From contig CASFQR010000014.1 of the NCBI GenBank assembly GCA_949297275.1, positions 1 to 48,539 of the forward strand: DNA of 48,539 bases. Reading direction: 5' to 3'. Under the pieces are notes generated by a model. That model saw only the letters and a list, made by a program, of their open reading frames with translations, ran no database searches and was not told the DNA's origin. A program made the translations under genes and the position numbers. The stretch comes from an uncultured bacterium (GTDB lineage Bacteria > Bacillota_I > Bacilli_A > RFN20 > CAG-826). How positions within the stretch are numbered: the stretch's first letter is position 1; the number at the start of each line of letters is the position of its first letter. This document shows positions 1 to 48,539 of the stretch, in pieces.

Positions 1-1
1 G

Positions 2-46
2 GAAGAAGAAATGGATGCTTTAATGCCTTGGAATTTAGAAAAATAA
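2..46 (+). CDS. 3' end of an unidentified gene (partial)
   Basis: The frame is open from the window edge and ends in EEEMDALMPWNLEK and TAA. It runs directly into a good intrinsic terminator, which supports a real gene end. Fourteen residues are too few to name the product. Confidence 0.5.
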   Translation, partial: EEEMDALMPWNLEK

Positions 47-74
47 CTCGGACGTTCGCTAGTTCGAGTTTTTG
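45..74 (+). terminator. Intrinsic terminator of the partial gene at the left edge
   Basis: AACTCGGAC pairs with GTTCGAGTT (one G-T pair) around an 8-nt loop and is followed by a T run. The stem starts in the stop codon of the partial gene. Confidence 0.75.
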
Positions 75-104
75 TTACCTGTAAAACATTAACGCTTACA
101 AATT

Positions 105-137
105 AAAAAAGACACTTCGCAATTGATACGAAATGTC
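105..137 (-). terminator. Intrinsic terminator downstream of tRNA-Ser(GCU)
   Basis: On the minus strand GACATTTCG and CGAAGTGTC form a 9-bp stem with one wobble pair, followed by six T. It lies 14 nt beyond the tRNA 3' end. Confidence 0.75.
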
Positions 138-150
138 GACTTTTCTTAGA

Positions 151-241
151 TGGCGGAGCAAGGGGGATTCGAACCCTCGCACCGGTTACCCGATCTAACG
201 GTTTAGCAAACCGTCCCCTTCGGCCTCTTGGGTATTGCTCC
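151..241 (-). tRNA. tRNA-Ser(GCU)
   Basis: A 91-nt class II tRNA. The acceptor GGAGCAA pairs with TTGCTCC, followed by discriminator G and an encoded CCA. The anticodon loop carries GCT (plus-strand 205-207), and there is a long variable arm and a TTCGAAT T-loop. It reads AGC and AGU serine codons. Confidence 0.95.
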
Positions 242-284
242 GTGCGATAGATAGATTATAACATCTTATAATAAATAGCAAGTT

Positions 285-1238
285 TTATTTTACGCTATTA
301 TAGGCTTCTTTTATCGCTTTCATTGAGGCGACAAGTTGCGAAATTTCATCCTCGCTAAAAGGCGGATATAAGACTTCTTTTACCCCTTGAGAATTAATGA
401 TGCAAGGCAAAGATAAATAGACATCATCGATTTGACCATTAAAGGCCTTGGAAAGATAACTCGAAATAGTTAAAACTGAATTTTCATTATTATAAATCGC
501 TTCAATAATGCGGGTGGCTGCTAGGGCAATACCATAATAAGTTGCCCCTTTCATTTTGATGATTTCATAAGCTGAATCTTTTACTTCTTTTGCAATATTT
601 TCCATGCGTTTTGCACCATTATCTTTGCATTTCCCACATTTTTTGCAAAAATGTTCTAACGGAATGCCAGCAATCGTTGTTGTTGAAAAGGCTGGAACTT
701 CGCTATCGCCATGTTCGCCAATGACATAAGCATGAATTGAACGCGGATCAATTTGAGTTTCTTCGCCAAGAAGATATTTTAAGCGAGCGCTATCAAGGAC
801 AGTGCCTGTCCCAATAACGCGCTTAGAAGAAATATTTAATGTTTTATAAGTATATAACGATAAAAGATCAACGGGATTACTAGCAACTAAAATAATTGCC
901 TGATCATTCAAACAAGGCTTTAAATTAGCGATGATACTTTCAAATATTTTGATGTTGCGCCCTAGAAGTTCTAAGCGTGATTCGCCTTCTTTTTGATTGA
1001 CTCCAGCGGAGATAACAACAATATGCGCGTCGATTAAATCTTGATAATCCCCCGCGTAAACTTTTTTCGCACTGATAAGGGCTAAACCATGCGATAAATC
1101 TAAAGCATCACCACTTGCCTTATTTTTATTAACATCGATAATGACAATTTCATTAACAGAACTATTAATACATAAACTAAAGGCTAAAGAAGAACCAACA
1201 AAGCCGTCTCCAATAATTGCTACTTTTCTTTTTTCCAT
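285..1238 (-). CDS. ldh: L-lactate dehydrogenase
   Basis: Reduces pyruvate to L-lactate with NADH in the cytoplasm, which fits a fermentative lifestyle. The 317-aa length is normal. The Rossmann motif GDGFVG is at residues 10-15, the NAD-ribose-binding Asp is at about 35 (VIIDVN), the Q of AGVNQKEGESRL marks lactate rather than malate specificity, and the active-site His is in VIGEHGDSEVP. An unusual Cys cluster (HFCKKCGKC) lies near residues 196-203. The start is supported by GAGGGG about 10 nt upstream. It follows proS on the same strand but a terminator separates them, so it is probably transcribed separately. Confidence 0.95.
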   Translation of the reverse strand: MEKRKVAIIGDGFVGSSLAFSLCINSSVNEIVIIDVNKNKASGDALDLSHGLALISAKKVYAGDYQDLIDAHIVVISAGVNQKEGESRLELLGRNIKIFESIIANLKPCLNDQAIILVASNPVDLLSLYTYKTLNISSKRVIGTGTVLDSARLKYLLGEETQIDPRSIHAYVIGEHGDSEVPAFSTTTIAGIPLEHFCKKCGKCKDNGAKRMENIAKEVKDSAYEIIKMKGATYYGIALAATRIIEAIYNNENSVLTISSYLSKAFNGQIDDVYLSLPCIINSQGVKEVLYPPFSEDEISQLVASMKAIKEAYNSVK

Positions 1239-1298
1239 CTTTTGACCCCTCTTTTAATATAATTTATTTTTGACAAAAACAAAAATAATATACTCAGT

Positions 1299-1320
1299 AA
1301 AAAAGCTAGCAAACGCTAGC
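1299..1320 (-). terminator. Intrinsic terminator between proS and ldh
   Basis: On the minus strand GCTAGC-gttt-GCTAGC is followed directly by TTTTTT. It ends the proS transcript, or may attenuate readthrough into ldh, whose start is about 60 nt further on. Confidence 0.75.
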
Positions 1321-1425
1321 TAGTATCTAAGAAAGGGATGACTAAGATTGGAAGAGGGGATAATTATGCACTGGCTTCCTTAGACAATTACATTATATTA
1401 AGGTGTAAGTTAGGCTATTCCCACT
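1321..1425 (-). other. Potentially structured RNA region between proS and ldh
   Basis: About 105 nt without a gene. Read on the minus strand it can fold into a hairpin TTACA...TGTAA and a second GGAAG...CTTCC, with possible outer pairing of GGGA near 1416 to TCCC near 1338, ending at the terminator. This could be a leader element for ldh or a small RNA processed from the proS 3' UTR. I could not match it to SAM, preQ1, TPP, purine, T-box, 6S or SRP consensus features. Confidence 0.3.
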
Positions 1426-2853
1426 TTAATAAGCTTTAGCAAACAAAACAACTTTATCAGCTTTTTTGCCACAGCAAATACATTTATCACCATGCGCGTG
1501 TTGATCAAAGGGTAAACAGCGAGCAGTCATTTGAAAATCTTCTTTAATTTTATTTTCGCAATTAACATCACCGCACCACATCGCGCGGGCATAACCACCA
1601 TGATCGGCCACCTCTTTTAATTCATCATATTGCTGAACTTCTTTAATATGGGAATTTAAGAAGTCGTGAGCTTTTTGATACATTTCTTGATGAATAAGAC
1701 GCAATAAAGCATGAATATTATTGACCAAATCTTCTTCACTAGAAGTTTCTTTTTTGCCATCATTACGTTTAACTAAAACATAACTATCTTTTTCAATATC
1801 GCGCGGACCAACTTCTAGGCGTAAAGGAACACCTTTCATTTCATATTCAGAATATTTCCAGCCTGGCGTATGATCGCTATCATCTAATTTAACTCTAATA
1901 TTAGCGTCTTTTAATAATTTTAATAATTCATGCGCTTTCTTTAAAACTTCTGGTTTCTTCATCATAATTGGAACAATGACGACTTGTAAAGGAGCAACTA
2001 AAGGTGGAAGCACTAAGCCGTTATCATCGCCATGCACCATAATTAAGGCCCCAATAAGACGCGTGGAAACACCCCAACTAGTTTGATATGGGGTTGCAAG
2101 TTTATTATCGCGTCCTAAATAAGAAATATTAAAAAATTTAGCAAATTTATCACCAAAATAATGGGTAGTACCAGCTTGCAGGGCCTTGCCATCATGCATT
2201 AAAGCTTCAATACCATAAGTTTCTTCTGCTCCGGCAAATTTCTCTTTATTTGTTTTAATCCCTTTAGAAAAGGGAATAGCTAAAACATCGCGACCAAGTT
2301 TATCGTAAACTTCTAACATTTCTAAGGCGTTATGACGCGCTTCATCTTCCCGTTCAAACATCGTATGGCCTTCTTGCCAGAGAAATTCACTGCCACGCAA
2401 GAAAGGGCGTGTTGTTTTTTCCCATCTAACGACGGAGCACCATTGATTATAAATCTTAGGTAAATCGCGATAAGAAGAGATTATTTTAGCGTAATGCTCA
2501 CAGAATAATACTTCACTAGTTGGGCGAATGATTAGATGATCTTCAATTTCATCTTTACCACCAATAGTGGCAATAAGCGTTTCAGGAGCAAAACCTTCAA
2601 CATGTTCTTTTTCTTTATTAAATAAAGATTCGGGAATGACTAAAGGCATATAAACATTTTCCACTCCCAAAGTTTTAAATTTGGCATCTAATTTTTCTTG
2701 GATTAATTCCCAAATGCGATAGCCATAAGGTCGATAAATAATAAAGCCTTTAACGGATGAATAATCCATTAATTCAGCTTTTTTACAGACATCAGTGTAC
2801 CACTTAGCAAAATCGACATCACGAGGGGTAATTGACTCATTTTTGTTTTCCAT
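1426..2853 (-). CDS. proS: Prolyl-tRNA synthetase (archaeal/eukaryal-type, no editing insertion)
   Basis: Charges tRNA-Pro. At 475 aa it is the short class II form that lacks the large bacterial editing domain and has a C-terminal extension. Motif 2 is RPTSEVLFCEHYAK followed by FLRGSEFLWQEGHT. Motif 3 lies around HGDDNGLVLPP, followed by the anticodon-binding domain (APLQVVIVPI). The C-terminus has Cys pairs (MWCGDVNCENK, CICCGKK) and ends in AKAY, as in the zinc-binding tail of this type. It starts 18 nt after the stop of the upstream membrane protein gene, which suggests one operon. No T-box leader fits in that gap. Confidence 0.95.
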   Translation of the reverse strand: MENKNESITPRDVDFAKWYTDVCKKAELMDYSSVKGFIIYRPYGYRIWELIQEKLDAKFKTLGVENVYMPLVIPESLFNKEKEHVEGFAPETLIATIGGKDEIEDHLIIRPTSEVLFCEHYAKIISSYRDLPKIYNQWCSVVRWEKTTRPFLRGSEFLWQEGHTMFEREDEARHNALEMLEVYDKLGRDVLAIPFSKGIKTNKEKFAGAEETYGIEALMHDGKALQAGTTHYFGDKFAKFFNISYLGRDNKLATPYQTSWGVSTRLIGALIMVHGDDNGLVLPPLVAPLQVVIVPIMMKKPEVLKKAHELLKLLKDANIRVKLDDSDHTPGWKYSEYEMKGVPLRLEVGPRDIEKDSYVLVKRNDGKKETSSEEDLVNNIHALLRLIHQEMYQKAHDFLNSHIKEVQQYDELKEVADHGGYARAMWCGDVNCENKIKEDFQMTARCLPFDQHAHGDKCICCGKKADKVVLFAKAY

Positions 2854-2871
2854 TTAGATAAGTCCTTTCCT

Positions 2872-4599
2872 TTATAGCATAGCTTTAATTTTTGAACTAT
2901 TTTTTTCTGGGATTGGGAGAATCATCTCTTCACTAGGAGCAATAATTTCCCCTGAGATTAAAGATACACCAATCTTTACCATCAATTCAACTGAACTCCA
3001 ATTCATTAAATCACTAATGATAATTGGGTGATTATACGATAATAATTTCTCGATTAATCCGTGTAATTGGATTCTCGCGCGTGAAGAATTTTTTAAAGCG
3101 CTGGTCAATGTTCCACCAATAACAAAGAAATCAAAAAGATCATAAACTTTTTGCGTTAAATTTAAATCTCTTTCATTAATTAAGAGGGCAACTTCATAAC
3201 CTTTCACGCGAAAGGTTCTAACATCATTAATCATTTCATCTTCATTGTTTTCAAAATTTAATAAGTCATTGCTATCTAATAAGATAACTAGATGGGTTTC
3301 TTTAATTTTCGAAATGTGAGACAAAGATTTAATGACATGGGGCTTTTCTGATAATTTTATAGGAAAAAATAAACGCAATGAATCATTCGGTTTTTGATTA
3401 TTGAAGCGCGAGATAACATTCGTCGCAATCGTCGCGAATAATTCTTTATCGTCTTCTGTACGATAAGCATATTCTTTTAATTCATCAATTGAATCAAAGA
3501 AAGTACCATCAGGAGTTGGGAAAGAAAAATATCCCAGTGTCTTTTTCTTATCGACATTATAAATGGGGCGGAAAAGATATTTGATTTTTTTATCGCGAAT
3601 TAAGCGTTCAACTTCGCTGCGGTATTGGTTTTCGCCTAAATCAATCGAACGCATTCCTTCTTCATACATTAAGCAGAATTCATCTTCTTCTTTAGCCATA
3701 TTAGCCATTTCAATTGATTTTTTAATTAATTCTTCATGATTATGGGGAAATAATTTATTCTCCACTACCCCAACAGTATATTCGATGTTGTCATTATAAG
3801 AATTTAAAATAAGAAAACGATTAATCTCTTCCTTAATAGCGTTAATTAACGACATCGCATGCGAACGAAGATAACTATGTAAATCAAAAAGAATAAATTG
3901 ATTTTCCGAATAAAAGAACACTAAGCGCGATTGTGAAATATAACTAAGTAAAATGTCTTTAATTTTAATATAGGCTACACGGGTAAAAGAATCATTTTCA
4001 TAGCGTCCTCTTTTTTGGGTAAAACAAAAAGCAAAAGTTAAACCGCGATTAACAGAATTATTTAAAAGAGCCTTAGAGATTTTTTCTTCGCTTGAAGGCG
4101 CTTGACGAACATTTTTGGCAATCACCTTTTGAGCACCTGATTTAAAGAGATAACTTTCTAGATGCAGAATTTGCTTTTTACGATCGATTTTTTGAATTTG
4201 CAATAAAGAATAATATTTTTTCTGCGATTTAGAGACCATGACATTAATTTCTAAATATGCGGGTGTGTTCTCGCTATTATCCATTAATTTAGAAATCCAT
4301 TCGATTAATTTTTCGCGTTCACTCGCGGGAAATTGATTATAAAATTCCGTCACAGTTGAAGTTCTTTTTTTATTTAAAGAAGCGCGATTAAAAAAGACAA
4401 CATGATCGTTTTTTATATCAATAACAAAGACGCGTAAAGAATTGGAACTTTCTTGGATTTTTTCTTTATATTTTTTCGATTTAGCGATTGAGACACTAAA
4501 AATGATAATAAATAGTAAAAAGACAACGATTAAAAAAATAAATAACAAGAGAGTTACTAAATTGAACGCTAAATCGGTATAAGTTCGTGTTATAGACAC
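2872..4599 (-). CDS. Membrane-anchored degenerate GGDEF-EAL family protein
   Basis: A 575-aa protein. One strong membrane helix spans about residues 12-38 (LLLFIFLIVVFLLFIIIF). A PAS-like segment follows (about 50-150), then a GGDEF-fold region whose C-terminal part is recognisable (YTVGVVENK...LIKKSIEMANMAKEEDE), then an EAL-fold region (about 335-565: KYLFRPIYNVDKKKTLGYFSF, LVILLDSNDLLNF, IIISDLMNWSSVELM, GEIIAPSE). The GGDEF signature is not visible and the EAL triad is replaced by YFSF. DDFGTG is replaced by NERDLN. It is therefore probably not a cyclase or phosphodiesterase, and more likely a nucleotide sensor or scaffold. The start is GTG with no ribosome binding site, placed where transcription should begin. 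It is followed by proS. Confidence 0.7.
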   Translation of the reverse strand: MSITRTYTDLAFNLVTLLLFIFLIVVFLLFIIIFSVSIAKSKKYKEKIQESSNSLRVFVIDIKNDHVVFFNRASLNKKRTSTVTEFYNQFPASEREKLIEWISKLMDNSENTPAYLEINVMVSKSQKKYYSLLQIQKIDRKKQILHLESYLFKSGAQKVIAKNVRQAPSSEEKISKALLNNSVNRGLTFAFCFTQKRGRYENDSFTRVAYIKIKDILLSYISQSRLVFFYSENQFILFDLHSYLRSHAMSLINAIKEEINRFLILNSYNDNIEYTVGVVENKLFPHNHEELIKKSIEMANMAKEEDEFCLMYEEGMRSIDLGENQYRSEVERLIRDKKIKYLFRPIYNVDKKKTLGYFSFPTPDGTFFDSIDELKEYAYRTEDDKELFATIATNVISRFNNQKPNDSLRLFFPIKLSEKPHVIKSLSHISKIKETHLVILLDSNDLLNFENNEDEMINDVRTFRVKGYEVALLINERDLNLTQKVYDLFDFFVIGGTLTSALKNSSRARIQLHGLIEKLLSYNHPIIISDLMNWSSVELMVKIGVSLISGEIIAPSEEMILPIPEKNSSKIKAML

Positions 4600-4605
4600 G
4601 AATTA

Positions 4606-4614
4606 ATTATAACA
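4606..4614 (-). promoter_or_regulatory. Extended -10 promoter for the GGDEF-EAL-like gene
   Basis: On the minus strand TGTTATAAT has a perfect -10 with the extended TG. The expected start of transcription, about 7 nt downstream, coincides with the GTG start at 4599, implying a leaderless mRNA. No convincing -35 was seen. Confidence 0.55.
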
Positions 4615-4672
4615 ATAGAAATTTGTTTTTCTAGTTTAAGTGGTATGTCAAGATGAAATAATTTTAAAATAA

Positions 4673-4700
4673 TTGAAAAACTAAACTATTTTGCTATGAT
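4673..4700 (+). promoter_or_regulatory. Promoter of tRNA-Ser(CGA)
   Basis: TTGAAA, 16-nt spacer, TATGAT. Transcription would begin a few bases before the mature tRNA at 4714. Confidence 0.6.
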
Positions 4701-4713
4701 AATCATTGGTTTA

Positions 4714-4804
4714 GGAGGAATACCCAAGTGGCTGAAGGGGTCGGTTTCGAAAACCGATAGGAGGTGCAAGCTTCGCGGGGGTTCGACTCCCTCTTCCTCC
4801 GCCA
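4714..4804 (+). tRNA. tRNA-Ser(CGA)
   Basis: A 91-nt class II tRNA. Acceptor GGAGGAA pairs with TTCCTCC, then G and encoded CCA. The anticodon loop TTCGAAA carries CGA and reads UCG. Long variable arm and TTCGACT T-loop present. Confidence 0.95.
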
Positions 4805-4805
4805 G

Positions 4806-5015
4806 TTTATAACCAACATTTTGATACAATAAAATGGTATTGAAATGAACTATCTTTGCTCAGAATTCGAGCAATTTTTAATTTTAAGTGCTTCGCTATT
4901 AGATGAAAATTGGTTAGAACTGAGGGATTTTTAAAAATTAGTTCTACTAGAAAAATGAAAACCTGCTAGATAAATGTTTCTCTACTAGAAAAACGATACC
5001 ATACTAGTGAAATGA
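4806..5015. repeat. Segment sharing sequence with 24145-24350, including ~20-bp degenerate direct repeats
   Basis: Two blocks recur near 24.2 kb. The first (about 4806-4875) holds ACATTTTGATACAA and a TTGCTC hairpin. The second (about 4945-5012) contains four degenerate units of 19-20 bp around a CTAG core (variants CTAGAAAAATG, CTAGATAAATG, CTAGAAAAACG, CTAGTGAAATG). Arrays of ~20-bp repeats are typical of IS21-family ends and also of plasmid iterons. An istB fragment lies downstream at 6434, so an IS end is my preferred reading. Confidence 0.55.
4856..4879 (+). terminator. Terminator of tRNA-Ser(CGA)
   Basis: TTGCTC-agaattc-GAGCAA followed by a T run. It lies within the first block shared with the 24.2-kb region. 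Confidence 0.6.
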
Positions 5016-5400
5016 TACCCTTTGTTTTTTGATAAAAAATCTCGTAGATAGTGTTTCTTAAAACATTAAAATATTTGCAAATTTGATTATAAGGTACAGA
5101 GACTTCAATTCTTGTTTTGCCAAGGATACAGAAGATAGAAAGCAATAGCACATATGTTGAATCAGGTGTTTTTGCATATACTAATAAAAAAGATTTTAGA
5201 CCAATTAATGATGTTCTTTTGCAGATTTTCAATGTCGTTCCGTTTAAACTTCCTCAGAAAAAAAGACGAAACTGCTGTTTATTTTTCGTTAAAATTCCTC
5301 GACTATCTCTTTCTAGCCGATGAAGGAAGAAGCGAAATTAAATATCAAAGCACCAGGTCTTTGTGTTGGACGTGATGCAAACTGAAATAGATTTTTATTC
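5016..5400. other. Unassigned accessory sequence between repeat array and Fic promoter
   Basis: No convincing intact gene. An open minus-strand frame (4966-5232, 88 codons) contains a stretch that looks like a helix-turn-helix (VPYNQICKYFNVLRNTIYEIF) but has no good start context and reads into the repeat array, so it may be the tail of a decayed mobile-element gene. Plus-strand frames here have no recognisable domain. Confidence 0.35.
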
Positions 5401-5424
5401 ATTCTTTTTGCTCATAGTATTATG

Positions 5425-5489
5425 CCGATATAGGTAGTATATTGACTTAAAATAGCAATTTCTTTACAATAATATTGTGCCGATATCGG
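5425..5489 (+). promoter_or_regulatory. Promoter of the HTH-Fic gene flanked by two operator-like palindromes
   Basis: TTGACT (5442-5447), 17-nt spacer, TACAAT (5465-5470). The perfect palindrome CCGATATCGG (5480-5489) sits at the expected transcription start. A one-mismatch copy, CCGATATAGG (5425-5434), lies just upstream of the -35. Both are embedded in a longer shared string, TATT(A/G)TGCCGATAT. The arrangement suggests repression by a DNA-binding protein, plausibly the HTH of the Fic protein itself. Confidence 0.65.
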
Positions 5490-5508
5490 AATAAAGGAGG
5501 TGATTTAT

Positions 5509-6438
5509 TTGGAATTAAAAAATATCTTATACTTTGTTGAAAAGTGGGGAATCAACGAAAGAAGAATCAGAGCTTTGTGTTCGGAAGGTAGAATTGAAGG
5601 TGCAATAAAAGTTGGCAAAACTTGGTTGATACCAGTAGAGGCAACAAAGCCTATTGATAAAAGATATAAAGTTAAAGAAAATATATTTTATAATTCAATC
5701 GATTTTAAACCAGTTGATAAAAAGAAAGATTTGATAGATTCATTTAGACCATTTTCAAATTTGATGAATAAGCAACTCAAAAATAAATTAGTTGTTGAGT
5801 GGACTTATAATTCAAATGCAATTGAAGGTAATAATTTAACTCTTTCTGAGACCAAAGCAGTTTTAGAAAATGGAATTACAATTAAAGGCAAGCCATTAAA
5901 GGATCACTTGGAAACCATAAATCACAAGGAAGCAATTGACTTTATTGAAGAACTTGTTCGAAAAGATTGTGTTTTAACTGAATATAACATTAAATCAATT
6001 CATCACTTAATATTAAAAGAAATTGATTCTGTTAACGCTGGTAAATATCGTCAAGAAAATGTTTTTATTAGTGGTGCAAAACACATACCTCCTAACTATA
6101 TTAATGTACCTTTTGAAATGCAAAAATTAATAGAAAATTATAAAAAGTGGAGTAATTTACACCCTATCGTAAGAGCATGTTATCTTCATGGTGAGTTTGT
6201 AAAAATACACCCTTTTGTAGATGGAAACGGAAGAACTGCAAGACTCTTACTTAATTTTGAGTTAATAAAAAATGGATATCCGCCTATTATAATTAAAAAC
6301 GAAGATAGAGTTGAATACTATGATGCTTTAGATAAAGCACATACAACTGATGACTATTCTGACTTTATAGAAATTATTAAAAATCTTGTTGAAGAATCAG
6401 AAAATGAATACCTATTTTTATTAAATGCTCGTATATAA
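5509..6438 (+). CDS. HTH-Fic protein (class II Fic, putative AMPylating enzyme)
   Basis: Residues ~1-50 form a MerR/excisionase-like DNA-binding domain (WGINERRIRALCSEGRIEG, then GKTWLIP). The Fic domain follows. It carries the inhibitory-helix motif SNAIEGN ([S/T]xxxE[G/N]) N-terminal to the Fic core, which defines class II. The complete active-site motif HPFVDGNGRTAR includes the catalytic His. Fic proteins of this kind typically transfer AMP to target proteins. The start is TTG at 5509, 8 nt after AAAGGAGG. A GTG at 5500 overlaps that ribosome binding site and cannot be the start. The 3' end overlaps an istB fragment in another frame, and repeat arrays lie upstream, so the gene sits within mobile-element debris. 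Confidence 0.88.
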   Translation: MELKNILYFVEKWGINERRIRALCSEGRIEGAIKVGKTWLIPVEATKPIDKRYKVKENIFYNSIDFKPVDKKKDLIDSFRPFSNLMNKQLKNKLVVEWTYNSNAIEGNNLTLSETKAVLENGITIKGKPLKDHLETINHKEAIDFIEELVRKDCVLTEYNIKSIHHLILKEIDSVNAGKYRQENVFISGAKHIPPNYINVPFEMQKLIENYKKWSNLHPIVRACYLHGEFVKIHPFVDGNGRTARLLLNFELIKNGYPPIIIKNEDRVEYYDALDKAHTTDDYSDFIEIIKNLVEESENEYLFLLNARI

Positions 6439-6595
6439 CAAAAATTTTGGAGAATGGGCTGATGTATTTCAAGATAACACTATCTCAGCAACAATATTAG
6501 ATAGAATCTTACATCATGCGAATGTTGTAAAAATCATAGGTGATAGCTATAGGCTTAAAGAAAGAGGTGATTATATAGTTATTAAAAATAAATAA
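6434..6595 (+). pseudogene. istB: IS21-type istB, C-terminal fragment
   Basis: The frame reads YNKNFGEWADVFQ, then ATILDRILHHANVV and GDSYRLKERG. This matches the C-terminus of the IstB helper ATPase of IS21-family elements (FxEWxxVFxD...ILDRLLHHxxV...GxSYRLK). The Walker A and B portions are missing. It overlaps the last codons of the Fic gene, so the two came together by recombination or insertion. Confidence 0.75.
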
Positions 6596-6650
6596 CTGGG
6601 GAAAATTCCAGCGTGAATTTTGGGGAAAATTTAAATGTTATTGACAGGAG
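6596..6650 (+). repeat. Probable right end of the IS21-type element
   Basis: Directly after the istB stop the motif TGGGGAAAATT occurs twice (about 6598 and 6622), and the segment ends near TTGACA (6643-6648). Repeated motifs just outside istB are the usual right-end structure of IS21-family elements. The exact outer boundary is not defined here. Confidence 0.45.
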
Positions 6651-6691
6651 TTACAACCATCTTTGATGATTAATATATTGTAAATACAAAG

Positions 6692-6769
6692 GTGAAAGAA
6701 TTAGCTGCACTCAAAGAAAAAAATTCACTCACAATTAGCAAAATTATGGAGAATCTGTTGCGTAAATAA
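6692..6769 (+). pseudogene. Fragment of a ribbon-helix-helix (antitoxin-like) protein
   Basis: The 25-residue frame VKELAALKEKNSLTISKIM... ends in TAA and resembles the helix-turn-helix half of CopG/RHH proteins. An in-frame stop lies just upstream and the N-terminal strand is absent. It is too short for certainty. Confidence 0.3.
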
Positions 6770-6787
6770 GGCAAGTTGTTATATATT
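6758..6787 (+). promoter_or_regulatory. Promoter of the preQ1-riboswitch operon
   Basis: TTGCGT, 18-nt spacer, TATATT. The predicted transcription start falls at the 5' end of the riboswitch. The -35 is weak. Confidence 0.45.
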
Positions 6788-6793
6788 GTTAAA

Positions 6794-6832
6794 GACAGTT
6801 CGCGACCATCCTGTCAATAAACAAAACTATGG
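6794..6832 (+). promoter_or_regulatory. preQ1-I-type riboswitch aptamer
   Basis: P1 is GACAG (6794-6798) with CTGTC (6811-6815). The loop holds CCAT (6806-6809), and an A-rich strand (AATAAACAAAACT) follows P1. ATGG (6829-6832) can pair with the loop to form the P2 pseudoknot. This is the preQ1-I architecture: a short hairpin, an A-rich tail and an H-type pseudoknot, in under 45 nt. The gene downstream encodes a VUT/YhhQ transporter, a known target family for queuosine precursors. CCATC (6806-6810) could alternatively pair with GATGG (6834-6838) at the foot of the terminator, which suggests ligand-promoted termination. Confidence 0.8.
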
Positions 6833-6836
6833 AGAT

Positions 6837-6856
6837 GGCGCTTTAAGCGCTTTTTT
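6837..6856 (+). terminator. Riboswitch expression-platform terminator
   Basis: GGCGC-tttaa-GCGC followed by six T, directly 3' of the preQ1 aptamer and 20 nt before the transporter start. It is positioned for attenuation rather than for ending an upstream gene. Confidence 0.8.
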
Positions 6857-6877
6857 CTTATGTTGATGGTTAAACAT

Positions 6878-7627
6878 ATGAAAAGAATTAAAGAAGAATT
6901 TATCGAATTTAAATTATTACTAAGATCGATACCAAGTCTAGTAACTGTTTTATTTGTCACATCGATTATCGCAATGAATTTATTAGCGAATAAAAGCATC
7001 GATTTAAATACCCCTTATTTAGCCCTTGATGGCGGCATCATCGTTTCTTGGATTACTTTTTTAACGATGGATATTATCACCAAACATTTTGGGCCAAAAG
7101 CCGCAAGCGAAGTGTCTTTGCTTGCTTTATTAGTGAGTTTATTTTTCTCTTTAATATTCTTTTTAGTTTCTTTAATCCCAGGTACTTGGAGTCAATCTTA
7201 TCTTGATGGCAGTCAAAATATCATCAATGAAGCAATCGATAATACTTTTCAAGGAACATGGTATGTGATTTTAGGGAGTGGGATTGCCTTTATTATTTCA
7301 GCACTTGTCAATAATTTTACAAATTATGGTTTGGGTTTATTGTTCAAAAAGAAGCCAAATAGTCTCCTAGCCTTTATCACTAGAACTTATCTTTCGACGA
7401 TGTTAGGGCAATTTGTCGATAATTTAGTCTTTGCCTTATTAGTGAGTTATTTCTTCTTTGGTTGGACGATTTTACAATGTGTGACTTGTGCCTTAACTGG
7501 CATGGCCGTTGAATTAATCTGCGAAATTATCTTTTCGTTTTTTGGTTATAAAATCACCCAAAAATGGCAAAAGGAAGAAGTTGGTAAAGAATATTTTGCT
7601 TATAAATTAGAAAGGAAGACACATTAA
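6878..7627 (+). CDS. VUT/YhhQ-family queuosine-precursor transporter
   Basis: About 250 aa with roughly six membrane helices. The conserved segment DIITKHFGPKAA near the N-terminal third and STMLGQFVDNLVF near the C-terminal third match the VUT (YhhQ) family, whose characterised member imports preQ0/preQ1. Import would supply precursor for queuosine in tRNA. Three in-frame ATGs exist (6860, 6866, 6878). I choose the last because the first lies against the terminator and no clear ribosome binding site exists for either of the first two. It is controlled by the preQ1-I-type riboswitch upstream and abuts the SDR gene. Confidence 0.85.
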   Translation: MKRIKEEFIEFKLLLRSIPSLVTVLFVTSIIAMNLLANKSIDLNTPYLALDGGIIVSWITFLTMDIITKHFGPKAASEVSLLALLVSLFFSLIFFLVSLIPGTWSQSYLDGSQNIINEAIDNTFQGTWYVILGSGIAFIISALVNNFTNYGLGLLFKKKPNSLLAFITRTYLSTMLGQFVDNLVFALLVSYFFFGWTILQCVTCALTGMAVELICEIIFSFFGYKITQKWQKEEVGKEYFAYKLERKTH

Positions 7628-8278
7628 ATGAAAGTTTTGATTACAGGTTCTACGAAGGGCATTGGACAAGCGATTGCTAATAAATTTCTAATTGAAGGAC
7701 ATATCGTCTATGGTTTTGATTTATTATCACCCTCGATTAATCACCCTAATTATCATCATTATCAAATTGATATTACAAAAGATAATTTAGTCGATTTAGA
7801 ACCTATTGATATTTTAATTAATAACGCTGGCACCCAGACAAATAGTGAATTAGATATCGTCACCAATTTAATTGCAGCGATTAAAATTACTGAAAAATAT
7901 GCCTTCCAAGACCAAATCAAAAGCGTCTTATTCATCGCATCTAATAGCGGTTCAACGGGCAGTGAGTTTCCCTATTACGCTGCAAGTAAGGGCGGCTTAA
8001 TTGCTTATATGAAAAATGTTGCAATGCGTTTAGGGAAATATCAAGCGACCGCAAATGCGCTTTCTCCCGGTGGCGTTTTAACTAGCTTAAATGACCATAT
8101 CATTAATAACCAAGAATTATATCAAGCTGTCTTAAATGAGACAATATTATATAAATGGGCAACTCCTGAAGAGATTGCTAAGTGGTCTTATTTTATGACA
8201 ACACAAAATCAATCGATGACTGGTCAAGATTTAATTATTGATAATGGCGAAGTCGCAAAATACAATTTTGTTTGGTAA
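7628..8278 (+). CDS. Short-chain dehydrogenase/reductase in the preQ1 operon
   Basis: 216 aa, a compact classical SDR. The cofactor motif is TGSTKGIG at residues 6-13, NNAG follows in ILINNAGTQ, and the catalytic Tyr and Lys are in YYAASKGG, with the active-site Ser in SNSGSTG. The C-terminal MTGQDLIIDNGE is typical of SDRs. The ATG starts at the base after the transporter TAA, with AAAGGAAG just upstream, so it is co-transcribed and presumably under the riboswitch. The substrate cannot be read from the sequence. Its placement suggests a role in queuosine precursor metabolism, but a passenger gene is possible. Confidence 0.8.
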   Translation: MKVLITGSTKGIGQAIANKFLIEGHIVYGFDLLSPSINHPNYHHYQIDITKDNLVDLEPIDILINNAGTQTNSELDIVTNLIAAIKITEKYAFQDQIKSVLFIASNSGSTGSEFPYYAASKGGLIAYMKNVAMRLGKYQATANALSPGGVLTSLNDHIINNQELYQAVLNETILYKWATPEEIAKWSYFMTTQNQSMTGQDLIIDNGEVAKYNFVW

Positions 8279-8424
8279 GAAAATAATCATTTGTTATAAA
8301 TAGATTATTCGATGATATTTCATTAATAATAAACGATTATATATTAATAAAAATATTTAAAGCGCTTGAGGCAAATAAAGTATAAAATATATGGGTTTTG
8401 CAATAAATATCTTTTAAATATCAG
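8279..8424. other. AT-rich convergent intergenic region
   Basis: Between the SDR (plus) and the YitT gene (minus). AATAATC and GATTATT near 8281-8310 could pair, but there is no T run. I see no gene or convincing terminator here. Confidence 0.4.
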
Positions 8425-9453
8425 TTATTTAACAGGTTTTATAAAGAAGCGACCATAGACTTGTTGCAAAGAAGTGACGGTAACAAAACTATCAGGATCA
8501 AGACTTTTAATTAAACTAACAACATGTTTAGTTTCAAAAGAAGAAACTACCATATAAATGACGAGTCTTTCATCATCACTAAAGGCGCCTTTGCCATGAG
8601 TAATTGTCGCACCATGGGGAATATTTGCTAATAGATATGTTGGCAACTTATCATTCTTAGTAATAATCTGCAATTGAACCTTTTTATTTCGCACATTAAT
8701 AAAATCAATTACGAGCATCGAGGTAAATAAATAGACGATGGTAAATAAGACACCGGAAATTGCAATGACCCACGAGGATGTTTCACCATCAGGTGTAACA
8801 CCAGAAATCCCTTGTAAAAGAGCATAGATAACAACAATAAAGGTATTGACAATAACGCCATATTTACCAGCGGATGTCGATTTTCGTAAGGAAAGATAAT
8901 AAGAAACAACATCTACCCCACCAGTGGATGTTTCAATTTTAAAAGCAATCGCGCTTGATAGGCCCGTTGTTAAACCAGCAAAAAGGACGCGAGCGAGCAT
9001 TCCACCATGTTCATTAACAAAGATGGCAATATCAGCAAGCAATTGCACATTTTCGGTATTTAAAAATGAAGAAAAAAGCGAAACAGCCGCGAAATTAAAA
9101 ACGGTAAAAATGGCAAAGCGAATGCCAATGCCTTTAAAGGCAACGATCGCTAGTGGGATATTAATCAAGGCGTATGCAATACCATAGATTATTGAATGAA
9201 CCGCCCCACTAGATTCGCCAGTAATAATTTGATAAATCAATGTGACAATTTGTGAGCAACCAGATACTCCACCACTAACGATTGGAATTAGATTATTAAC
9301 ACTAGGCGCCATAAATGTATTAATACCAATCGTAAAGATAAAGGCCGAAATAAGCGTTAATAAAATTGCCCAGCCATATTCGACAGTATATTTTAACCAT
9401 ATATGGTTATATAAGAAGGAATTAACTTTCGAGGAAAATTTTTTCTTCGCCAT
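8425..9453 (-). CDS. YitT family membrane protein (DUF161/DUF2179)
   Basis: 342 aa. Residues ~25-245 form five or six membrane helices with the family's conserved glycine-rich loops (IVSGGVSGCSQIV and STGGVDVVSYYL). The C-terminal ~80 residues (VQLQIITKNDKLP..., HGATITHGKGAFSDDERLVIYMVV) form the soluble DUF2179 domain. The family is common in Bacillota and the transported substrate is not established. Start ATG at 9453. Confidence 0.88.
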   Translation of the reverse strand: MAKKKFSSKVNSFLYNHIWLKYTVEYGWAILLTLISAFIFTIGINTFMAPSVNNLIPIVSGGVSGCSQIVTLIYQIITGESSGAVHSIIYGIAYALINIPLAIVAFKGIGIRFAIFTVFNFAAVSLFSSFLNTENVQLLADIAIFVNEHGGMLARVLFAGLTTGLSSAIAFKIETSTGGVDVVSYYLSLRKSTSAGKYGVIVNTFIVVIYALLQGISGVTPDGETSSWVIAISGVLFTIVYLFTSMLVIDFINVRNKKVQLQIITKNDKLPTYLLANIPHGATITHGKGAFSDDERLVIYMVVSSFETKHVVSLIKSLDPDSFVTVTSLQQVYGRFFIKPVK

Positions 9454-9670
9454 TTACAAGATACATTTTAACAACCGCTACTTAAAAATAAAGAGTAAAT
9501 TAATTCTAGATTGCAAAATCTTAAAAAGTTGTTATATTTATTAAGCGGTTAGGTTTTAACCGAAATAGTAAACTATTTCAAAAAAGATATAGCGATACAA
9601 AAGTTATTGAAAATATATCTTAATTTATGATATATTTAAAAACGCTTATAAAAGGTAGGAGATATTAGTT
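9454..9670. promoter_or_regulatory. Divergent intergenic region with two hairpins and a plus-strand promoter
   Basis: Two adjacent inverted repeats occur at about 9544-9560 (CGGTTA/TAACCG) and 9561-9578 (GAAATAGT/ACTATTTC); neither has a plus-strand T run. They may be a leader structure or operators for the YitT gene. On the plus strand TTGAAA (9607-9612), an 18-nt spacer and TATATT (9631-9636) form a good promoter for the gene at 9671, which also has GGTAGGAG upstream. Confidence 0.5.
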
Positions 9671-10441
9671 ATGGCAGTATTAGCAGCAATAGGTGCATTC
9701 TTCAAAAGAATTTGGACTTGGATTAAAGATACAGCGTGGGTCCAACCACTACTCATTGTTGGTGTTATTTTCGCGGTGATGTTCTCGATTCCTTCGATTG
9801 TTGATGGGATTGAAAGTCTAGCAGATGATTTAAATTCTGACGAAGCATATTATACAAGATTCCAACAATCACTTGTCGACGGTGAAGATTCCGAAGCCGA
9901 TCGTCTAACTCGTTGGATTATGGAAGAACAAGAAAACCCCACTGGCAATTATGACCAATACGGTGAAAAATTCTTCTTAATGTATGTTTCACAATCCTGC
10001 GCGAGCTGTGCGGAAGCGCGTACTGGTTTTGAATATTTAGAAAATAATTTCAATACGATGTTTGTCGCTAACGATGGTTTACCATTTAGAATGTATACGA
10101 TTTTCACTGATGAAGTTACTGATGAAACTACTTCTAATGAAACAGCTTTTGTTAAATACATGAACCGTAACCCCTACTTCTTTGAAAGTGCGGCCTCCGA
10201 TGCTTATAATTCCGAATATTATATTAATGGCTTCATTAATGATAGTGATTTACAAGCAATGGAAAGTGCTGATCCCGAAAATTTCTTGACACCAACTATC
10301 TTATTAGTCGATTTTACCGAGACGAGTCCAGTGCAAGGTGTCAGCGAAGTTTTCTTTGGAGTTACCGGCGACGATAATTATTCTAAAGCCGAATTCCTAA
10401 TTGATTGCTGGAATCATGATGGTGATTTCGGTCAAGATTAA
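9671..10441 (+). CDS. Membrane-anchored thioredoxin-like protein
   Basis: 256 aa. A membrane helix lies at about residues 23-43 (VQPLLIVGVIFAVMFSI). The extracytoplasmic domain has a thioredoxin-like start, FFLMYVSQSCASCAEA, with a CASC active-site motif, and LTPTILLVDF near the end fits the cis-Pro loop. Length and acidity exceed a minimal thioredoxin because of an insertion between the CxxC and the cis-Pro. It could act as a surface thiol-disulfide oxidoreductase. It is monocistronic, with its own promoter and ribosome binding site. Confidence 0.65.
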   Translation: MAVLAAIGAFFKRIWTWIKDTAWVQPLLIVGVIFAVMFSIPSIVDGIESLADDLNSDEAYYTRFQQSLVDGEDSEADRLTRWIMEEQENPTGNYDQYGEKFFLMYVSQSCASCAEARTGFEYLENNFNTMFVANDGLPFRMYTIFTDEVTDETTSNETAFVKYMNRNPYFFESAASDAYNSEYYINGFINDSDLQAMESADPENFLTPTILLVDFTETSPVQGVSEVFFGVTGDDNYSKAEFLIDCWNHDGDFGQD

Positions 10442-10456
10442 TTAATATTTTATATT

Positions 10457-10464
10457 AAAATATT
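10457..10464. repeat. Target-site duplication, left copy
   Basis: AAAATATT, identical to 11967-11974 on the other side of the IS. Confidence 0.9.
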
Positions 10465-10542
10465 GGCTCTGTTAAATAAAACGGGGTTTATCGGGGTCGT
10501 TAGTCAAAACTACCCAAAAACTGTTAAATAAAACGGGGTCAT

Positions 10543-10571
10543 AAAAGCATAGGCTGCTACCTATGCTTTTT
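10543..10571 (-). terminator. Terminator at the end of the transposase gene
   Basis: AAAAGCATAGG and ACCTATGCTTTT (with a short loop) form a strong hairpin overlapping the transposase stop, with T runs on either strand. It can stop transcription leaving the IS and possibly transcription entering from the thioredoxin-like gene. Confidence 0.65.
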
Positions 10572-11837
10572 ATTATAGGAAGATACTAGTAATATTCTTT
10601 TTCTAAAGCGTTGAAAATTTTTATATTCATAAGAGATTTTGATCAATGTTTTTATATGATTATTTAGGTTTTCTGCGACTGAATTTGAATATTTAAATAT
10701 GCGACTTTTTCTATTTAATCCATTCGCGATTTCATAACGATATTCATGAAATGTTTTGGCAACCTTGTGGAGTAATTCTGATGATGTTAATTCTAGTTTT
10801 TTGACTATTCTTAGAACAAAATTTAATGCTTCTTCATAACTAAAATAAGAATTATATTCTAGCATCTCTTGCAATATAGAATGTGCATCCCATAAATTGA
10901 TATCCAACTTTAAACAATTTAATATTAATGTTCGATAGTCATAAGACACATTGGTCTTTTTATGAGTATATATTTTTTCTAAAGGAATTTTTCTATATCG
11001 GCATAAAAAATATTTCCAATTCTTTTTCATAAAATTATATTCAGGACCGTTTTTAATAGCTATCGAATTCATAGTTTTAGTTCTTAGTTGATTGACCGCG
11101 TTTGTCAATAATCTTACAACATGAAATAAATCGACAATGTGAAGAGCATTTGGTAAATATTGACGACAGATTGTATCATAAGCATCATACATGTCAGAAA
11201 TTAAAAACTTCACTTCTGATCGCTCTTTTATATTAATTTTAGAAAAATATTCTCTTAAAAACGGCATCTGTCTAGATATAATTACATCGACGATTTCTTT
11301 TCTTTCAAAATCCGACAATACACAGCAATATTTGATGCAATCATTCTTAGCAAATTTAAATTCATCAATGCACAATATTTTAGGTAATTTTAATCTAGGA
11401 ACAAATTTAACATTATCATCAAAAATTTGAATTATTCTTGCTCTAGATAAACCATATTTATTAGCAATTTGTTCAAAAGTCATAACACTATGAAAATCGT
11501 TAAGAATAAATTGTTTGGTTTGATGAGTTATGGAATCATAAGGATTTATTCCAGTTATTTCAGGAGTAAAAGTTTTCTTACATTTCTTACATTTTAATCT
11601 AACTTTTTTGATTCTTAAAATATCATCGACATGTTCATTTTGTTTTGCCTTAACTTCAATATAATTATAGTCCTTAATTACATAGTTTTCGCTTTGACAG
11701 TTAGGACAAAAATGTCCTCCTTTTTTCTGGCTGAATTCATATATAAAACCACCATCATATTTTATAGGTTCTATATATTCGTTTTCGATGTCGTCTGGAT
11801 TGATACCAAAACGAATACAAAGTGTGTTAAAATTCAT
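10557..11837 (-). CDS. ISL3-family transposase
   Basis: About 426 aa, the usual family length. An N-terminal zinc finger (FCPNCQSENY...LKCKKCKKTF) is followed by a helix-turn-helix (FEQIANKYGLSRARIIQIF). The catalytic domain has the first acidic residue in ILCIDEFKFAKN and the second in FLISDMYDAYD, with HIVDLFHVVRLL after it. The start is ATG at 11837, preceded by AAAGGAGG. A longer frame from 11861 would begin upstream of that ribosome binding site. The stop is TAG. The ribosome binding site lies in one arm of an inverted repeat (11838-11887). Confidence 0.92.
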   Translation of the reverse strand: MNFNTLCIRFGINPDDIENEYIEPIKYDGGFIYEFSQKKGGHFCPNCQSENYVIKDYNYIEVKAKQNEHVDDILRIKKVRLKCKKCKKTFTPEITGINPYDSITHQTKQFILNDFHSVMTFEQIANKYGLSRARIIQIFDDNVKFVPRLKLPKILCIDEFKFAKNDCIKYCCVLSDFERKEIVDVIISRQMPFLREYFSKINIKERSEVKFLISDMYDAYDTICRQYLPNALHIVDLFHVVRLLTNAVNQLRTKTMNSIAIKNGPEYNFMKKNWKYFLCRYRKIPLEKIYTHKKTNVSYDYRTLILNCLKLDINLWDAHSILQEMLEYNSYFSYEEALNFVLRIVKKLELTSSELLHKVAKTFHEYRYEIANGLNRKSRIFKYSNSVAENLNNHIKTLIKISYEYKNFQRFRKRILLVSSYNKKHR

Positions 11838-11887
11838 AAAAGACCTCCTTTTTATTGACACATTCTAATTATAAATGGAGGTCTTTT
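11838..11887 (-). promoter_or_regulatory. Inverted repeat sequestering the transposase ribosome binding site, with a -10 in its loop
   Basis: AAAAGACCTCC and GGAGGTCTTTT are perfect 11-bp arms at 11877-11887 and 11838-11848. The 3' arm contains the AGGAGG of the transposase. TATAAT (plus-strand 11868-11873) lies in the loop, so a transcript starting there would lack the 5' arm and be translatable. Readthrough RNA from outside would fold and hide the ribosome binding site. The -35 is poor. Confidence 0.6.
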
Positions 11888-11966
11888 TAAATTACTATCT
11901 TACATTAAAACTGTTAAATAGAGCGGGGTCGAAGAAAAAAGCGACCCCGTTTTATTTAACAGAACC

Positions 11967-11974
11967 AAAATATT
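11967..11974. repeat. Target-site duplication, right copy
   Basis: AAAATATT, identical to 10457-10464. Confidence 0.9.
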
Positions 11975-11976
11975 TT

Positions 11977-11999
11977 AAAAGCCGACAATTCGGCTTTTT
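11977..11999. terminator. Bidirectional terminator for coaD and the thioredoxin-like gene
   Basis: AAAAGCCG-acaatt-CGGCTTTTT has T runs on both strands. It overlaps the coaD stop. The IS now separates it from the thioredoxin-like gene it presumably also served. Confidence 0.75.
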
Positions 12000-12498
12000 A
12001 TTTTTGTTTTAATTTTTGAAGTTCAAGGTTAACACTAGATGGTACAAGCTCTGAAACATCCACACCACCAAGGGCCATTTCCATAATTGATGAACTAGAA
12101 ATAAATTCAAAATTATTATGCGCCATCAAAAAAATCATTTCAATTTCATGGTCAATATAATAATTAGTTGCAGCTAATTTAAATTCATATTCAAAATCGC
12201 TGACTGCTCTTAGGCCACGAATTAAATATTTCGCGTGAACCTTTTTAGCGTATTCAATTGTTAAACCACCATAAACATCAACTGCGATATTTTTTAAATT
12301 TAATTCATTTAAAGCATCTTGAATCATCTCTTGTCTTTTCAATGGAGAAAAATGAGCTTTTTTAGAATTATTATGAGCGACTAAAACAATCACTTGATCA
12401 AATAGATAACTCGCGCGCTTAAGGATATCAATATGTCCATTTGTAATTGGGTCAAACGAGCCAGGATAAATAGCAATCTTTTTTTCTTTTATTTCCAT
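11998..12498 (-). CDS. coaD: Phosphopantetheine adenylyltransferase
   Basis: Transfers AMP from ATP to 4'-phosphopantetheine, the penultimate step of coenzyme A synthesis. 166 aa, normal length. The nucleotidyltransferase motif YPGSFDPITNGHIDIL contains the conserved (T/H)xGH, RGLRAVSDFEYE follows, and ISSSSIMEM matches the ISST-like motif. The gene overlaps the rsmD stop by 10 nt and keeps the Bacillus order ylbF-rsmD-coaD. Confidence 0.95.
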   Translation of the reverse strand: MEIKEKKIAIYPGSFDPITNGHIDILKRASYLFDQVIVLVAHNNSKKAHFSPLKRQEMIQDALNELNLKNIAVDVYGGLTIEYAKKVHAKYLIRGLRAVSDFEYEFKLAATNYYIDHEIEMIFLMAHNNFEFISSSSIMEMALGGVDVSELVPSSVNLELQKLKQK

Positions 12499-13028
12499 AA
12501 TATTATTATATTAGCAATTCCGTGGTGATAAATCTTTAATCTTTGATAAGTTTGCTGATATTGATCTAAATCAATGATTTCTTTACATTCAATAACTAGG
12601 ATACCATTATCATTTAATAGTTCTTTTTGGAAAATCAATTTTAGTGTTTCATCATATAAAATTAAATTATCGTAAGGGGGATCAAGCAAAATAATATCAA
12701 ATTTTTCTGTTGTCTTGGCTAAAAATTTTAAAACATCGTTTTGAATAACATCCGCTTGAGTGATGCCTAGATTAGCAATATTTTTATTGATGCATTTAAT
12801 CGCTAAAGAATTATTATCGATAAATGTCGCGTGCTTAGCCCCACGCGAAAGCGCTTCAATTCCTAGTGCCCCTGAACCAGCAAATAAATCTAAGACCTTC
12901 TGATTAATGACACTAGGGCCTAAAGCACTAAAAATAGCTTCTTTAACTTTGCCCATAGTGGGAATGGTGTAAGTTAAGGGCGTTTCTAAGAGACGATGAC
13001 GATAAATTCCGGCGATAACTTTAAACAT
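12489..13028 (-). CDS. rsmD: 16S rRNA (guanine966-N2)-methyltransferase
   Basis: Methylates G966 of 16S rRNA using SAM. 179 aa. The family start (GIYRHRLLETP...KEAIFSAL) is followed by the SAM-binding motif DLFAGSGALGIEALSRGA and the catalytic LLDPPYD (DPPY). It lies two bases after the ylbF-like stop and overlaps coaD, so the three genes are translationally coupled. Confidence 0.95.
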   Translation of the reverse strand: MFKVIAGIYRHRLLETPLTYTIPTMGKVKEAIFSALGPSVINQKVLDLFAGSGALGIEALSRGAKHATFIDNNSLAIKCINKNIANLGITQADVIQNDVLKFLAKTTEKFDIILLDPPYDNLILYDETLKLIFQKELLNDNGILVIECKEIIDLDQYQQTYQRLKIYHHGIANIIILWK

Positions 13029-13030
13029 AA

Positions 13031-13339
13031 TTATTGGTAGAAGGGATAAAATAATTCGGTATTGAAACGCTGATAAAAAGCGAAAATCTTGCGATATAAT
13101 CTTAAATAATTTTGCCCTTCTTTAGTTGAAGATAACTCGGAAACAATATCGCTTTTTATGCGCATTAAAAGCTCATCATTATTAACTGATTGCATTAAGC
13201 TATCAAAATATTCTTTATTTCTTTGATAGATTGGTGAATTAATTAAATCATTTTCAGCTTGGTGATATTCTTTAATTAAATCTAAATCAGCAATGATTTC
13301 TTTTAAGGCATAAACTTCATTTAAGAGCGAAATATTCAC
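13031..13339 (-). CDS. ylbF: YlbF/YmcA family protein
   Basis: 102 aa, all-helical and rich in charged residues, with the family pattern AENDLINSPIYQRNKEYF and a conserved helical C-terminus. In Bacillus, YlbF forms a complex with YmcA and YaaT that influences RNase Y and RNA turnover. The symbol rests on both the sequence pattern and the conserved position upstream of rsmD and coaD. Confidence 0.7.
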   Translation of the reverse strand: MNISLLNEVYALKEIIADLDLIKEYHQAENDLINSPIYQRNKEYFDSLMQSVNNDELLMRIKSDIVSELSSTKEGQNYLRLYRKIFAFYQRFNTELFYPFYQ

Positions 13340-13385
13340 ATATTTACTTTACAATTAAATAAGAAAATATGCTAATATTTTATCG

Positions 13386-13934
13386 ATGAAGAAAAAATAT
13401 CGGATTGTGAAAGATAACGCTATTTCTTTAAGAGCGAAAGCGAAAGAAGTTAATTTTCCTTTAAGTCAAGGTGATAAAGATTTTGCTTTTGATTTATTAG
13501 AATTTTTAATTAAGACTAATGATGAAAAATTTTGTCAAAAAAATAAAGTGCGTGAAGGCGTTGGTTTAGCTGCTCCCCAATTAGGTAAAAACTTACGCAT
13601 CATTGCAATAAATTATGAACTAGAAGATAAGATTATTCGTTATTTATTAATCAATCCGAAAATTATCGAAAACAGCATCCAAAAATGTTATTTAAAAAAT
13701 GGTGAAGGCTGTCTATCTGTCGATAAAGAACATCCAGGATATGTTTATCGTTATCATAAAATTATTGTCCAAGCTTATAATCTATTAACTGAACAACCTA
13801 CAACAATTATCGCTAGCGGCTTTGAAGCAATTGTTTTACAACATGAAATTGATCATTTAGATGGCGTCTTATTTTACGACCATATAGATTTAAGTAATCC
13901 TTATAAAAAGATTGATAACGCCGTTGAAATTTAA
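13386..13934 (+). CDS. def: Peptide deformylase
   Basis: Removes the N-formyl group from nascent proteins. 182 aa. All three motifs are present: GVGLAAPQLG, EGCLS with the metal-binding Cys, and QHEIDHLDG with the metal-binding His pair and catalytic Glu. The long insertion before motif I is typical of type 2 enzymes from Bacilli. It is transcribed divergently from ylbF and upstream of rnj. Confidence 0.95.
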   Translation: MKKKYRIVKDNAISLRAKAKEVNFPLSQGDKDFAFDLLEFLIKTNDEKFCQKNKVREGVGLAAPQLGKNLRIIAINYELEDKIIRYLLINPKIIENSIQKCYLKNGEGCLSVDKEHPGYVYRYHKIIVQAYNLLTEQPTTIIASGFEAIVLQHEIDHLDGVLFYDHIDLSNPYKKIDNAVEI

Positions 13935-13999
13935 AATTTTATTCTCTATAATTTATGCAGGTCTAAAGGATTTATAAACTTTTGATTAAAGGAGGTTTT

Positions 14000-15682
14000 A
14001 TGAACGCATTATCCCCTATTTCTATTTATGCACTTGGCGGTTTATGCGAAGTGGGTAAAAATACTTATTGTTTTGAAAGTGATACTGGCTTAATTATTAT
14101 CGATGCTGGGGTATTATTCCCCGAGGCCGGTTTACCTGGTGTTAATTATGTAATTCCAGATTACACCAAGTTGCGCAATTCCCGTCAAAAAGTTCGTGCT
14201 CTTTTTATCACACATGGTCATGAAGACCATATCGGTGGTATTCCTTTTTTGATTCAAAATTTATATATCCCAATTATTTATGCCTCCAAATTAGCCGCGG
14301 CAATGATCCGTGCGAAATTGGATGATATGCATATTAAAGAGAATACGCGCATTGTCGAAATAGATTCAAATAGTGTGATTAATGTCGATCAATTTAAAGT
14401 GACTTTCTTCCGCGTCACCCATTCAATTCCTGATGCTTTCGGGATTTGTGTTGATACTCCGCAAGGGAGAATCGTTCATACCGGCGATTTTAAAATTGAT
14501 TTAACACCAGTTGGTCAAGAAATGGAAATTAATAAGATTTCTCGCTTAGGGGATGAGGGCGTAGATTTATTATTAAGCGATTCCACTAATGCGGAAATTG
14601 AAGGCTATACTCCGAGTGAAAAATCAGTAGTTAGAGCCATTAGAGAATTATTTGATGAGACGCAAGGTCGCTTTATTTTATCAACCTTTTCTTCAAATTT
14701 ATCACGCATTCAACAAGTTGCCGAGGTAGCGGTTGAAAATAATCGCAAGATTGCAATCGTTGGTCGCAGCATGGAATCAGCTGTTGAAATTGCTCGCGAT
14801 TATGGTTATTTAAAAATCCCTGATTCCGCGATTATTGATGTTAGTGAAATCAATAAATATAAACCAGTCGAATTATGCATTTTATGCACAGGTAGTCAAG
14901 GTGAACCAATGGCCGCTTTATCAAAGATGGCAAATGGTGAACATAAATCAGTTTCAATTATTCCAGGTGATACGGTAGTTTTATCTTCAAGCGCGATTCC
15001 AGGTAATGGCGTCATGATTGAAAAATTAGTTAATTTATTAGTGCGTCGCGGGGCGGATGTTGTCACTAATTCAATCTTTTTCTCGGTGCACGCTTCTGGT
15101 CACCCATCTAAACAAGAATTACGACTAATGTTAAAACTAACGCGGCCAAAATATTTTATGCCCATCCATGGAGAATATCGCATGTTAAAAGAACATGGTC
15201 GCATCGCTGAATCATTAGGGATGGATAAAGAAAATATCTTCATTATGGATAATGGTGATTCAATCATCTTATATAATCATAAAATTAGACTTGGCCCCCA
15301 CTATCAGGCGGATGCAATTTATATTGATGGAAATGACATTAATGGGATCGGCGCTCCGGTGATTAAAGATCGCGCAATTTTAAAAGATGATGGCTTGATT
15401 GCTGTCTTTGTCGGAATCGATTCAAAAACAAATAAAATTATTGTTCCTTTAGAAATTAAAACTAAGGGTTATATTTATCAAAATACTAAAGATTTAGAAC
15501 AAATTAAATATATTGCTAATAAAGCTTTATTAGAATCGCTCAATAAACCAAATGTGACTTTTTCTGATATTAAAAAGACAATTAAATTAAATGTTTCTTA
15601 TTTCGTTACAAAGAAAACTGAACGTAATCCCATGGTAATACCTGTAATCATGGATCAAAACTATGTTGATATTAGCAAGTAA
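14000..15682 (+). CDS. rnj: Ribonuclease J
   Basis: Metallo-beta-lactamase/beta-CASP nuclease that matures and degrades RNA (5'-3' exo and endo activity). About 560 aa. The N-terminal GGLCEVGKNTYCFE, the metal motif THGHEDHIGG (HxHxDH), HTGDFKID and the C-terminal HASGHPSKQEL and MPIHGEYRML motifs are all present. The start is ATG at 14000 after AAAGGAGG; a TTG at 13982 precedes that ribosome binding site and is excluded. The 3' end overlaps maf by 20 nt. Confidence 0.95.
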   Translation: MNALSPISIYALGGLCEVGKNTYCFESDTGLIIIDAGVLFPEAGLPGVNYVIPDYTKLRNSRQKVRALFITHGHEDHIGGIPFLIQNLYIPIIYASKLAAAMIRAKLDDMHIKENTRIVEIDSNSVINVDQFKVTFFRVTHSIPDAFGICVDTPQGRIVHTGDFKIDLTPVGQEMEINKISRLGDEGVDLLLSDSTNAEIEGYTPSEKSVVRAIRELFDETQGRFILSTFSSNLSRIQQVAEVAVENNRKIAIVGRSMESAVEIARDYGYLKIPDSAIIDVSEINKYKPVELCILCTGSQGEPMAALSKMANGEHKSVSIIPGDTVVLSSSAIPGNGVMIEKLVNLLVRRGADVVTNSIFFSVHASGHPSKQELRLMLKLTRPKYFMPIHGEYRMLKEHGRIAESLGMDKENIFIMDNGDSIILYNHKIRLGPHYQADAIYIDGNDINGIGAPVIKDRAILKDDGLIAVFVGIDSKTNKIIVPLEIKTKGYIYQNTKDLEQIKYIANKALLESLNKPNVTFSDIKKTIKLNVSYFVTKKTERNPMVIPVIMDQNYVDISK

Positions 15683-16223
15683 TTCGCCGCGTCGAAAAGA
15701 TTTATTAACAAAAATTGTTCAAGAACCTTTTGTAATAATTCCTTCGCATATTGATGAATCTTTATTAAAAACAAGTCCAAATAATTTAGCGAAAGAATTA
15801 AGTAAATTAAAAGCCTATGATGTTTTTGAAAAACATCCGAGTGACAAAGTCTTAAGCTGTGATACCATCGTTATTTTTCAAAATGAGATTTTTGGTAAAC
15901 CCCATTCTAAAGCCGAAGCAAAAAGGATGTTAAAAGCTTTATCAAATAATCATCATATCGTCATCAGTGCTTATACTTTTATTTCCAAAGAGGTTGAAAT
16001 TACTCGCAGTGTTAAAACTGTTGTTTATTTTAACGAATTAAGTGACGAATTAATTGATAAATACCTAGCAAGTGGCTCACCGATGGATAAAGCTGGGGCT
16101 TATGGTATCCAAGATCAAGAATTTCCGTTAGTCAAAAAGATAGAAGGTAGCCTAAATAATGTAATCGGCTTACCAACTGAAGATATTATTCAACATTTGG
16201 GACATTATATTGCTTTAAAATAG
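15663..16223 (+). CDS. maf: Maf-family nucleoside triphosphate pyrophosphatase
   Basis: House-cleaning enzyme that hydrolyses non-canonical or excess nucleoside triphosphates to monophosphates. 186 aa. The signature ILASNSPRRKDLL starts the protein, CDTIVIF and DKAGAYGIQ follow. It overlaps rnj in another frame, so translation is probably coupled. Stop TAG. Confidence 0.93.
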   Translation: MLILASNSPRRKDLLTKIVQEPFVIIPSHIDESLLKTSPNNLAKELSKLKAYDVFEKHPSDKVLSCDTIVIFQNEIFGKPHSKAEAKRMLKALSNNHHIVISAYTFISKEVEITRSVKTVVYFNELSDELIDKYLASGSPMDKAGAYGIQDQEFPLVKKIEGSLNNVIGLPTEDIIQHLGHYIALK

Positions 16224-16605
16224 CTGCGATATTTTGATTATCTAAACCGAGTAAAGCAACTTTCTGGGACATTTTAATAAAAGAAGTTACTCCGACATTT
16301 TTTATTGTTTCACAATTAAATAAATCAACATCTTTGAGATAAAGATATAAGCGATTACCTTTAATTTGATAAGAAGTAATGTTTTCTAAACCACCTAAAG
16401 AGGCAAAAAATAATTCATCGTTAAAAGAAGCAGATGTTTCCTTAGTTTCTTTAGGACTATTTTTCTTATTTGTGACAAAATTTACAATTAATAATATTGT
16501 CACGACAATTAAAATAATTAAGGCAATGCCTAAGGCAAGATAGAAGGCATATTGTCTTAAGAAACTATTGATGGAATTTTCTGGAGAAGCACTAAACAAA
16601 TTCAT
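16186..16605 (-). CDS. Membrane-anchored degenerate PTS EIIB-like protein
   Basis: About 139 aa. One membrane helix lies at residues ~18-43 (FYLALGIALIILIVVTILLIV). The rest follows the glucose-type EIIB fold: SLGGLENITSYQIKGNRLYLYLKD, then GVTSFIKMSQKVALLGLDNQNIAAI, matching the family's GGxxNI...C-TRLR...D...G......Q...G pattern. The phosphorylated Cys before TRL is missing (KGNRLYLYL), so it cannot accept phosphate the normal way. I take the ATG at 16605; a longer frame to 16683 would run into the divergent CYTH gene. The 3' end overlaps maf. It may bind a regulator or sense a sugar phosphate. Confidence 0.65.
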   Translation of the reverse strand: MNLFSASPENSINSFLRQYAFYLALGIALIILIVVTILLIVNFVTNKKNSPKETKETSASFNDELFFASLGGLENITSYQIKGNRLYLYLKDVDLFNCETIKNVGVTSFIKMSQKVALLGLDNQNIAAILKQYNVPNVE

Positions 16606-16639
16606 ATTAGTATGATAACATATTAGCGAGGTAAAGAAA

Positions 16640-17209
16640 ATGTCTACAAATGTCGAAATTGAAAGTAAGGCTCTCGTGAGCAACGAAGAATATTCTCGCT
16701 TATATAACCACTATTTACCATTAGCGAGCAAAGCTCCTTATACTCAAACTAATTATTATATTGATACGAAAGATTTCGCCTTAAGAAAAGATGATTCTGG
16801 TTTAAGAATTCGCGAAAGTAAGGGTTATACTTTAACATTAAAAGTTCCGTTATCTTATGGTTTATTAGAAAAGAATCAAGATATCGATGAACAACAATTT
16901 TTAGCAATGCGTAATCAAAATAAATTACCTGATGGTGATATTAAAGACTTCTTAATTATGCTAGGTTATCGTATTGAAGATTTCATTATCTTTGCTGAAT
17001 TAACGACAAAAAGATTAGATTATCGCTATAAAAGTTCCCTACTTTCAATCGATATGAATACTTATAATGGCAAAGTCGATTATGAAATTGAAATGGAAGA
17101 TTCTTCACCGCGCATTGCTCGCGAACATCTCATTGAAGTTTTAGCAGAACAAAATATTCCGTTTAAAGAAAATAAAAAATCAAAGATTCTACGAGCGAGC
17201 GAAAAATAA
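16640..17209 (+). CDS. CYTH domain protein
   Basis: 189 aa. The N-terminal VEIESKAL contains the ExExK signature of the CYTH tunnel fold, and alternating basic and acidic strands follow (GLRIRESKGYTLTLKVP, DYEIEMED). Family members bind triphosphates and act as thiamine triphosphatase, inorganic triphosphatase or adenylate cyclase. The Bacillus YjbK-type homologues have no settled role. GCGAGG gives a ribosome binding site. It is convergent with spx. Confidence 0.85.
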   Translation: MSTNVEIESKALVSNEEYSRLYNHYLPLASKAPYTQTNYYIDTKDFALRKDDSGLRIRESKGYTLTLKVPLSYGLLEKNQDIDEQQFLAMRNQNKLPDGDIKDFLIMLGYRIEDFIIFAELTTKRLDYRYKSSLLSIDMNTYNGKVDYEIEMEDSSPRIAREHLIEVLAEQNIPFKENKKSKILRASEK

Positions 17210-17212
17210 AAA

Positions 17213-17689
17213 TTAATTCTCTTTCTTATTTTCTGTTTTTGATAAATCGTCCGGTGCGACGATTTTATCTTTTATATGTTCACAATTCGCGTAATTTTCA
17301 CAGTGTTCAGGTGAACAATAAAGGTCCGCTAAGCGTCTAGCGCGCGGAATGAAGGTACGGATTTCTTCCGAATTATATCCAACTTGAATGCGGCGATCAT
17401 CGACCATAATTGGTCGCTTTAAAATGGAAGGATTTTTTTGAATGAATTTAATCATCTCATTTAAAGTCATATCTTCAACATTGACATGTTGCTCTTTAAT
17501 GATTTTAGAGCGTGTCGAAATAATATCTTCGGTGCCATTTTCAGATTTAGTGAGCATATCTTTTAATTCGTTTTCATCTAAAATAGCGTTAAAGATATTT
17601 CTTTCTTTATAAGGAATTTTTTGTTCATCAAACCATTTTTTAACCTTTCGGCAGCTTGAACAACTTGGAGAAACATATATTTTAATCAT
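17213..17689 (-). CDS. spx: Spx/ArsC-family redox regulator
   Basis: 158 aa, with the N-terminal redox motif CSSC at residues 10-13 (SPSCSSCRKVKKWFDEQ) and the family core IISTRSKIIKE, ILKRPIMVDDRRIQVGYN. Spx binds the RNA polymerase alpha C-terminal domain under thiol stress. It is slightly longer than Bacillus Spx because of a Cys-containing tail (YCSPEHCENYANCEH), an unusual extension. A TATAAT promoter lies at about 17715-17720 on the minus strand, overlapping the divergent trpS promoter. Confidence 0.85.
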   Translation of the reverse strand: MIKIYVSPSCSSCRKVKKWFDEQKIPYKERNIFNAILDENELKDMLTKSENGTEDIISTRSKIIKEQHVNVEDMTLNEMIKFIQKNPSILKRPIMVDDRRIQVGYNSEEIRTFIPRARRLADLYCSPEHCENYANCEHIKDKIVAPDDLSKTENKKEN

Positions 17690-17708
17690 CGTAAGTAGCC
17701 CCTAAACA

Positions 17709-17737
17709 TTGACATTATAGCACAAAATCACTAACAT
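17709..17737 (+). promoter_or_regulatory. Promoter of trpS
   Basis: TTGACA, 17-nt spacer, TAACAT. The -10 ends only 9 nt before the ATG, leaving room for a leader of 2-4 nt and no ribosome binding site or T-box. Confidence 0.6.
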
Positions 17738-17746
17738 AATAACGCT

Positions 17747-18733
17747 ATGAAACGTTATTTAAGTGCGATTAAACCTACAGGAAGATTAACTCTTGGAAAT
17801 TATATTGGAGCGATTAAACAATTTGTCTCTTTAATGAATGATGGCGAAATGATTTTATTTGTCGCTGATTTACATTCATTAACATTACCAATTGATCCCG
17901 TTGAATTAAGAAATAACAGCCGCAATATCGTAGCTTATTATTTGGCAGCTGGTTTAGATCCAAATAAAATTCGTGTCTTTTTACAAAGTGAAGTGCATGA
18001 ACATTCTGAATTAGCAATCATTTTGCAAAATTATTTATATATGGGCGAATTAGCCCGCATGACGCAATTTAAAGATAAAACCCAAAAGATGAATAATGAA
18101 GCGATTGGCTTAGGTATATTTACTTACCCAGTTTTAATGGCAGCCGATATCGTACTTTATGATACTGACTATGTGCCAGTTGGCGAAGACCAAGTACAAC
18201 ATGTTGAAATTACCCGTGATTTAGTCCACCGCTTCAATAAGCGTTATGGCGAAATCTTAAAGATGCCACGCGCTTTAATTAGACAAAACGGCGCGCGAAT
18301 TATGTCGCTATCTGACCCCACGAAAAAAATGTCTAAATCCGATCCTAAAGGCGATATCTTTCTCGATGATGATTTAAAAATAATCAATAAAAAAATTATG
18401 TCAGCCGTTACCGATTTAGATACCCATGTTCATTATGATGAGGCTAATAAACCAGGCATCTCTAATTTAATGACGATTTATAGTGCTTTGACCAATAAAT
18501 CAATAACGGACATCGAAGAACAATTTAGTGGCAAAATGTATGGGGAATTTAAAAAAGAGGTTGCCCGCGTCGTCACCGAAGAAATCGCTAAACTCCAAGC
18601 AAGATATCAAGAAATCATTCAAACTGGTTTAGTTGATAAAGTGTTAAAAGAAGGAAAAGAATACGCGAGTGAAATAGCCGCTAAAACGCTCAAAAGAGTA
18701 CAAGAGGCGATTGGATTATATCGATATGAATAA
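17747..18733 (+). CDS. trpS: Tryptophanyl-tRNA synthetase
   Basis: Class I synthetase charging tRNA-Trp. 328 aa, normal length. The HIGH-equivalent is TLGNYIG in SAIKPTGRLTLGNYIG, and KMSKSDP is the KMSKS loop. PVGEDQVQHVEITRDL is the tryptophan-binding segment. No Shine-Dalgarno precedes the ATG (aataacgct). The 3' end overlaps the start of the next gene. Confidence 0.96.
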   Translation: MKRYLSAIKPTGRLTLGNYIGAIKQFVSLMNDGEMILFVADLHSLTLPIDPVELRNNSRNIVAYYLAAGLDPNKIRVFLQSEVHEHSELAIILQNYLYMGELARMTQFKDKTQKMNNEAIGLGIFTYPVLMAADIVLYDTDYVPVGEDQVQHVEITRDLVHRFNKRYGEILKMPRALIRQNGARIMSLSDPTKKMSKSDPKGDIFLDDDLKIINKKIMSAVTDLDTHVHYDEANKPGISNLMTIYSALTNKSITDIEEQFSGKMYGEFKKEVARVVTEEIAKLQARYQEIIQTGLVDKVLKEGKEYASEIAAKTLKRVQEAIGLYRYE

Positions 18734-19538
18734 ATATCTTATCTCGATAGATTTAGACGGCACCTTACTTAACGATCAAAAAAAGATAAGTAAAAAGAAT
18801 TTAGAATATTTACAACAATTAGATCGGCGTGGTCATTTAGTAGTTATTGCAACCGGTAGACCTTTAAGCTGGGTTAAAGAATATTATCAAGAATTAAATT
18901 TAAATTCTCCAATCGTCTGTTTTAATGGTTCCTTAATTAAAGAGAGAGATGAAAGTTCTTATCCGAGTGTTTATCGCTATTTCCCTAAAGAATTAATTTA
19001 TCAAATTTGGGATAAAATTTACCCTTATGCTGAAAACATTTTAATGCAAAACGAAAAGAAACTTTATCAACTTAAAGATGATCCTTTTTTATCATTTTAT
19101 CCTTGGGTAAAGAAATTTTTAGAAGATTACGAAATCATTACTGGCGATATTTATCAAACCTTAAATAGTGATCCTTTGACGATTTTAATTCGTTTAAAAG
19201 CTAATTATGATCAAAAATTAATTTTAAGATTAATCAATGAATTAAATTTAAATATCGGCGTACGATTTTGGGAAGAAGCTCCCTATATGGAAATTTATTA
19301 TAATGATATTTCAAAATATAGTGCTTTAATGGAAGTTGCAAAGCGTTATGAGATTAAAAAAGAAAATATTGTCGCCCTTGGCGATTCTTCTAACGATATT
19401 GAAATGATGAAATACGCCTCAATTTCAATTGCTATGCTAAACGGCAATAAAGAAATTCAAAAATTAGCAACCAAAATATCTAAATACGATAATAATCACG
19501 ATGGTGTTTATTATGCTTTAAAGGAAATTTTTAATTAA
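18726..19538 (+). CDS. Cof-type HAD phosphatase
   Basis: About 270 aa, HAD class IIB hydrolase. Motif I is ISIDLDGTLLND near the N-terminus, motif II is VIATGR, and motif IV is ALGDSSNDIEMM. These enzymes dephosphorylate sugar phosphates or flavins; the substrate is not predictable. Its ATG overlaps the trpS stop; a TTG at 18711 lies too close to AAGAGGCG to be used. It overlaps the following convergent gene by 8 nt. Confidence 0.85.
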   Translation: MNKYLISIDLDGTLLNDQKKISKKNLEYLQQLDRRGHLVVIATGRPLSWVKEYYQELNLNSPIVCFNGSLIKERDESSYPSVYRYFPKELIYQIWDKIYPYAENILMQNEKKLYQLKDDPFLSFYPWVKKFLEDYEIITGDIYQTLNSDPLTILIRLKANYDQKLILRLINELNLNIGVRFWEEAPYMEIYYNDISKYSALMEVAKRYEIKKENIVALGDSSNDIEMMKYASISIAMLNGNKEIQKLATKISKYDNNHDGVYYALKEIFN

Positions 19539-20523
19539 ATCTTGAAGATTTGCAGTCTTTTTCTTCCAATTCCGCGATAATTTTTGCTTTATTCAATGGC
19601 AATTTAGCAATGAAATCTTGTCCACTTAAATAAGATAAAAAGCCTTTAATTTCACCAAAGGAAATTTTATAAGCATGCAAAAATTGATAATCTAATTTAT
19701 ATTGATTCTGCAATTTTTTATTTAAAGCAAAATCGCCATATTTTTCATCCCCTAAGATTGGATTATTAATATGCGACAAGGTGACACGAATTTGATGAGT
19801 GCGGCCAGTTAATAAAGTTGCTTCAATCAAAGAATAATCTTGAAAGATTTTAATCGTTTTAAAGAAGGTAGAGGCCTCTTTAGCGTACTCCTTATTATCG
19901 ACATACATTTTATTTTCATTAGTGTTTTTCACTAAATTAATAGTTACGATACCTTCTTGAGATAATTTACCTTTAATTAAAGCAAGATAAGTTTTTTTTA
20001 AAAGGGTTTTATCGTTTATTAAGGCGAGCACCTCTTCTAAGGCGCGGTAATTTTTCGCAAACATTGTTAGCCCACTAGTGTTGCGATCTAGACGATGAAT
20101 CAAAGCAGGTTTAAAAATAGAAACATTAGGTTGATATTCGCCTTTAAAATATAAATAATTTAACACTTGATTGATGAGAGTATTACTCTTTTCGTTTTGG
20201 TCGCCATGAACTAAAACTCCGGCAGGCTTATTAATAAATAAGAGATTTTCATCTTCATAAATAATTTCATAAGGAAGATTGATTTTCTTCAAGGTTTGTG
20301 AATTTTGCTTAAATTCAGCTAATTTATCATCATTAATAAAGATATTAATTACATCATTTTCACTTAAAAGATAATTTTCTTTCACCCAATGGCCATTAAC
20401 TTTAATATCTTTTTTGCGGAAAGTTTTATATAAAAAATTCTTTGGCATTGCTGGGTATAATTTGAAAAGATATTTATCGATTCGCTGTTTAGCGTCTAAA
20501 TGATTAACCACAACTACTTTCAT
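19531..20523 (-). CDS. RluA/RluD-family pseudouridine synthase
   Basis: About 330 aa. An N-terminal S4 RNA-binding domain (QRIDKYLFKLYPAMPKNF) is followed by the pseudouridine synthase domain with catalytic Asp in HRLDRNTSGLTMF and TGRTHQIRVTLSHI near the C-terminus. It would modify uridines in large-subunit rRNA; the exact site cannot be assigned between RluC- and RluD-like targets. I take the ATG at 20523. Confidence 0.9.
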   Translation of the reverse strand: MKVVVVNHLDAKQRIDKYLFKLYPAMPKNFLYKTFRKKDIKVNGHWVKENYLLSENDVINIFINDDKLAEFKQNSQTLKKINLPYEIIYEDENLLFINKPAGVLVHGDQNEKSNTLINQVLNYLYFKGEYQPNVSIFKPALIHRLDRNTSGLTMFAKNYRALEEVLALINDKTLLKKTYLALIKGKLSQEGIVTINLVKNTNENKMYVDNKEYAKEASTFFKTIKIFQDYSLIEATLLTGRTHQIRVTLSHINNPILGDEKYGDFALNKKLQNQYKLDYQFLHAYKISFGEIKGFLSYLSGQDFIAKLPLNKAKIIAELEEKDCKSSRFN

Positions 20524-20591
20524 CAAAAATGATTTTAATCTTCAGAGCATAAAAAGGCAAAATTATTCTTTATTTAATCGTTTGATTAAGA

Positions 20592-20597
20592 TATAAT
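20592..20597 (+). promoter_or_regulatory. -10 element of tRNA-Ser(GGA)
   Basis: TATAAT 13 nt before the mature 5' end. The -35 is weak (T-rich sequence around 20569-20574). Confidence 0.5.
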
Positions 20598-20609
20598 TTA
20601 ACGCGATGC

Positions 20610-20700
20610 GGAGGTCTACCCAAGTGGTTGAAGGGGCGGGCTTGGAAAGCTCGTAGGCTTGTAAAAGGGCGCTAGAGTTCGAATCTCTAGACCTCCGCCA
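20610..20700 (+). tRNA. tRNA-Ser(GGA)
   Basis: A 91-nt class II tRNA. Acceptor GGAGGTC pairs with GACCTCC, followed by G and CCA. The loop TTGGAAA carries GGA and reads UCC and UCU. Long variable arm, TTCGAAT T-loop. Confidence 0.95.
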
Positions 20701-20711
20701 GATTTGTACGA

Positions 20712-20758
20712 ATGTCTGATACAAACTTAGAACTTCTAAGGGTGTGCAGATTTTTTTA
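20712..20758 (+). terminator. Terminator of tRNA-Ser(GGA)
   Basis: An inner hairpin CTTAGA-act-TCTAAG sits inside a possible outer TCTG/CAGA stem and is followed by seven T. Confidence 0.6.
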
Positions 20759-21072
20759 TTTTATCCGATAGATACGCACTTTTTAAAATAACATCGCGGA
20801 GTAACTTATCATAAGGTGAAGAAATTTATCATTTTTAAGAGCCAAGTTTAAACGGCGCAAAGCTTTTGAAGAAGTCTAATGCATACCCCTCGCAAATTCA
20901 TTATATTTTAGTCATATTCACTAATGAGTTGAACAAAAGCAAAATTTAATATTTTATGTAAAATCCATGAATTTTTACAAAATTAAATCTCTTTTATATT
21001 TAATATTTAAATAAAAAATAAGTAAAAATTCTTATCTTTAACTAATCTTTTCAAAGGATAATTTTATATTTC
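20759..21072. other. Non-coding stretch upstream of the LRR lipoprotein
   Basis: About 310 bp, AT-rich, with no convincing gene, RNA element or repeat. It marks the left edge of a region poorer in CpG than the flanking housekeeping genes. Confidence 0.4.
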
Positions 21073-21100
21073 TTGTTACTTATAAAAAATCCTATATAAT
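21073..21100 (+). promoter_or_regulatory. Promoter of the LRR lipoprotein gene
   Basis: TTGTTA, 16-nt spacer, TATAAT. AAAGGAGAT follows 8-10 nt before the ATG. Confidence 0.65.
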
Positions 21101-21133
21101 CTATCGGATGGAATTTAAAGGAGATTATTATTT

Positions 21134-23377
21134 ATGAAAAATAAAATACACGCATTAATTAAAAGCATATTAATAATAGGTATACCTTCAGCTTTATTAA
21201 TTTCTTGTACCACTAACGATGTTTCTTTAAGTGCAAACACTATTTATTTTTATGATGACACTATTTTGATTGATCAATTAAATACTGCTGGTCATGAGAT
21301 AATTACTTTACCTGATGCACCTTTGAAAGATAATTACGAGTTTAATGGTTGGTATTTTGATAAAAATGTTTGGAGTGTTAAACTAACTGAAGATTATTAT
21401 CAAAATATAAGTTTAACTAGTGATGTAAGTGTTTATGCTTATTATGTAGAAATTGTTGATCCTGTTCCTAATGAATATACAATATCATTTTATGTTGATG
21501 ATGAAATTTATACTACTATTGAAACATCTGGTAATGAAACAATTACTTTACCAGAAGCACCTTTAAAAGATAATTATGAGTTTAAAGGTTGGTATTTTGA
21601 TAAAAATATTTGGAATAATAAACTTAGTGAAGATTATTATCAAAATATAAGTTTAACTAATGATGTAAGTGTTTATGCTTATTATGAAATTATTAATGAT
21701 GTTCCAAAAGAATTTAAAGTTAGTTTTGTCACTAACGGAGGAACTAAGGTAAACGATTTATTAACATCAAGAATTGAAACTGAACCATATACAGAAAAAG
21801 AAGGATATACATTTCTTGGTTGGTATTTAGAAAAAACATTTATCAACAAAATTACATTTCCTTATGACGTTACAAAAGATATTACTTTATATGCAAAATG
21901 GGAAGAAAATGTAACGTCTAGTCTTAATTTTATCGTTGATGAAAATGGTGTATTAACTAATGTTGAAGGTATTAGTGAAAATAATAGTGACATAGAAATT
22001 CCTTCGCATGTTAACAATATAGAGATTAAAGAAATTGGTGACGAAATATTTTTAAACAATATTTATTTAACAAGACTTGTTGTACCAGAAACTGTAAAAA
22101 TAATAGGATATAAAATGTGTTATGGATGTATAAATTTAACTGAGGTTGTTTTATCTAATAATATCACTGTCATTCCTGATTACGCTTTTGAAAATTGCAC
22201 TTCATTAGAAAAAATTAATTTTCCTTCTTCCTTATTGCAAATTCGTTATGATGCTTTTAAAGGAACATGCTTAAAAGAATTTAACGCTCCTAATTCTCTT
22301 AAGGAGATTTGGGATTATGCTTTTAAAGATGCAAAACAATTGACAACTGTTAATTTAAATAATGTCACTAAATTAGGTACGATGTCATTTGAAAATTGTG
22401 AAAAACTTGAAACAATTAATTTACCTAATACTTTAAAAGAAGTTGGGCAAAATGTTTTCAATGGATGTAAAAAACTTGTAAATATCAATATGCCTGATAA
22501 AGCTATTTCAATAAAACATGATATGTTTACTGGAACAGGATTTTATGAGGATATAAATAATTGGGATAACGGCGTTTTATATGTTGATAATTATTTGGTG
22601 TCAATAAATAGTGATTTTATTAAAACTACTCAATACACTGTTAAAGAAGGAACTATTTCAATAGCTAGTAATGCTTTTTTAAATAATGCTCGTAACCTTA
22701 AGACTATAAATTTACCAGAAGGTTTAATAATTATTGGAGAAGAAGCTTTTTATAATTTATATTCATTGAGTCAAATTAATATTCCATCAACAATTAAATC
22801 CATTGGTTATAATGCGTTTGCACAAACAGATATTTATGATAATCAATCATATTGGGTAGATAATGGATTTTATATTGATAATTGGCTTATTAATGTTAAA
22901 AAGGTTTCTTTAAGCGAATTTAACGTTAAAGAAGGCACTATAGGTATTAGTGATGGCAAAGATACTGGTTTATTTCCAACTAAAGCTCAAACAATTACTA
23001 AATTAACTTTACCTTCATCATTAAAATTTATTGGTGAAAGAAGTTTTAAAAGATTAAGAATTAGTGAATTAATTATTCCAAGTGGACTTGAGTCAATAGG
23101 CAAACAAGCTTTTATGTCATGCGCTAGGTTAAGTAGTGTTAATTTAGGCGATTGTACAAATCTAGCTTATATTGGCGATCAAGCATTTAGTGAGGCCATG
23201 ATTAGTGATATTACAATTCCTGAAAGTGTAGTCAATATGGGTGAACTTATCTTTAACAATAATAGCGTTGATTTAACTGTCCATTGCATGGTTAATGAAA
23301 AGCCAAGTGGATGGAATGCTAATTGGAATTTTACCTATAAAGAAAACGTTAAAATTATTGTTGAATGGAATAATTAA
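21134..23377 (+). CDS. Surface lipoprotein with InlB-type repeats and BspA-like leucine-rich repeats
   Basis: 747 aa. The signal sequence ends in the lipobox LISC with lipidation Cys at residue 25. Three Listeria-Bacteroides (InlB B / Flg_new) repeats follow (GWYFDKNVW, GWYFDKNIW, GWYLEKTF), then about ten BspA-type LRRs (for example LKTINLPEGLIIIGEEAF) to the C-terminus. Such proteins are surface adhesins or interaction modules. The first two InlB repeats are nearly identical at DNA level with an offset of exactly 240 bp. The gene has few CpG dinucleotides compared with neighbours, consistent with transfer. The last codons are copied in the tandem duplication that follows. Confidence 0.85.
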   Translation: MKNKIHALIKSILIIGIPSALLISCTTNDVSLSANTIYFYDDTILIDQLNTAGHEIITLPDAPLKDNYEFNGWYFDKNVWSVKLTEDYYQNISLTSDVSVYAYYVEIVDPVPNEYTISFYVDDEIYTTIETSGNETITLPEAPLKDNYEFKGWYFDKNIWNNKLSEDYYQNISLTNDVSVYAYYEIINDVPKEFKVSFVTNGGTKVNDLLTSRIETEPYTEKEGYTFLGWYLEKTFINKITFPYDVTKDITLYAKWEENVTSSLNFIVDENGVLTNVEGISENNSDIEIPSHVNNIEIKEIGDEIFLNNIYLTRLVVPETVKIIGYKMCYGCINLTEVVLSNNITVIPDYAFENCTSLEKINFPSSLLQIRYDAFKGTCLKEFNAPNSLKEIWDYAFKDAKQLTTVNLNNVTKLGTMSFENCEKLETINLPNTLKEVGQNVFNGCKKLVNINMPDKAISIKHDMFTGTGFYEDINNWDNGVLYVDNYLVSINSDFIKTTQYTVKEGTISIASNAFLNNARNLKTINLPEGLIIIGEEAFYNLYSLSQINIPSTIKSIGYNAFAQTDIYDNQSYWVDNGFYIDNWLINVKKVSLSEFNVKEGTIGISDGKDTGLFPTKAQTITKLTLPSSLKFIGERSFKRLRISELIIPSGLESIGKQAFMSCARLSSVNLGDCTNLAYIGDQAFSEAMISDITIPESVVNMGELIFNNNSVDLTVHCMVNEKPSGWNANWNFTYKENVKIIVEWNN
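21302..21686 (+). repeat. Near-identical intragenic duplication (240-bp period)
   Basis: 21302-21446 and 21542-21686 align with few differences and encode the first two InlB-type repeats of the lipoprotein. The similarity suggests recent duplication or gene conversion. Confidence 0.75.
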
Positions 23378-23492
23378 GACCAATTTATATATGTTAATCT
23401 TTTAAATATTTTTAATTAAAAAAAATTATTGTTGAATGGAATAATTAAGACCAATTTATATATGTTAATCTTTTAAATATTTTTAATTAAAA
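23351..23492 (+). repeat. Perfect 71-bp tandem duplication
   Basis: Two adjacent copies (23351-23421, 23422-23492) include the last codons and stop of the LRR gene plus its 3' flank. The second copy abuts a gene that lacks its 5' end, so the boundary is a rearrangement point or an assembly artefact. Confidence 0.85.
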
Positions 23493-23948
23493 AATCATTT
23501 AGCAATTCAAAAAGTCTTTAAAAAATATGGATATCAAGATCCTGAAGATAGAACATCTGTCATAAGAGTAAAAATGGTAGATAAAAAAGGCAGCAAAATT
23601 ATCCACTCTATTGATTTTGCAATATTTCAAGATATACGAAATGCTGATGGCGAATTCATCGAAAAGTATGCTAGGAAATATGACAATGGTTCTTATGGTT
23701 GGACTACTCGAGGCGGTAAAAATGATGAAGCCTTAGAAAAACTAGAATGGTTAAATAAGAACATCGGAGATAACGGGAATCAAAAATATCCATATTGGTA
23801 TAGTGAAGATTTTTCATTATTAGATGATTTAAAGCAAGAATACTTGAAACTTAATAATAACAATGATGAAGAAAAGTGTTCATTTCAACTATTCAATGAA
23901 GCAATAGATAACATTTATAATCAATGGCAACAATGGATTAATAAATAG
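23487..23948 (+). pseudogene. Unidentified gene lacking its 5' end
   Basis: The frame is open from right after the tandem duplication (HLAIQKVFKKYGYQDPEDRT..., SKIIHSIDFAIFQD) to a TAG stop, about 150 residues, with no good start at its beginning. An internal ATG at 23574 lacks a ribosome binding site. The sequence is hydrophilic with aromatic-rich C-terminal half (NQKYPYWYSEDFS, NQWQQWINK). I do not recognise the family. The 5' part was probably removed by the rearrangement that made the 71-bp repeat. Confidence 0.6.
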
Positions 23949-23995
23949 CCTCACAAAGCCCTTACGTTTGCCTTCTGTTGCGTCAATTTCTTTAA

Positions 23996-24013
23996 GTTGA
24001 GTTTATACTCAAC
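23996..24013. repeat. Perfect palindrome
   Basis: GTTGAGT-ttat-ACTCAAC. There is no T run on either side and no gene start nearby. Its function is unknown. Confidence 0.5.
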
Positions 24014-24059
24014 AATTAAACAGTTTCAAATGTAAGCAAAGAAGTGGGATCAAGCGTTT

Positions 24060-24350
24060 ATTAAGGGGTTTCGTTTATCTAGTAAGGGTATCATTTCTCT
24101 AGTAGGGGCCGCGTTTTGTATCAAAGCGATAGCACAAAGACATCTTATAACTAACATTTTGATACAAAGTAAGAGAATCGAAGTGAATGATATTTGCTCG
24201 AGAAATCGGGCATTTTTCTTATTATTAGTCTTTTACTTTTGATTCGAGCTGACAGGTTTAAAAAATGGTTCTACTAACAAAATGAAAGCCTACTAGATAA
24301 ACGTTTCTCTACTTGAAAAAGATACCCCACTAGAGAAATGATACCTTTTA
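24060..24350. repeat. MITE-like segment: ~20-bp repeat units in inverted orientation at both ends
   Basis: The left end (24068-24112) has two units and the right end (24270-24345) has four units in opposite orientation. They share CTAGAGAAATGATACC and CTAGATAAACG with the array at 4945-5012. The middle (24146-24215) repeats the ACATTTTGATACAA block that follows tRNA-Ser(CGA) near 4810. No gene fits inside. It looks like a non-autonomous or internally deleted transposable element. Confidence 0.55.
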
Positions 24351-24445
24351 GTGCAAAAATAATAGTTGATTATTTTTTGAAATTAATTTTATTAGCCACA
24401 TTTATGTCAATTCCAAGTGAAAATGTCCCAACATTTTTATAAACA

Positions 24446-25129
24446 TTAATGTAAATAATAACGACTATTTTTAAATGCTTCTATGAAGGAGTCGTAATTT
24501 GGATATCTCCATGGATGATCCATAGGTGGTATCCAGTTTTTCTTTTTAGTTTTACATTTGATTTCCTCGTCAAATGTTATTAATGTCTCTTTATTTTTAT
24601 TAATTTTCTTTAAAACATATGCTTTATCAAAGATGTTTCCGTATAGTTCACCATTAAATCTTTCTATAACAATACATTTAGCTAATTACTAGGATAAATT
24701 CTTTGATCGTTTTCATCGTAAAAAGCATAATATTCATTTTTAAAAGAAATAGAACATCCTTTATCAACAAGTCTTCTAGACACCTTTGATAAATAATAAT
24801 CGATACTTAATTCTTCGATATCTGCAAATACTGAATCATACTCTTTACTAGAAAAAATATATAAATCTTTAAGTCTTTTATCGAATTTCAGTGACTAAAT
24901 TTGTTTTTAAACCCTTTAAAAAACAAGTTTTAAAAATATTGAACTCGTTTATAAACTTTTCAAGGCGAAAGAAATCATCAAATACTACAATATTTATCAG
25001 ACTTTTGATATCGTTGATGCCGCCGAAAGAATAATCTTGAAGATAAATTAGTCGTCTAAGAACAAGACAAAAAAATATTCTATAGACGAGATTAAAAAAG
25101 CCGTTAATTTCATCGAAAAATATTTTCAA
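24446..25129 (-). pseudogene. Decayed integrase-core (DDE) transposase
   Basis: Reading frames must be joined across at least two frameshifts. Conserved C-terminal blocks are ELSIDYYLSKVSRRLVDKG, FNGELYGNIFDKAYVL and KKKNWIPPMDHPWRYP near the end at 24446, the usual tail of integrase-core transposases of gut Bacillota elements. The N-terminal catalytic half is not recognisable. No terminal repeats were found. Confidence 0.6.
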
Positions 25130-25319
25130 AGTAAAATCCTTCTTTAATCAATCATCATATTAATTAGTAGCTAAATAAAAAGTTTTTTGCTTAGGACCAC
25201 TAACATTTTTATATTATTGCACTAAAAATCTCTAAATTATTGTCTCATTTAAATATCCATAAATATTATTAAGCGCACTTTACTAAAGAGAAAATTTTAT
25301 TTTCTTAAATTATAAAGAA

Positions 25320-25346
25320 AATGATATATCGCGAGGATATATCATT
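25320..25346 (-). terminator. Terminator of the AraC-family gene
   Basis: AATGATATATC-gcgag-GATATATCATT is an 11-bp perfect stem. On the minus strand it is followed by TTTTCTTT. Confidence 0.65.
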
Positions 25347-25376
25347 AAGAAAATCTAATATTTAAAAATTATTTAT

Positions 25377-26261
25377 TTAATGACGATGATTTCTAAAATC
25401 GATGGTTTCACTCATCGCTGGACGAGCAATTTCTTTAACGGATATGCCATACACCTTTTTAAAAGCTTCAGTCAAAGTGTTCGTGCTCGAAATGCCACAA
25501 AGTAAGGATATTTTATGCGTTTTATAATTCGTGTTTTCAAATAAACTGCGCGCTTTATTTAAGCGTAAGCGGAGCATGAATTGTTTAGGGGTATCATTGA
25601 TTTCATCTTTAAATAGCCGAATGAGATGTTCAATGGAAATATCAAACATTTGAGCAATTTCTTTAATCTTAATTTGCTTATCGTAATTTTCATATAAATA
25701 ATTGATAACATCGCGCACTACAGGAGTAACATTAATTGGGAAATCTGCGCGCGCATCGACAGTGCTATGAATTGAAGAGTACGCTAATTCGCGCAACAAA
25801 GCTTCAAGAATTGAGCCAACCATCTTCGTGTCCTTGCGTTCACTAGCAACAAACGCATCTTGTAATAAATCACCAGCTAAAGGCGATAAAACGAATTTAG
25901 ATTTAAAGAAGAATTCTTCATCTTGACTAAATTCTTTTAAGAAATCTCGCATATATAATGAATCAACTTTTAAGGCAAAAAATTCAATATCTTTGTCGCA
26001 ATTTAAGAAACCGTGTTTACGATAAGGTTGCACCATATAAACAAAACCGGCTTCCCCAAAAGTCATTTTATCTTCTAAAAACAAAGTGGGAATTGAAGAA
26101 ATTGGGATAAAAAAATCAAAGTGCTCGTCATTAAAAGAGATGTTTTTAATGCTTTCATTCTTGTGGCCTTTATAAAGGCGATGGTATAAAACTATTTTAT
26201 CCCCATCAATAGTCTTATTTTCATAACTTTTTTTGTTTAAATAATATTTTTTCTTAATCAT
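25377..26261 (-). CDS. AraC-family transcriptional regulator
   Basis: 294 aa. An N-terminal cupin-like sensing region (~1-180) precedes two C-terminal helix-turn-helix motifs (IKEIAQMFDISIEHLIRLFKDE and THKISLLCGISSTNTLTEAFKKVYG). The C-terminal tail KEIARP is typical. It lies 52 nt downstream of the ABC exporter genes on the same strand and could regulate them or respond to their substrate; the effector is unknown. Confidence 0.85.
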   Translation of the reverse strand: MIKKKYYLNKKSYENKTIDGDKIVLYHRLYKGHKNESIKNISFNDEHFDFFIPISSIPTLFLEDKMTFGEAGFVYMVQPYRKHGFLNCDKDIEFFALKVDSLYMRDFLKEFSQDEEFFFKSKFVLSPLAGDLLQDAFVASERKDTKMVGSILEALLRELAYSSIHSTVDARADFPINVTPVVRDVINYLYENYDKQIKIKEIAQMFDISIEHLIRLFKDEINDTPKQFMLRLRLNKARSLFENTNYKTHKISLLCGISSTNTLTEAFKKVYGISVKEIARPAMSETIDFRNHRH

Positions 26262-26313
26262 ACATAAATATTGTAGTAAAAAGTTGATATAAAATAAATC
26301 AATTTTTTTATTT

Positions 26314-28281
26314 TTATTCTAATTCAAAAGCCCCGGTATAAAGTTGATAATACACCCCTTTTTGGGCAATTAAAGTTTCGTGGTTACCGCGTTCAATAAT
26401 TCGACCATGCTCTAAGACCATAATTGCATCACTATTTTGAACGGTTGATAAACGGTGAGCGATGACAAAAACGGTACGACCTTTCATTAATTCATCGGTA
26501 CCTTTTTGTACTAATTGTTCAGTGCGAGTATCAATAGAAGATGTCGCTTCATCTAAAATCATTACAGGCGCATCAGCACAAGCTGCGCGAGCAATAGAAA
26601 TCAATTGGCGTTGTCCTTGCGATAAATTTGCACCATCAGCACGAATAATTGTATTAAATCCTTGTGGGAGACGGGTAATAAAATCGTAGGCATTAGCAAT
26701 CTTAGCGGCCTCATAAACTTCTTTATCAGTCGCGTTTAAGCGGCCATAACGAATATTATCCATCACTGACATAGTAAATAAATTCGTATCTTGTAAAACG
26801 ATGCCTAACGATCTTCTTAAATCGGCTTTTTTGATTTTATTAATATTGATACCATCATAACGAATTTTACCGTCTTGAATATCATAGAAACGATTTAATA
26901 AATTAGTAATAGTTGTTTTACCAGCACCAGTAGCCCCAACAAAGGCAATCTTTTGTCCGGGGTGAGCGTAAATTGAAACATTATGTAAAACGATTTTTTC
27001 AGGCACATAACCAAAGTCGACATCGTCAAATAAAATATCACCTTTTAATTCGGTTAAGGTTGTTGTGCCATCATGATGAGGATGTTTCCAGGCCCAAACA
27101 TGGTATGAACGATTATTAGTTTCAACTAATTTGCCATTTTCCCATTTAGCGTTTACTAAAGTTACATAACCATTATCGACTTCTGGTTCTTCATCGATTA
27201 AAGCAAAGACGCGCTGGGCACCTGCGATCGCCATTGAAGCCATGGAGATTTGTTGGGAAACTTGCGAGATGTTTTGATTTAAACCGCGTGTAAGCATTAA
27301 GAAAGTAACGATAATGGATGCATCAATTGTCGGCCAAACATTGGTAGATAAACCGCTCAAGCAAATCCAACCAAAATTTGGAACATCGAAATGCATTAAA
27401 ATGACTGCCACTGTCGCTACTAAAACATAGGTAACATTTCCGATATTACCTAACACCGGCATTAAGATATTACCTAAATAATTAGCTTTAGTGGAATTAG
27501 AACATAATTCTCCATTGACATCATTAAATTGCAATTTAATTTTTTCTTCATGGGTGAAGACTTTAATGACTTTTAATCCCGCCATCATTTCTTCGATAAA
27601 GCCTTCAAGTTTACCAACAGAAACTTGTTGTTCATAGAAATATTTTGTGCTCTTACCACCAATTTTCTTAGTGACTGTTAAAATGATAATTACGCCTAAT
27701 AAGACAACTAATAAGAGCCAAACAGAATAAACAGTCATCGCAATTAACATTAATGTCACCGCGCAGGCGGTTGAAAATAATTGCGGCAAAGATTGCGAGA
27801 TAAATTGTCGAATCGAATCGATATCGTTTGTATAGTGAGACATGATATCGCCATGCGAATGAGTATCAAAATATTTAATTGGTAAAGATTCCATTTTATT
27901 AAACATTTGAACGCGAATATCATTCATAATGACATGGGTTAGGCGGGCTAAAACTTGCGAATAGGTCGCAAAAGCAGCAAAACTTAAAAGATAAACAAAT
28001 CCCATACCCGAGATAACAAAAACTAAATTCAAAACATAAGGGTCGATAGCTTTAGCGGCAACAGCCGGCGCAATAAATTGACTAATAATTAATTGCATAA
28101 AGACTGAACTAGCTAGGTTGCCAATACAAGTAAATAAAATGCAAATCATAATCAAAATTAAGCGACCACGATATTGCTTCCAAAGAATATTTAATAAACG
28201 TTTCAAAACGCCAGCCTGCAATAGACCTTTAATATCTAAAGATCCCATCCTTCGACTAACGCGCGGACTTGAATTAGGCAT
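26314..28281 (-). CDS. ABC exporter half-transporter with canonical ATPase site
   Basis: 655 aa: six membrane helices (~residues 35-330), then an ATPase domain with Walker A GATGAGKTT, signature LSQGQ, Walker B MILDEATS with catalytic Glu and H-loop VIAHRLS. A ~45-residue insertion precedes the ATPase domain (KWENGKLVETNNRSYHVWAW), unusual for the family. The first bases overlap the end of the partner gene by 8 nt, so the two are translated together and should form a heterodimer of the LmrCD/BmrCD kind that exports hydrophobic drugs or lipids. Confidence 0.9.
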   Translation of the reverse strand: MPNSSPRVSRRMGSLDIKGLLQAGVLKRLLNILWKQYRGRLILIMICILFTCIGNLASSVFMQLIISQFIAPAVAAKAIDPYVLNLVFVISGMGFVYLLSFAAFATYSQVLARLTHVIMNDIRVQMFNKMESLPIKYFDTHSHGDIMSHYTNDIDSIRQFISQSLPQLFSTACAVTLMLIAMTVYSVWLLLVVLLGVIIILTVTKKIGGKSTKYFYEQQVSVGKLEGFIEEMMAGLKVIKVFTHEEKIKLQFNDVNGELCSNSTKANYLGNILMPVLGNIGNVTYVLVATVAVILMHFDVPNFGWICLSGLSTNVWPTIDASIIVTFLMLTRGLNQNISQVSQQISMASMAIAGAQRVFALIDEEPEVDNGYVTLVNAKWENGKLVETNNRSYHVWAWKHPHHDGTTTLTELKGDILFDDVDFGYVPEKIVLHNVSIYAHPGQKIAFVGATGAGKTTITNLLNRFYDIQDGKIRYDGININKIKKADLRRSLGIVLQDTNLFTMSVMDNIRYGRLNATDKEVYEAAKIANAYDFITRLPQGFNTIIRADGANLSQGQRQLISIARAACADAPVMILDEATSSIDTRTEQLVQKGTDELMKGRTVFVIAHRLSTVQNSDAIMVLEHGRIIERGNHETLIAQKGVYYQLYTGAFELE

Positions 28282-30145
28282 TTGGCTTACCCCCTATATT
28301 ATTTTGAATCGTGTGAATTTCTTGATAAATCGCATTCGTAGCTAATAATTCATCATTCGTGCCTAAACCATTGATTCTGCCATTATCCATAACAATAATC
28401 ATGTCGGCATCTTCAACCGAAGAAACTCGCTGCGAAATGATGATTTTAGTTACATTTGGTAAATCATCTTTTAAAGATTTACGAATTTGGGCATCTGTAC
28501 GCGTATCAACCGCACTTGTCGAATCATCAAAGATGATAATCCTAGGGTTTTTTAATAGGGCGCGCGCGATACATAAGCGTTGTTTTTGCCCACCACTAAC
28601 ATTCGTTCCACCTTGTTCGATATAAGTATCATATTTATCGGGGAAAGTTTGAATGAATTCATCCGCGTGAGCAATTTTGCAAGCATTAATCATTTCTTCA
28701 TCGGTTGCATCTTCTTTTCCCCAGCGTAAATTATCTTTAATCGTTCCAGAGAATAGAACATTTTTTTGTAAAACGACCGCAACATTATCGCGTAAGGTCT
28801 TCAAGTCATAATCTCGCACATTAACGCCGCCGACTCTAACTTCACCTTCGGTTGTATCATATAAACGCGAAATTAAATTCACTAGTGTTGATTTGGATGA
28901 ACCAGTTGAGCCAATAATACCAACTGTCATACCAGATTTAATATGTAAATTGACATCAGCAAGCGCGAATTTTTCAGCTGAAAGCGAATATTTAAAGCTA
29001 ACATCATCAAAATCAATCGCCCCATCATTAAGTTCATAAATAGGCTTAACAGGATTAACAATGGTCGATTTTTCAACTAAAACTTCATAGATACGATTCG
29101 CACTGGTAATTGACATTACAAGCATCACCATCACCATTGATAACATCATTAAAGAGGAGAGGATTTGAATACCATAAGTAATTAAGGATGACATGTCACC
29201 AACTGCTAAAACTCCGAAACGATAATCCTCAACAGCAGTATAATAAACTGCTAAAGCCCCAAGTGTACCAATTAAAATATTTGAAATATGAATTGTCATA
29301 TTCATTGCTGGAGTAGCCCAAGCAACTAATTTTTCTGCTTTAATAAAGCCGGTCATTAAATTGCCACTAGCTTTAGCAAATTTATCTTTTTCATAATCTT
29401 CACGGACATAAGATTTAACTACGCGGATACCTTTAACATTTTCTTGAACCGATGCATTTAAATCATCATATTTAGTAAATAACTTATTAAAAACTTTATA
29501 AGCTTTTAAAGAAATAAAAATTAAAACAAAACCTAAAACTGGTAATAAGGCGACAAAGATCCAACTTAAGGTCGCGTTGACACTAAAGGCCATTACTACT
29601 GAGAAAATCATCATTAAAGGTACTCTAATGACAATGCGAATTAGCATTTGGAAAGACATTTGAACATTATTGACATCAGTAGTCATTCTTGTAACTAAAG
29701 ATGAGGTTGAGAATTTATCAATGTTAGCAAAGCTAAATTCTTGAATTTTATAGAAAATATCTTGTCTAAGATTAGCGGCAAAACCTGTCGAAGCAATGGC
29801 GGCAAATTTACCACCTAAGAAACCAAATGTTAAAGATAATAAAGCTAATACTAATAAGACACTGCCTAAAACAATTAAGACCACAAAGTCTCTTTCTTCT
29901 CCAACACCATTAGGGTTGCCACCCATTACTTGCACAATTTTAGCTAAAATGCCAGTAGGTGGAACATCTTGAATAAAATTAATTAATTGACCAATAACAA
30001 AAGGTATTAAACATTCACAAAGAGTTTCAAAAGCCATAAAGAAAGGATTTAAAATCGCATAAACTTTATATTGACGAACAGAACGGGCTAAGGTGCGAAT
30101 AACCCCTTTATGTTTCTTTGGTAAATTACTACTTCTTTTCTGCAT
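28274..30145 (-). CDS. ABC exporter half-transporter with degenerate ATPase site
   Basis: 623 aa: six membrane helices then an ATPase domain with Walker A GSTGSSKST, signature NVSGGQKQR, Walker B IIFDDSTSA, where the catalytic Glu is Asp, and H-loop IISQRVS, where His is Gln. These two replacements mark the non-hydrolysing partner of an asymmetric heterodimeric exporter; the neighbour supplies the intact site. It follows the MarR gene by 11 nt, and the MarR stop lies within its AGGAGG ribosome binding site. Confidence 0.9.
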   Translation of the reverse strand: MQKRSSNLPKKHKGVIRTLARSVRQYKVYAILNPFFMAFETLCECLIPFVIGQLINFIQDVPPTGILAKIVQVMGGNPNGVGEERDFVVLIVLGSVLLVLALLSLTFGFLGGKFAAIASTGFAANLRQDIFYKIQEFSFANIDKFSTSSLVTRMTTDVNNVQMSFQMLIRIVIRVPLMMIFSVVMAFSVNATLSWIFVALLPVLGFVLIFISLKAYKVFNKLFTKYDDLNASVQENVKGIRVVKSYVREDYEKDKFAKASGNLMTGFIKAEKLVAWATPAMNMTIHISNILIGTLGALAVYYTAVEDYRFGVLAVGDMSSLITYGIQILSSLMMLSMVMVMLVMSITSANRIYEVLVEKSTIVNPVKPIYELNDGAIDFDDVSFKYSLSAEKFALADVNLHIKSGMTVGIIGSTGSSKSTLVNLISRLYDTTEGEVRVGGVNVRDYDLKTLRDNVAVVLQKNVLFSGTIKDNLRWGKEDATDEEMINACKIAHADEFIQTFPDKYDTYIEQGGTNVSGGQKQRLCIARALLKNPRIIIFDDSTSAVDTRTDAQIRKSLKDDLPNVTKIIISQRVSSVEDADMIIVMDNGRINGLGTNDELLATNAIYQEIHTIQNNIGGKPNA

Positions 30146-30156
30146 AATCTAACCTC

Positions 30157-30609
30157 CTATGAATTAAAGTTTTCTAAATTAAACATGGCTTTTTTTAAAT
30201 AAACAAGAAAACGCTTGCGGTCCTCTTCAGAAAAATTCTTCAATAACTCTTCTTGTAATTTATTTGCTTCAAGTTGAATATTATGATAAGTTTCTTCTCC
30301 TAAAGGTGTTAATGAAACATAGCGATAGCGATGATCACTTTCGCTAAGAAGGCGATTGATATAACCCTTTTGCTCTAAGAGTGATAATGTCTTTGATAAA
30401 GTGCCTTTAGTAATAGCGAAACGAATTTCAATATCTTTCTGTGAAATATCAAATTCTCGATGATCATATAAATAGGCTAATAAAAAGGCGGAAGAACCGA
30501 TTTGTTCATCTAAAGAGCGAATCGCATTAAGATTGCAAAAAGTCCTAGTTAATAGAGCATTAAGGCGTTTGATATTGAAAGTAATTGAGTCGAATTTGTT
30601 ATTTTCCAT
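30157..30609 (-). CDS. MarR-family transcriptional regulator
   Basis: About 150 aa winged-helix protein (ISQKDIEIRFAITKGTLSKTLSLLEQKGYI, then the wing DHRYRYVSLTPLGEE). I take the ATG at 30609 because the promoter and a palindrome lie just upstream; a longer frame to 30720 would run through them. It is first in an operon with the ABC exporter, the usual arrangement for MarR repressors of drug efflux pumps. Confidence 0.9.
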   Translation of the reverse strand: MENNKFDSITFNIKRLNALLTRTFCNLNAIRSLDEQIGSSAFLLAYLYDHREFDISQKDIEIRFAITKGTLSKTLSLLEQKGYINRLLSESDHRYRYVSLTPLGEETYHNIQLEANKLQEELLKNFSEEDRKRFLVYLKKAMFNLENFNS

Positions 30610-30628
30610 AATAATAGTTTGAAATAGA

Positions 30629-30665
30629 ACAATTCGTATTGTAATTATTTTTTTATATATGTCAA
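30629..30665 (-). promoter_or_regulatory. MarR-ABC operon promoter with overlapping operator palindrome
   Basis: On the minus strand TTGACA (30660-30665), a 16-nt spacer and TACAAT (30638-30643). The inverted repeat ACAAT-acga-ATTGT (30629-30642) covers the -10, as expected for MarR autorepression. Confidence 0.7.
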
Positions 30666-30693
30666 TAGGGCTTTTTAAATAATTTTTATAAAT

Positions 30694-30715
30694 AAAAAAG
30701 CTCCCGCAGGAGCTT
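30694..30715 (-). terminator. Terminator of the 32924-30734 operon
   Basis: On the minus strand AAGCTCC-tgcg-GGAGCTT followed by T6. It stops transcription just before the MarR promoter. Confidence 0.8.
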
Positions 30716-30733
30716 AGCAAACATATAAAAATA

Positions 30734-31177
30734 TTATTGTTCTTTCGCAGTTAAAGTTGGGGTTACTTCCTCTTCGCTTTTAACAATTTCGGCTTCAAGA
30801 ACTTTTTCTTCGCCATCTTCAATTAAAGAGGAGGCTAAGCGTTGTTGACGACGCATTTCTTTTTCTAAAACTCGATCTGTTTTTTTGGCATTAATTGCGA
30901 GTGTAATCACTAAAATAACAATGCCTGCTGCAAAGAAAATTAAACCATATCCTAGAAAATTAATTGGGGCATTCATCGTAGCCATTAAATTATTCTCTGC
31001 AATTTTTAAGGGATTAGTGTTCGCGTTTTCATTACTAAAACGCGCGACTAAATGTAAAACCATTAAAACGAGACCAAACATGGTTATTAAGCCACTGATG
31101 ACATACCAAGTAATTTCCTTCCAGGAGAAGGCGTTTTCTAAATTTGTTTTTGTTTTTGAATCTTTTTTCATCGACAT
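30734..31177 (-). CDS. Small two-helix membrane protein, unknown function
   Basis: 147 aa with two membrane helices (~24-48 TWYVISGLITMFGLVLMV and ~75-97 FLGYGLIFFAAGIVILVI). A charged C-terminal tail follows (RVLEKEMRRQQRL...LEAEIVKSEEE). I do not recognise a family. It is the last gene of a three-gene minus-strand unit (HAD phosphatase, unknown helical protein, this gene), so it may anchor or assist the 288-aa helical protein. Confidence 0.65.
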   Translation of the reverse strand: MSMKKDSKTKTNLENAFSWKEITWYVISGLITMFGLVLMVLHLVARFSNENANTNPLKIAENNLMATMNAPINFLGYGLIFFAAGIVILVITLAINAKKTDRVLEKEMRRQQRLASSLIEDGEEKVLEAEIVKSEEEVTPTLTAKEQ

Positions 31178-31211
31178 AAGTTTAGCACCCCATTATCGAA
31201 ACGCAAGTAAA

Positions 31212-32078
31212 TTATGCACCATGCTCTTTGGCCATTTTATCTTGCATTTTGCGACTATCTTCCACCATTTCTTTAACAAAAGCATTATAAGTGCTTTCAA
31301 AAATTGGTCCAGTTGCTTTTAGATAATCATTTATTTTCTCACGCACATCTTTAAATAAATCTGCGAATTTTTGCCCTTCTTTTAAATCTCGACGACCAGT
31401 CGCGCATTCTAATAACGCGAATAAAGGATCAATAAATTCATAATAATCGAGGCTACGGACCATCGCATTAGCCCGCACTAAATTAAAGAGGCGAATGACG
31501 ACACCAATATCGTTTTGAATGAAATTAGATTGCGGAGTAATCGCGCCTTTGGCTTCAATGCGCGCTTTATTATATTCATTGAATAATTTTTCAAATTCAT
31601 TAAAGAGAACAGTATTAGCAAAACCGCGATAATATTTTTCTTCTGCGTCCACTAATTTAATTAAGATATCATCGTCCCATTTTTGATTTTTCTTTGCGGC
31701 TTCGACATGGGCGATTTTCATGCGATTAATTTCTTCATGGAGGGGAATAGCTTTTTCTAAAATTGTTAAGTGCTGGGCACTATCGACTACTACTTCTTCA
31801 TTACGAATTGTGACAATGGTTGAGCCTTCACCATAAACCGTATCAAAAAAATCTTTTAAGGCGTTAAATAATTTTTCTCCCATTTCGCCATTATTGTCGC
31901 AAGCGACTTTTAAAGGCGATTGTTGGGTAATCGTCATTTCTAAAGCTTTTTTACGATTGTCGTAAAATAATTTAGAATAATTTGGTTTGGTAATAGCGTA
32001 TTCAAGCGAATCGCGAATGACACTATTGACACGCACAAAGTCACCAATAATGCGTGTAAAATTGTTTACTTCTGACAT
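31212..32078 (-). CDS. Conserved-looking helical cytoplasmic protein, unknown function
   Basis: 288 aa, almost entirely alpha-helical by composition, with no signal or membrane segment. Notable stretches are NFTRIIGDFVRVNSVIRDSL, IPLHEEINRMKIAHVEAA and FIQNDIGVVIRLFNLVRANAM. I find no catalytic motif that I recognise. The ATG follows the HAD gene stop immediately and has GAAGGA upstream, so the two are tightly coupled. Confidence 0.7.
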   Translation of the reverse strand: MSEVNNFTRIIGDFVRVNSVIRDSLEYAITKPNYSKLFYDNRKKALEMTITQQSPLKVACDNNGEMGEKLFNALKDFFDTVYGEGSTIVTIRNEEVVVDSAQHLTILEKAIPLHEEINRMKIAHVEAAKKNQKWDDDILIKLVDAEEKYYRGFANTVLFNEFEKLFNEYNKARIEAKGAITPQSNFIQNDIGVVIRLFNLVRANAMVRSLDYYEFIDPLFALLECATGRRDLKEGQKFADLFKDVREKINDYLKATGPIFESTYNAFVKEMVEDSRKMQDKMAKEHGA

Positions 32079-32924
32079 TTATTTTCCTTCTTTCTTAAGA
32101 TATTTCTCGATTTCTATGAAATTGTTTACTATATGATTTGCATATTTCGAGACGAATATAGGCGAATGAGCCATACAGAAACTATTTTCATAAAATTCAT
32201 GGAACATTGAAATATCATTCCCTGAATCACCAATAACGTAAACGTTATCGTGCATAATTTTAAGATAATTAATGTAACTTTTCAATCCTTCTGCTTTTGA
32301 ACAGTTACTTGGAGAGATTTCGATCCCTTGCCCAGCATAAGAAAATTCAAAAGCATCTTGGTATTTATTTCTTAATTCTTTATTGATTTCTTTCGCTTTA
32401 ATTTTAGCTTTATTAGTGACTCCAAACATAATTAAAACTTTGTAAGTTTTGCCATTATTTAATTCTTCATAATAAGCTTTTTGAGAAAAAGAAGTGGGTT
32501 CACGATATGTACCTTGCAAAAAATAATAAAGTAAATAAGATGCTCTATATAGACCAAATTTTCGTGTCGGATGGCAAATCATATTGTACTTTTCGGACAT
32601 GATAAACACGCACATTGGTCGATAAGTCTTTTCAATATCATCAAGGAGATTCTTTAACTTATCATTATCAAAGTAGTTTTCAATAATCTTTTTATTGTCA
32701 TGAATAATAAAAGAGCCATTACAACCAATAATGCCAATGGGGCGAGCAATTTTCTTTTGGACTTTATAACCAAAAAATTCATTGCGACCACTGACGATAA
32801 CAAATTCTCCTCCTTCATCAATAAAAGAACGAATAAATTTTAAAGTCTTAGGTCTAATTAAACGAAAGCGGGCTTTAGGAAAGAATAATGTACCATCTAA
32901 ATCGGTGGCGATCATTTTTTTCAT
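32079..32924 (-). CDS. Cof-type HAD phosphatase
   Basis: About 281 aa. Motif I is MIATDLDGTLFF at the N-terminus, motif II is VIVSGR, and motif IV is VIGDSGNDISMF. It belongs to the HAD IIB sugar-phosphate phosphatase group; the substrate is unknown. I take the ATG at 32924. A TATTAT -10 (32937-32942) lies so close that the leader would be about 6 nt, and no ribosome binding site is visible. It heads the three-gene unit ending at 30734. Confidence 0.82.
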   Translation of the reverse strand: MKKMIATDLDGTLFFPKARFRLIRPKTLKFIRSFIDEGGEFVIVSGRNEFFGYKVQKKIARPIGIIGCNGSFIIHDNKKIIENYFDNDKLKNLLDDIEKTYRPMCVFIMSEKYNMICHPTRKFGLYRASYLLYYFLQGTYREPTSFSQKAYYEELNNGKTYKVLIMFGVTNKAKIKAKEINKELRNKYQDAFEFSYAGQGIEISPSNCSKAEGLKSYINYLKIMHDNVYVIGDSGNDISMFHEFYENSFCMAHSPIFVSKYANHIVNNFIEIEKYLKKEGK

Positions 32925-33007
32925 CGGCTTTATTTTATAATAAAATAACATAAAGACAAGTTAAAAAAGATTTTGTGAGAATAAGCCTAAAATGAATAAA
33001 AGAAAAA

Positions 33008-33031
33008 GACCTTCGTTTTGAAGGCCTTTTG
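33008..33031 (-). terminator. Terminator of hpf
   Basis: On the minus strand AAAAGGCCTTC-aaaac-GAAGGTCTTT followed by TTC and more T. Confidence 0.75.
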
Positions 33032-33044
33032 CTGCAAAATTCAA

Positions 33045-33599
33045 TTATTTTAAAGGATTTTCGGCTTGAATAACCCCATAACCACCTTCTTCGCGGGAGT
33101 AACAAACCGAGATGCGATCATCGTCTTTATCTAGATAAATAAAGAACGGGTGATCGAGAGCTTCCATGCGAGTAATTGCTTCTTCTAAGGTCATGCCTTC
33201 GAGATAATAAGATTTTGTTCTTACCACATGATCTTCTTTTTCCATCTCTTTTAAATCAGCTTCAAAATTTTCAAACGCAATTGATTTTCCTAAACCCTGT
33301 TTAGCTTTTGTGCGGTCCATGCGCGTTTTTAATTTACGCATTTGGCCTTCCAATTTGTCGATGGCTAAGTCAACTCCAGCGTATAAATCATTATTTGTAA
33401 CTTCCGCGCGGAAATCCATTTGAGGGGTAAAAATAGTTACCTCAATTTTTGCTCCAATTTTGTAAGATCTGACAACAACGCGGCAATTGACATCATCATT
33501 GATGACAAAATATTTTTCCATACGCGAAAGTTTCTTTTCGACCGCGCTTCTTATGCCATCAGTTACGGTAATGTTTTTACCAATAATTTGATATTTCAT
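33045..33599 (-). CDS. hpf: Ribosome hibernation promoting factor, long form
   Basis: 184 aa. An N-terminal S30AE domain (residues 1-100: KYQIIGKNITVTDGIRSAVEKKL) is joined by a charged linker to a C-terminal dimerisation domain (RTKSYYLEGMTLEEAITRM, DHPFFIYLDKDDDRISV, YSREEGGYGVIQ). Long HPF alone dimerises 70S ribosomes into inactive 100S particles. AAAGGAGCG precedes the ATG. Confidence 0.95.
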   Translation of the reverse strand: MKYQIIGKNITVTDGIRSAVEKKLSRMEKYFVINDDVNCRVVVRSYKIGAKIEVTIFTPQMDFRAEVTNNDLYAGVDLAIDKLEGQMRKLKTRMDRTKAKQGLGKSIAFENFEADLKEMEKEDHVVRTKSYYLEGMTLEEAITRMEALDHPFFIYLDKDDDRISVCYSREEGGYGVIQAENPLK

Positions 33600-33708
33600 A
33601 ATTCGCTCCTTTCTAAAATTTCTTTATGAAATTAGCTACTTATATTATCGCTTAAAAATCATCTAAAAAAAATAAATAAATAAATTTTTTTCTCTCATAG
33701 TTATTTTC

Positions 33709-34884
33709 TTAATTTAAAAGCGATTTAATTTCGGCGACTTTATCTAATTTTTCGTATGGTAAATCGAGATCTGGACGGCCAAAATGTCCATAATTGGCAA
33801 TCTCTTCATATTTAAAAGAAGGTGCTCTTAAAGAGAAATTTTGAATGATAGCTCCAACTCTTAAATCAAATACTTTGCTAATAATATCTAAGATTTTTTC
33901 ATCATCATAACACGAGGTGCCAAAAGTTGATAAAGAAACAGAAATGGGATCTTTACGTCCAATCGCATAAGAAAGTTGAACTTCGAGGCGTTTAGCCACC
34001 CCACTAGCGACTAAATTTTTAGCAATATATCTAGCCATATAGGAGGCACTGCGATCAACTTTAGTCGGATCTTTACCCGAAAAAGATCCACCACCATGTC
34101 TAGAGGCTCCACCATAAGTATCGACGATAATTTTTCGTCCCGTCAAACCAGTATCACCCATTGGGCCACCTACTACAAAACTACCAGAGGTATTAATCAA
34201 TATTTCAACTTGACTAGAATCAACTTTAAACGATTCTAAGGTTGGCATAATCACTTCTTCGATTGCGTATTTTTTAAAAGCAGCCATATCAATATTTGGA
34301 TCATGTTGAATCGCCATTAAAACAGTAACTACTTTTGGAGATATCGGATTAGTATAATCGATGGTCACTTGCGATTTCATATCTGGTCGCGCATATTTAA
34401 ATTCATTATTTTTGCGTTTATTGGTGGCGACGCGCACTAATTTTTGGGCAATTGAGATAGCTAAGGGCATATAACCTGCTGTTTCAACTGAAGCATAACC
34501 AAACATGATGCCTTGATCGCCGGCACCAATATTTAAAATATCATTAGCGACAACGCTATTATTAATTTCTAAAGATTGCGTCTTAACAAGATTGATAATT
34601 TTAACTGTTTGATAATTAAAGCCATATTCATCTTTATCATAACCAATGTCTTGAATGACACGACGAGCAATTTCTTCATAAGGAATTATGGTGTTATTAG
34701 TTAAAGTAACTTCACCTCCAATAACGAGGATATTAGTGGAGGCAAAGCATTCAATCGCAGTATGACTTAAAGGATCATGTTTTAAAGCATAATCTAAGAT
34801 AGCATCCGCGATGCGATCGCAGATTTTATCGGGATGACCTTCACTAACGGCTTCGCTTGTAAATAAATTGGATTTAAGTTTCAT
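33709..34884 (-). CDS. metK: S-adenosylmethionine synthetase
   Basis: Makes SAM from methionine and ATP. 391 aa. EAVSEGHPDKICDRIADAILD at the N-terminus holds the ATP/Mg motif, GAGDQGIMFGY is the methionine-binding loop, GGSFSGKDPTKVDRSA is the P-loop-like phosphate site. AGGAGG lies 7 nt before the ATG. It is preceded by a SAM riboswitch and terminator, so it should be shut off when SAM is abundant. Confidence 0.96.
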   Translation of the reverse strand: MKLKSNLFTSEAVSEGHPDKICDRIADAILDYALKHDPLSHTAIECFASTNILVIGGEVTLTNNTIIPYEEIARRVIQDIGYDKDEYGFNYQTVKIINLVKTQSLEINNSVVANDILNIGAGDQGIMFGYASVETAGYMPLAISIAQKLVRVATNKRKNNEFKYARPDMKSQVTIDYTNPISPKVVTVLMAIQHDPNIDMAAFKKYAIEEVIMPTLESFKVDSSQVEILINTSGSFVVGGPMGDTGLTGRKIIVDTYGGASRHGGGSFSGKDPTKVDRSASYMARYIAKNLVASGVAKRLEVQLSYAIGRKDPISVSLSTFGTSCYDDEKILDIISKVFDLRVGAIIQNFSLRAPSFKYEEIANYGHFGRPDLDLPYEKLDKVAEIKSLLN

Positions 34885-34903
34885 TTTGACCTCCTAAAAG
34901 AAA

Positions 34904-34923
34904 AGCTTTCTCGATGGAAAGCT
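34904..34923 (-). terminator. SAM riboswitch expression-platform terminator
   Basis: On the minus strand AGCTTTC-catcga-GAAAGCT followed by TTTCTTTT, between the aptamer and the metK ribosome binding site. Confidence 0.75.
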
Positions 34924-34936
34924 ATTAATAAACTTT

Positions 34937-35035
34937 CTCATCGCTCGAAATAAAATATTTCGCTAGGGAAGAGCACTTACTAAATTAGAGTTGCTACCAC
35001 TTTTTTTCATTCCCCACTAAGTGGTTCTTGATGAG
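34937..35035 (-). promoter_or_regulatory. SAM-I-clan riboswitch
   Basis: On the minus strand the P1 stem is CTCATC/GATGAG. The k-turn-side ATCAAGA, ACCACTT/AAGTGGT (P2), AATGAAA, GCAAC and GTGCTCTTCC conserved strings occur in the SAM-I order, followed by the P4 hairpin GCGAAATA/TATTTCG. P2 is simpler than in textbook S-box elements. The metK gene downstream is the expected target. Confidence 0.82.
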
Positions 35036-35081
35036 CTAATCTCGTCAATATTAAACAACAAAAATGAATAATTAACAAAGA

Positions 35082-35654
35082 TTATTTAACAATATGGCCA
35101 TAAATCTCACCAAAAGCGGCGGCGGCATTACATTCATCAGTGTCAATATGCATCGCTAAAGCGTATTTAGGTGAAACGCGAATAACGACATCATCAAAAA
35201 TTAATTTACGATTTTGACTTTCAACTTCTACCTTAACAATATCCCCACTATTAACACCGAATCTATTGGCGTCACTTGGGGTCATGTGGATATGTCTTTT
35301 AGCAATGATTAAACCTTTATCTAATTCCACTTCCCCACATGGACCAACTAATTTAATGGGCGTAGAACCTTCTAAATCGCCCGATTCTCTAATGGGAGCG
35401 CTAACTCCTAAAGTTCGCGCATCAGTAAAAGAAACCTCCACTTGATTATATTTTCTTGTTGGTCCAAGAATCGAAACATTCTTTAAAGTATTTTTTGGAC
35501 CCACAACATCTAAGCGCGTAGTCGAGGCGAATTGACCGGGTTGAGATAATTCTTTTTTAATTTCAAGCTTCGCGCCTTTACCGCATAATATTTCTAAAAC
35601 TTCATCAGTAACATGAATATGTCTAGCGCTTGTTTCAATAATAAATTTTTCCAT
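35082..35654 (-). CDS. pduL: Phosphate propanoyltransferase (PduL-type)
   Basis: Interconverts acyl-CoA and acyl-phosphate; with acetate kinase it can give ATP and acetate. 190 aa of tandem beta-barrel domains with zinc-binding HIHV (near residue 13) and HIHM (near residue 123) motifs, RKYNQVEVSFTDAR and AKRHIHMTP. No N-terminal targeting helix for a microcompartment is present and no shell genes are nearby, so it probably replaces Pta in the cytoplasm. Confidence 0.92.
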   Translation of the reverse strand: MEKFIIETSARHIHVTDEVLEILCGKGAKLEIKKELSQPGQFASTTRLDVVGPKNTLKNVSILGPTRKYNQVEVSFTDARTLGVSAPIRESGDLEGSTPIKLVGPCGEVELDKGLIIAKRHIHMTPSDANRFGVNSGDIVKVEVESQNRKLIFDDVVIRVSPKYALAMHIDTDECNAAAAFGEIYGHIVK

Positions 35655-35761
35655 CTTAATACCTTCTTTCGCTTTAATATTCTATCACGCCTCAAAGAAA
35701 TATAAATAAAATATTGCTTTTCTATAAGAAAAGAACTAACTTAAGGGCGGAGGTGAATATT

Positions 35762-37183
35762 ATGGAAAAAATTACTAGTGAAATGCTTAAAAAATTAATC
35801 GATGAGAATAATGTTAAAGAACTGCGCGAAATCTTTATTAAAGTACCTCCAATAGATTTAGCGGATGCCTCGAATGAATTAACTGATATTAAAGATTTAG
35901 TATTTTTATTTCGCTATATTAAAAGCGAATACACTGCTAGTTTATTTGCTGAATTAAAGCAAGAGAAAAAAGAAGAATTAATCAATGCTTTATCAGACAA
36001 TGAACTAGCAACTATCCTTTTAAAGCAGGCGAATGATGATATCGCTGATTTTATTGAAGAATTACCAGCGAATGTCGTTAATCGTGTCTTAAAGAATGTC
36101 CAAAAAGATAAGCGGAACGAGATTAATGCTTTACTAAATTATCAAGAGCATTCCGCTGGTTCAATTATGACTACCGAATATCTCGAATTATTAGATACCA
36201 TTAATGTGGACGAAGCGATACAAACAATTAGAAAAATCGGGAAAGAGAAAGAGACAATTTTAACTCTATTTATTCGCAATAAAGATCGGTCATTAGTCGG
36301 GGAACTAGGGCTCGATGATTTAATCTTTGCTAAGCCAAAAGATAATTTAAAAGATATCATGCAAAAAGAAGTTATTACCGTCAATGTTAATACCGACCAA
36401 GAAGAAGTTGCTAAGATTATGAAGCGTTATGATTTACAAGCTATCGCAGTTTTAAATGAGGATCAAAAATTAGTTGGAATTATCACCATCGATGATGCGC
36501 TTGATGTTATGGAAGATGAAGCGAGTGAAGACTTTATTCAAATGGGTCATGTTTCCCCAATAGAAAATTCTTATTTACAAACTGGTGTTATCAAATTAGC
36601 GTTAAAAAGTGTTCCGTGGTTAATAATCTTGATGGTTTTAGGTGTCTTTACTTCTTTAATTTTAAGCACTTTCCAAGACACTTTAGCGTTGCTCCCAGTC
36701 TTAACTGTTTTTATTCCTTTACTAATGGATGCGGGCGGTAATGCTGGTAATCAATCCACTACTTTAATCATCCGAGGTTTAGCGATTGGTGAAATTAAAA
36801 TTAAAGATTATTTTAAAATTATTTGGAAGGAACTGCGCGTCGCCCTCATCTCAGCCTTAATTTTAGCAGTTGCTTGTTTTTCCTGGTTATTAATTGAAAT
36901 GTATATTGGAATAGTCAGTTATCCTAATAGCGATATAGTGGCCACGATGGATAATTTAGGTATCTTTAAGGCGCGCCTAATGATTGCTTTAGCCGTTACA
37001 ATCACAATCTTTATTGTCGTTATTTTTGCTAAATTATTGGGTGTATCTCTTCCAATCTTTGTTAAATTAATTAAATTAGATCCGGCCTTAATATCTTCGC
37101 CATTTTTAACAACAATTATCGATGTCATTACATTAGTCGTCTACTTTGTCACAAGCGTCTACATCTTGCATCTTGTCGTTTAA
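35762..37183 (+). CDS. mgtE: Magnesium transporter MgtE
   Basis: About 473 aa. An N-terminal helical Mg-sensing domain (~1-125), two CBS domains (IMTTEYLELLDTINVDEAI; VITVNVNTDQEEVAKIM) and five membrane helices with the pore motif AGGNAGNQS at the C-terminal half. The ATG at 35762 follows GCGGAGGTG. No M-box riboswitch is seen in the short upstream region. The tRNA-Leu promoter lies inside its last codons. Confidence 0.93.
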   Translation: MEKITSEMLKKLIDENNVKELREIFIKVPPIDLADASNELTDIKDLVFLFRYIKSEYTASLFAELKQEKKEELINALSDNELATILLKQANDDIADFIEELPANVVNRVLKNVQKDKRNEINALLNYQEHSAGSIMTTEYLELLDTINVDEAIQTIRKIGKEKETILTLFIRNKDRSLVGELGLDDLIFAKPKDNLKDIMQKEVITVNVNTDQEEVAKIMKRYDLQAIAVLNEDQKLVGIITIDDALDVMEDEASEDFIQMGHVSPIENSYLQTGVIKLALKSVPWLIILMVLGVFTSLILSTFQDTLALLPVLTVFIPLLMDAGGNAGNQSTTLIIRGLAIGEIKIKDYFKIIWKELRVALISALILAVACFSWLLIEMYIGIVSYPNSDIVATMDNLGIFKARLMIALAVTITIFIVVIFAKLLGVSLPIFVKLIKLDPALISSPFLTTIIDVITLVVYFVTSVYILHLVV

Positions 37184-37201
37184 AGAAAAAGACTATATAA
37201 T
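37173..37201 (+). promoter_or_regulatory. Promoter of tRNA-Leu(GAG) inside the mgtE 3' end
   Basis: TTGTCG, 17-nt spacer, TATAAT. Transcription would begin about 4 nt before the mature tRNA. Confidence 0.6.
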
Positions 37202-37211
37202 TATGTGCGCT

Positions 37212-37296
37212 GCGCTGATGGCGGAATTGGTAGACGCGTACGTTTGAGGGGCGTATAGGGTTACCTGTGTGAGTTCAAGTCTCATTCGGCGCACCA
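37212..37296 (+). tRNA. tRNA-Leu(GAG)
   Basis: 85-nt class II tRNA. Acceptor GCGCTGA pairs with TCGGCGC, followed by A and encoded CCA. The anticodon stem TACGT/GCGTA encloses TTGAGGG with GAG, reading CUC and CUU. Confidence 0.93.
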
Positions 37297-37310
37297 AAAA
37301 GTATGCAATA

Positions 37311-37357
37311 AGTCTGAAGCAAACTAGAAAATTTCTAAGAGAATTCAGACTTTTTTA
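37311..37357 (+). terminator. Terminator of tRNA-Leu(GAG)
   Basis: AGTCTGAA and TTCAGACT form an 8-bp outer stem (37311-37318, 37344-37351) followed by T6. Confidence 0.8.
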
Positions 37358-37547
37358 TTTAAAAGTTTGAACGGTGATTTTCTGATTAATAATTTTAATA
37401 TTGACTGATAGCCATTAACTTTAAGTCATTAATCTATAAAACAATAAAATTATCGAGGCAAGAAAAAGCCCTCATAACTAAAACGAAAATAATAACGCCT
37501 TCCTAACAAATATATTTTAAAAAGCGAGTTAAGAACTTCAATACTTA

Positions 37548-38720
37548 TCATTCATCGTTTTTAGTCTGTTTTTTCTTTGTTAAATAAAATGTTAATTCAA
37601 GCATTATCATAGATAAAACTAAGAAAATGAGTAAATATACTGGCATTAAATTAAAGCCAAATAATCTAGCTAGATAACCAAATAATGGCGACATAAATGT
37701 CGAACCAATATAAGCGCTGGCCATTTGCACTCCGATGATTGCACCAGAATTTTCTTTACCAAAATTAAAGGGGGTTGAGTGAATAATTGAAGGATAAATT
37801 GGTCCGCAACCAATTCCTAAAACAATAAAACCAATAATCGCTAAAATCTCACTGCTTGGAATAAATAAAAAGATGATACCAATAGCGGCAATTATTATTC
37901 CGCTTAGAATCATTTTATGATCGCCAAGTTTATCACTAATAAAGCCACTTATAAAGCGACTAAATGTCATACCGATATAAAATAAGGAGGCAAATAAAGC
38001 CGCGCGTTCTTCACTAATGGCTTTAATTTCAACAAAAAATGTCGACGCCCAACTCATCGCTGTGGCCTCTAAAGCACAATAAGCAAAAAAGCCAATGAGT
38101 AAAAAGATGACGCCCTTAATTTTTAAAGCTTTAAATAATCCAATGTTATTTTGAACAATGGCTTCATCTTGCTTGTTATTAACTTTCCATAAGGGCAAAC
38201 TAATTAATAAAATAAAAGCGATAACTAGTTGGATAACCCCAACAATTCGATAACCTATACTCCAATTAAAATTGACTAGAGAATAAGACATAATGAAGGG
38301 ACTTACAATTGCTCCGATTCCCCAAAAACAATGTAACCAACTCATGTGTTTCGCGCGGTAATGTAAAGCTACATAATTATTTAATGCGGCATCGATTGCA
38401 CCTGCTCCTAGACCATAAGGAATAGCAAATATTATTAACATCCAAAATTTATTTGAAAAAGAAAATCCAAATAAGGCAACGGCAGTTAAAAAGACACTGA
38501 CTAGCGTGACGATTCTAGTACCTAATTTGCGATTTAAAAAGGCTGAAGATAAACTCGAAAGAATAGTACATCCTGAAATAATCATGGTAATAATTCCTAG
38601 ATAGGAAATAGGAACATTCATCTCTAAATGAAGAGTTGGCCATGCTGAACCTAATAGCGAATCAGGAAGTCCTAGGCTAATAAAGGCAAGATAAATGATA
38701 ACTAATAACAATGTATACAT
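37548..38720 (-). CDS. MFS transporter
   Basis: 390 aa with twelve predicted membrane helices. The N-terminal GLPDSLLGSAWP and the loop GAIDAALNNYVALHY place it with the small sugar/fucose-permease-like MFS group of Bacillota; the substrate is unknown. The stop is TGA, one of very few here, confirming the standard code. The 190 bp downstream holds only a weak hairpin. Confidence 0.85.
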   Translation of the reverse strand: MYTLLLVIIYLAFISLGLPDSLLGSAWPTLHLEMNVPISYLGIITMIISGCTILSSLSSAFLNRKLGTRIVTLVSVFLTAVALFGFSFSNKFWMLIIFAIPYGLGAGAIDAALNNYVALHYRAKHMSWLHCFWGIGAIVSPFIMSYSLVNFNWSIGYRIVGVIQLVIAFILLISLPLWKVNNKQDEAIVQNNIGLFKALKIKGVIFLLIGFFAYCALEATAMSWASTFFVEIKAISEERAALFASLFYIGMTFSRFISGFISDKLGDHKMILSGIIIAAIGIIFLFIPSSEILAIIGFIVLGIGCGPIYPSIIHSTPFNFGKENSGAIIGVQMASAYIGSTFMSPLFGYLARLFGFNLMPVYLLIFLVLSMIMLELTFYLTKKKQTKNDE

Positions 38721-38782
38721 ATTGATTAAATAATGACTTTTTGCAATAAAAAGGCTGTAAAACTAGAATATTTTAATAAAAT

Positions 38783-39337
38783 TTAGACAATCATATCTTT
38801 ATTTTTAAAACCTAAAAAGTGCATGATATGTTTTAAGAAATACATGTCGGCCCAATAATTATAACCCGTAATATCTGAATTATAAAAAGTGACATTAACG
38901 CGATATTGATTCTCGGTATCTTGATAAATTAAATTAAATTCTTGATAGACTTCATCGTTAGCAATCTCCTCCATTTGTGATAATTGAGAAAAAATTGTTG
39001 AGGAAGTATATAAATAATCCATCAATTTGGTATCGCGAGTGACTTTATCTAATTTTTGAAAATCATTAATGCGGTCTAAGGCAGAGATGTTTTTCTTATG
39101 AATTTTGTTGATGGTGATTCCTTTGCTTTCAGCGTATTTAATAACGCGTTTCATTAAATCGCGACGTTCATTAATTAAAAGATTAAGCGAGATGGAACGA
39201 TTTTTAATTTTATAGCGAAAACGCAAGAGGCAAAAAAGGGTTAAGAAAAAGAGAAATAAAAAAATAAAGACAATAACCGCAGCGATTATAATTAAGACAA
39301 TTTGGTATTTTTCTAATTGGACTAATGTGACAAACAT
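38783..39337 (-). CDS. LemA-like membrane protein
   Basis: 184 aa with an N-terminal membrane helix (IVLIIIAAVIVFIFLFLFFL) and a helical domain. The C-terminal pattern EFNLIYQDTENQYRVNVTFYNSDITGYN fits the LemA signature (E..I...R..YN..V..YN). LemA proteins form a four-helix bundle outside the membrane; function is unsettled. The match is divergent, so this is a tentative family call. Confidence 0.55.
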   Translation of the reverse strand: MFVTLVQLEKYQIVLIIIAAVIVFIFLFLFFLTLFCLLRFRYKIKNRSISLNLLINERRDLMKRVIKYAESKGITINKIHKKNISALDRINDFQKLDKVTRDTKLMDYLYTSSTIFSQLSQMEEIANDEVYQEFNLIYQDTENQYRVNVTFYNSDITGYNYWADMYFLKHIMHFLGFKNKDMIV

Positions 39338-39348
39338 TCTCTTTATTA

Positions 39349-39390
39349 ATTAGTCATTAAATTGACTAATTCACTTTTTTATGATAATAT
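39349..39390 (+). promoter_or_regulatory. Promoter with inverted repeat over the -35 (HAD-ispD-S1-pgi operon)
   Basis: TTGACT (39362-39367), 17-nt spacer, TAATAT (39385-39390). ATTAGTCA-ttaaat-TGACTAAT (39349-39370) is a perfect 8-bp inverted repeat overlapping the -35, a candidate operator. It also lies upstream of the divergent LemA-like gene. Confidence 0.6.
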
Positions 39391-39427
39391 TTTTTTACAA
39401 AAAAACAATTAGGAGAAAAACAAATTA

Positions 39428-40285
39428 ATGAAAAAACCAATCATGGCGATCATCTACGACTTCGATAAGACGCTCTGCACATCCGATATGCAAAATTATG
39501 GTTTTATTCCTGCTTTAGGTATGACCCCTGATGAATTTTGGGGTAAAACTGGTGAATTTTCTGCTAAAACCGGGGTGGAAAGAATCTTATCATACATGTA
39601 TATGATGATAAAACTTGCTAAGGAAAAGGGCATTAGCCTCACTAAGAAGTGGCTTAATTCTTTAGGTAAAGATATCGTCTATTTTAATGGTGTTGAGACA
39701 TGGTTTAAACGCATTAATGAATATGGTAAAAATTGTGGTGTGAAGGTTGAACATTATTTAGTTAGTTCCGGAACCCAAGAAATTATTAATGGGTGTTCAA
39801 TTGCTAAAGAATTTAAAGAAATTTATGGCTGCGAATTTTATTATAATCCCACTACTAACGAACCTATTTGGCCAAAATTAGCAATCAATTACACCCAGAA
39901 AACGCAATATTTCTTCCGTATATCAAAAGGTGTAAAAAAGAACGAAGACGATAATAAAGTTAATGAAAAAACAGTTGGCCGTCGTATTCCTTATGAAAAT
40001 ATTGTTTATTTAGGCGATGGAATGACCGATGTACCTTGCATGGTCCTAGTGAAGAAAAATGGCGGTAAATCAATCGCAGTTTATAATAAAAAAGATCGTA
40101 AAAATGTTTCTTCTTTACTCCGCGGAGAGAGAGTTAATTTTGCCTGCGTTGCTGATTATAGTGAAAACAGCGATTTAGAAAATACCTTAAAATTAATTAT
40201 TGATAGTGTTGCTATCAATTATATACTTAAAAAGAAGGAAGAAAATCTTCTTAAAAAGGAATTAAAAAATAATAAAGGAGAATAA
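39428..40285 (+). CDS. HAD-family phosphatase (phosphoserine-phosphatase-like)
   Basis: 285 aa. Motif I is AIIYDFDKTLCTSD, motif II is LVSSGT, and motif IV is VYLGDGMTDVPCM. The ~100-residue helical cap between motifs I and II puts it in class I. The substrate is not predictable. It is the first gene of a unit with ispD-like, S1 and pgi genes; gaps are 2-5 nt. Confidence 0.82.
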   Translation: MKKPIMAIIYDFDKTLCTSDMQNYGFIPALGMTPDEFWGKTGEFSAKTGVERILSYMYMMIKLAKEKGISLTKKWLNSLGKDIVYFNGVETWFKRINEYGKNCGVKVEHYLVSSGTQEIINGCSIAKEFKEIYGCEFYYNPTTNEPIWPKLAINYTQKTQYFFRISKGVKKNEDDNKVNEKTVGRRIPYENIVYLGDGMTDVPCMVLVKKNGGKSIAVYNKKDRKNVSSLLRGERVNFACVADYSENSDLENTLKLIIDSVAINYILKKKEENLLKKELKNNKGE

Positions 40286-40287
40286 AA

Positions 40288-40965
40288 ATGCGCGTTGCAA
40301 TCATTCTATTAGCCGGTAGCGGAGTTCGCTTTTCAGAAGAATTTCCGAAACAATTTTATACTTTAAGCGGACATCCGCTAATTTATTACACCATCAAATC
40401 ATTCCAAGAAAGCGATAAGATTGATAACATTGTTTTAGTAAGTAAGCCAGAACATCATGATTATGTCTATAATTTAGTGATGAAATCGCGATTTGATAAA
40501 GTGAAATTTATTGTTAATGGCGGCAAAAATCGTCAAGAATCGGCTTATAATGCTTTAAAATTTCTATCAGCTTCTTTAAAAGATGATGATATTGTCTTTA
40601 TTCATGATGGCGCGCGCCCTTTTGTTGATAAAGAAATTATTGATGGTCATATCGAAGCATTAAATGGTGAAAAAGCTACAATCACCGCTATTCCTGCCAC
40701 CGATTCCATTGCCTATAGCGAAAAGGGCGATTATGTTAATGATGTTCCTAATCGTCATTATTTATTTAATATTCAGACCCCGCAGGCTTTCTACTTTAAA
40801 ACAATTTATGACGCTCATAATCGTTTCGTTAATTTAGGAGCCGCTGATGATGGCCAATTAGTCATTAAAAATGGTGGTAAAGTGGCGATTGTTTTAGGAA
40901 ATAAAAAATTGATGAAAATTACAACTTTAGAAGATGTTAAAATGCTTAAAGCTTTAATTGATTAA
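40288..40965 (+). CDS. ispD: IspD/TarI-family cytidylyltransferase
   Basis: 225 aa. LLAGSGVRF is the CTP-binding motif followed by PKQF, HDGARPFVD and IQTPQAF. The family includes MEP cytidylyltransferase (isoprenoid synthesis) and TarI/BcsB ribitol-5-phosphate cytidylyltransferase (teichoic acid). No other gene of either pathway is in the window, so the substrate is open. AAAGGAG precedes the ATG. Confidence 0.8.
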   Translation: MRVAIILLAGSGVRFSEEFPKQFYTLSGHPLIYYTIKSFQESDKIDNIVLVSKPEHHDYVYNLVMKSRFDKVKFIVNGGKNRQESAYNALKFLSASLKDDDIVFIHDGARPFVDKEIIDGHIEALNGEKATITAIPATDSIAYSEKGDYVNDVPNRHYLFNIQTPQAFYFKTIYDAHNRFVNLGAADDGQLVIKNGGKVAIVLGNKKLMKITTLEDVKMLKALID

Positions 40966-40970
40966 TTTTT

Positions 40971-41330
40971 ATGGCATATAAAATTGGTGATATTATTGAA
41001 GGAACAGTCACAGAGATTCGTCCTTATGGCGCATTATTAATTTTTGATGATGACCAAAAAGGCATGCTCCACATTTCGGAAATTTCTAATTTTTATATTC
41101 ATAATCTGAAGCGTTATGTGTGTAGAGGTCGCACATATCGCGTCAAAATTATCGATATTGCTGACAATGGTTTTTTGCGTGTTTCTTTGACTAAAATTAC
41201 ACCAGAAGAAAAGGAAACTTTTCACGAAAATAATGATAAAAATATCGTTATTTCTACTTCGGAGGAAGATTTTTTACCTCTAAAAGAAATAATCGATAAA
41301 TATATAGAAGATAGAAGAGAGGCTAAATGA
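40971..41330 (+). CDS. S1 RNA-binding domain protein (YugI/CvfD-like)
   Basis: 119 aa. One S1 domain spans residues 4-75 (IGDIIEGTVTEIRPYGALLIF, KGMLHISEIS, YRVKIIDIADNGFLRVSL), with a short acidic tail. General stress protein 13-type proteins in Bacilli bind ribosomes or RNA. It is packed between ispD and pgi in the operon. Confidence 0.85.
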   Translation: MAYKIGDIIEGTVTEIRPYGALLIFDDDQKGMLHISEISNFYIHNLKRYVCRGRTYRVKIIDIADNGFLRVSLTKITPEEKETFHENNDKNIVISTSEEDFLPLKEIIDKYIEDRREAK

Positions 41331-41331
41331 G

Positions 41332-42612
41332 ATGTTTGTTGTAAACACTAATAACATTTTAGAAAAAGTTGATTTTAAAACATATAGTGCTGAAGTTAAA
41401 AAAATCAACAATATGATTAATGATCGTAGCGGCTTAGGTGGCGACTATTTAGGTTGGACGACTTGGCCAAAAGATTATGACAAAAAAGAATTCGCGGAAA
41501 TGAAGAAATGGGCAAATTATGTTCGCGAAAATTTTGAAGTGCTAGTAGTAGCTGGCATCGGCGGATCATATTTAGGCACAAGAGCGGCGATTGAAGCTAT
41601 TAAAGGTTTAAAGAGCGACGATAAATTAGAAATTATCTTTATGGGACAAACTTTATCACCTAATTATGTTGCCCAAGTTTTGCGTTATCTAAAAAATAAA
41701 AAGTTTGCCATTAATGTCATTTCTAAAAGTGGCACGACAACCGAAACCGCGATTGCTTTCCGCCTTTTAGAAAAAATGGCTGAGAATAAATACGGCGCTA
41801 AGGAAGCTAAAAATGCCATCTTTGTAACGACCGATAAAGAAAAAGGTGCTTTAAAGAAAATGGCAACTAAAAAAGGATATGTAACCTTCACTTTACCAGG
41901 GGATATTGGTGGTCGCTATTCAGTTTTAACTGCCGTTGGTTTATTCCCAATTGCCTGCGCTAACATCGATATTGATCAAATGATGAGTGGTGCTTATGAT
42001 GCAATGATGGAATTAAATAATGGTGACATTATGACAAATCAATGCTACCAATATGCTGTTTTAAGAGACTATTTTTATCGCCATGGCAAAAAAGCCGAAA
42101 TGTTTGTTACTTATGAACTACAATATCAACAATTAGGCGAATGGTTAAAACAATTATTCGGTGAAAGTGAAGGGAAGGAGGGTTTAGGTTTATTACCAGA
42201 TTCTGCCACATTTTCAACTGACTTACATTCCCTAGGACAATTTATTCAAGAAGGTAGCAAAATCTTATTTGAAACAATAATTTTCCCAAAAACTCCAACT
42301 TATGATGTCGAAATTCCTTATGATGAAGAAAATTTAGATGGCCTAAATTATTTAGCTGGTAAAACTTTATCATATGTTAATGAAAAAGCATATCTAGGAA
42401 CCTTAGAAGCGCATACGACGGATGGAAAAGTACCCAATATCGTCATCGAACTAGGAAAACTAAATGCTTATACATTAGGTTATTTGTTCTACTTCTTTAT
42501 GCGCGCTTGTGCGATGAGTGCTTATCTATTGCACATCAATCCATTCAACCAACCTGGAGTAGAAATCTATAAAAAAAATATGTTCCACCTTTTAGGCAAG
42601 GAAGGTTATTAA
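41332..42612 (+). CDS. pgi: Glucose-6-phosphate isomerase
   Basis: Interconverts glucose-6-phosphate and fructose-6-phosphate. 426 aa, the short Bacilli form. VVAGIGGSYLGTRAAIEA and NVISKSGTTTETAIAFR are the phosphate-binding loops. GDIGGRYSVLTAVGL holds the signature, and FNQPGVEIYKKNM the C-terminal catalytic Lys region. The ATG lies one base after the S1 gene stop. Confidence 0.96.
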   Translation: MFVVNTNNILEKVDFKTYSAEVKKINNMINDRSGLGGDYLGWTTWPKDYDKKEFAEMKKWANYVRENFEVLVVAGIGGSYLGTRAAIEAIKGLKSDDKLEIIFMGQTLSPNYVAQVLRYLKNKKFAINVISKSGTTTETAIAFRLLEKMAENKYGAKEAKNAIFVTTDKEKGALKKMATKKGYVTFTLPGDIGGRYSVLTAVGLFPIACANIDIDQMMSGAYDAMMELNNGDIMTNQCYQYAVLRDYFYRHGKKAEMFVTYELQYQQLGEWLKQLFGESEGKEGLGLLPDSATFSTDLHSLGQFIQEGSKILFETIIFPKTPTYDVEIPYDEENLDGLNYLAGKTLSYVNEKAYLGTLEAHTTDGKVPNIVIELGKLNAYTLGYLFYFFMRACAMSAYLLHINPFNQPGVEIYKKNMFHLLGKEGY

Positions 42613-42664
42613 TCTAAGATTAATATATTTTAAAGAAGTTAGATGCTAAAAATAAATTTTTTAA

Positions 42665-42694
42665 TTGACTAATCTCTTTAATTATCATTATAAT
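42665..42694 (+). promoter_or_regulatory. Promoter of the six-tRNA array
   Basis: TTGACT, 18-nt spacer, TATAAT, about 25 nt before the mature tRNA-Val 5' end. Confidence 0.7.
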
Positions 42695-42725
42695 TATTTA
42701 GCACGCCTAGATGAGCATGCCCTTA

Positions 42726-42801
42726 GGATGTTTAGCTCAGCTGGGAGAGCATCGCCTTTACACGGCGGAGGTCGGGGGTTCGAGCCCCTCAACATCCACC
42801 A
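42726..42801 (+). tRNA. tRNA-Val(TAC)
   Basis: GGATGTT acceptor, anticodon loop TTTACAC (TAC), TTCGAGC T-loop, encoded CCA. Confidence 0.95.
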
Positions 42802-42814
42802 TTAATAGCGATGT

Positions 42815-42898
42815 GGAGGAGTAGCAAAGTGGCCAAATGCGGCTGACTGTAAATCAGTTCCTTCGGGTTCGGTGGTTCAAATCCACCCTCCTCCACCA
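42815..42898 (+). tRNA. tRNA-Tyr(GTA)
   Basis: GGAGGAG pairs with CTCCTCC, anticodon loop CTGTAAA (GTA), long variable arm CCTTCGGG, encoded CCA. Confidence 0.95.
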
Positions 42899-42909
42899 TT
42901 CACTCATCT

Positions 42910-42984
42910 TGGGGTGTAGCCAAGTGGTAAGGCAATAGACTTTGACTCTATCATGCACTGGTTCAAGTCCAGTCACCCCAACCA
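42910..42984 (+). tRNA. tRNA-Gln(TTG)
   Basis: TGGGGTG pairs with CACCCCA, anticodon TTG, encoded CCA. Confidence 0.95.
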
Positions 42985-42987
42985 CAC

Positions 42988-43063
42988 CTCCCGTTAGCTC
43001 AGTTGGTAGAGCACTTGACTTTTAATCAAGGGGTCGAACGTTCGAATCGTTTACGGGAGACCA
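42988..43063 (+). tRNA. tRNA-Lys(TTT)
   Basis: CTCCCGT pairs with ACGGGAG, anticodon loop CTTTTAA (TTT), encoded CCA. Only 3 nt separate it from tRNA-Gln. Confidence 0.95.
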
Positions 43064-43069
43064 TCGTTT

Positions 43070-43157
43070 GCCCAAGTGGCGGAATAGGTAGACGCACAGG
43101 ACTTAAAATCCTGCGCTAGTTGATAGCATACCGGTTCAAGTCCGGTCTTGGGCACCA
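43070..43157 (+). tRNA. tRNA-Leu(TAA)
   Basis: GCCCAAG pairs with CTTGGGC, anticodon loop CTTAAAA (TAA), long variable arm, encoded CCA. Confidence 0.95.
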
Positions 43158-43177
43158 TTAGATTAATTATAGCCCCT

Positions 43178-43251
43178 TGGGGCGTAGCCAAGTGGTAAGG
43201 CAGCGGGCTCTGAACTCGCGATCACTGGTTCAAGTCCAGTCGCCCCAACCA
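43178..43251 (+). tRNA. tRNA-Gln(CTG)
   Basis: TGGGGCG pairs with CGCCCCA, anticodon loop CTCTGAA (CTG), encoded CCA. It closely resembles tRNA-Gln(TTG) in the same array, suggesting duplication followed by anticodon change. No terminator separates it from the gene at 43273. Confidence 0.93.
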
Positions 43252-43272
43252 CAACAAAAGAGGTAAAGTGAA

Positions 43273-43782
43273 ATGAAAGGTATTAACAAAATTATTGGTT
43301 ATATTGGCTTAGGCGTAATCGTCGTAAGCTGTTTATTATTAATTGTCCCTAATACTTGGATTTTTAGCAACCACTCCTATAACGGATATCAATTTATTTT
43401 CCGTGCTTCTAGTTGGTTAGAAAATAATAATTATGGTCGTCCTAGTGCAGCTGGCATTATTTCCTTAATTTTACTTTTAGCGGCTATCCCTACTTGCATT
43501 TTCTCAACTAAATCAAGCGCTGCAAAGATTTTTGCTGGTGTTTTATTTATGATTGCTGGTGTTTTATTTATCACAATGCAAGGTTGGGCAGTTCTTATTT
43601 ATGCGACTAAAATGGCAAATAGTAACTTTATTAATTGGCCATTTTATGTAGCAGGCGCCTTAATGTTACTTTATGGTATTGTAATTCTTTATCTAGGCGT
43701 TAAAGAATACGGTAAAGAAAAACAAGAAGCCTTCCATTCTTCAAGTTATTCTTACTTGAAGAAAAATAATAATAAAAAATAA
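43273..43782 (+). CDS. Four-helix membrane protein, unknown function
   Basis: 169 aa with four membrane helices (~6-28, ~63-80, ~88-110, ~126-145). A C-terminal basic tail (YLKKNNNKK) follows. No recognised family. It starts 21 nt after tRNA-Gln(CTG) with AAGAGGT upstream and no intervening terminator or promoter, so it appears to be co-transcribed with the tRNAs and released by tRNA 3' processing. Confidence 0.65.
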   Translation: MKGINKIIGYIGLGVIVVSCLLLIVPNTWIFSNHSYNGYQFIFRASSWLENNNYGRPSAAGIISLILLLAAIPTCIFSTKSSAAKIFAGVLFMIAGVLFITMQGWAVLIYATKMANSNFINWPFYVAGALMLLYGIVILYLGVKEYGKEKQEAFHSSSYSYLKKNNNKK

Positions 43783-43805
43783 GCGAATGTCAATTCGCTT
43801 TTTAA
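43782..43805 (+). terminator. Terminator of the tRNA-membrane protein unit
   Basis: AGCGAAT-gtca-ATTCGCT followed by TTTT. Confidence 0.8.
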
Positions 43806-43818
43806 TATTAAAAGTTTG

Positions 43819-44058
43819 ATGGATAAAGAAATTTTTAAAAATAAAATTATCGAAACTTTAGAAAAGATACGCCCTTTTATTCGTCGGGATGGTGGCGATA
43901 TTGAATTCGTCGATGTTAGCGATGATGGCGTTGTTTCTTTAAGAATGAAAGGCGCTTGTGTCGGTTGTTCATTTATTGATACAACTATTTCTGAAGGCGT
44001 AGAAATTATTCTGCAAGAAGAAGTTGAAGGCGTTAAAAGCGTTAAATTAGTAGAATAG
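43819..44058 (+). CDS. NifU-like Fe-S scaffold protein
   Basis: 79 aa, the stand-alone NFU domain. FIRRDGGDIEFVDV and the Fe-S-binding CVGC in GACVGCSFIDTTI are present. It carries or delivers iron-sulfur clusters. The ATG at 43819 has no strong ribosome binding site. Stop TAG. Followed by a terminator. Confidence 0.9.
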   Translation: MDKEIFKNKIIETLEKIRPFIRRDGGDIEFVDVSDDGVVSLRMKGACVGCSFIDTTISEGVEIILQEEVEGVKSVKLVE

Positions 44059-44080
44059 ATATTAGATAATTAAAATAGTA

Positions 44081-44107
44081 TTTAACCGCATAGAGCGGTT
44101 ATTTTTT
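44081..44107 (+). terminator. Terminator of the NifU-like gene
   Basis: AACCGC-ataga-GCGGTT followed by ATTTTTT, overlapping the end of the convergent 5'-nucleotidase gene. Confidence 0.75.
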
Positions 44108-45671
44108 ATAATAAGGACAAAGAATAGGCGCTTCCAACATAGTCATCAGCGTTTAATGCTTTAGAGGAACAACCTAGAGAGTTCACGCTACATAAAGTCA
44201 TGATGTTATCCATTACTACATCGCGAACATTTAATTTAGTGTAATAAATATCGTCATAAGAAGTATAGGTATTTGAACCACTGGCTAAAAAGTCAGTCGT
44301 AACGATTTGATATGTTGCTTGATTATCAATATCAGCGTAATTAATTAGGCGATACATAGAATTATTGCCTCCGGCATCTAAATATCGTCTTAAGGTCGCT
44401 CCATCAACATCGAGCACAACTAATTCATTATCAAAAGGAAAAGCTTCATATAATTGCCCGAAGGTTAAATCGCCCTCTTTTAAAGAGACGCGGACACCCC
44501 CATTACGATTATGAAAACTTGCTACGACATTAAATTCATCACCATAATCACTATCAATGCGGTCAAGCATTGATTTACAGGCAAAATTAGCTAGTTCGTT
44601 AATTGAGAAATCGCTGGCCAATTTACCAATTTTAATATTTTTATAAGGATCGACGAATTTTTCAGCATATTGGTTAATTAATGAAGTAACATTGGGATCT
44701 TCATTACTAGCGGTAAGAAATAGATTCTGATCATTTTCATTAATTAGACAACTAACATCGTTAGTCTCAGGATCTAATTTTAACTGGATATGAGCGATTG
44801 CTTCACCATAATTTGTAGTTTCCGCTAGAGGGATATTATCATCTGAAACATAGCCATTATAGTTAACATGCGTATGGGCGCTAAAAATTGCATCGACATT
44901 CGGCATTAAGGTAGCAACTTTATTTTGGATTGAATCGTAGCCATTATGAGAACACCATAAAACAATGTCACAATCTTGGCTATTACGTAAATCCTCGGCC
45001 AAATTATCAACAATTTCTATTTCACTTAAAAAATCTAAATTGGCAATGACGCCTTCATAGATGGTATTGCGAATATTATCACCAATCGTCCCAATAATTC
45101 CAATGTTATAATCACCACGACTAATAATGGTATATTCCTTTAAATAAGAAGGTAAAATCGAGGTATCTTTTTGAACAACATTTGCCCCTAAAAAGGGGAA
45201 AGAAGCGCGATTAACATTATCAATAATCCATTCTTCACCCCAATCAAATTCGTGATTGCCTAAGGTAAAAGCATCAAATTGCATCAAATTCATTGCGTAG
45301 GTAATTGAATTGCCATAGGTTAAATTTGAATCGACACTACCTTGGAACATATCACCGATTGATAACAAAATTGTTCCACCAGGGTTAAGGGTTCTTTTTT
45401 GATCAAAATAAGTGCTTAAGCGCGATAAACCAATCCGCCCACTTTCTTCATCAGCGGTAATTGCTCCATGAAAATCGCTTAAAGCATAAATATCAAAAAT
45501 AACATCGCCGTTATCATCAAGTTTTGGGTCGCCAACATTTTTATCATTAATACTAGGTATCACTGGAGTAAAAGCTTTTAAAGCTTCAACATCAATCTCA
45601 AGATTATTCTTTGAACAACTTAGTAATAATAATGGTAAGATAGCTAAACTAACAAAACCTAATCGACGCAT
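44106..45671 (-). CDS. Secreted 5'-nucleotidase/UshA-family lipoprotein
   Basis: 521 aa. The signal peptide ends in a lipobox (LLLLSC, lipidation Cys at 19). The metallophosphatase motifs are DFHGAI, GDMFQG, GNHEFDWG, and HTHVNYNG. The C-terminal 5'-nucleotidase domain has HNRNGGVRV and FPFDNELV. It would release nucleosides and phosphate from nucleotides at the cell surface. Good AGGAGAG upstream of the ATG. Confidence 0.92.
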   Translation of the reverse strand: MRRLGFVSLAILPLLLLSCSKNNLEIDVEALKAFTPVIPSINDKNVGDPKLDDNGDVIFDIYALSDFHGAITADEESGRIGLSRLSTYFDQKRTLNPGGTILLSIGDMFQGSVDSNLTYGNSITYAMNLMQFDAFTLGNHEFDWGEEWIIDNVNRASFPFLGANVVQKDTSILPSYLKEYTIISRGDYNIGIIGTIGDNIRNTIYEGVIANLDFLSEIEIVDNLAEDLRNSQDCDIVLWCSHNGYDSIQNKVATLMPNVDAIFSAHTHVNYNGYVSDDNIPLAETTNYGEAIAHIQLKLDPETNDVSCLINENDQNLFLTASNEDPNVTSLINQYAEKFVDPYKNIKIGKLASDFSINELANFACKSMLDRIDSDYGDEFNVVASFHNRNGGVRVSLKEGDLTFGQLYEAFPFDNELVVLDVDGATLRRYLDAGGNNSMYRLINYADIDNQATYQIVTTDFLASGSNTYTSYDDIYYTKLNVRDVVMDNIMTLCSVNSLGCSSKALNADDYVGSAYSLSLL

Positions 45672-45695
45672 TTTTTTCTCTCCTTTTTTATATTT

Positions 45696-46487
45696 TTATA
45701 ATAGTAAATTATCTAAAGAATTACAAATGATATAGCCGCCTCGATTATAAACATCTTCCCGATTATAGCGTAGCGGCTGACCTTCTTGATTAACTAAAAA
45801 ACCACCAGCTTCTTCAACAATTATTTGCATCGCGCAGGTATCCCATTCTTTTGTATTACTAGAAAAACGATATGATAATTCACCTTTGCCGCTTGCAATA
45901 TAACAGCCTTTAATCGAGGAACCAATTGCGACAACATTTTTAATAATATCACGATGCTTATCAATCATTTGAATTTCTAAATCATTTAAATGGAAATTAG
46001 AAGTAAAAACTGTCAAATCGCGAATTTTTTTATTGACTTTGAGTGGAATTATTTCGGCGTTTTTCTTTAAATATGCACCTTGATTTTTAATTGCGAAATA
46101 TGTTTCATTTTGCATCGGTAAATCAATAACACCAATAAAGGGGATATGGTTGATCGCTAAAGCAATATTAATAGTAAATTGATTATTGCGCGCAATAAAA
46201 TCTTTTGTTCCATCGAGCGGATCAATGATAAAAACATAATCGTTTTTTAAGCGCGATAAATCGTCTTCACTTTCCTCGGTTAAAATTGCAAAAGCAGGAA
46301 ATTCCTTCTTTAATAAATTAACGATAATTTCATTGCTAGCTTTATCAGCGATGGTAACAGGTGAAAGATCATCTTTAATTTCAACCTGAAAATCATCTTG
46401 TTGATAAATTTTAAGGATAGCCTTGCGAGCCTCTAAGGCCGCTAGAAGCATCTTTTCTAAAATTAATTTTTCATTAATTTTCTTCAT
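45696..46487 (-). CDS. cysQ: CysQ/inositol-monophosphatase-family phosphatase
   Basis: 263 aa. The metal-binding motifs are TEESEDD, DPLDGTKDF and EWDTCAMQIIVEEAGG. With NrnA-like phosphoesterase upstream, a 3'(2'),5'-bisphosphate nucleotidase acting on pAp is the likely function, because some NrnA proteins also hydrolyse pAp. It overlaps the DHH fragment by 14 nt. Confidence 0.85.
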   Translation of the reverse strand: MKKINEKLILEKMLLAALEARKAILKIYQQDDFQVEIKDDLSPVTIADKASNEIIVNLLKKEFPAFAILTEESEDDLSRLKNDYVFIIDPLDGTKDFIARNNQFTINIALAINHIPFIGVIDLPMQNETYFAIKNQGAYLKKNAEIIPLKVNKKIRDLTVFTSNFHLNDLEIQMIDKHRDIIKNVVAIGSSIKGCYIASGKGELSYRFSSNTKEWDTCAMQIIVEEAGGFLVNQEGQPLRYNREDVYNRGGYIICNSLDNLLL

Positions 46488-47046
46488 ATTGGTGATTCGC
46501 TAATAAATCAAGATCATGAACCATTGCTTGGGCTTTTTTCCATTCATTAGGTGGCAATAGACGCACACCCGCAGCATGGAGATGCCCACCGCCACCATAC
46601 TTTAAAGCAATTTGTTGAACATTAAGTTCTTTACTTCTTAATTCAACGCGAATAATACCTTCGGGTGAACGAGTAAAAAGCGCCCAAATTGGACATCCTT
46701 TAATATTTCCTAAAACATTAACATTTTTCGATACTTCATCAAAGGTAAGACCATATTTATGATAATCTTTCTCATCCATAAAAGAATAAATAACTCCATG
46801 TTCGGTTTGTTGATATTGCTCAACGATATGCGATTGATATTTCACATAAATGCCATCGCTTTGATAGAGCATATCAAACATCTTGCTTGGTTCAACTCCC
46901 AAATCATAAAGTTTAGCGACAAGGCGATGAGTGTCACCATTAGTGGGCTTATATCTAAAGCGACCAGAATCGGTACAGATGCCTAAATAAAGTAAAGAAG
47001 CGGCTAATTTAGAAACTTTTAATTTCAACCTGCCCGAAATAATCAA
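46474..47046 (-). CDS. nrnA: NrnA-type DHH/DHHA1 phosphoesterase, N-terminal half missing
   Basis: About 190 residues matching the C-terminal part of NrnA (about 310-320 aa), which degrades short oligonucleotides or pAp. YLGICTDSGRFRY ends the DHH core and GGGGHLHAAG is the DHHA1 motif. The DHH motif itself is absent. The match stops at about residue 10 of the fragment, and the TTG start used here is probably artificial. The break coincides with a change in sequence character at about 47050. Confidence 0.8.
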   Translation of the reverse strand: MIISGRLKLKVSKLAASLLYLGICTDSGRFRYKPTNGDTHRLVAKLYDLGVEPSKMFDMLYQSDGIYVKYQSHIVEQYQQTEHGVIYSFMDEKDYHKYGLTFDEVSKNVNVLGNIKGCPIWALFTRSPEGIIRVELRSKELNVQQIALKYGGGGHLHAAGVRLLPPNEWKKAQAMVHDLDLLANHQYEEN

Positions 47047-47217
47047 ACTATGTGCCCTTTTACACTATGCAAACTGCCAGCATTCCGGCACTCTATGGCT
47101 CATTCTTCGCCAGGATTGCCGTTGCGGGTCCAGTCATCCGCTATTTTTTTCAAGTTTTTTGCCTCTCACTCGCATATATATACGGTTTATAATATAAAAT
47201 GCTGTTATAATTAATTT
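47047..47217. other. Junction segment with no gene; possible chimeric boundary
   Basis: 47062-47140 is much richer in GC (CCAGCATTCCGGCAC, GTTGCGGGTCCAGTCATCCG) than either side, and the next genes differ in style from the rest of the window. No terminator, tRNA or repeat explains the break in the DHH gene. Confidence 0.5.
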
Positions 47218-47617
47218 ATGAAGCTAGAACACATTGCAATATGGACAAAACAGCTTGAAAAGCTAAAATACTTCTATATAAAATATTTTGGTGCCTCATG
47301 TAATGAAAAATATATATCTAAAAATTCAATCGGGTTTAAATCGTATTTTTTGTCTTTTGAAGATAAAACCCGTATAGAGCTTATGTTTCATCCAAATCTG
47401 AGGGGAAATAAGTCTTATGAGCTGAAAAATTTTTGCGGATTTGCTCATATCGCTTTTGCTTTAAAATCAAAAGCCGATGTTAATTTGTTAATCAAAAAAA
47501 ATGAAGAACAATAATATAAAAATTGTTTCTTTTCCGAGAATGACCGGCGACGGATATTACGAAGCCAGTATTTTAGACCCTGACGGTAATATTATAGAAA
47601 TAACAGCCGAAAAGTAA
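47218..47617 (+). pseudogene. VOC/glyoxalase-family protein with a frameshift in a poly-A run
   Basis: Joined across an 8-A run (47494-47501) the frame gives about 133 aa: MKLEHIAIWTKQLEKLKYFY at the start, GFAHIAFALKSKADVN in the middle and then GYYEASILDPDGNIIEI. This is a complete VOC domain with the usual His and Glu metal-ligand positions. As sequenced it stops at 47514. A sequencing or assembly indel is as likely as a real mutation. Confidence 0.7.
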
Positions 47618-47661
47618 AAATTATTCATTTTCATAAAAATTGCAGGTGTTATACATTTATC

Positions 47662-48186
47662 CTATAAATCCCAGCTTATAATTGCATTTACACCCCAGTT
47701 TTTTCCGGAGTTGTCCTTTATATCCTGCAAATTATATCTCTGTGCTTCGACTGAAAGTGTTGCATTCTTCGAAATTTTCTGTGTAATACCGGCGAAAACT
47801 CCTGCACTGTTTGACCATTTGCCTTTTTTGTAATCAATACTTCCGTTATAATGAGGATTTGCATAAAATGATGTTTTATCCGTAACCGGTATATTCAGAC
47901 TCAAAGGAGAATATCTTATCTCTGTCTTTGCACTTTTTAGCCCTACAGTGTTTCTAACCCTTAAATTCTGGTTCATCCGACCGTTTTGGTCATATTTGTA
48001 CGACCCTTTAAAATCCAGAATAGCTTTAGCGTCAGTTTCAAAATCAGTTCCGGCACCAATGAACACACCTGCAGAACCTCTTTTTGAAACTACATTCTCT
48101 TCAACCCCGCCCATTGCAAATCGGCTGCCGTCAAGATTTTGAAACCAGCTGAATGATGCATTGCTTTTTATAATATTGTCCGGCAT
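47662..48186 (-). CDS. Beta-strand-rich, outer-membrane-barrel-like protein
   Basis: 174 aa of alternating beta strands (AKAILDFKGSYKYDQNG, LRVRNTVGLKSAKTEIRY, ATLSVEAQRYNLQD) ending in NAIISWDL. The pattern resembles an outer membrane beta barrel, but no signal peptide is visible. AGGAGGAATT precedes the ATG. An outer-membrane-type protein is out of place in a Gram-positive genome. Confidence 0.6.
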   Translation of the reverse strand: MPDNIIKSNASFSWFQNLDGSRFAMGGVEENVVSKRGSAGVFIGAGTDFETDAKAILDFKGSYKYDQNGRMNQNLRVRNTVGLKSAKTEIRYSPLSLNIPVTDKTSFYANPHYNGSIDYKKGKWSNSAGVFAGITQKISKNATLSVEAQRYNLQDIKDNSGKNWGVNAIISWDL

Positions 48187-48283
48187 AAATTCCTCCTAAA
48201 TTCCTCCGTATATTTATATAAAGTATTTTTCCGAGTAGAAATTGCCGGTTAAAAAATTTTTCTTAAAATTTTGATATAAAATC

Positions 48284-48538
48284 CTATTTCTCAATTACGG
48301 ATTTTCTGAATATTCTGTTATGCGGTACATCAATCCCCATACGTATAAGTTTTTCCAGCGCAAACTTTATTGGATTTTTAATTTTTGAAGATTCGGTTAA
48401 AAAAGTGACAACTTTTTCCTGTTTCAAATCCTGCATTGTTTTGGGCACGATAATACCTGATTTTGGAACAAAACGAGTGAAACTAATAAAAGGAAATCCT
48501 TTGGGGGTGACACCGGTATCAACAAGCAGTCTTGTTCT
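48284..48538 (-). CDS. C-terminal part of an unidentified protein (partial at the window end)
   Basis: About 84 codons open to the edge, including LLVDTGVTPKGFPFISFTRF and a basic tail ending in FRKSVIEK and TAG. I do not recognise the family. It follows the barrel-like gene on the same strand orientation, about 100 nt upstream of it. Confidence 0.6.
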   Translation of the reverse strand, partial: RTRLLVDTGVTPKGFPFISFTRFVPKSGIIVPKTMQDLKQEKVVTFLTESSKIKNPIKFALEKLIRMGIDVPHNRIFRKSVIEK

Positions 48539-48539
48539 C

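Follow-up and report, generated by a model that had tools for sequence, protein, structure and literature searches.

Queuosine (Q) is a tRNA micronutrient, and in the gut its precursors are shared and competed for. According to published surveys, parts of Q salvage are yet to be found. A close described system is that of C. difficile, where a preQ1-I riboswitch precedes queK, qrtT and queL, encoding a hydrolase, an importer and a queuine lyase, respectively (PMC11477304; PMC10723273), and where QueL converts queuine to preQ1 (PMC11477304). Among transporters, relatives of the VUT proteins such as E. coli YhhQ carry preQ0 (PMC5372724), and queuine transport is possible for QPTR proteins of other bacteria (PMC11130926). 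Type I preQ1-I riboswitches are recognised by UU atop the 5′ strand of P1, UC before the 3′ strand of P1, and a C in the A-rich tail (PMC11625349).

Here, a stretch of 48,539 nucleotides (the window) was analysed, derived from a genome of 1.04 Mb in 38 contigs that is 85% complete. The bacterium is a small gut-type organism in which a predicted preQ1-sensing RNA is in charge of an importer and a previously unstudied dehydrogenase. Dozens of relatives have these three elements together as well, which points to an unrecognised queuosine-scavenging enzyme.

Leader, transporter and dehydrogenase of the window

The locus comprises the following features:
6758..6787, forward strand: predicted promoter, TTGCGT ... 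TATATA/TATATT, read from the sequence; weak and absent from a consensus scan
6794..6834, forward strand: preQ1-I aptamer of type I layout; Rfam PreQ1 below the gathering score, homologous aptamers and a covarying P1
6831..6858, forward strand: intrinsic terminator, likely expression platform; core stem 6837-6851 plus a lower stem of GGAGA and the U-run
6878..7627, forward strand: VUT/QPTR-family transporter (PF02592); Pfam Vut_1 E 4e-23
7628..8278, forward strand: short-chain dehydrogenase/reductase (SDR) of 216 aa; Pfam adh_short_C2 1e-21, orthologue alignment and AF2 model

Transcription is predicted to start near position 6793, and the aptamer consists of a 5-bp P1 (GACAG, 6794-6798; CUGUC, 6811-6815), a 12-nt loop (UUCGCGACCAUC, 6799-6810) and an A-rich tail (6816-6834) with terminal CUAUGGAG. 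All type I marks of PMC11625349 are found in it, as GACAG-UU...UC-CUGUC...AAAACUAUGG. Scanning the whole window with Rfam at the gathering threshold returned tRNAs only and no riboswitch, and comparative evidence was therefore used for the aptamer. A check against the Rfam PreQ1 model, as suggested in the first-pass annotation, gave a divided answer: RF00522 (PreQ1) was the best family at the leader (6790-6836, 24.3 bits, E 0.0076 with 401 bases searched), but remained below its gathering score of 39 bits, which is a statistical cut-off and not a structural feature. Most aptamers of clear relatives also fall below this score; as the model misses most members of the group, surveys that rely on RF00522 will count too few of these riboswitches. 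The leader adds a further putative preQ1 riboswitch to an established class. The first-pass annotation had placed a preQ1-I aptamer ahead of a transporter-SDR operon, a proposal upheld by the anatomy of the leader, the aptamers of relatives and P1 covariation. Its pairing of loop CCAT with ATGG holds in the window's genus but gives way to CTAGGG or CCAGGA in relatives beyond it, and this P2 was rejected as a general feature, while the competing CCAUC/GAUGG pairing put forward as the switch is only partially conserved. The terminator region (6826-6860) has a fold z of -3.5.

The VUT start at ATG 6878 agrees with the starts of relatives, and another in-frame ATG lies further upstream at 6860. 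The protein scores 82.9 bits against PF02592 (curated cut-off 27.2) and 39 bits against the TIGR00697 equivalog (cut-off 50.95). The ATG of the SDR (7628) directly follows the VUT stop codon (7627) with zero gap, and the SDR displays the features of a classical SDR with a Rossmann fold, including TGSTKGIG, NNAG and the tetrad N80/S105/Y117/K121; the zero gap and the intact cofactor and Tyr-Lys motifs had been read correctly in the first pass. Alignment of 55-65 orthologues shows little or no variation in the cofactor motif or at N80, S105/S107, Y117 and K121; E113, F114, N155, W177 and W216 mark the subfamily, and no conserved Cys was found. In 65/65 orthologues, strand 2 ends in Asp31; SDRs with an Asp in this place usually prefer NAD(H), and an NAD-type cofactor is thus implied.

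The AF2 model of the SDR has a pLDDT of 95.8, and Foldseek searches with it returned ordinary SDRs, with the NAD-dependent 2,3-dihydro-2,3-dihydroxybenzoate dehydrogenase near the top. The likeness of the modelled fold to a diol dehydrogenase is suggestive of a cyclic diol substrate, but not decisive, as FabG and many SDRs match equally well. Against the named SDR equivalogs of NCBIfam, the best match was FabG-like (92.9 bits, cut-off 270), and YmfI gave 67.8 bits (cut-off 238); identification as FabG or as the EF-P 5-aminopentanone reductase YmfI was rejected, since both scores lie far under their cut-offs. The protein is likewise no QueF, having an SDR fold and not the T-fold QueF domain, and no conserved Cys. 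Nor does it have the radical-enzyme fold of QueL, which it would resemble only in the work it does.

Recurrence of the gene pair and its aptamers

Orthologues of the SDR, with 46-77% identity over the full 216 residues, are encoded in 35/146 genomes of the window's family, in named MAG contigs and in the class families f6, f11, f19, f20, f21 and f25. VUT lies directly upstream of the SDR in f6, f19, f20, f21 and f25, and this adjacency, often with a 4-nt overlap, is the rule in the loci read. Exceptions are G220, G038 (where a gene is inserted, L031/L071), L092 (at a contig end) and the Butyrivibrio loci. Within the family, VUT is present in 35/35 SDR genomes and no genome has the SDR without it (Fisher p 1e-28, phylogeny ignored). 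The readable loci contain no SDR copy away from Q-salvage genes, and a search of viral contigs gave no match. The pair recurs so widely that the absence of the SDR in relatives, named in the first pass as a reason to abandon the proposal, did not materialise; one genome even carries two cassettes (G051:C9 and G051:C58). Pairwise identities of SDR and VUT are correlated (rho 0.60, 54 loci). In the VUT tree, the window protein groups with VUTs of f21 and of an Acholeplasmatales MAG and not with most of its own family, which suggests that the cassette and its leader (style A, see below) were transferred between families as one unit. A transposase-like ORF near the cassette (window 10557-11861, reverse strand) has a zinc-finger N-terminus, looks ISL3-like by eye and is consistent with a mobile neighbourhood. 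A gene for a Fic/DOC-family protein is located just upstream of the cassette (5500-6438).

Other enzymes accompany VUT at some loci. An alpha/beta hydrolase (BD-FAE/Abhydrolase_3) is encoded between VUT and SDR in G038 (L031:2160-3053, reverse strand). In addition, two genomes of the family, G030 and G092, encode behind a preQ1-I aptamer a VUT that continues in frame into an amidase-signature domain (PF01425; L237:1622-3829, forward strand; L239:1136-3312, reverse strand). In these fusions the aptamer is of style C and the amidase stands in the SDR's place, and their VUTs branch among SDR-partner VUTs, with a long branch and weak placement. The fusions behind the same aptamer suggest that further partner enzymes exist.

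Every VUT-SDR locus with enough upstream DNA, in several families, has a preQ1-I-like aptamer before VUT. A loose aptamer pattern matched about four sites in the 1.27 Mb of control genome G220, and this rarity argues that an aptamer upstream of each cassette is not due to chance. P1 pairing was found in 154/155 cells of 31 distinct aptamers, compared with a shuffled mean of 102, as counted on anchored strands; a MAFFT alignment of all aptamers was set aside because it is not structure-aware. P1 covaries, with three pair types at pair 1, more at pair 3, and compensatory types at several pairs. The aptamers come in three styles: style A, to which the window belongs, has GACAG...CUGUC and in some cases clear terminators (relatives L003, L033, L034, L088 and L099), style B has a P1 end of GAUG or GUG and a CCUUG/CAAGG pseudoknot, and style C has GCGAAG...CUUCGC and CCAAGGAG. 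By the sequence rules of PMC11625349, style A and most of style C are classed as type I and style B as type III-like. Type III-like aptamers (UU, AC, CCUUG/CAAGG) were observed in Bacillota/Mycoplasmatota, in leaders L035-L042, L090, L091, L095 and L098. The reports of preQ1-I type III known to us are almost all from Pseudomonadota.

Queuosine genes and alternative genomic contexts

The genome of the window encodes tgt, queA and queH together in one operon, apart from the cassette, which answers the first-pass question of which queuosine genes are present. Among the 146 family genomes, QueA was found in 139, QueH in 132, QueT in 99 and QueF in none, and 35/35 SDR genomes keep QueA as well as QueH. 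The absence of QueF alongside widespread QueA and QueH indicates that the family depends on precursor salvage. QueT, an ECF carrier of preQ1, is encoded in 2/35 SDR genomes versus 97/111 others (p 2.6e-19, phylogeny ignored), and the swap can be followed inside the window's genus, where G018 has aptamer-QueT-tgt-queA-queH and G000 and G045 have aptamer-VUT-SDR. That VUT-SDR replaces QueT implies the same supply job, yet one for which an extra enzyme is needed.

In the Butyrivibrio-labelled genus, the SDR is found in 18/79 genomes and in all 18 is convergent with an operon of ECF-S and nucleoside hydrolase, with a variable other flank. A preQ1-I aptamer (GACAGUUCAUUUGUACCUUCCUGUC...AAAACCAGG) precedes the hydrolase in 18/18. 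By analogy with the C. difficile layout, the Butyrivibrio SDR appears to occupy the place of queL. A TATACT box lies about 6 nt before the SDR ATG in many of these genomes (L200-L211), where the SDR mRNA seems to be leaderless with a promoter of its own and hence not under the riboswitch of the hydrolase operon, a point against the reading favoured below.

G220 (97% complete) differs in having the SDR ahead of a canonical VUT (TIGR00697, 143.6 bits) and no visible aptamer at the locus. Its TGT pocket is altered (LTDCGG, GGVANDGE) while queH is kept (L123 and L138:3175-3771), and QueA was not found in the SDR genomes G220 and Butyrivibrio MAG G554, both with unusual layouts. The altered pocket, with QueH kept but QueA missing, may mean that the TGT of G220 now inserts a different base directly; should this base be queuine, its destruction would make no sense there. 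The lack of QueA in G220 and G554 thus counts against the reading favoured below.

Together, these contexts bear out the earlier suggestion that the SDR acts on a salvage intermediate, and the enzyme very probably works in Q salvage. The SDR is a well-defined candidate for a missing salvage part, as it tracks a preQ1-regulated importer, swaps with QueT within genera and adjoins a QueK-like operon in Butyrivibrio. A literature search for an SDR or amidase with preQ1 or queuosine returned nothing relevant, though an earlier mention may exist; in the available literature, neither an SDR subfamily with three Q-salvage contexts nor a VUT-amidase fusion was found.

Candidate reactions and comparison with known systems

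The complete reading is about as likely as not: a preQ1-regulated salvage cassette whose VUT takes up a Q precursor that is not preQ1 itself, with the base queuine as the likeliest choice, and whose SDR turns this precursor into preQ1. Of its parts, conversion of the imported precursor to preQ1 seems somewhat probable, whereas queuine as that precursor is plausible at a little under even. Queuine is favoured because it carries a cyclopentenediol, because QPTR proteins can carry it, and because the Butyrivibrio layout copies a queuine pathway. In this cassette, preQ1 bound to the leader would most likely shut the operon when plentiful, a sign suggested by regulatory logic, whereas the terminator itself is observed. 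The SDR with NAD+ could then oxidise one of the side-chain hydroxyls on the cyclopentenediol of imported queuine, and the resulting aminoketone may, by our own chemical reasoning, rearrange and hydrolyse to release preQ1. From this, TGT, QueA and QueH, whose genes lie at another place in the genome, would rebuild Q on tRNA. Also plausible at somewhat under even is a bolder reading, in which the SDR would be a second enzyme making preQ1 from queuine, an 'oxidative queuine lyase' that depends on NAD+, is unrelated to radical QueL and arose independently of it. It would have spread among small-genome Bacilli in a cassette of riboswitch, transporter and enzyme, and in Butyrivibrio next to a QueK-like operon. 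This makes it testable which precursor is imported and whether a non-radical route leads from queuine to preQ1.

A less likely but serious alternative is that the SDR acts on another modified 7-deazaguanine common in the gut, such as an oxidised, acylated or otherwise conjugated derivative of preQ1 or queuine, which is freed or repaired before TGT. The amidase fused to VUT instead of the SDR in G092 and G030, behind the same style C aptamer, and the hydrolase inserted in G038 suggest that the partner enzyme tracks the form of the imported compound, and G220 without QueA is compatible with this; however, such a substrate is hypothetical, and the Butyrivibrio layout copies the C. difficile operon leading from Q via queuine to preQ1.

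It is rather improbable that VUT imports preQ0 and that the SDR is a non-homologous preQ0 reductase in place of the missing QueF, since we know of no SDR that reduces a nitrile to an amine, and the SDR lacks the conserved Cys that a QueF-like thioimide would require and carries an NAD-type Asp31 instead of an NADPH motif. Such a reductase would account for the tight VUT-SDR pairing, QueF is absent from all 146 family genomes although queA and queH are kept, and VUT relatives carry preQ0 (PMC5372724). However, family members with QueT are without QueF too and subsist on preQ1, and the Butyrivibrio context is one of nucleoside salvage, not preQ0.

Very improbable is a passenger role, with an ordinary FabG-like reductase trapped in the operon. 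While the protein folds like FabG and other SDRs and its top NCBIfam hits are FabG-like, though far below cut-offs, a passenger role conflicts with the 35/35 linkage in the family, the 18/18 occurrence at a different Q-salvage operon in Butyrivibrio with a varying other flank, the unusually conserved signature residues and the lack of copies away from Q-salvage genes in readable loci. Finally, the first-pass idea that the SDR replaces epoxyqueuosine reductase, prompted by a reductase-type fold in a Q operon, is refuted by queH in 35/35 SDR genomes, including the window's own, where it shares an operon with queA, and epoxide deoxygenation is not an SDR reaction known to us.

Compared with type I preQ1-I riboswitches (RF00522; Carnobacterium antarcticum type), the window leader shares UU/UC around P1 and the C in the A-rich tail and differs in its score below the Rfam cut-off and in a leader terminator suggestive of transcriptional control. 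The VUT resembles QPTR/YhhQ (COG1738, PF02592) in passing the Pfam cut-off and lying behind a preQ1-I aptamer, but falls below TIGR00697 and represents a divergent subfamily whose members pair with the SDR or carry an amidase fusion. With 2,3-dihydro-2,3-dihydroxybenzoate dehydrogenase and 4-hydroxyisoleucine dehydrogenase, the SDR has in common the fold, the catalytic tetrad and the NAD-type Asp, although it is only ~25% identical to these NAD-dependent enzymes, none of which is tied to Q metabolism. Like queK-qrtT-queL of C. difficile (CD1682-1684), the system combines a preQ1-I riboswitch, a Q-precursor importer and a putative precursor-processing enzyme, which in Butyrivibrio stands in the position of queL beside a hydrolase and ECF-S. 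QueL, however, has been described as a radical enzyme with no relation to SDRs, and the window instead has a VUT carrier in an operon without a hydrolase.
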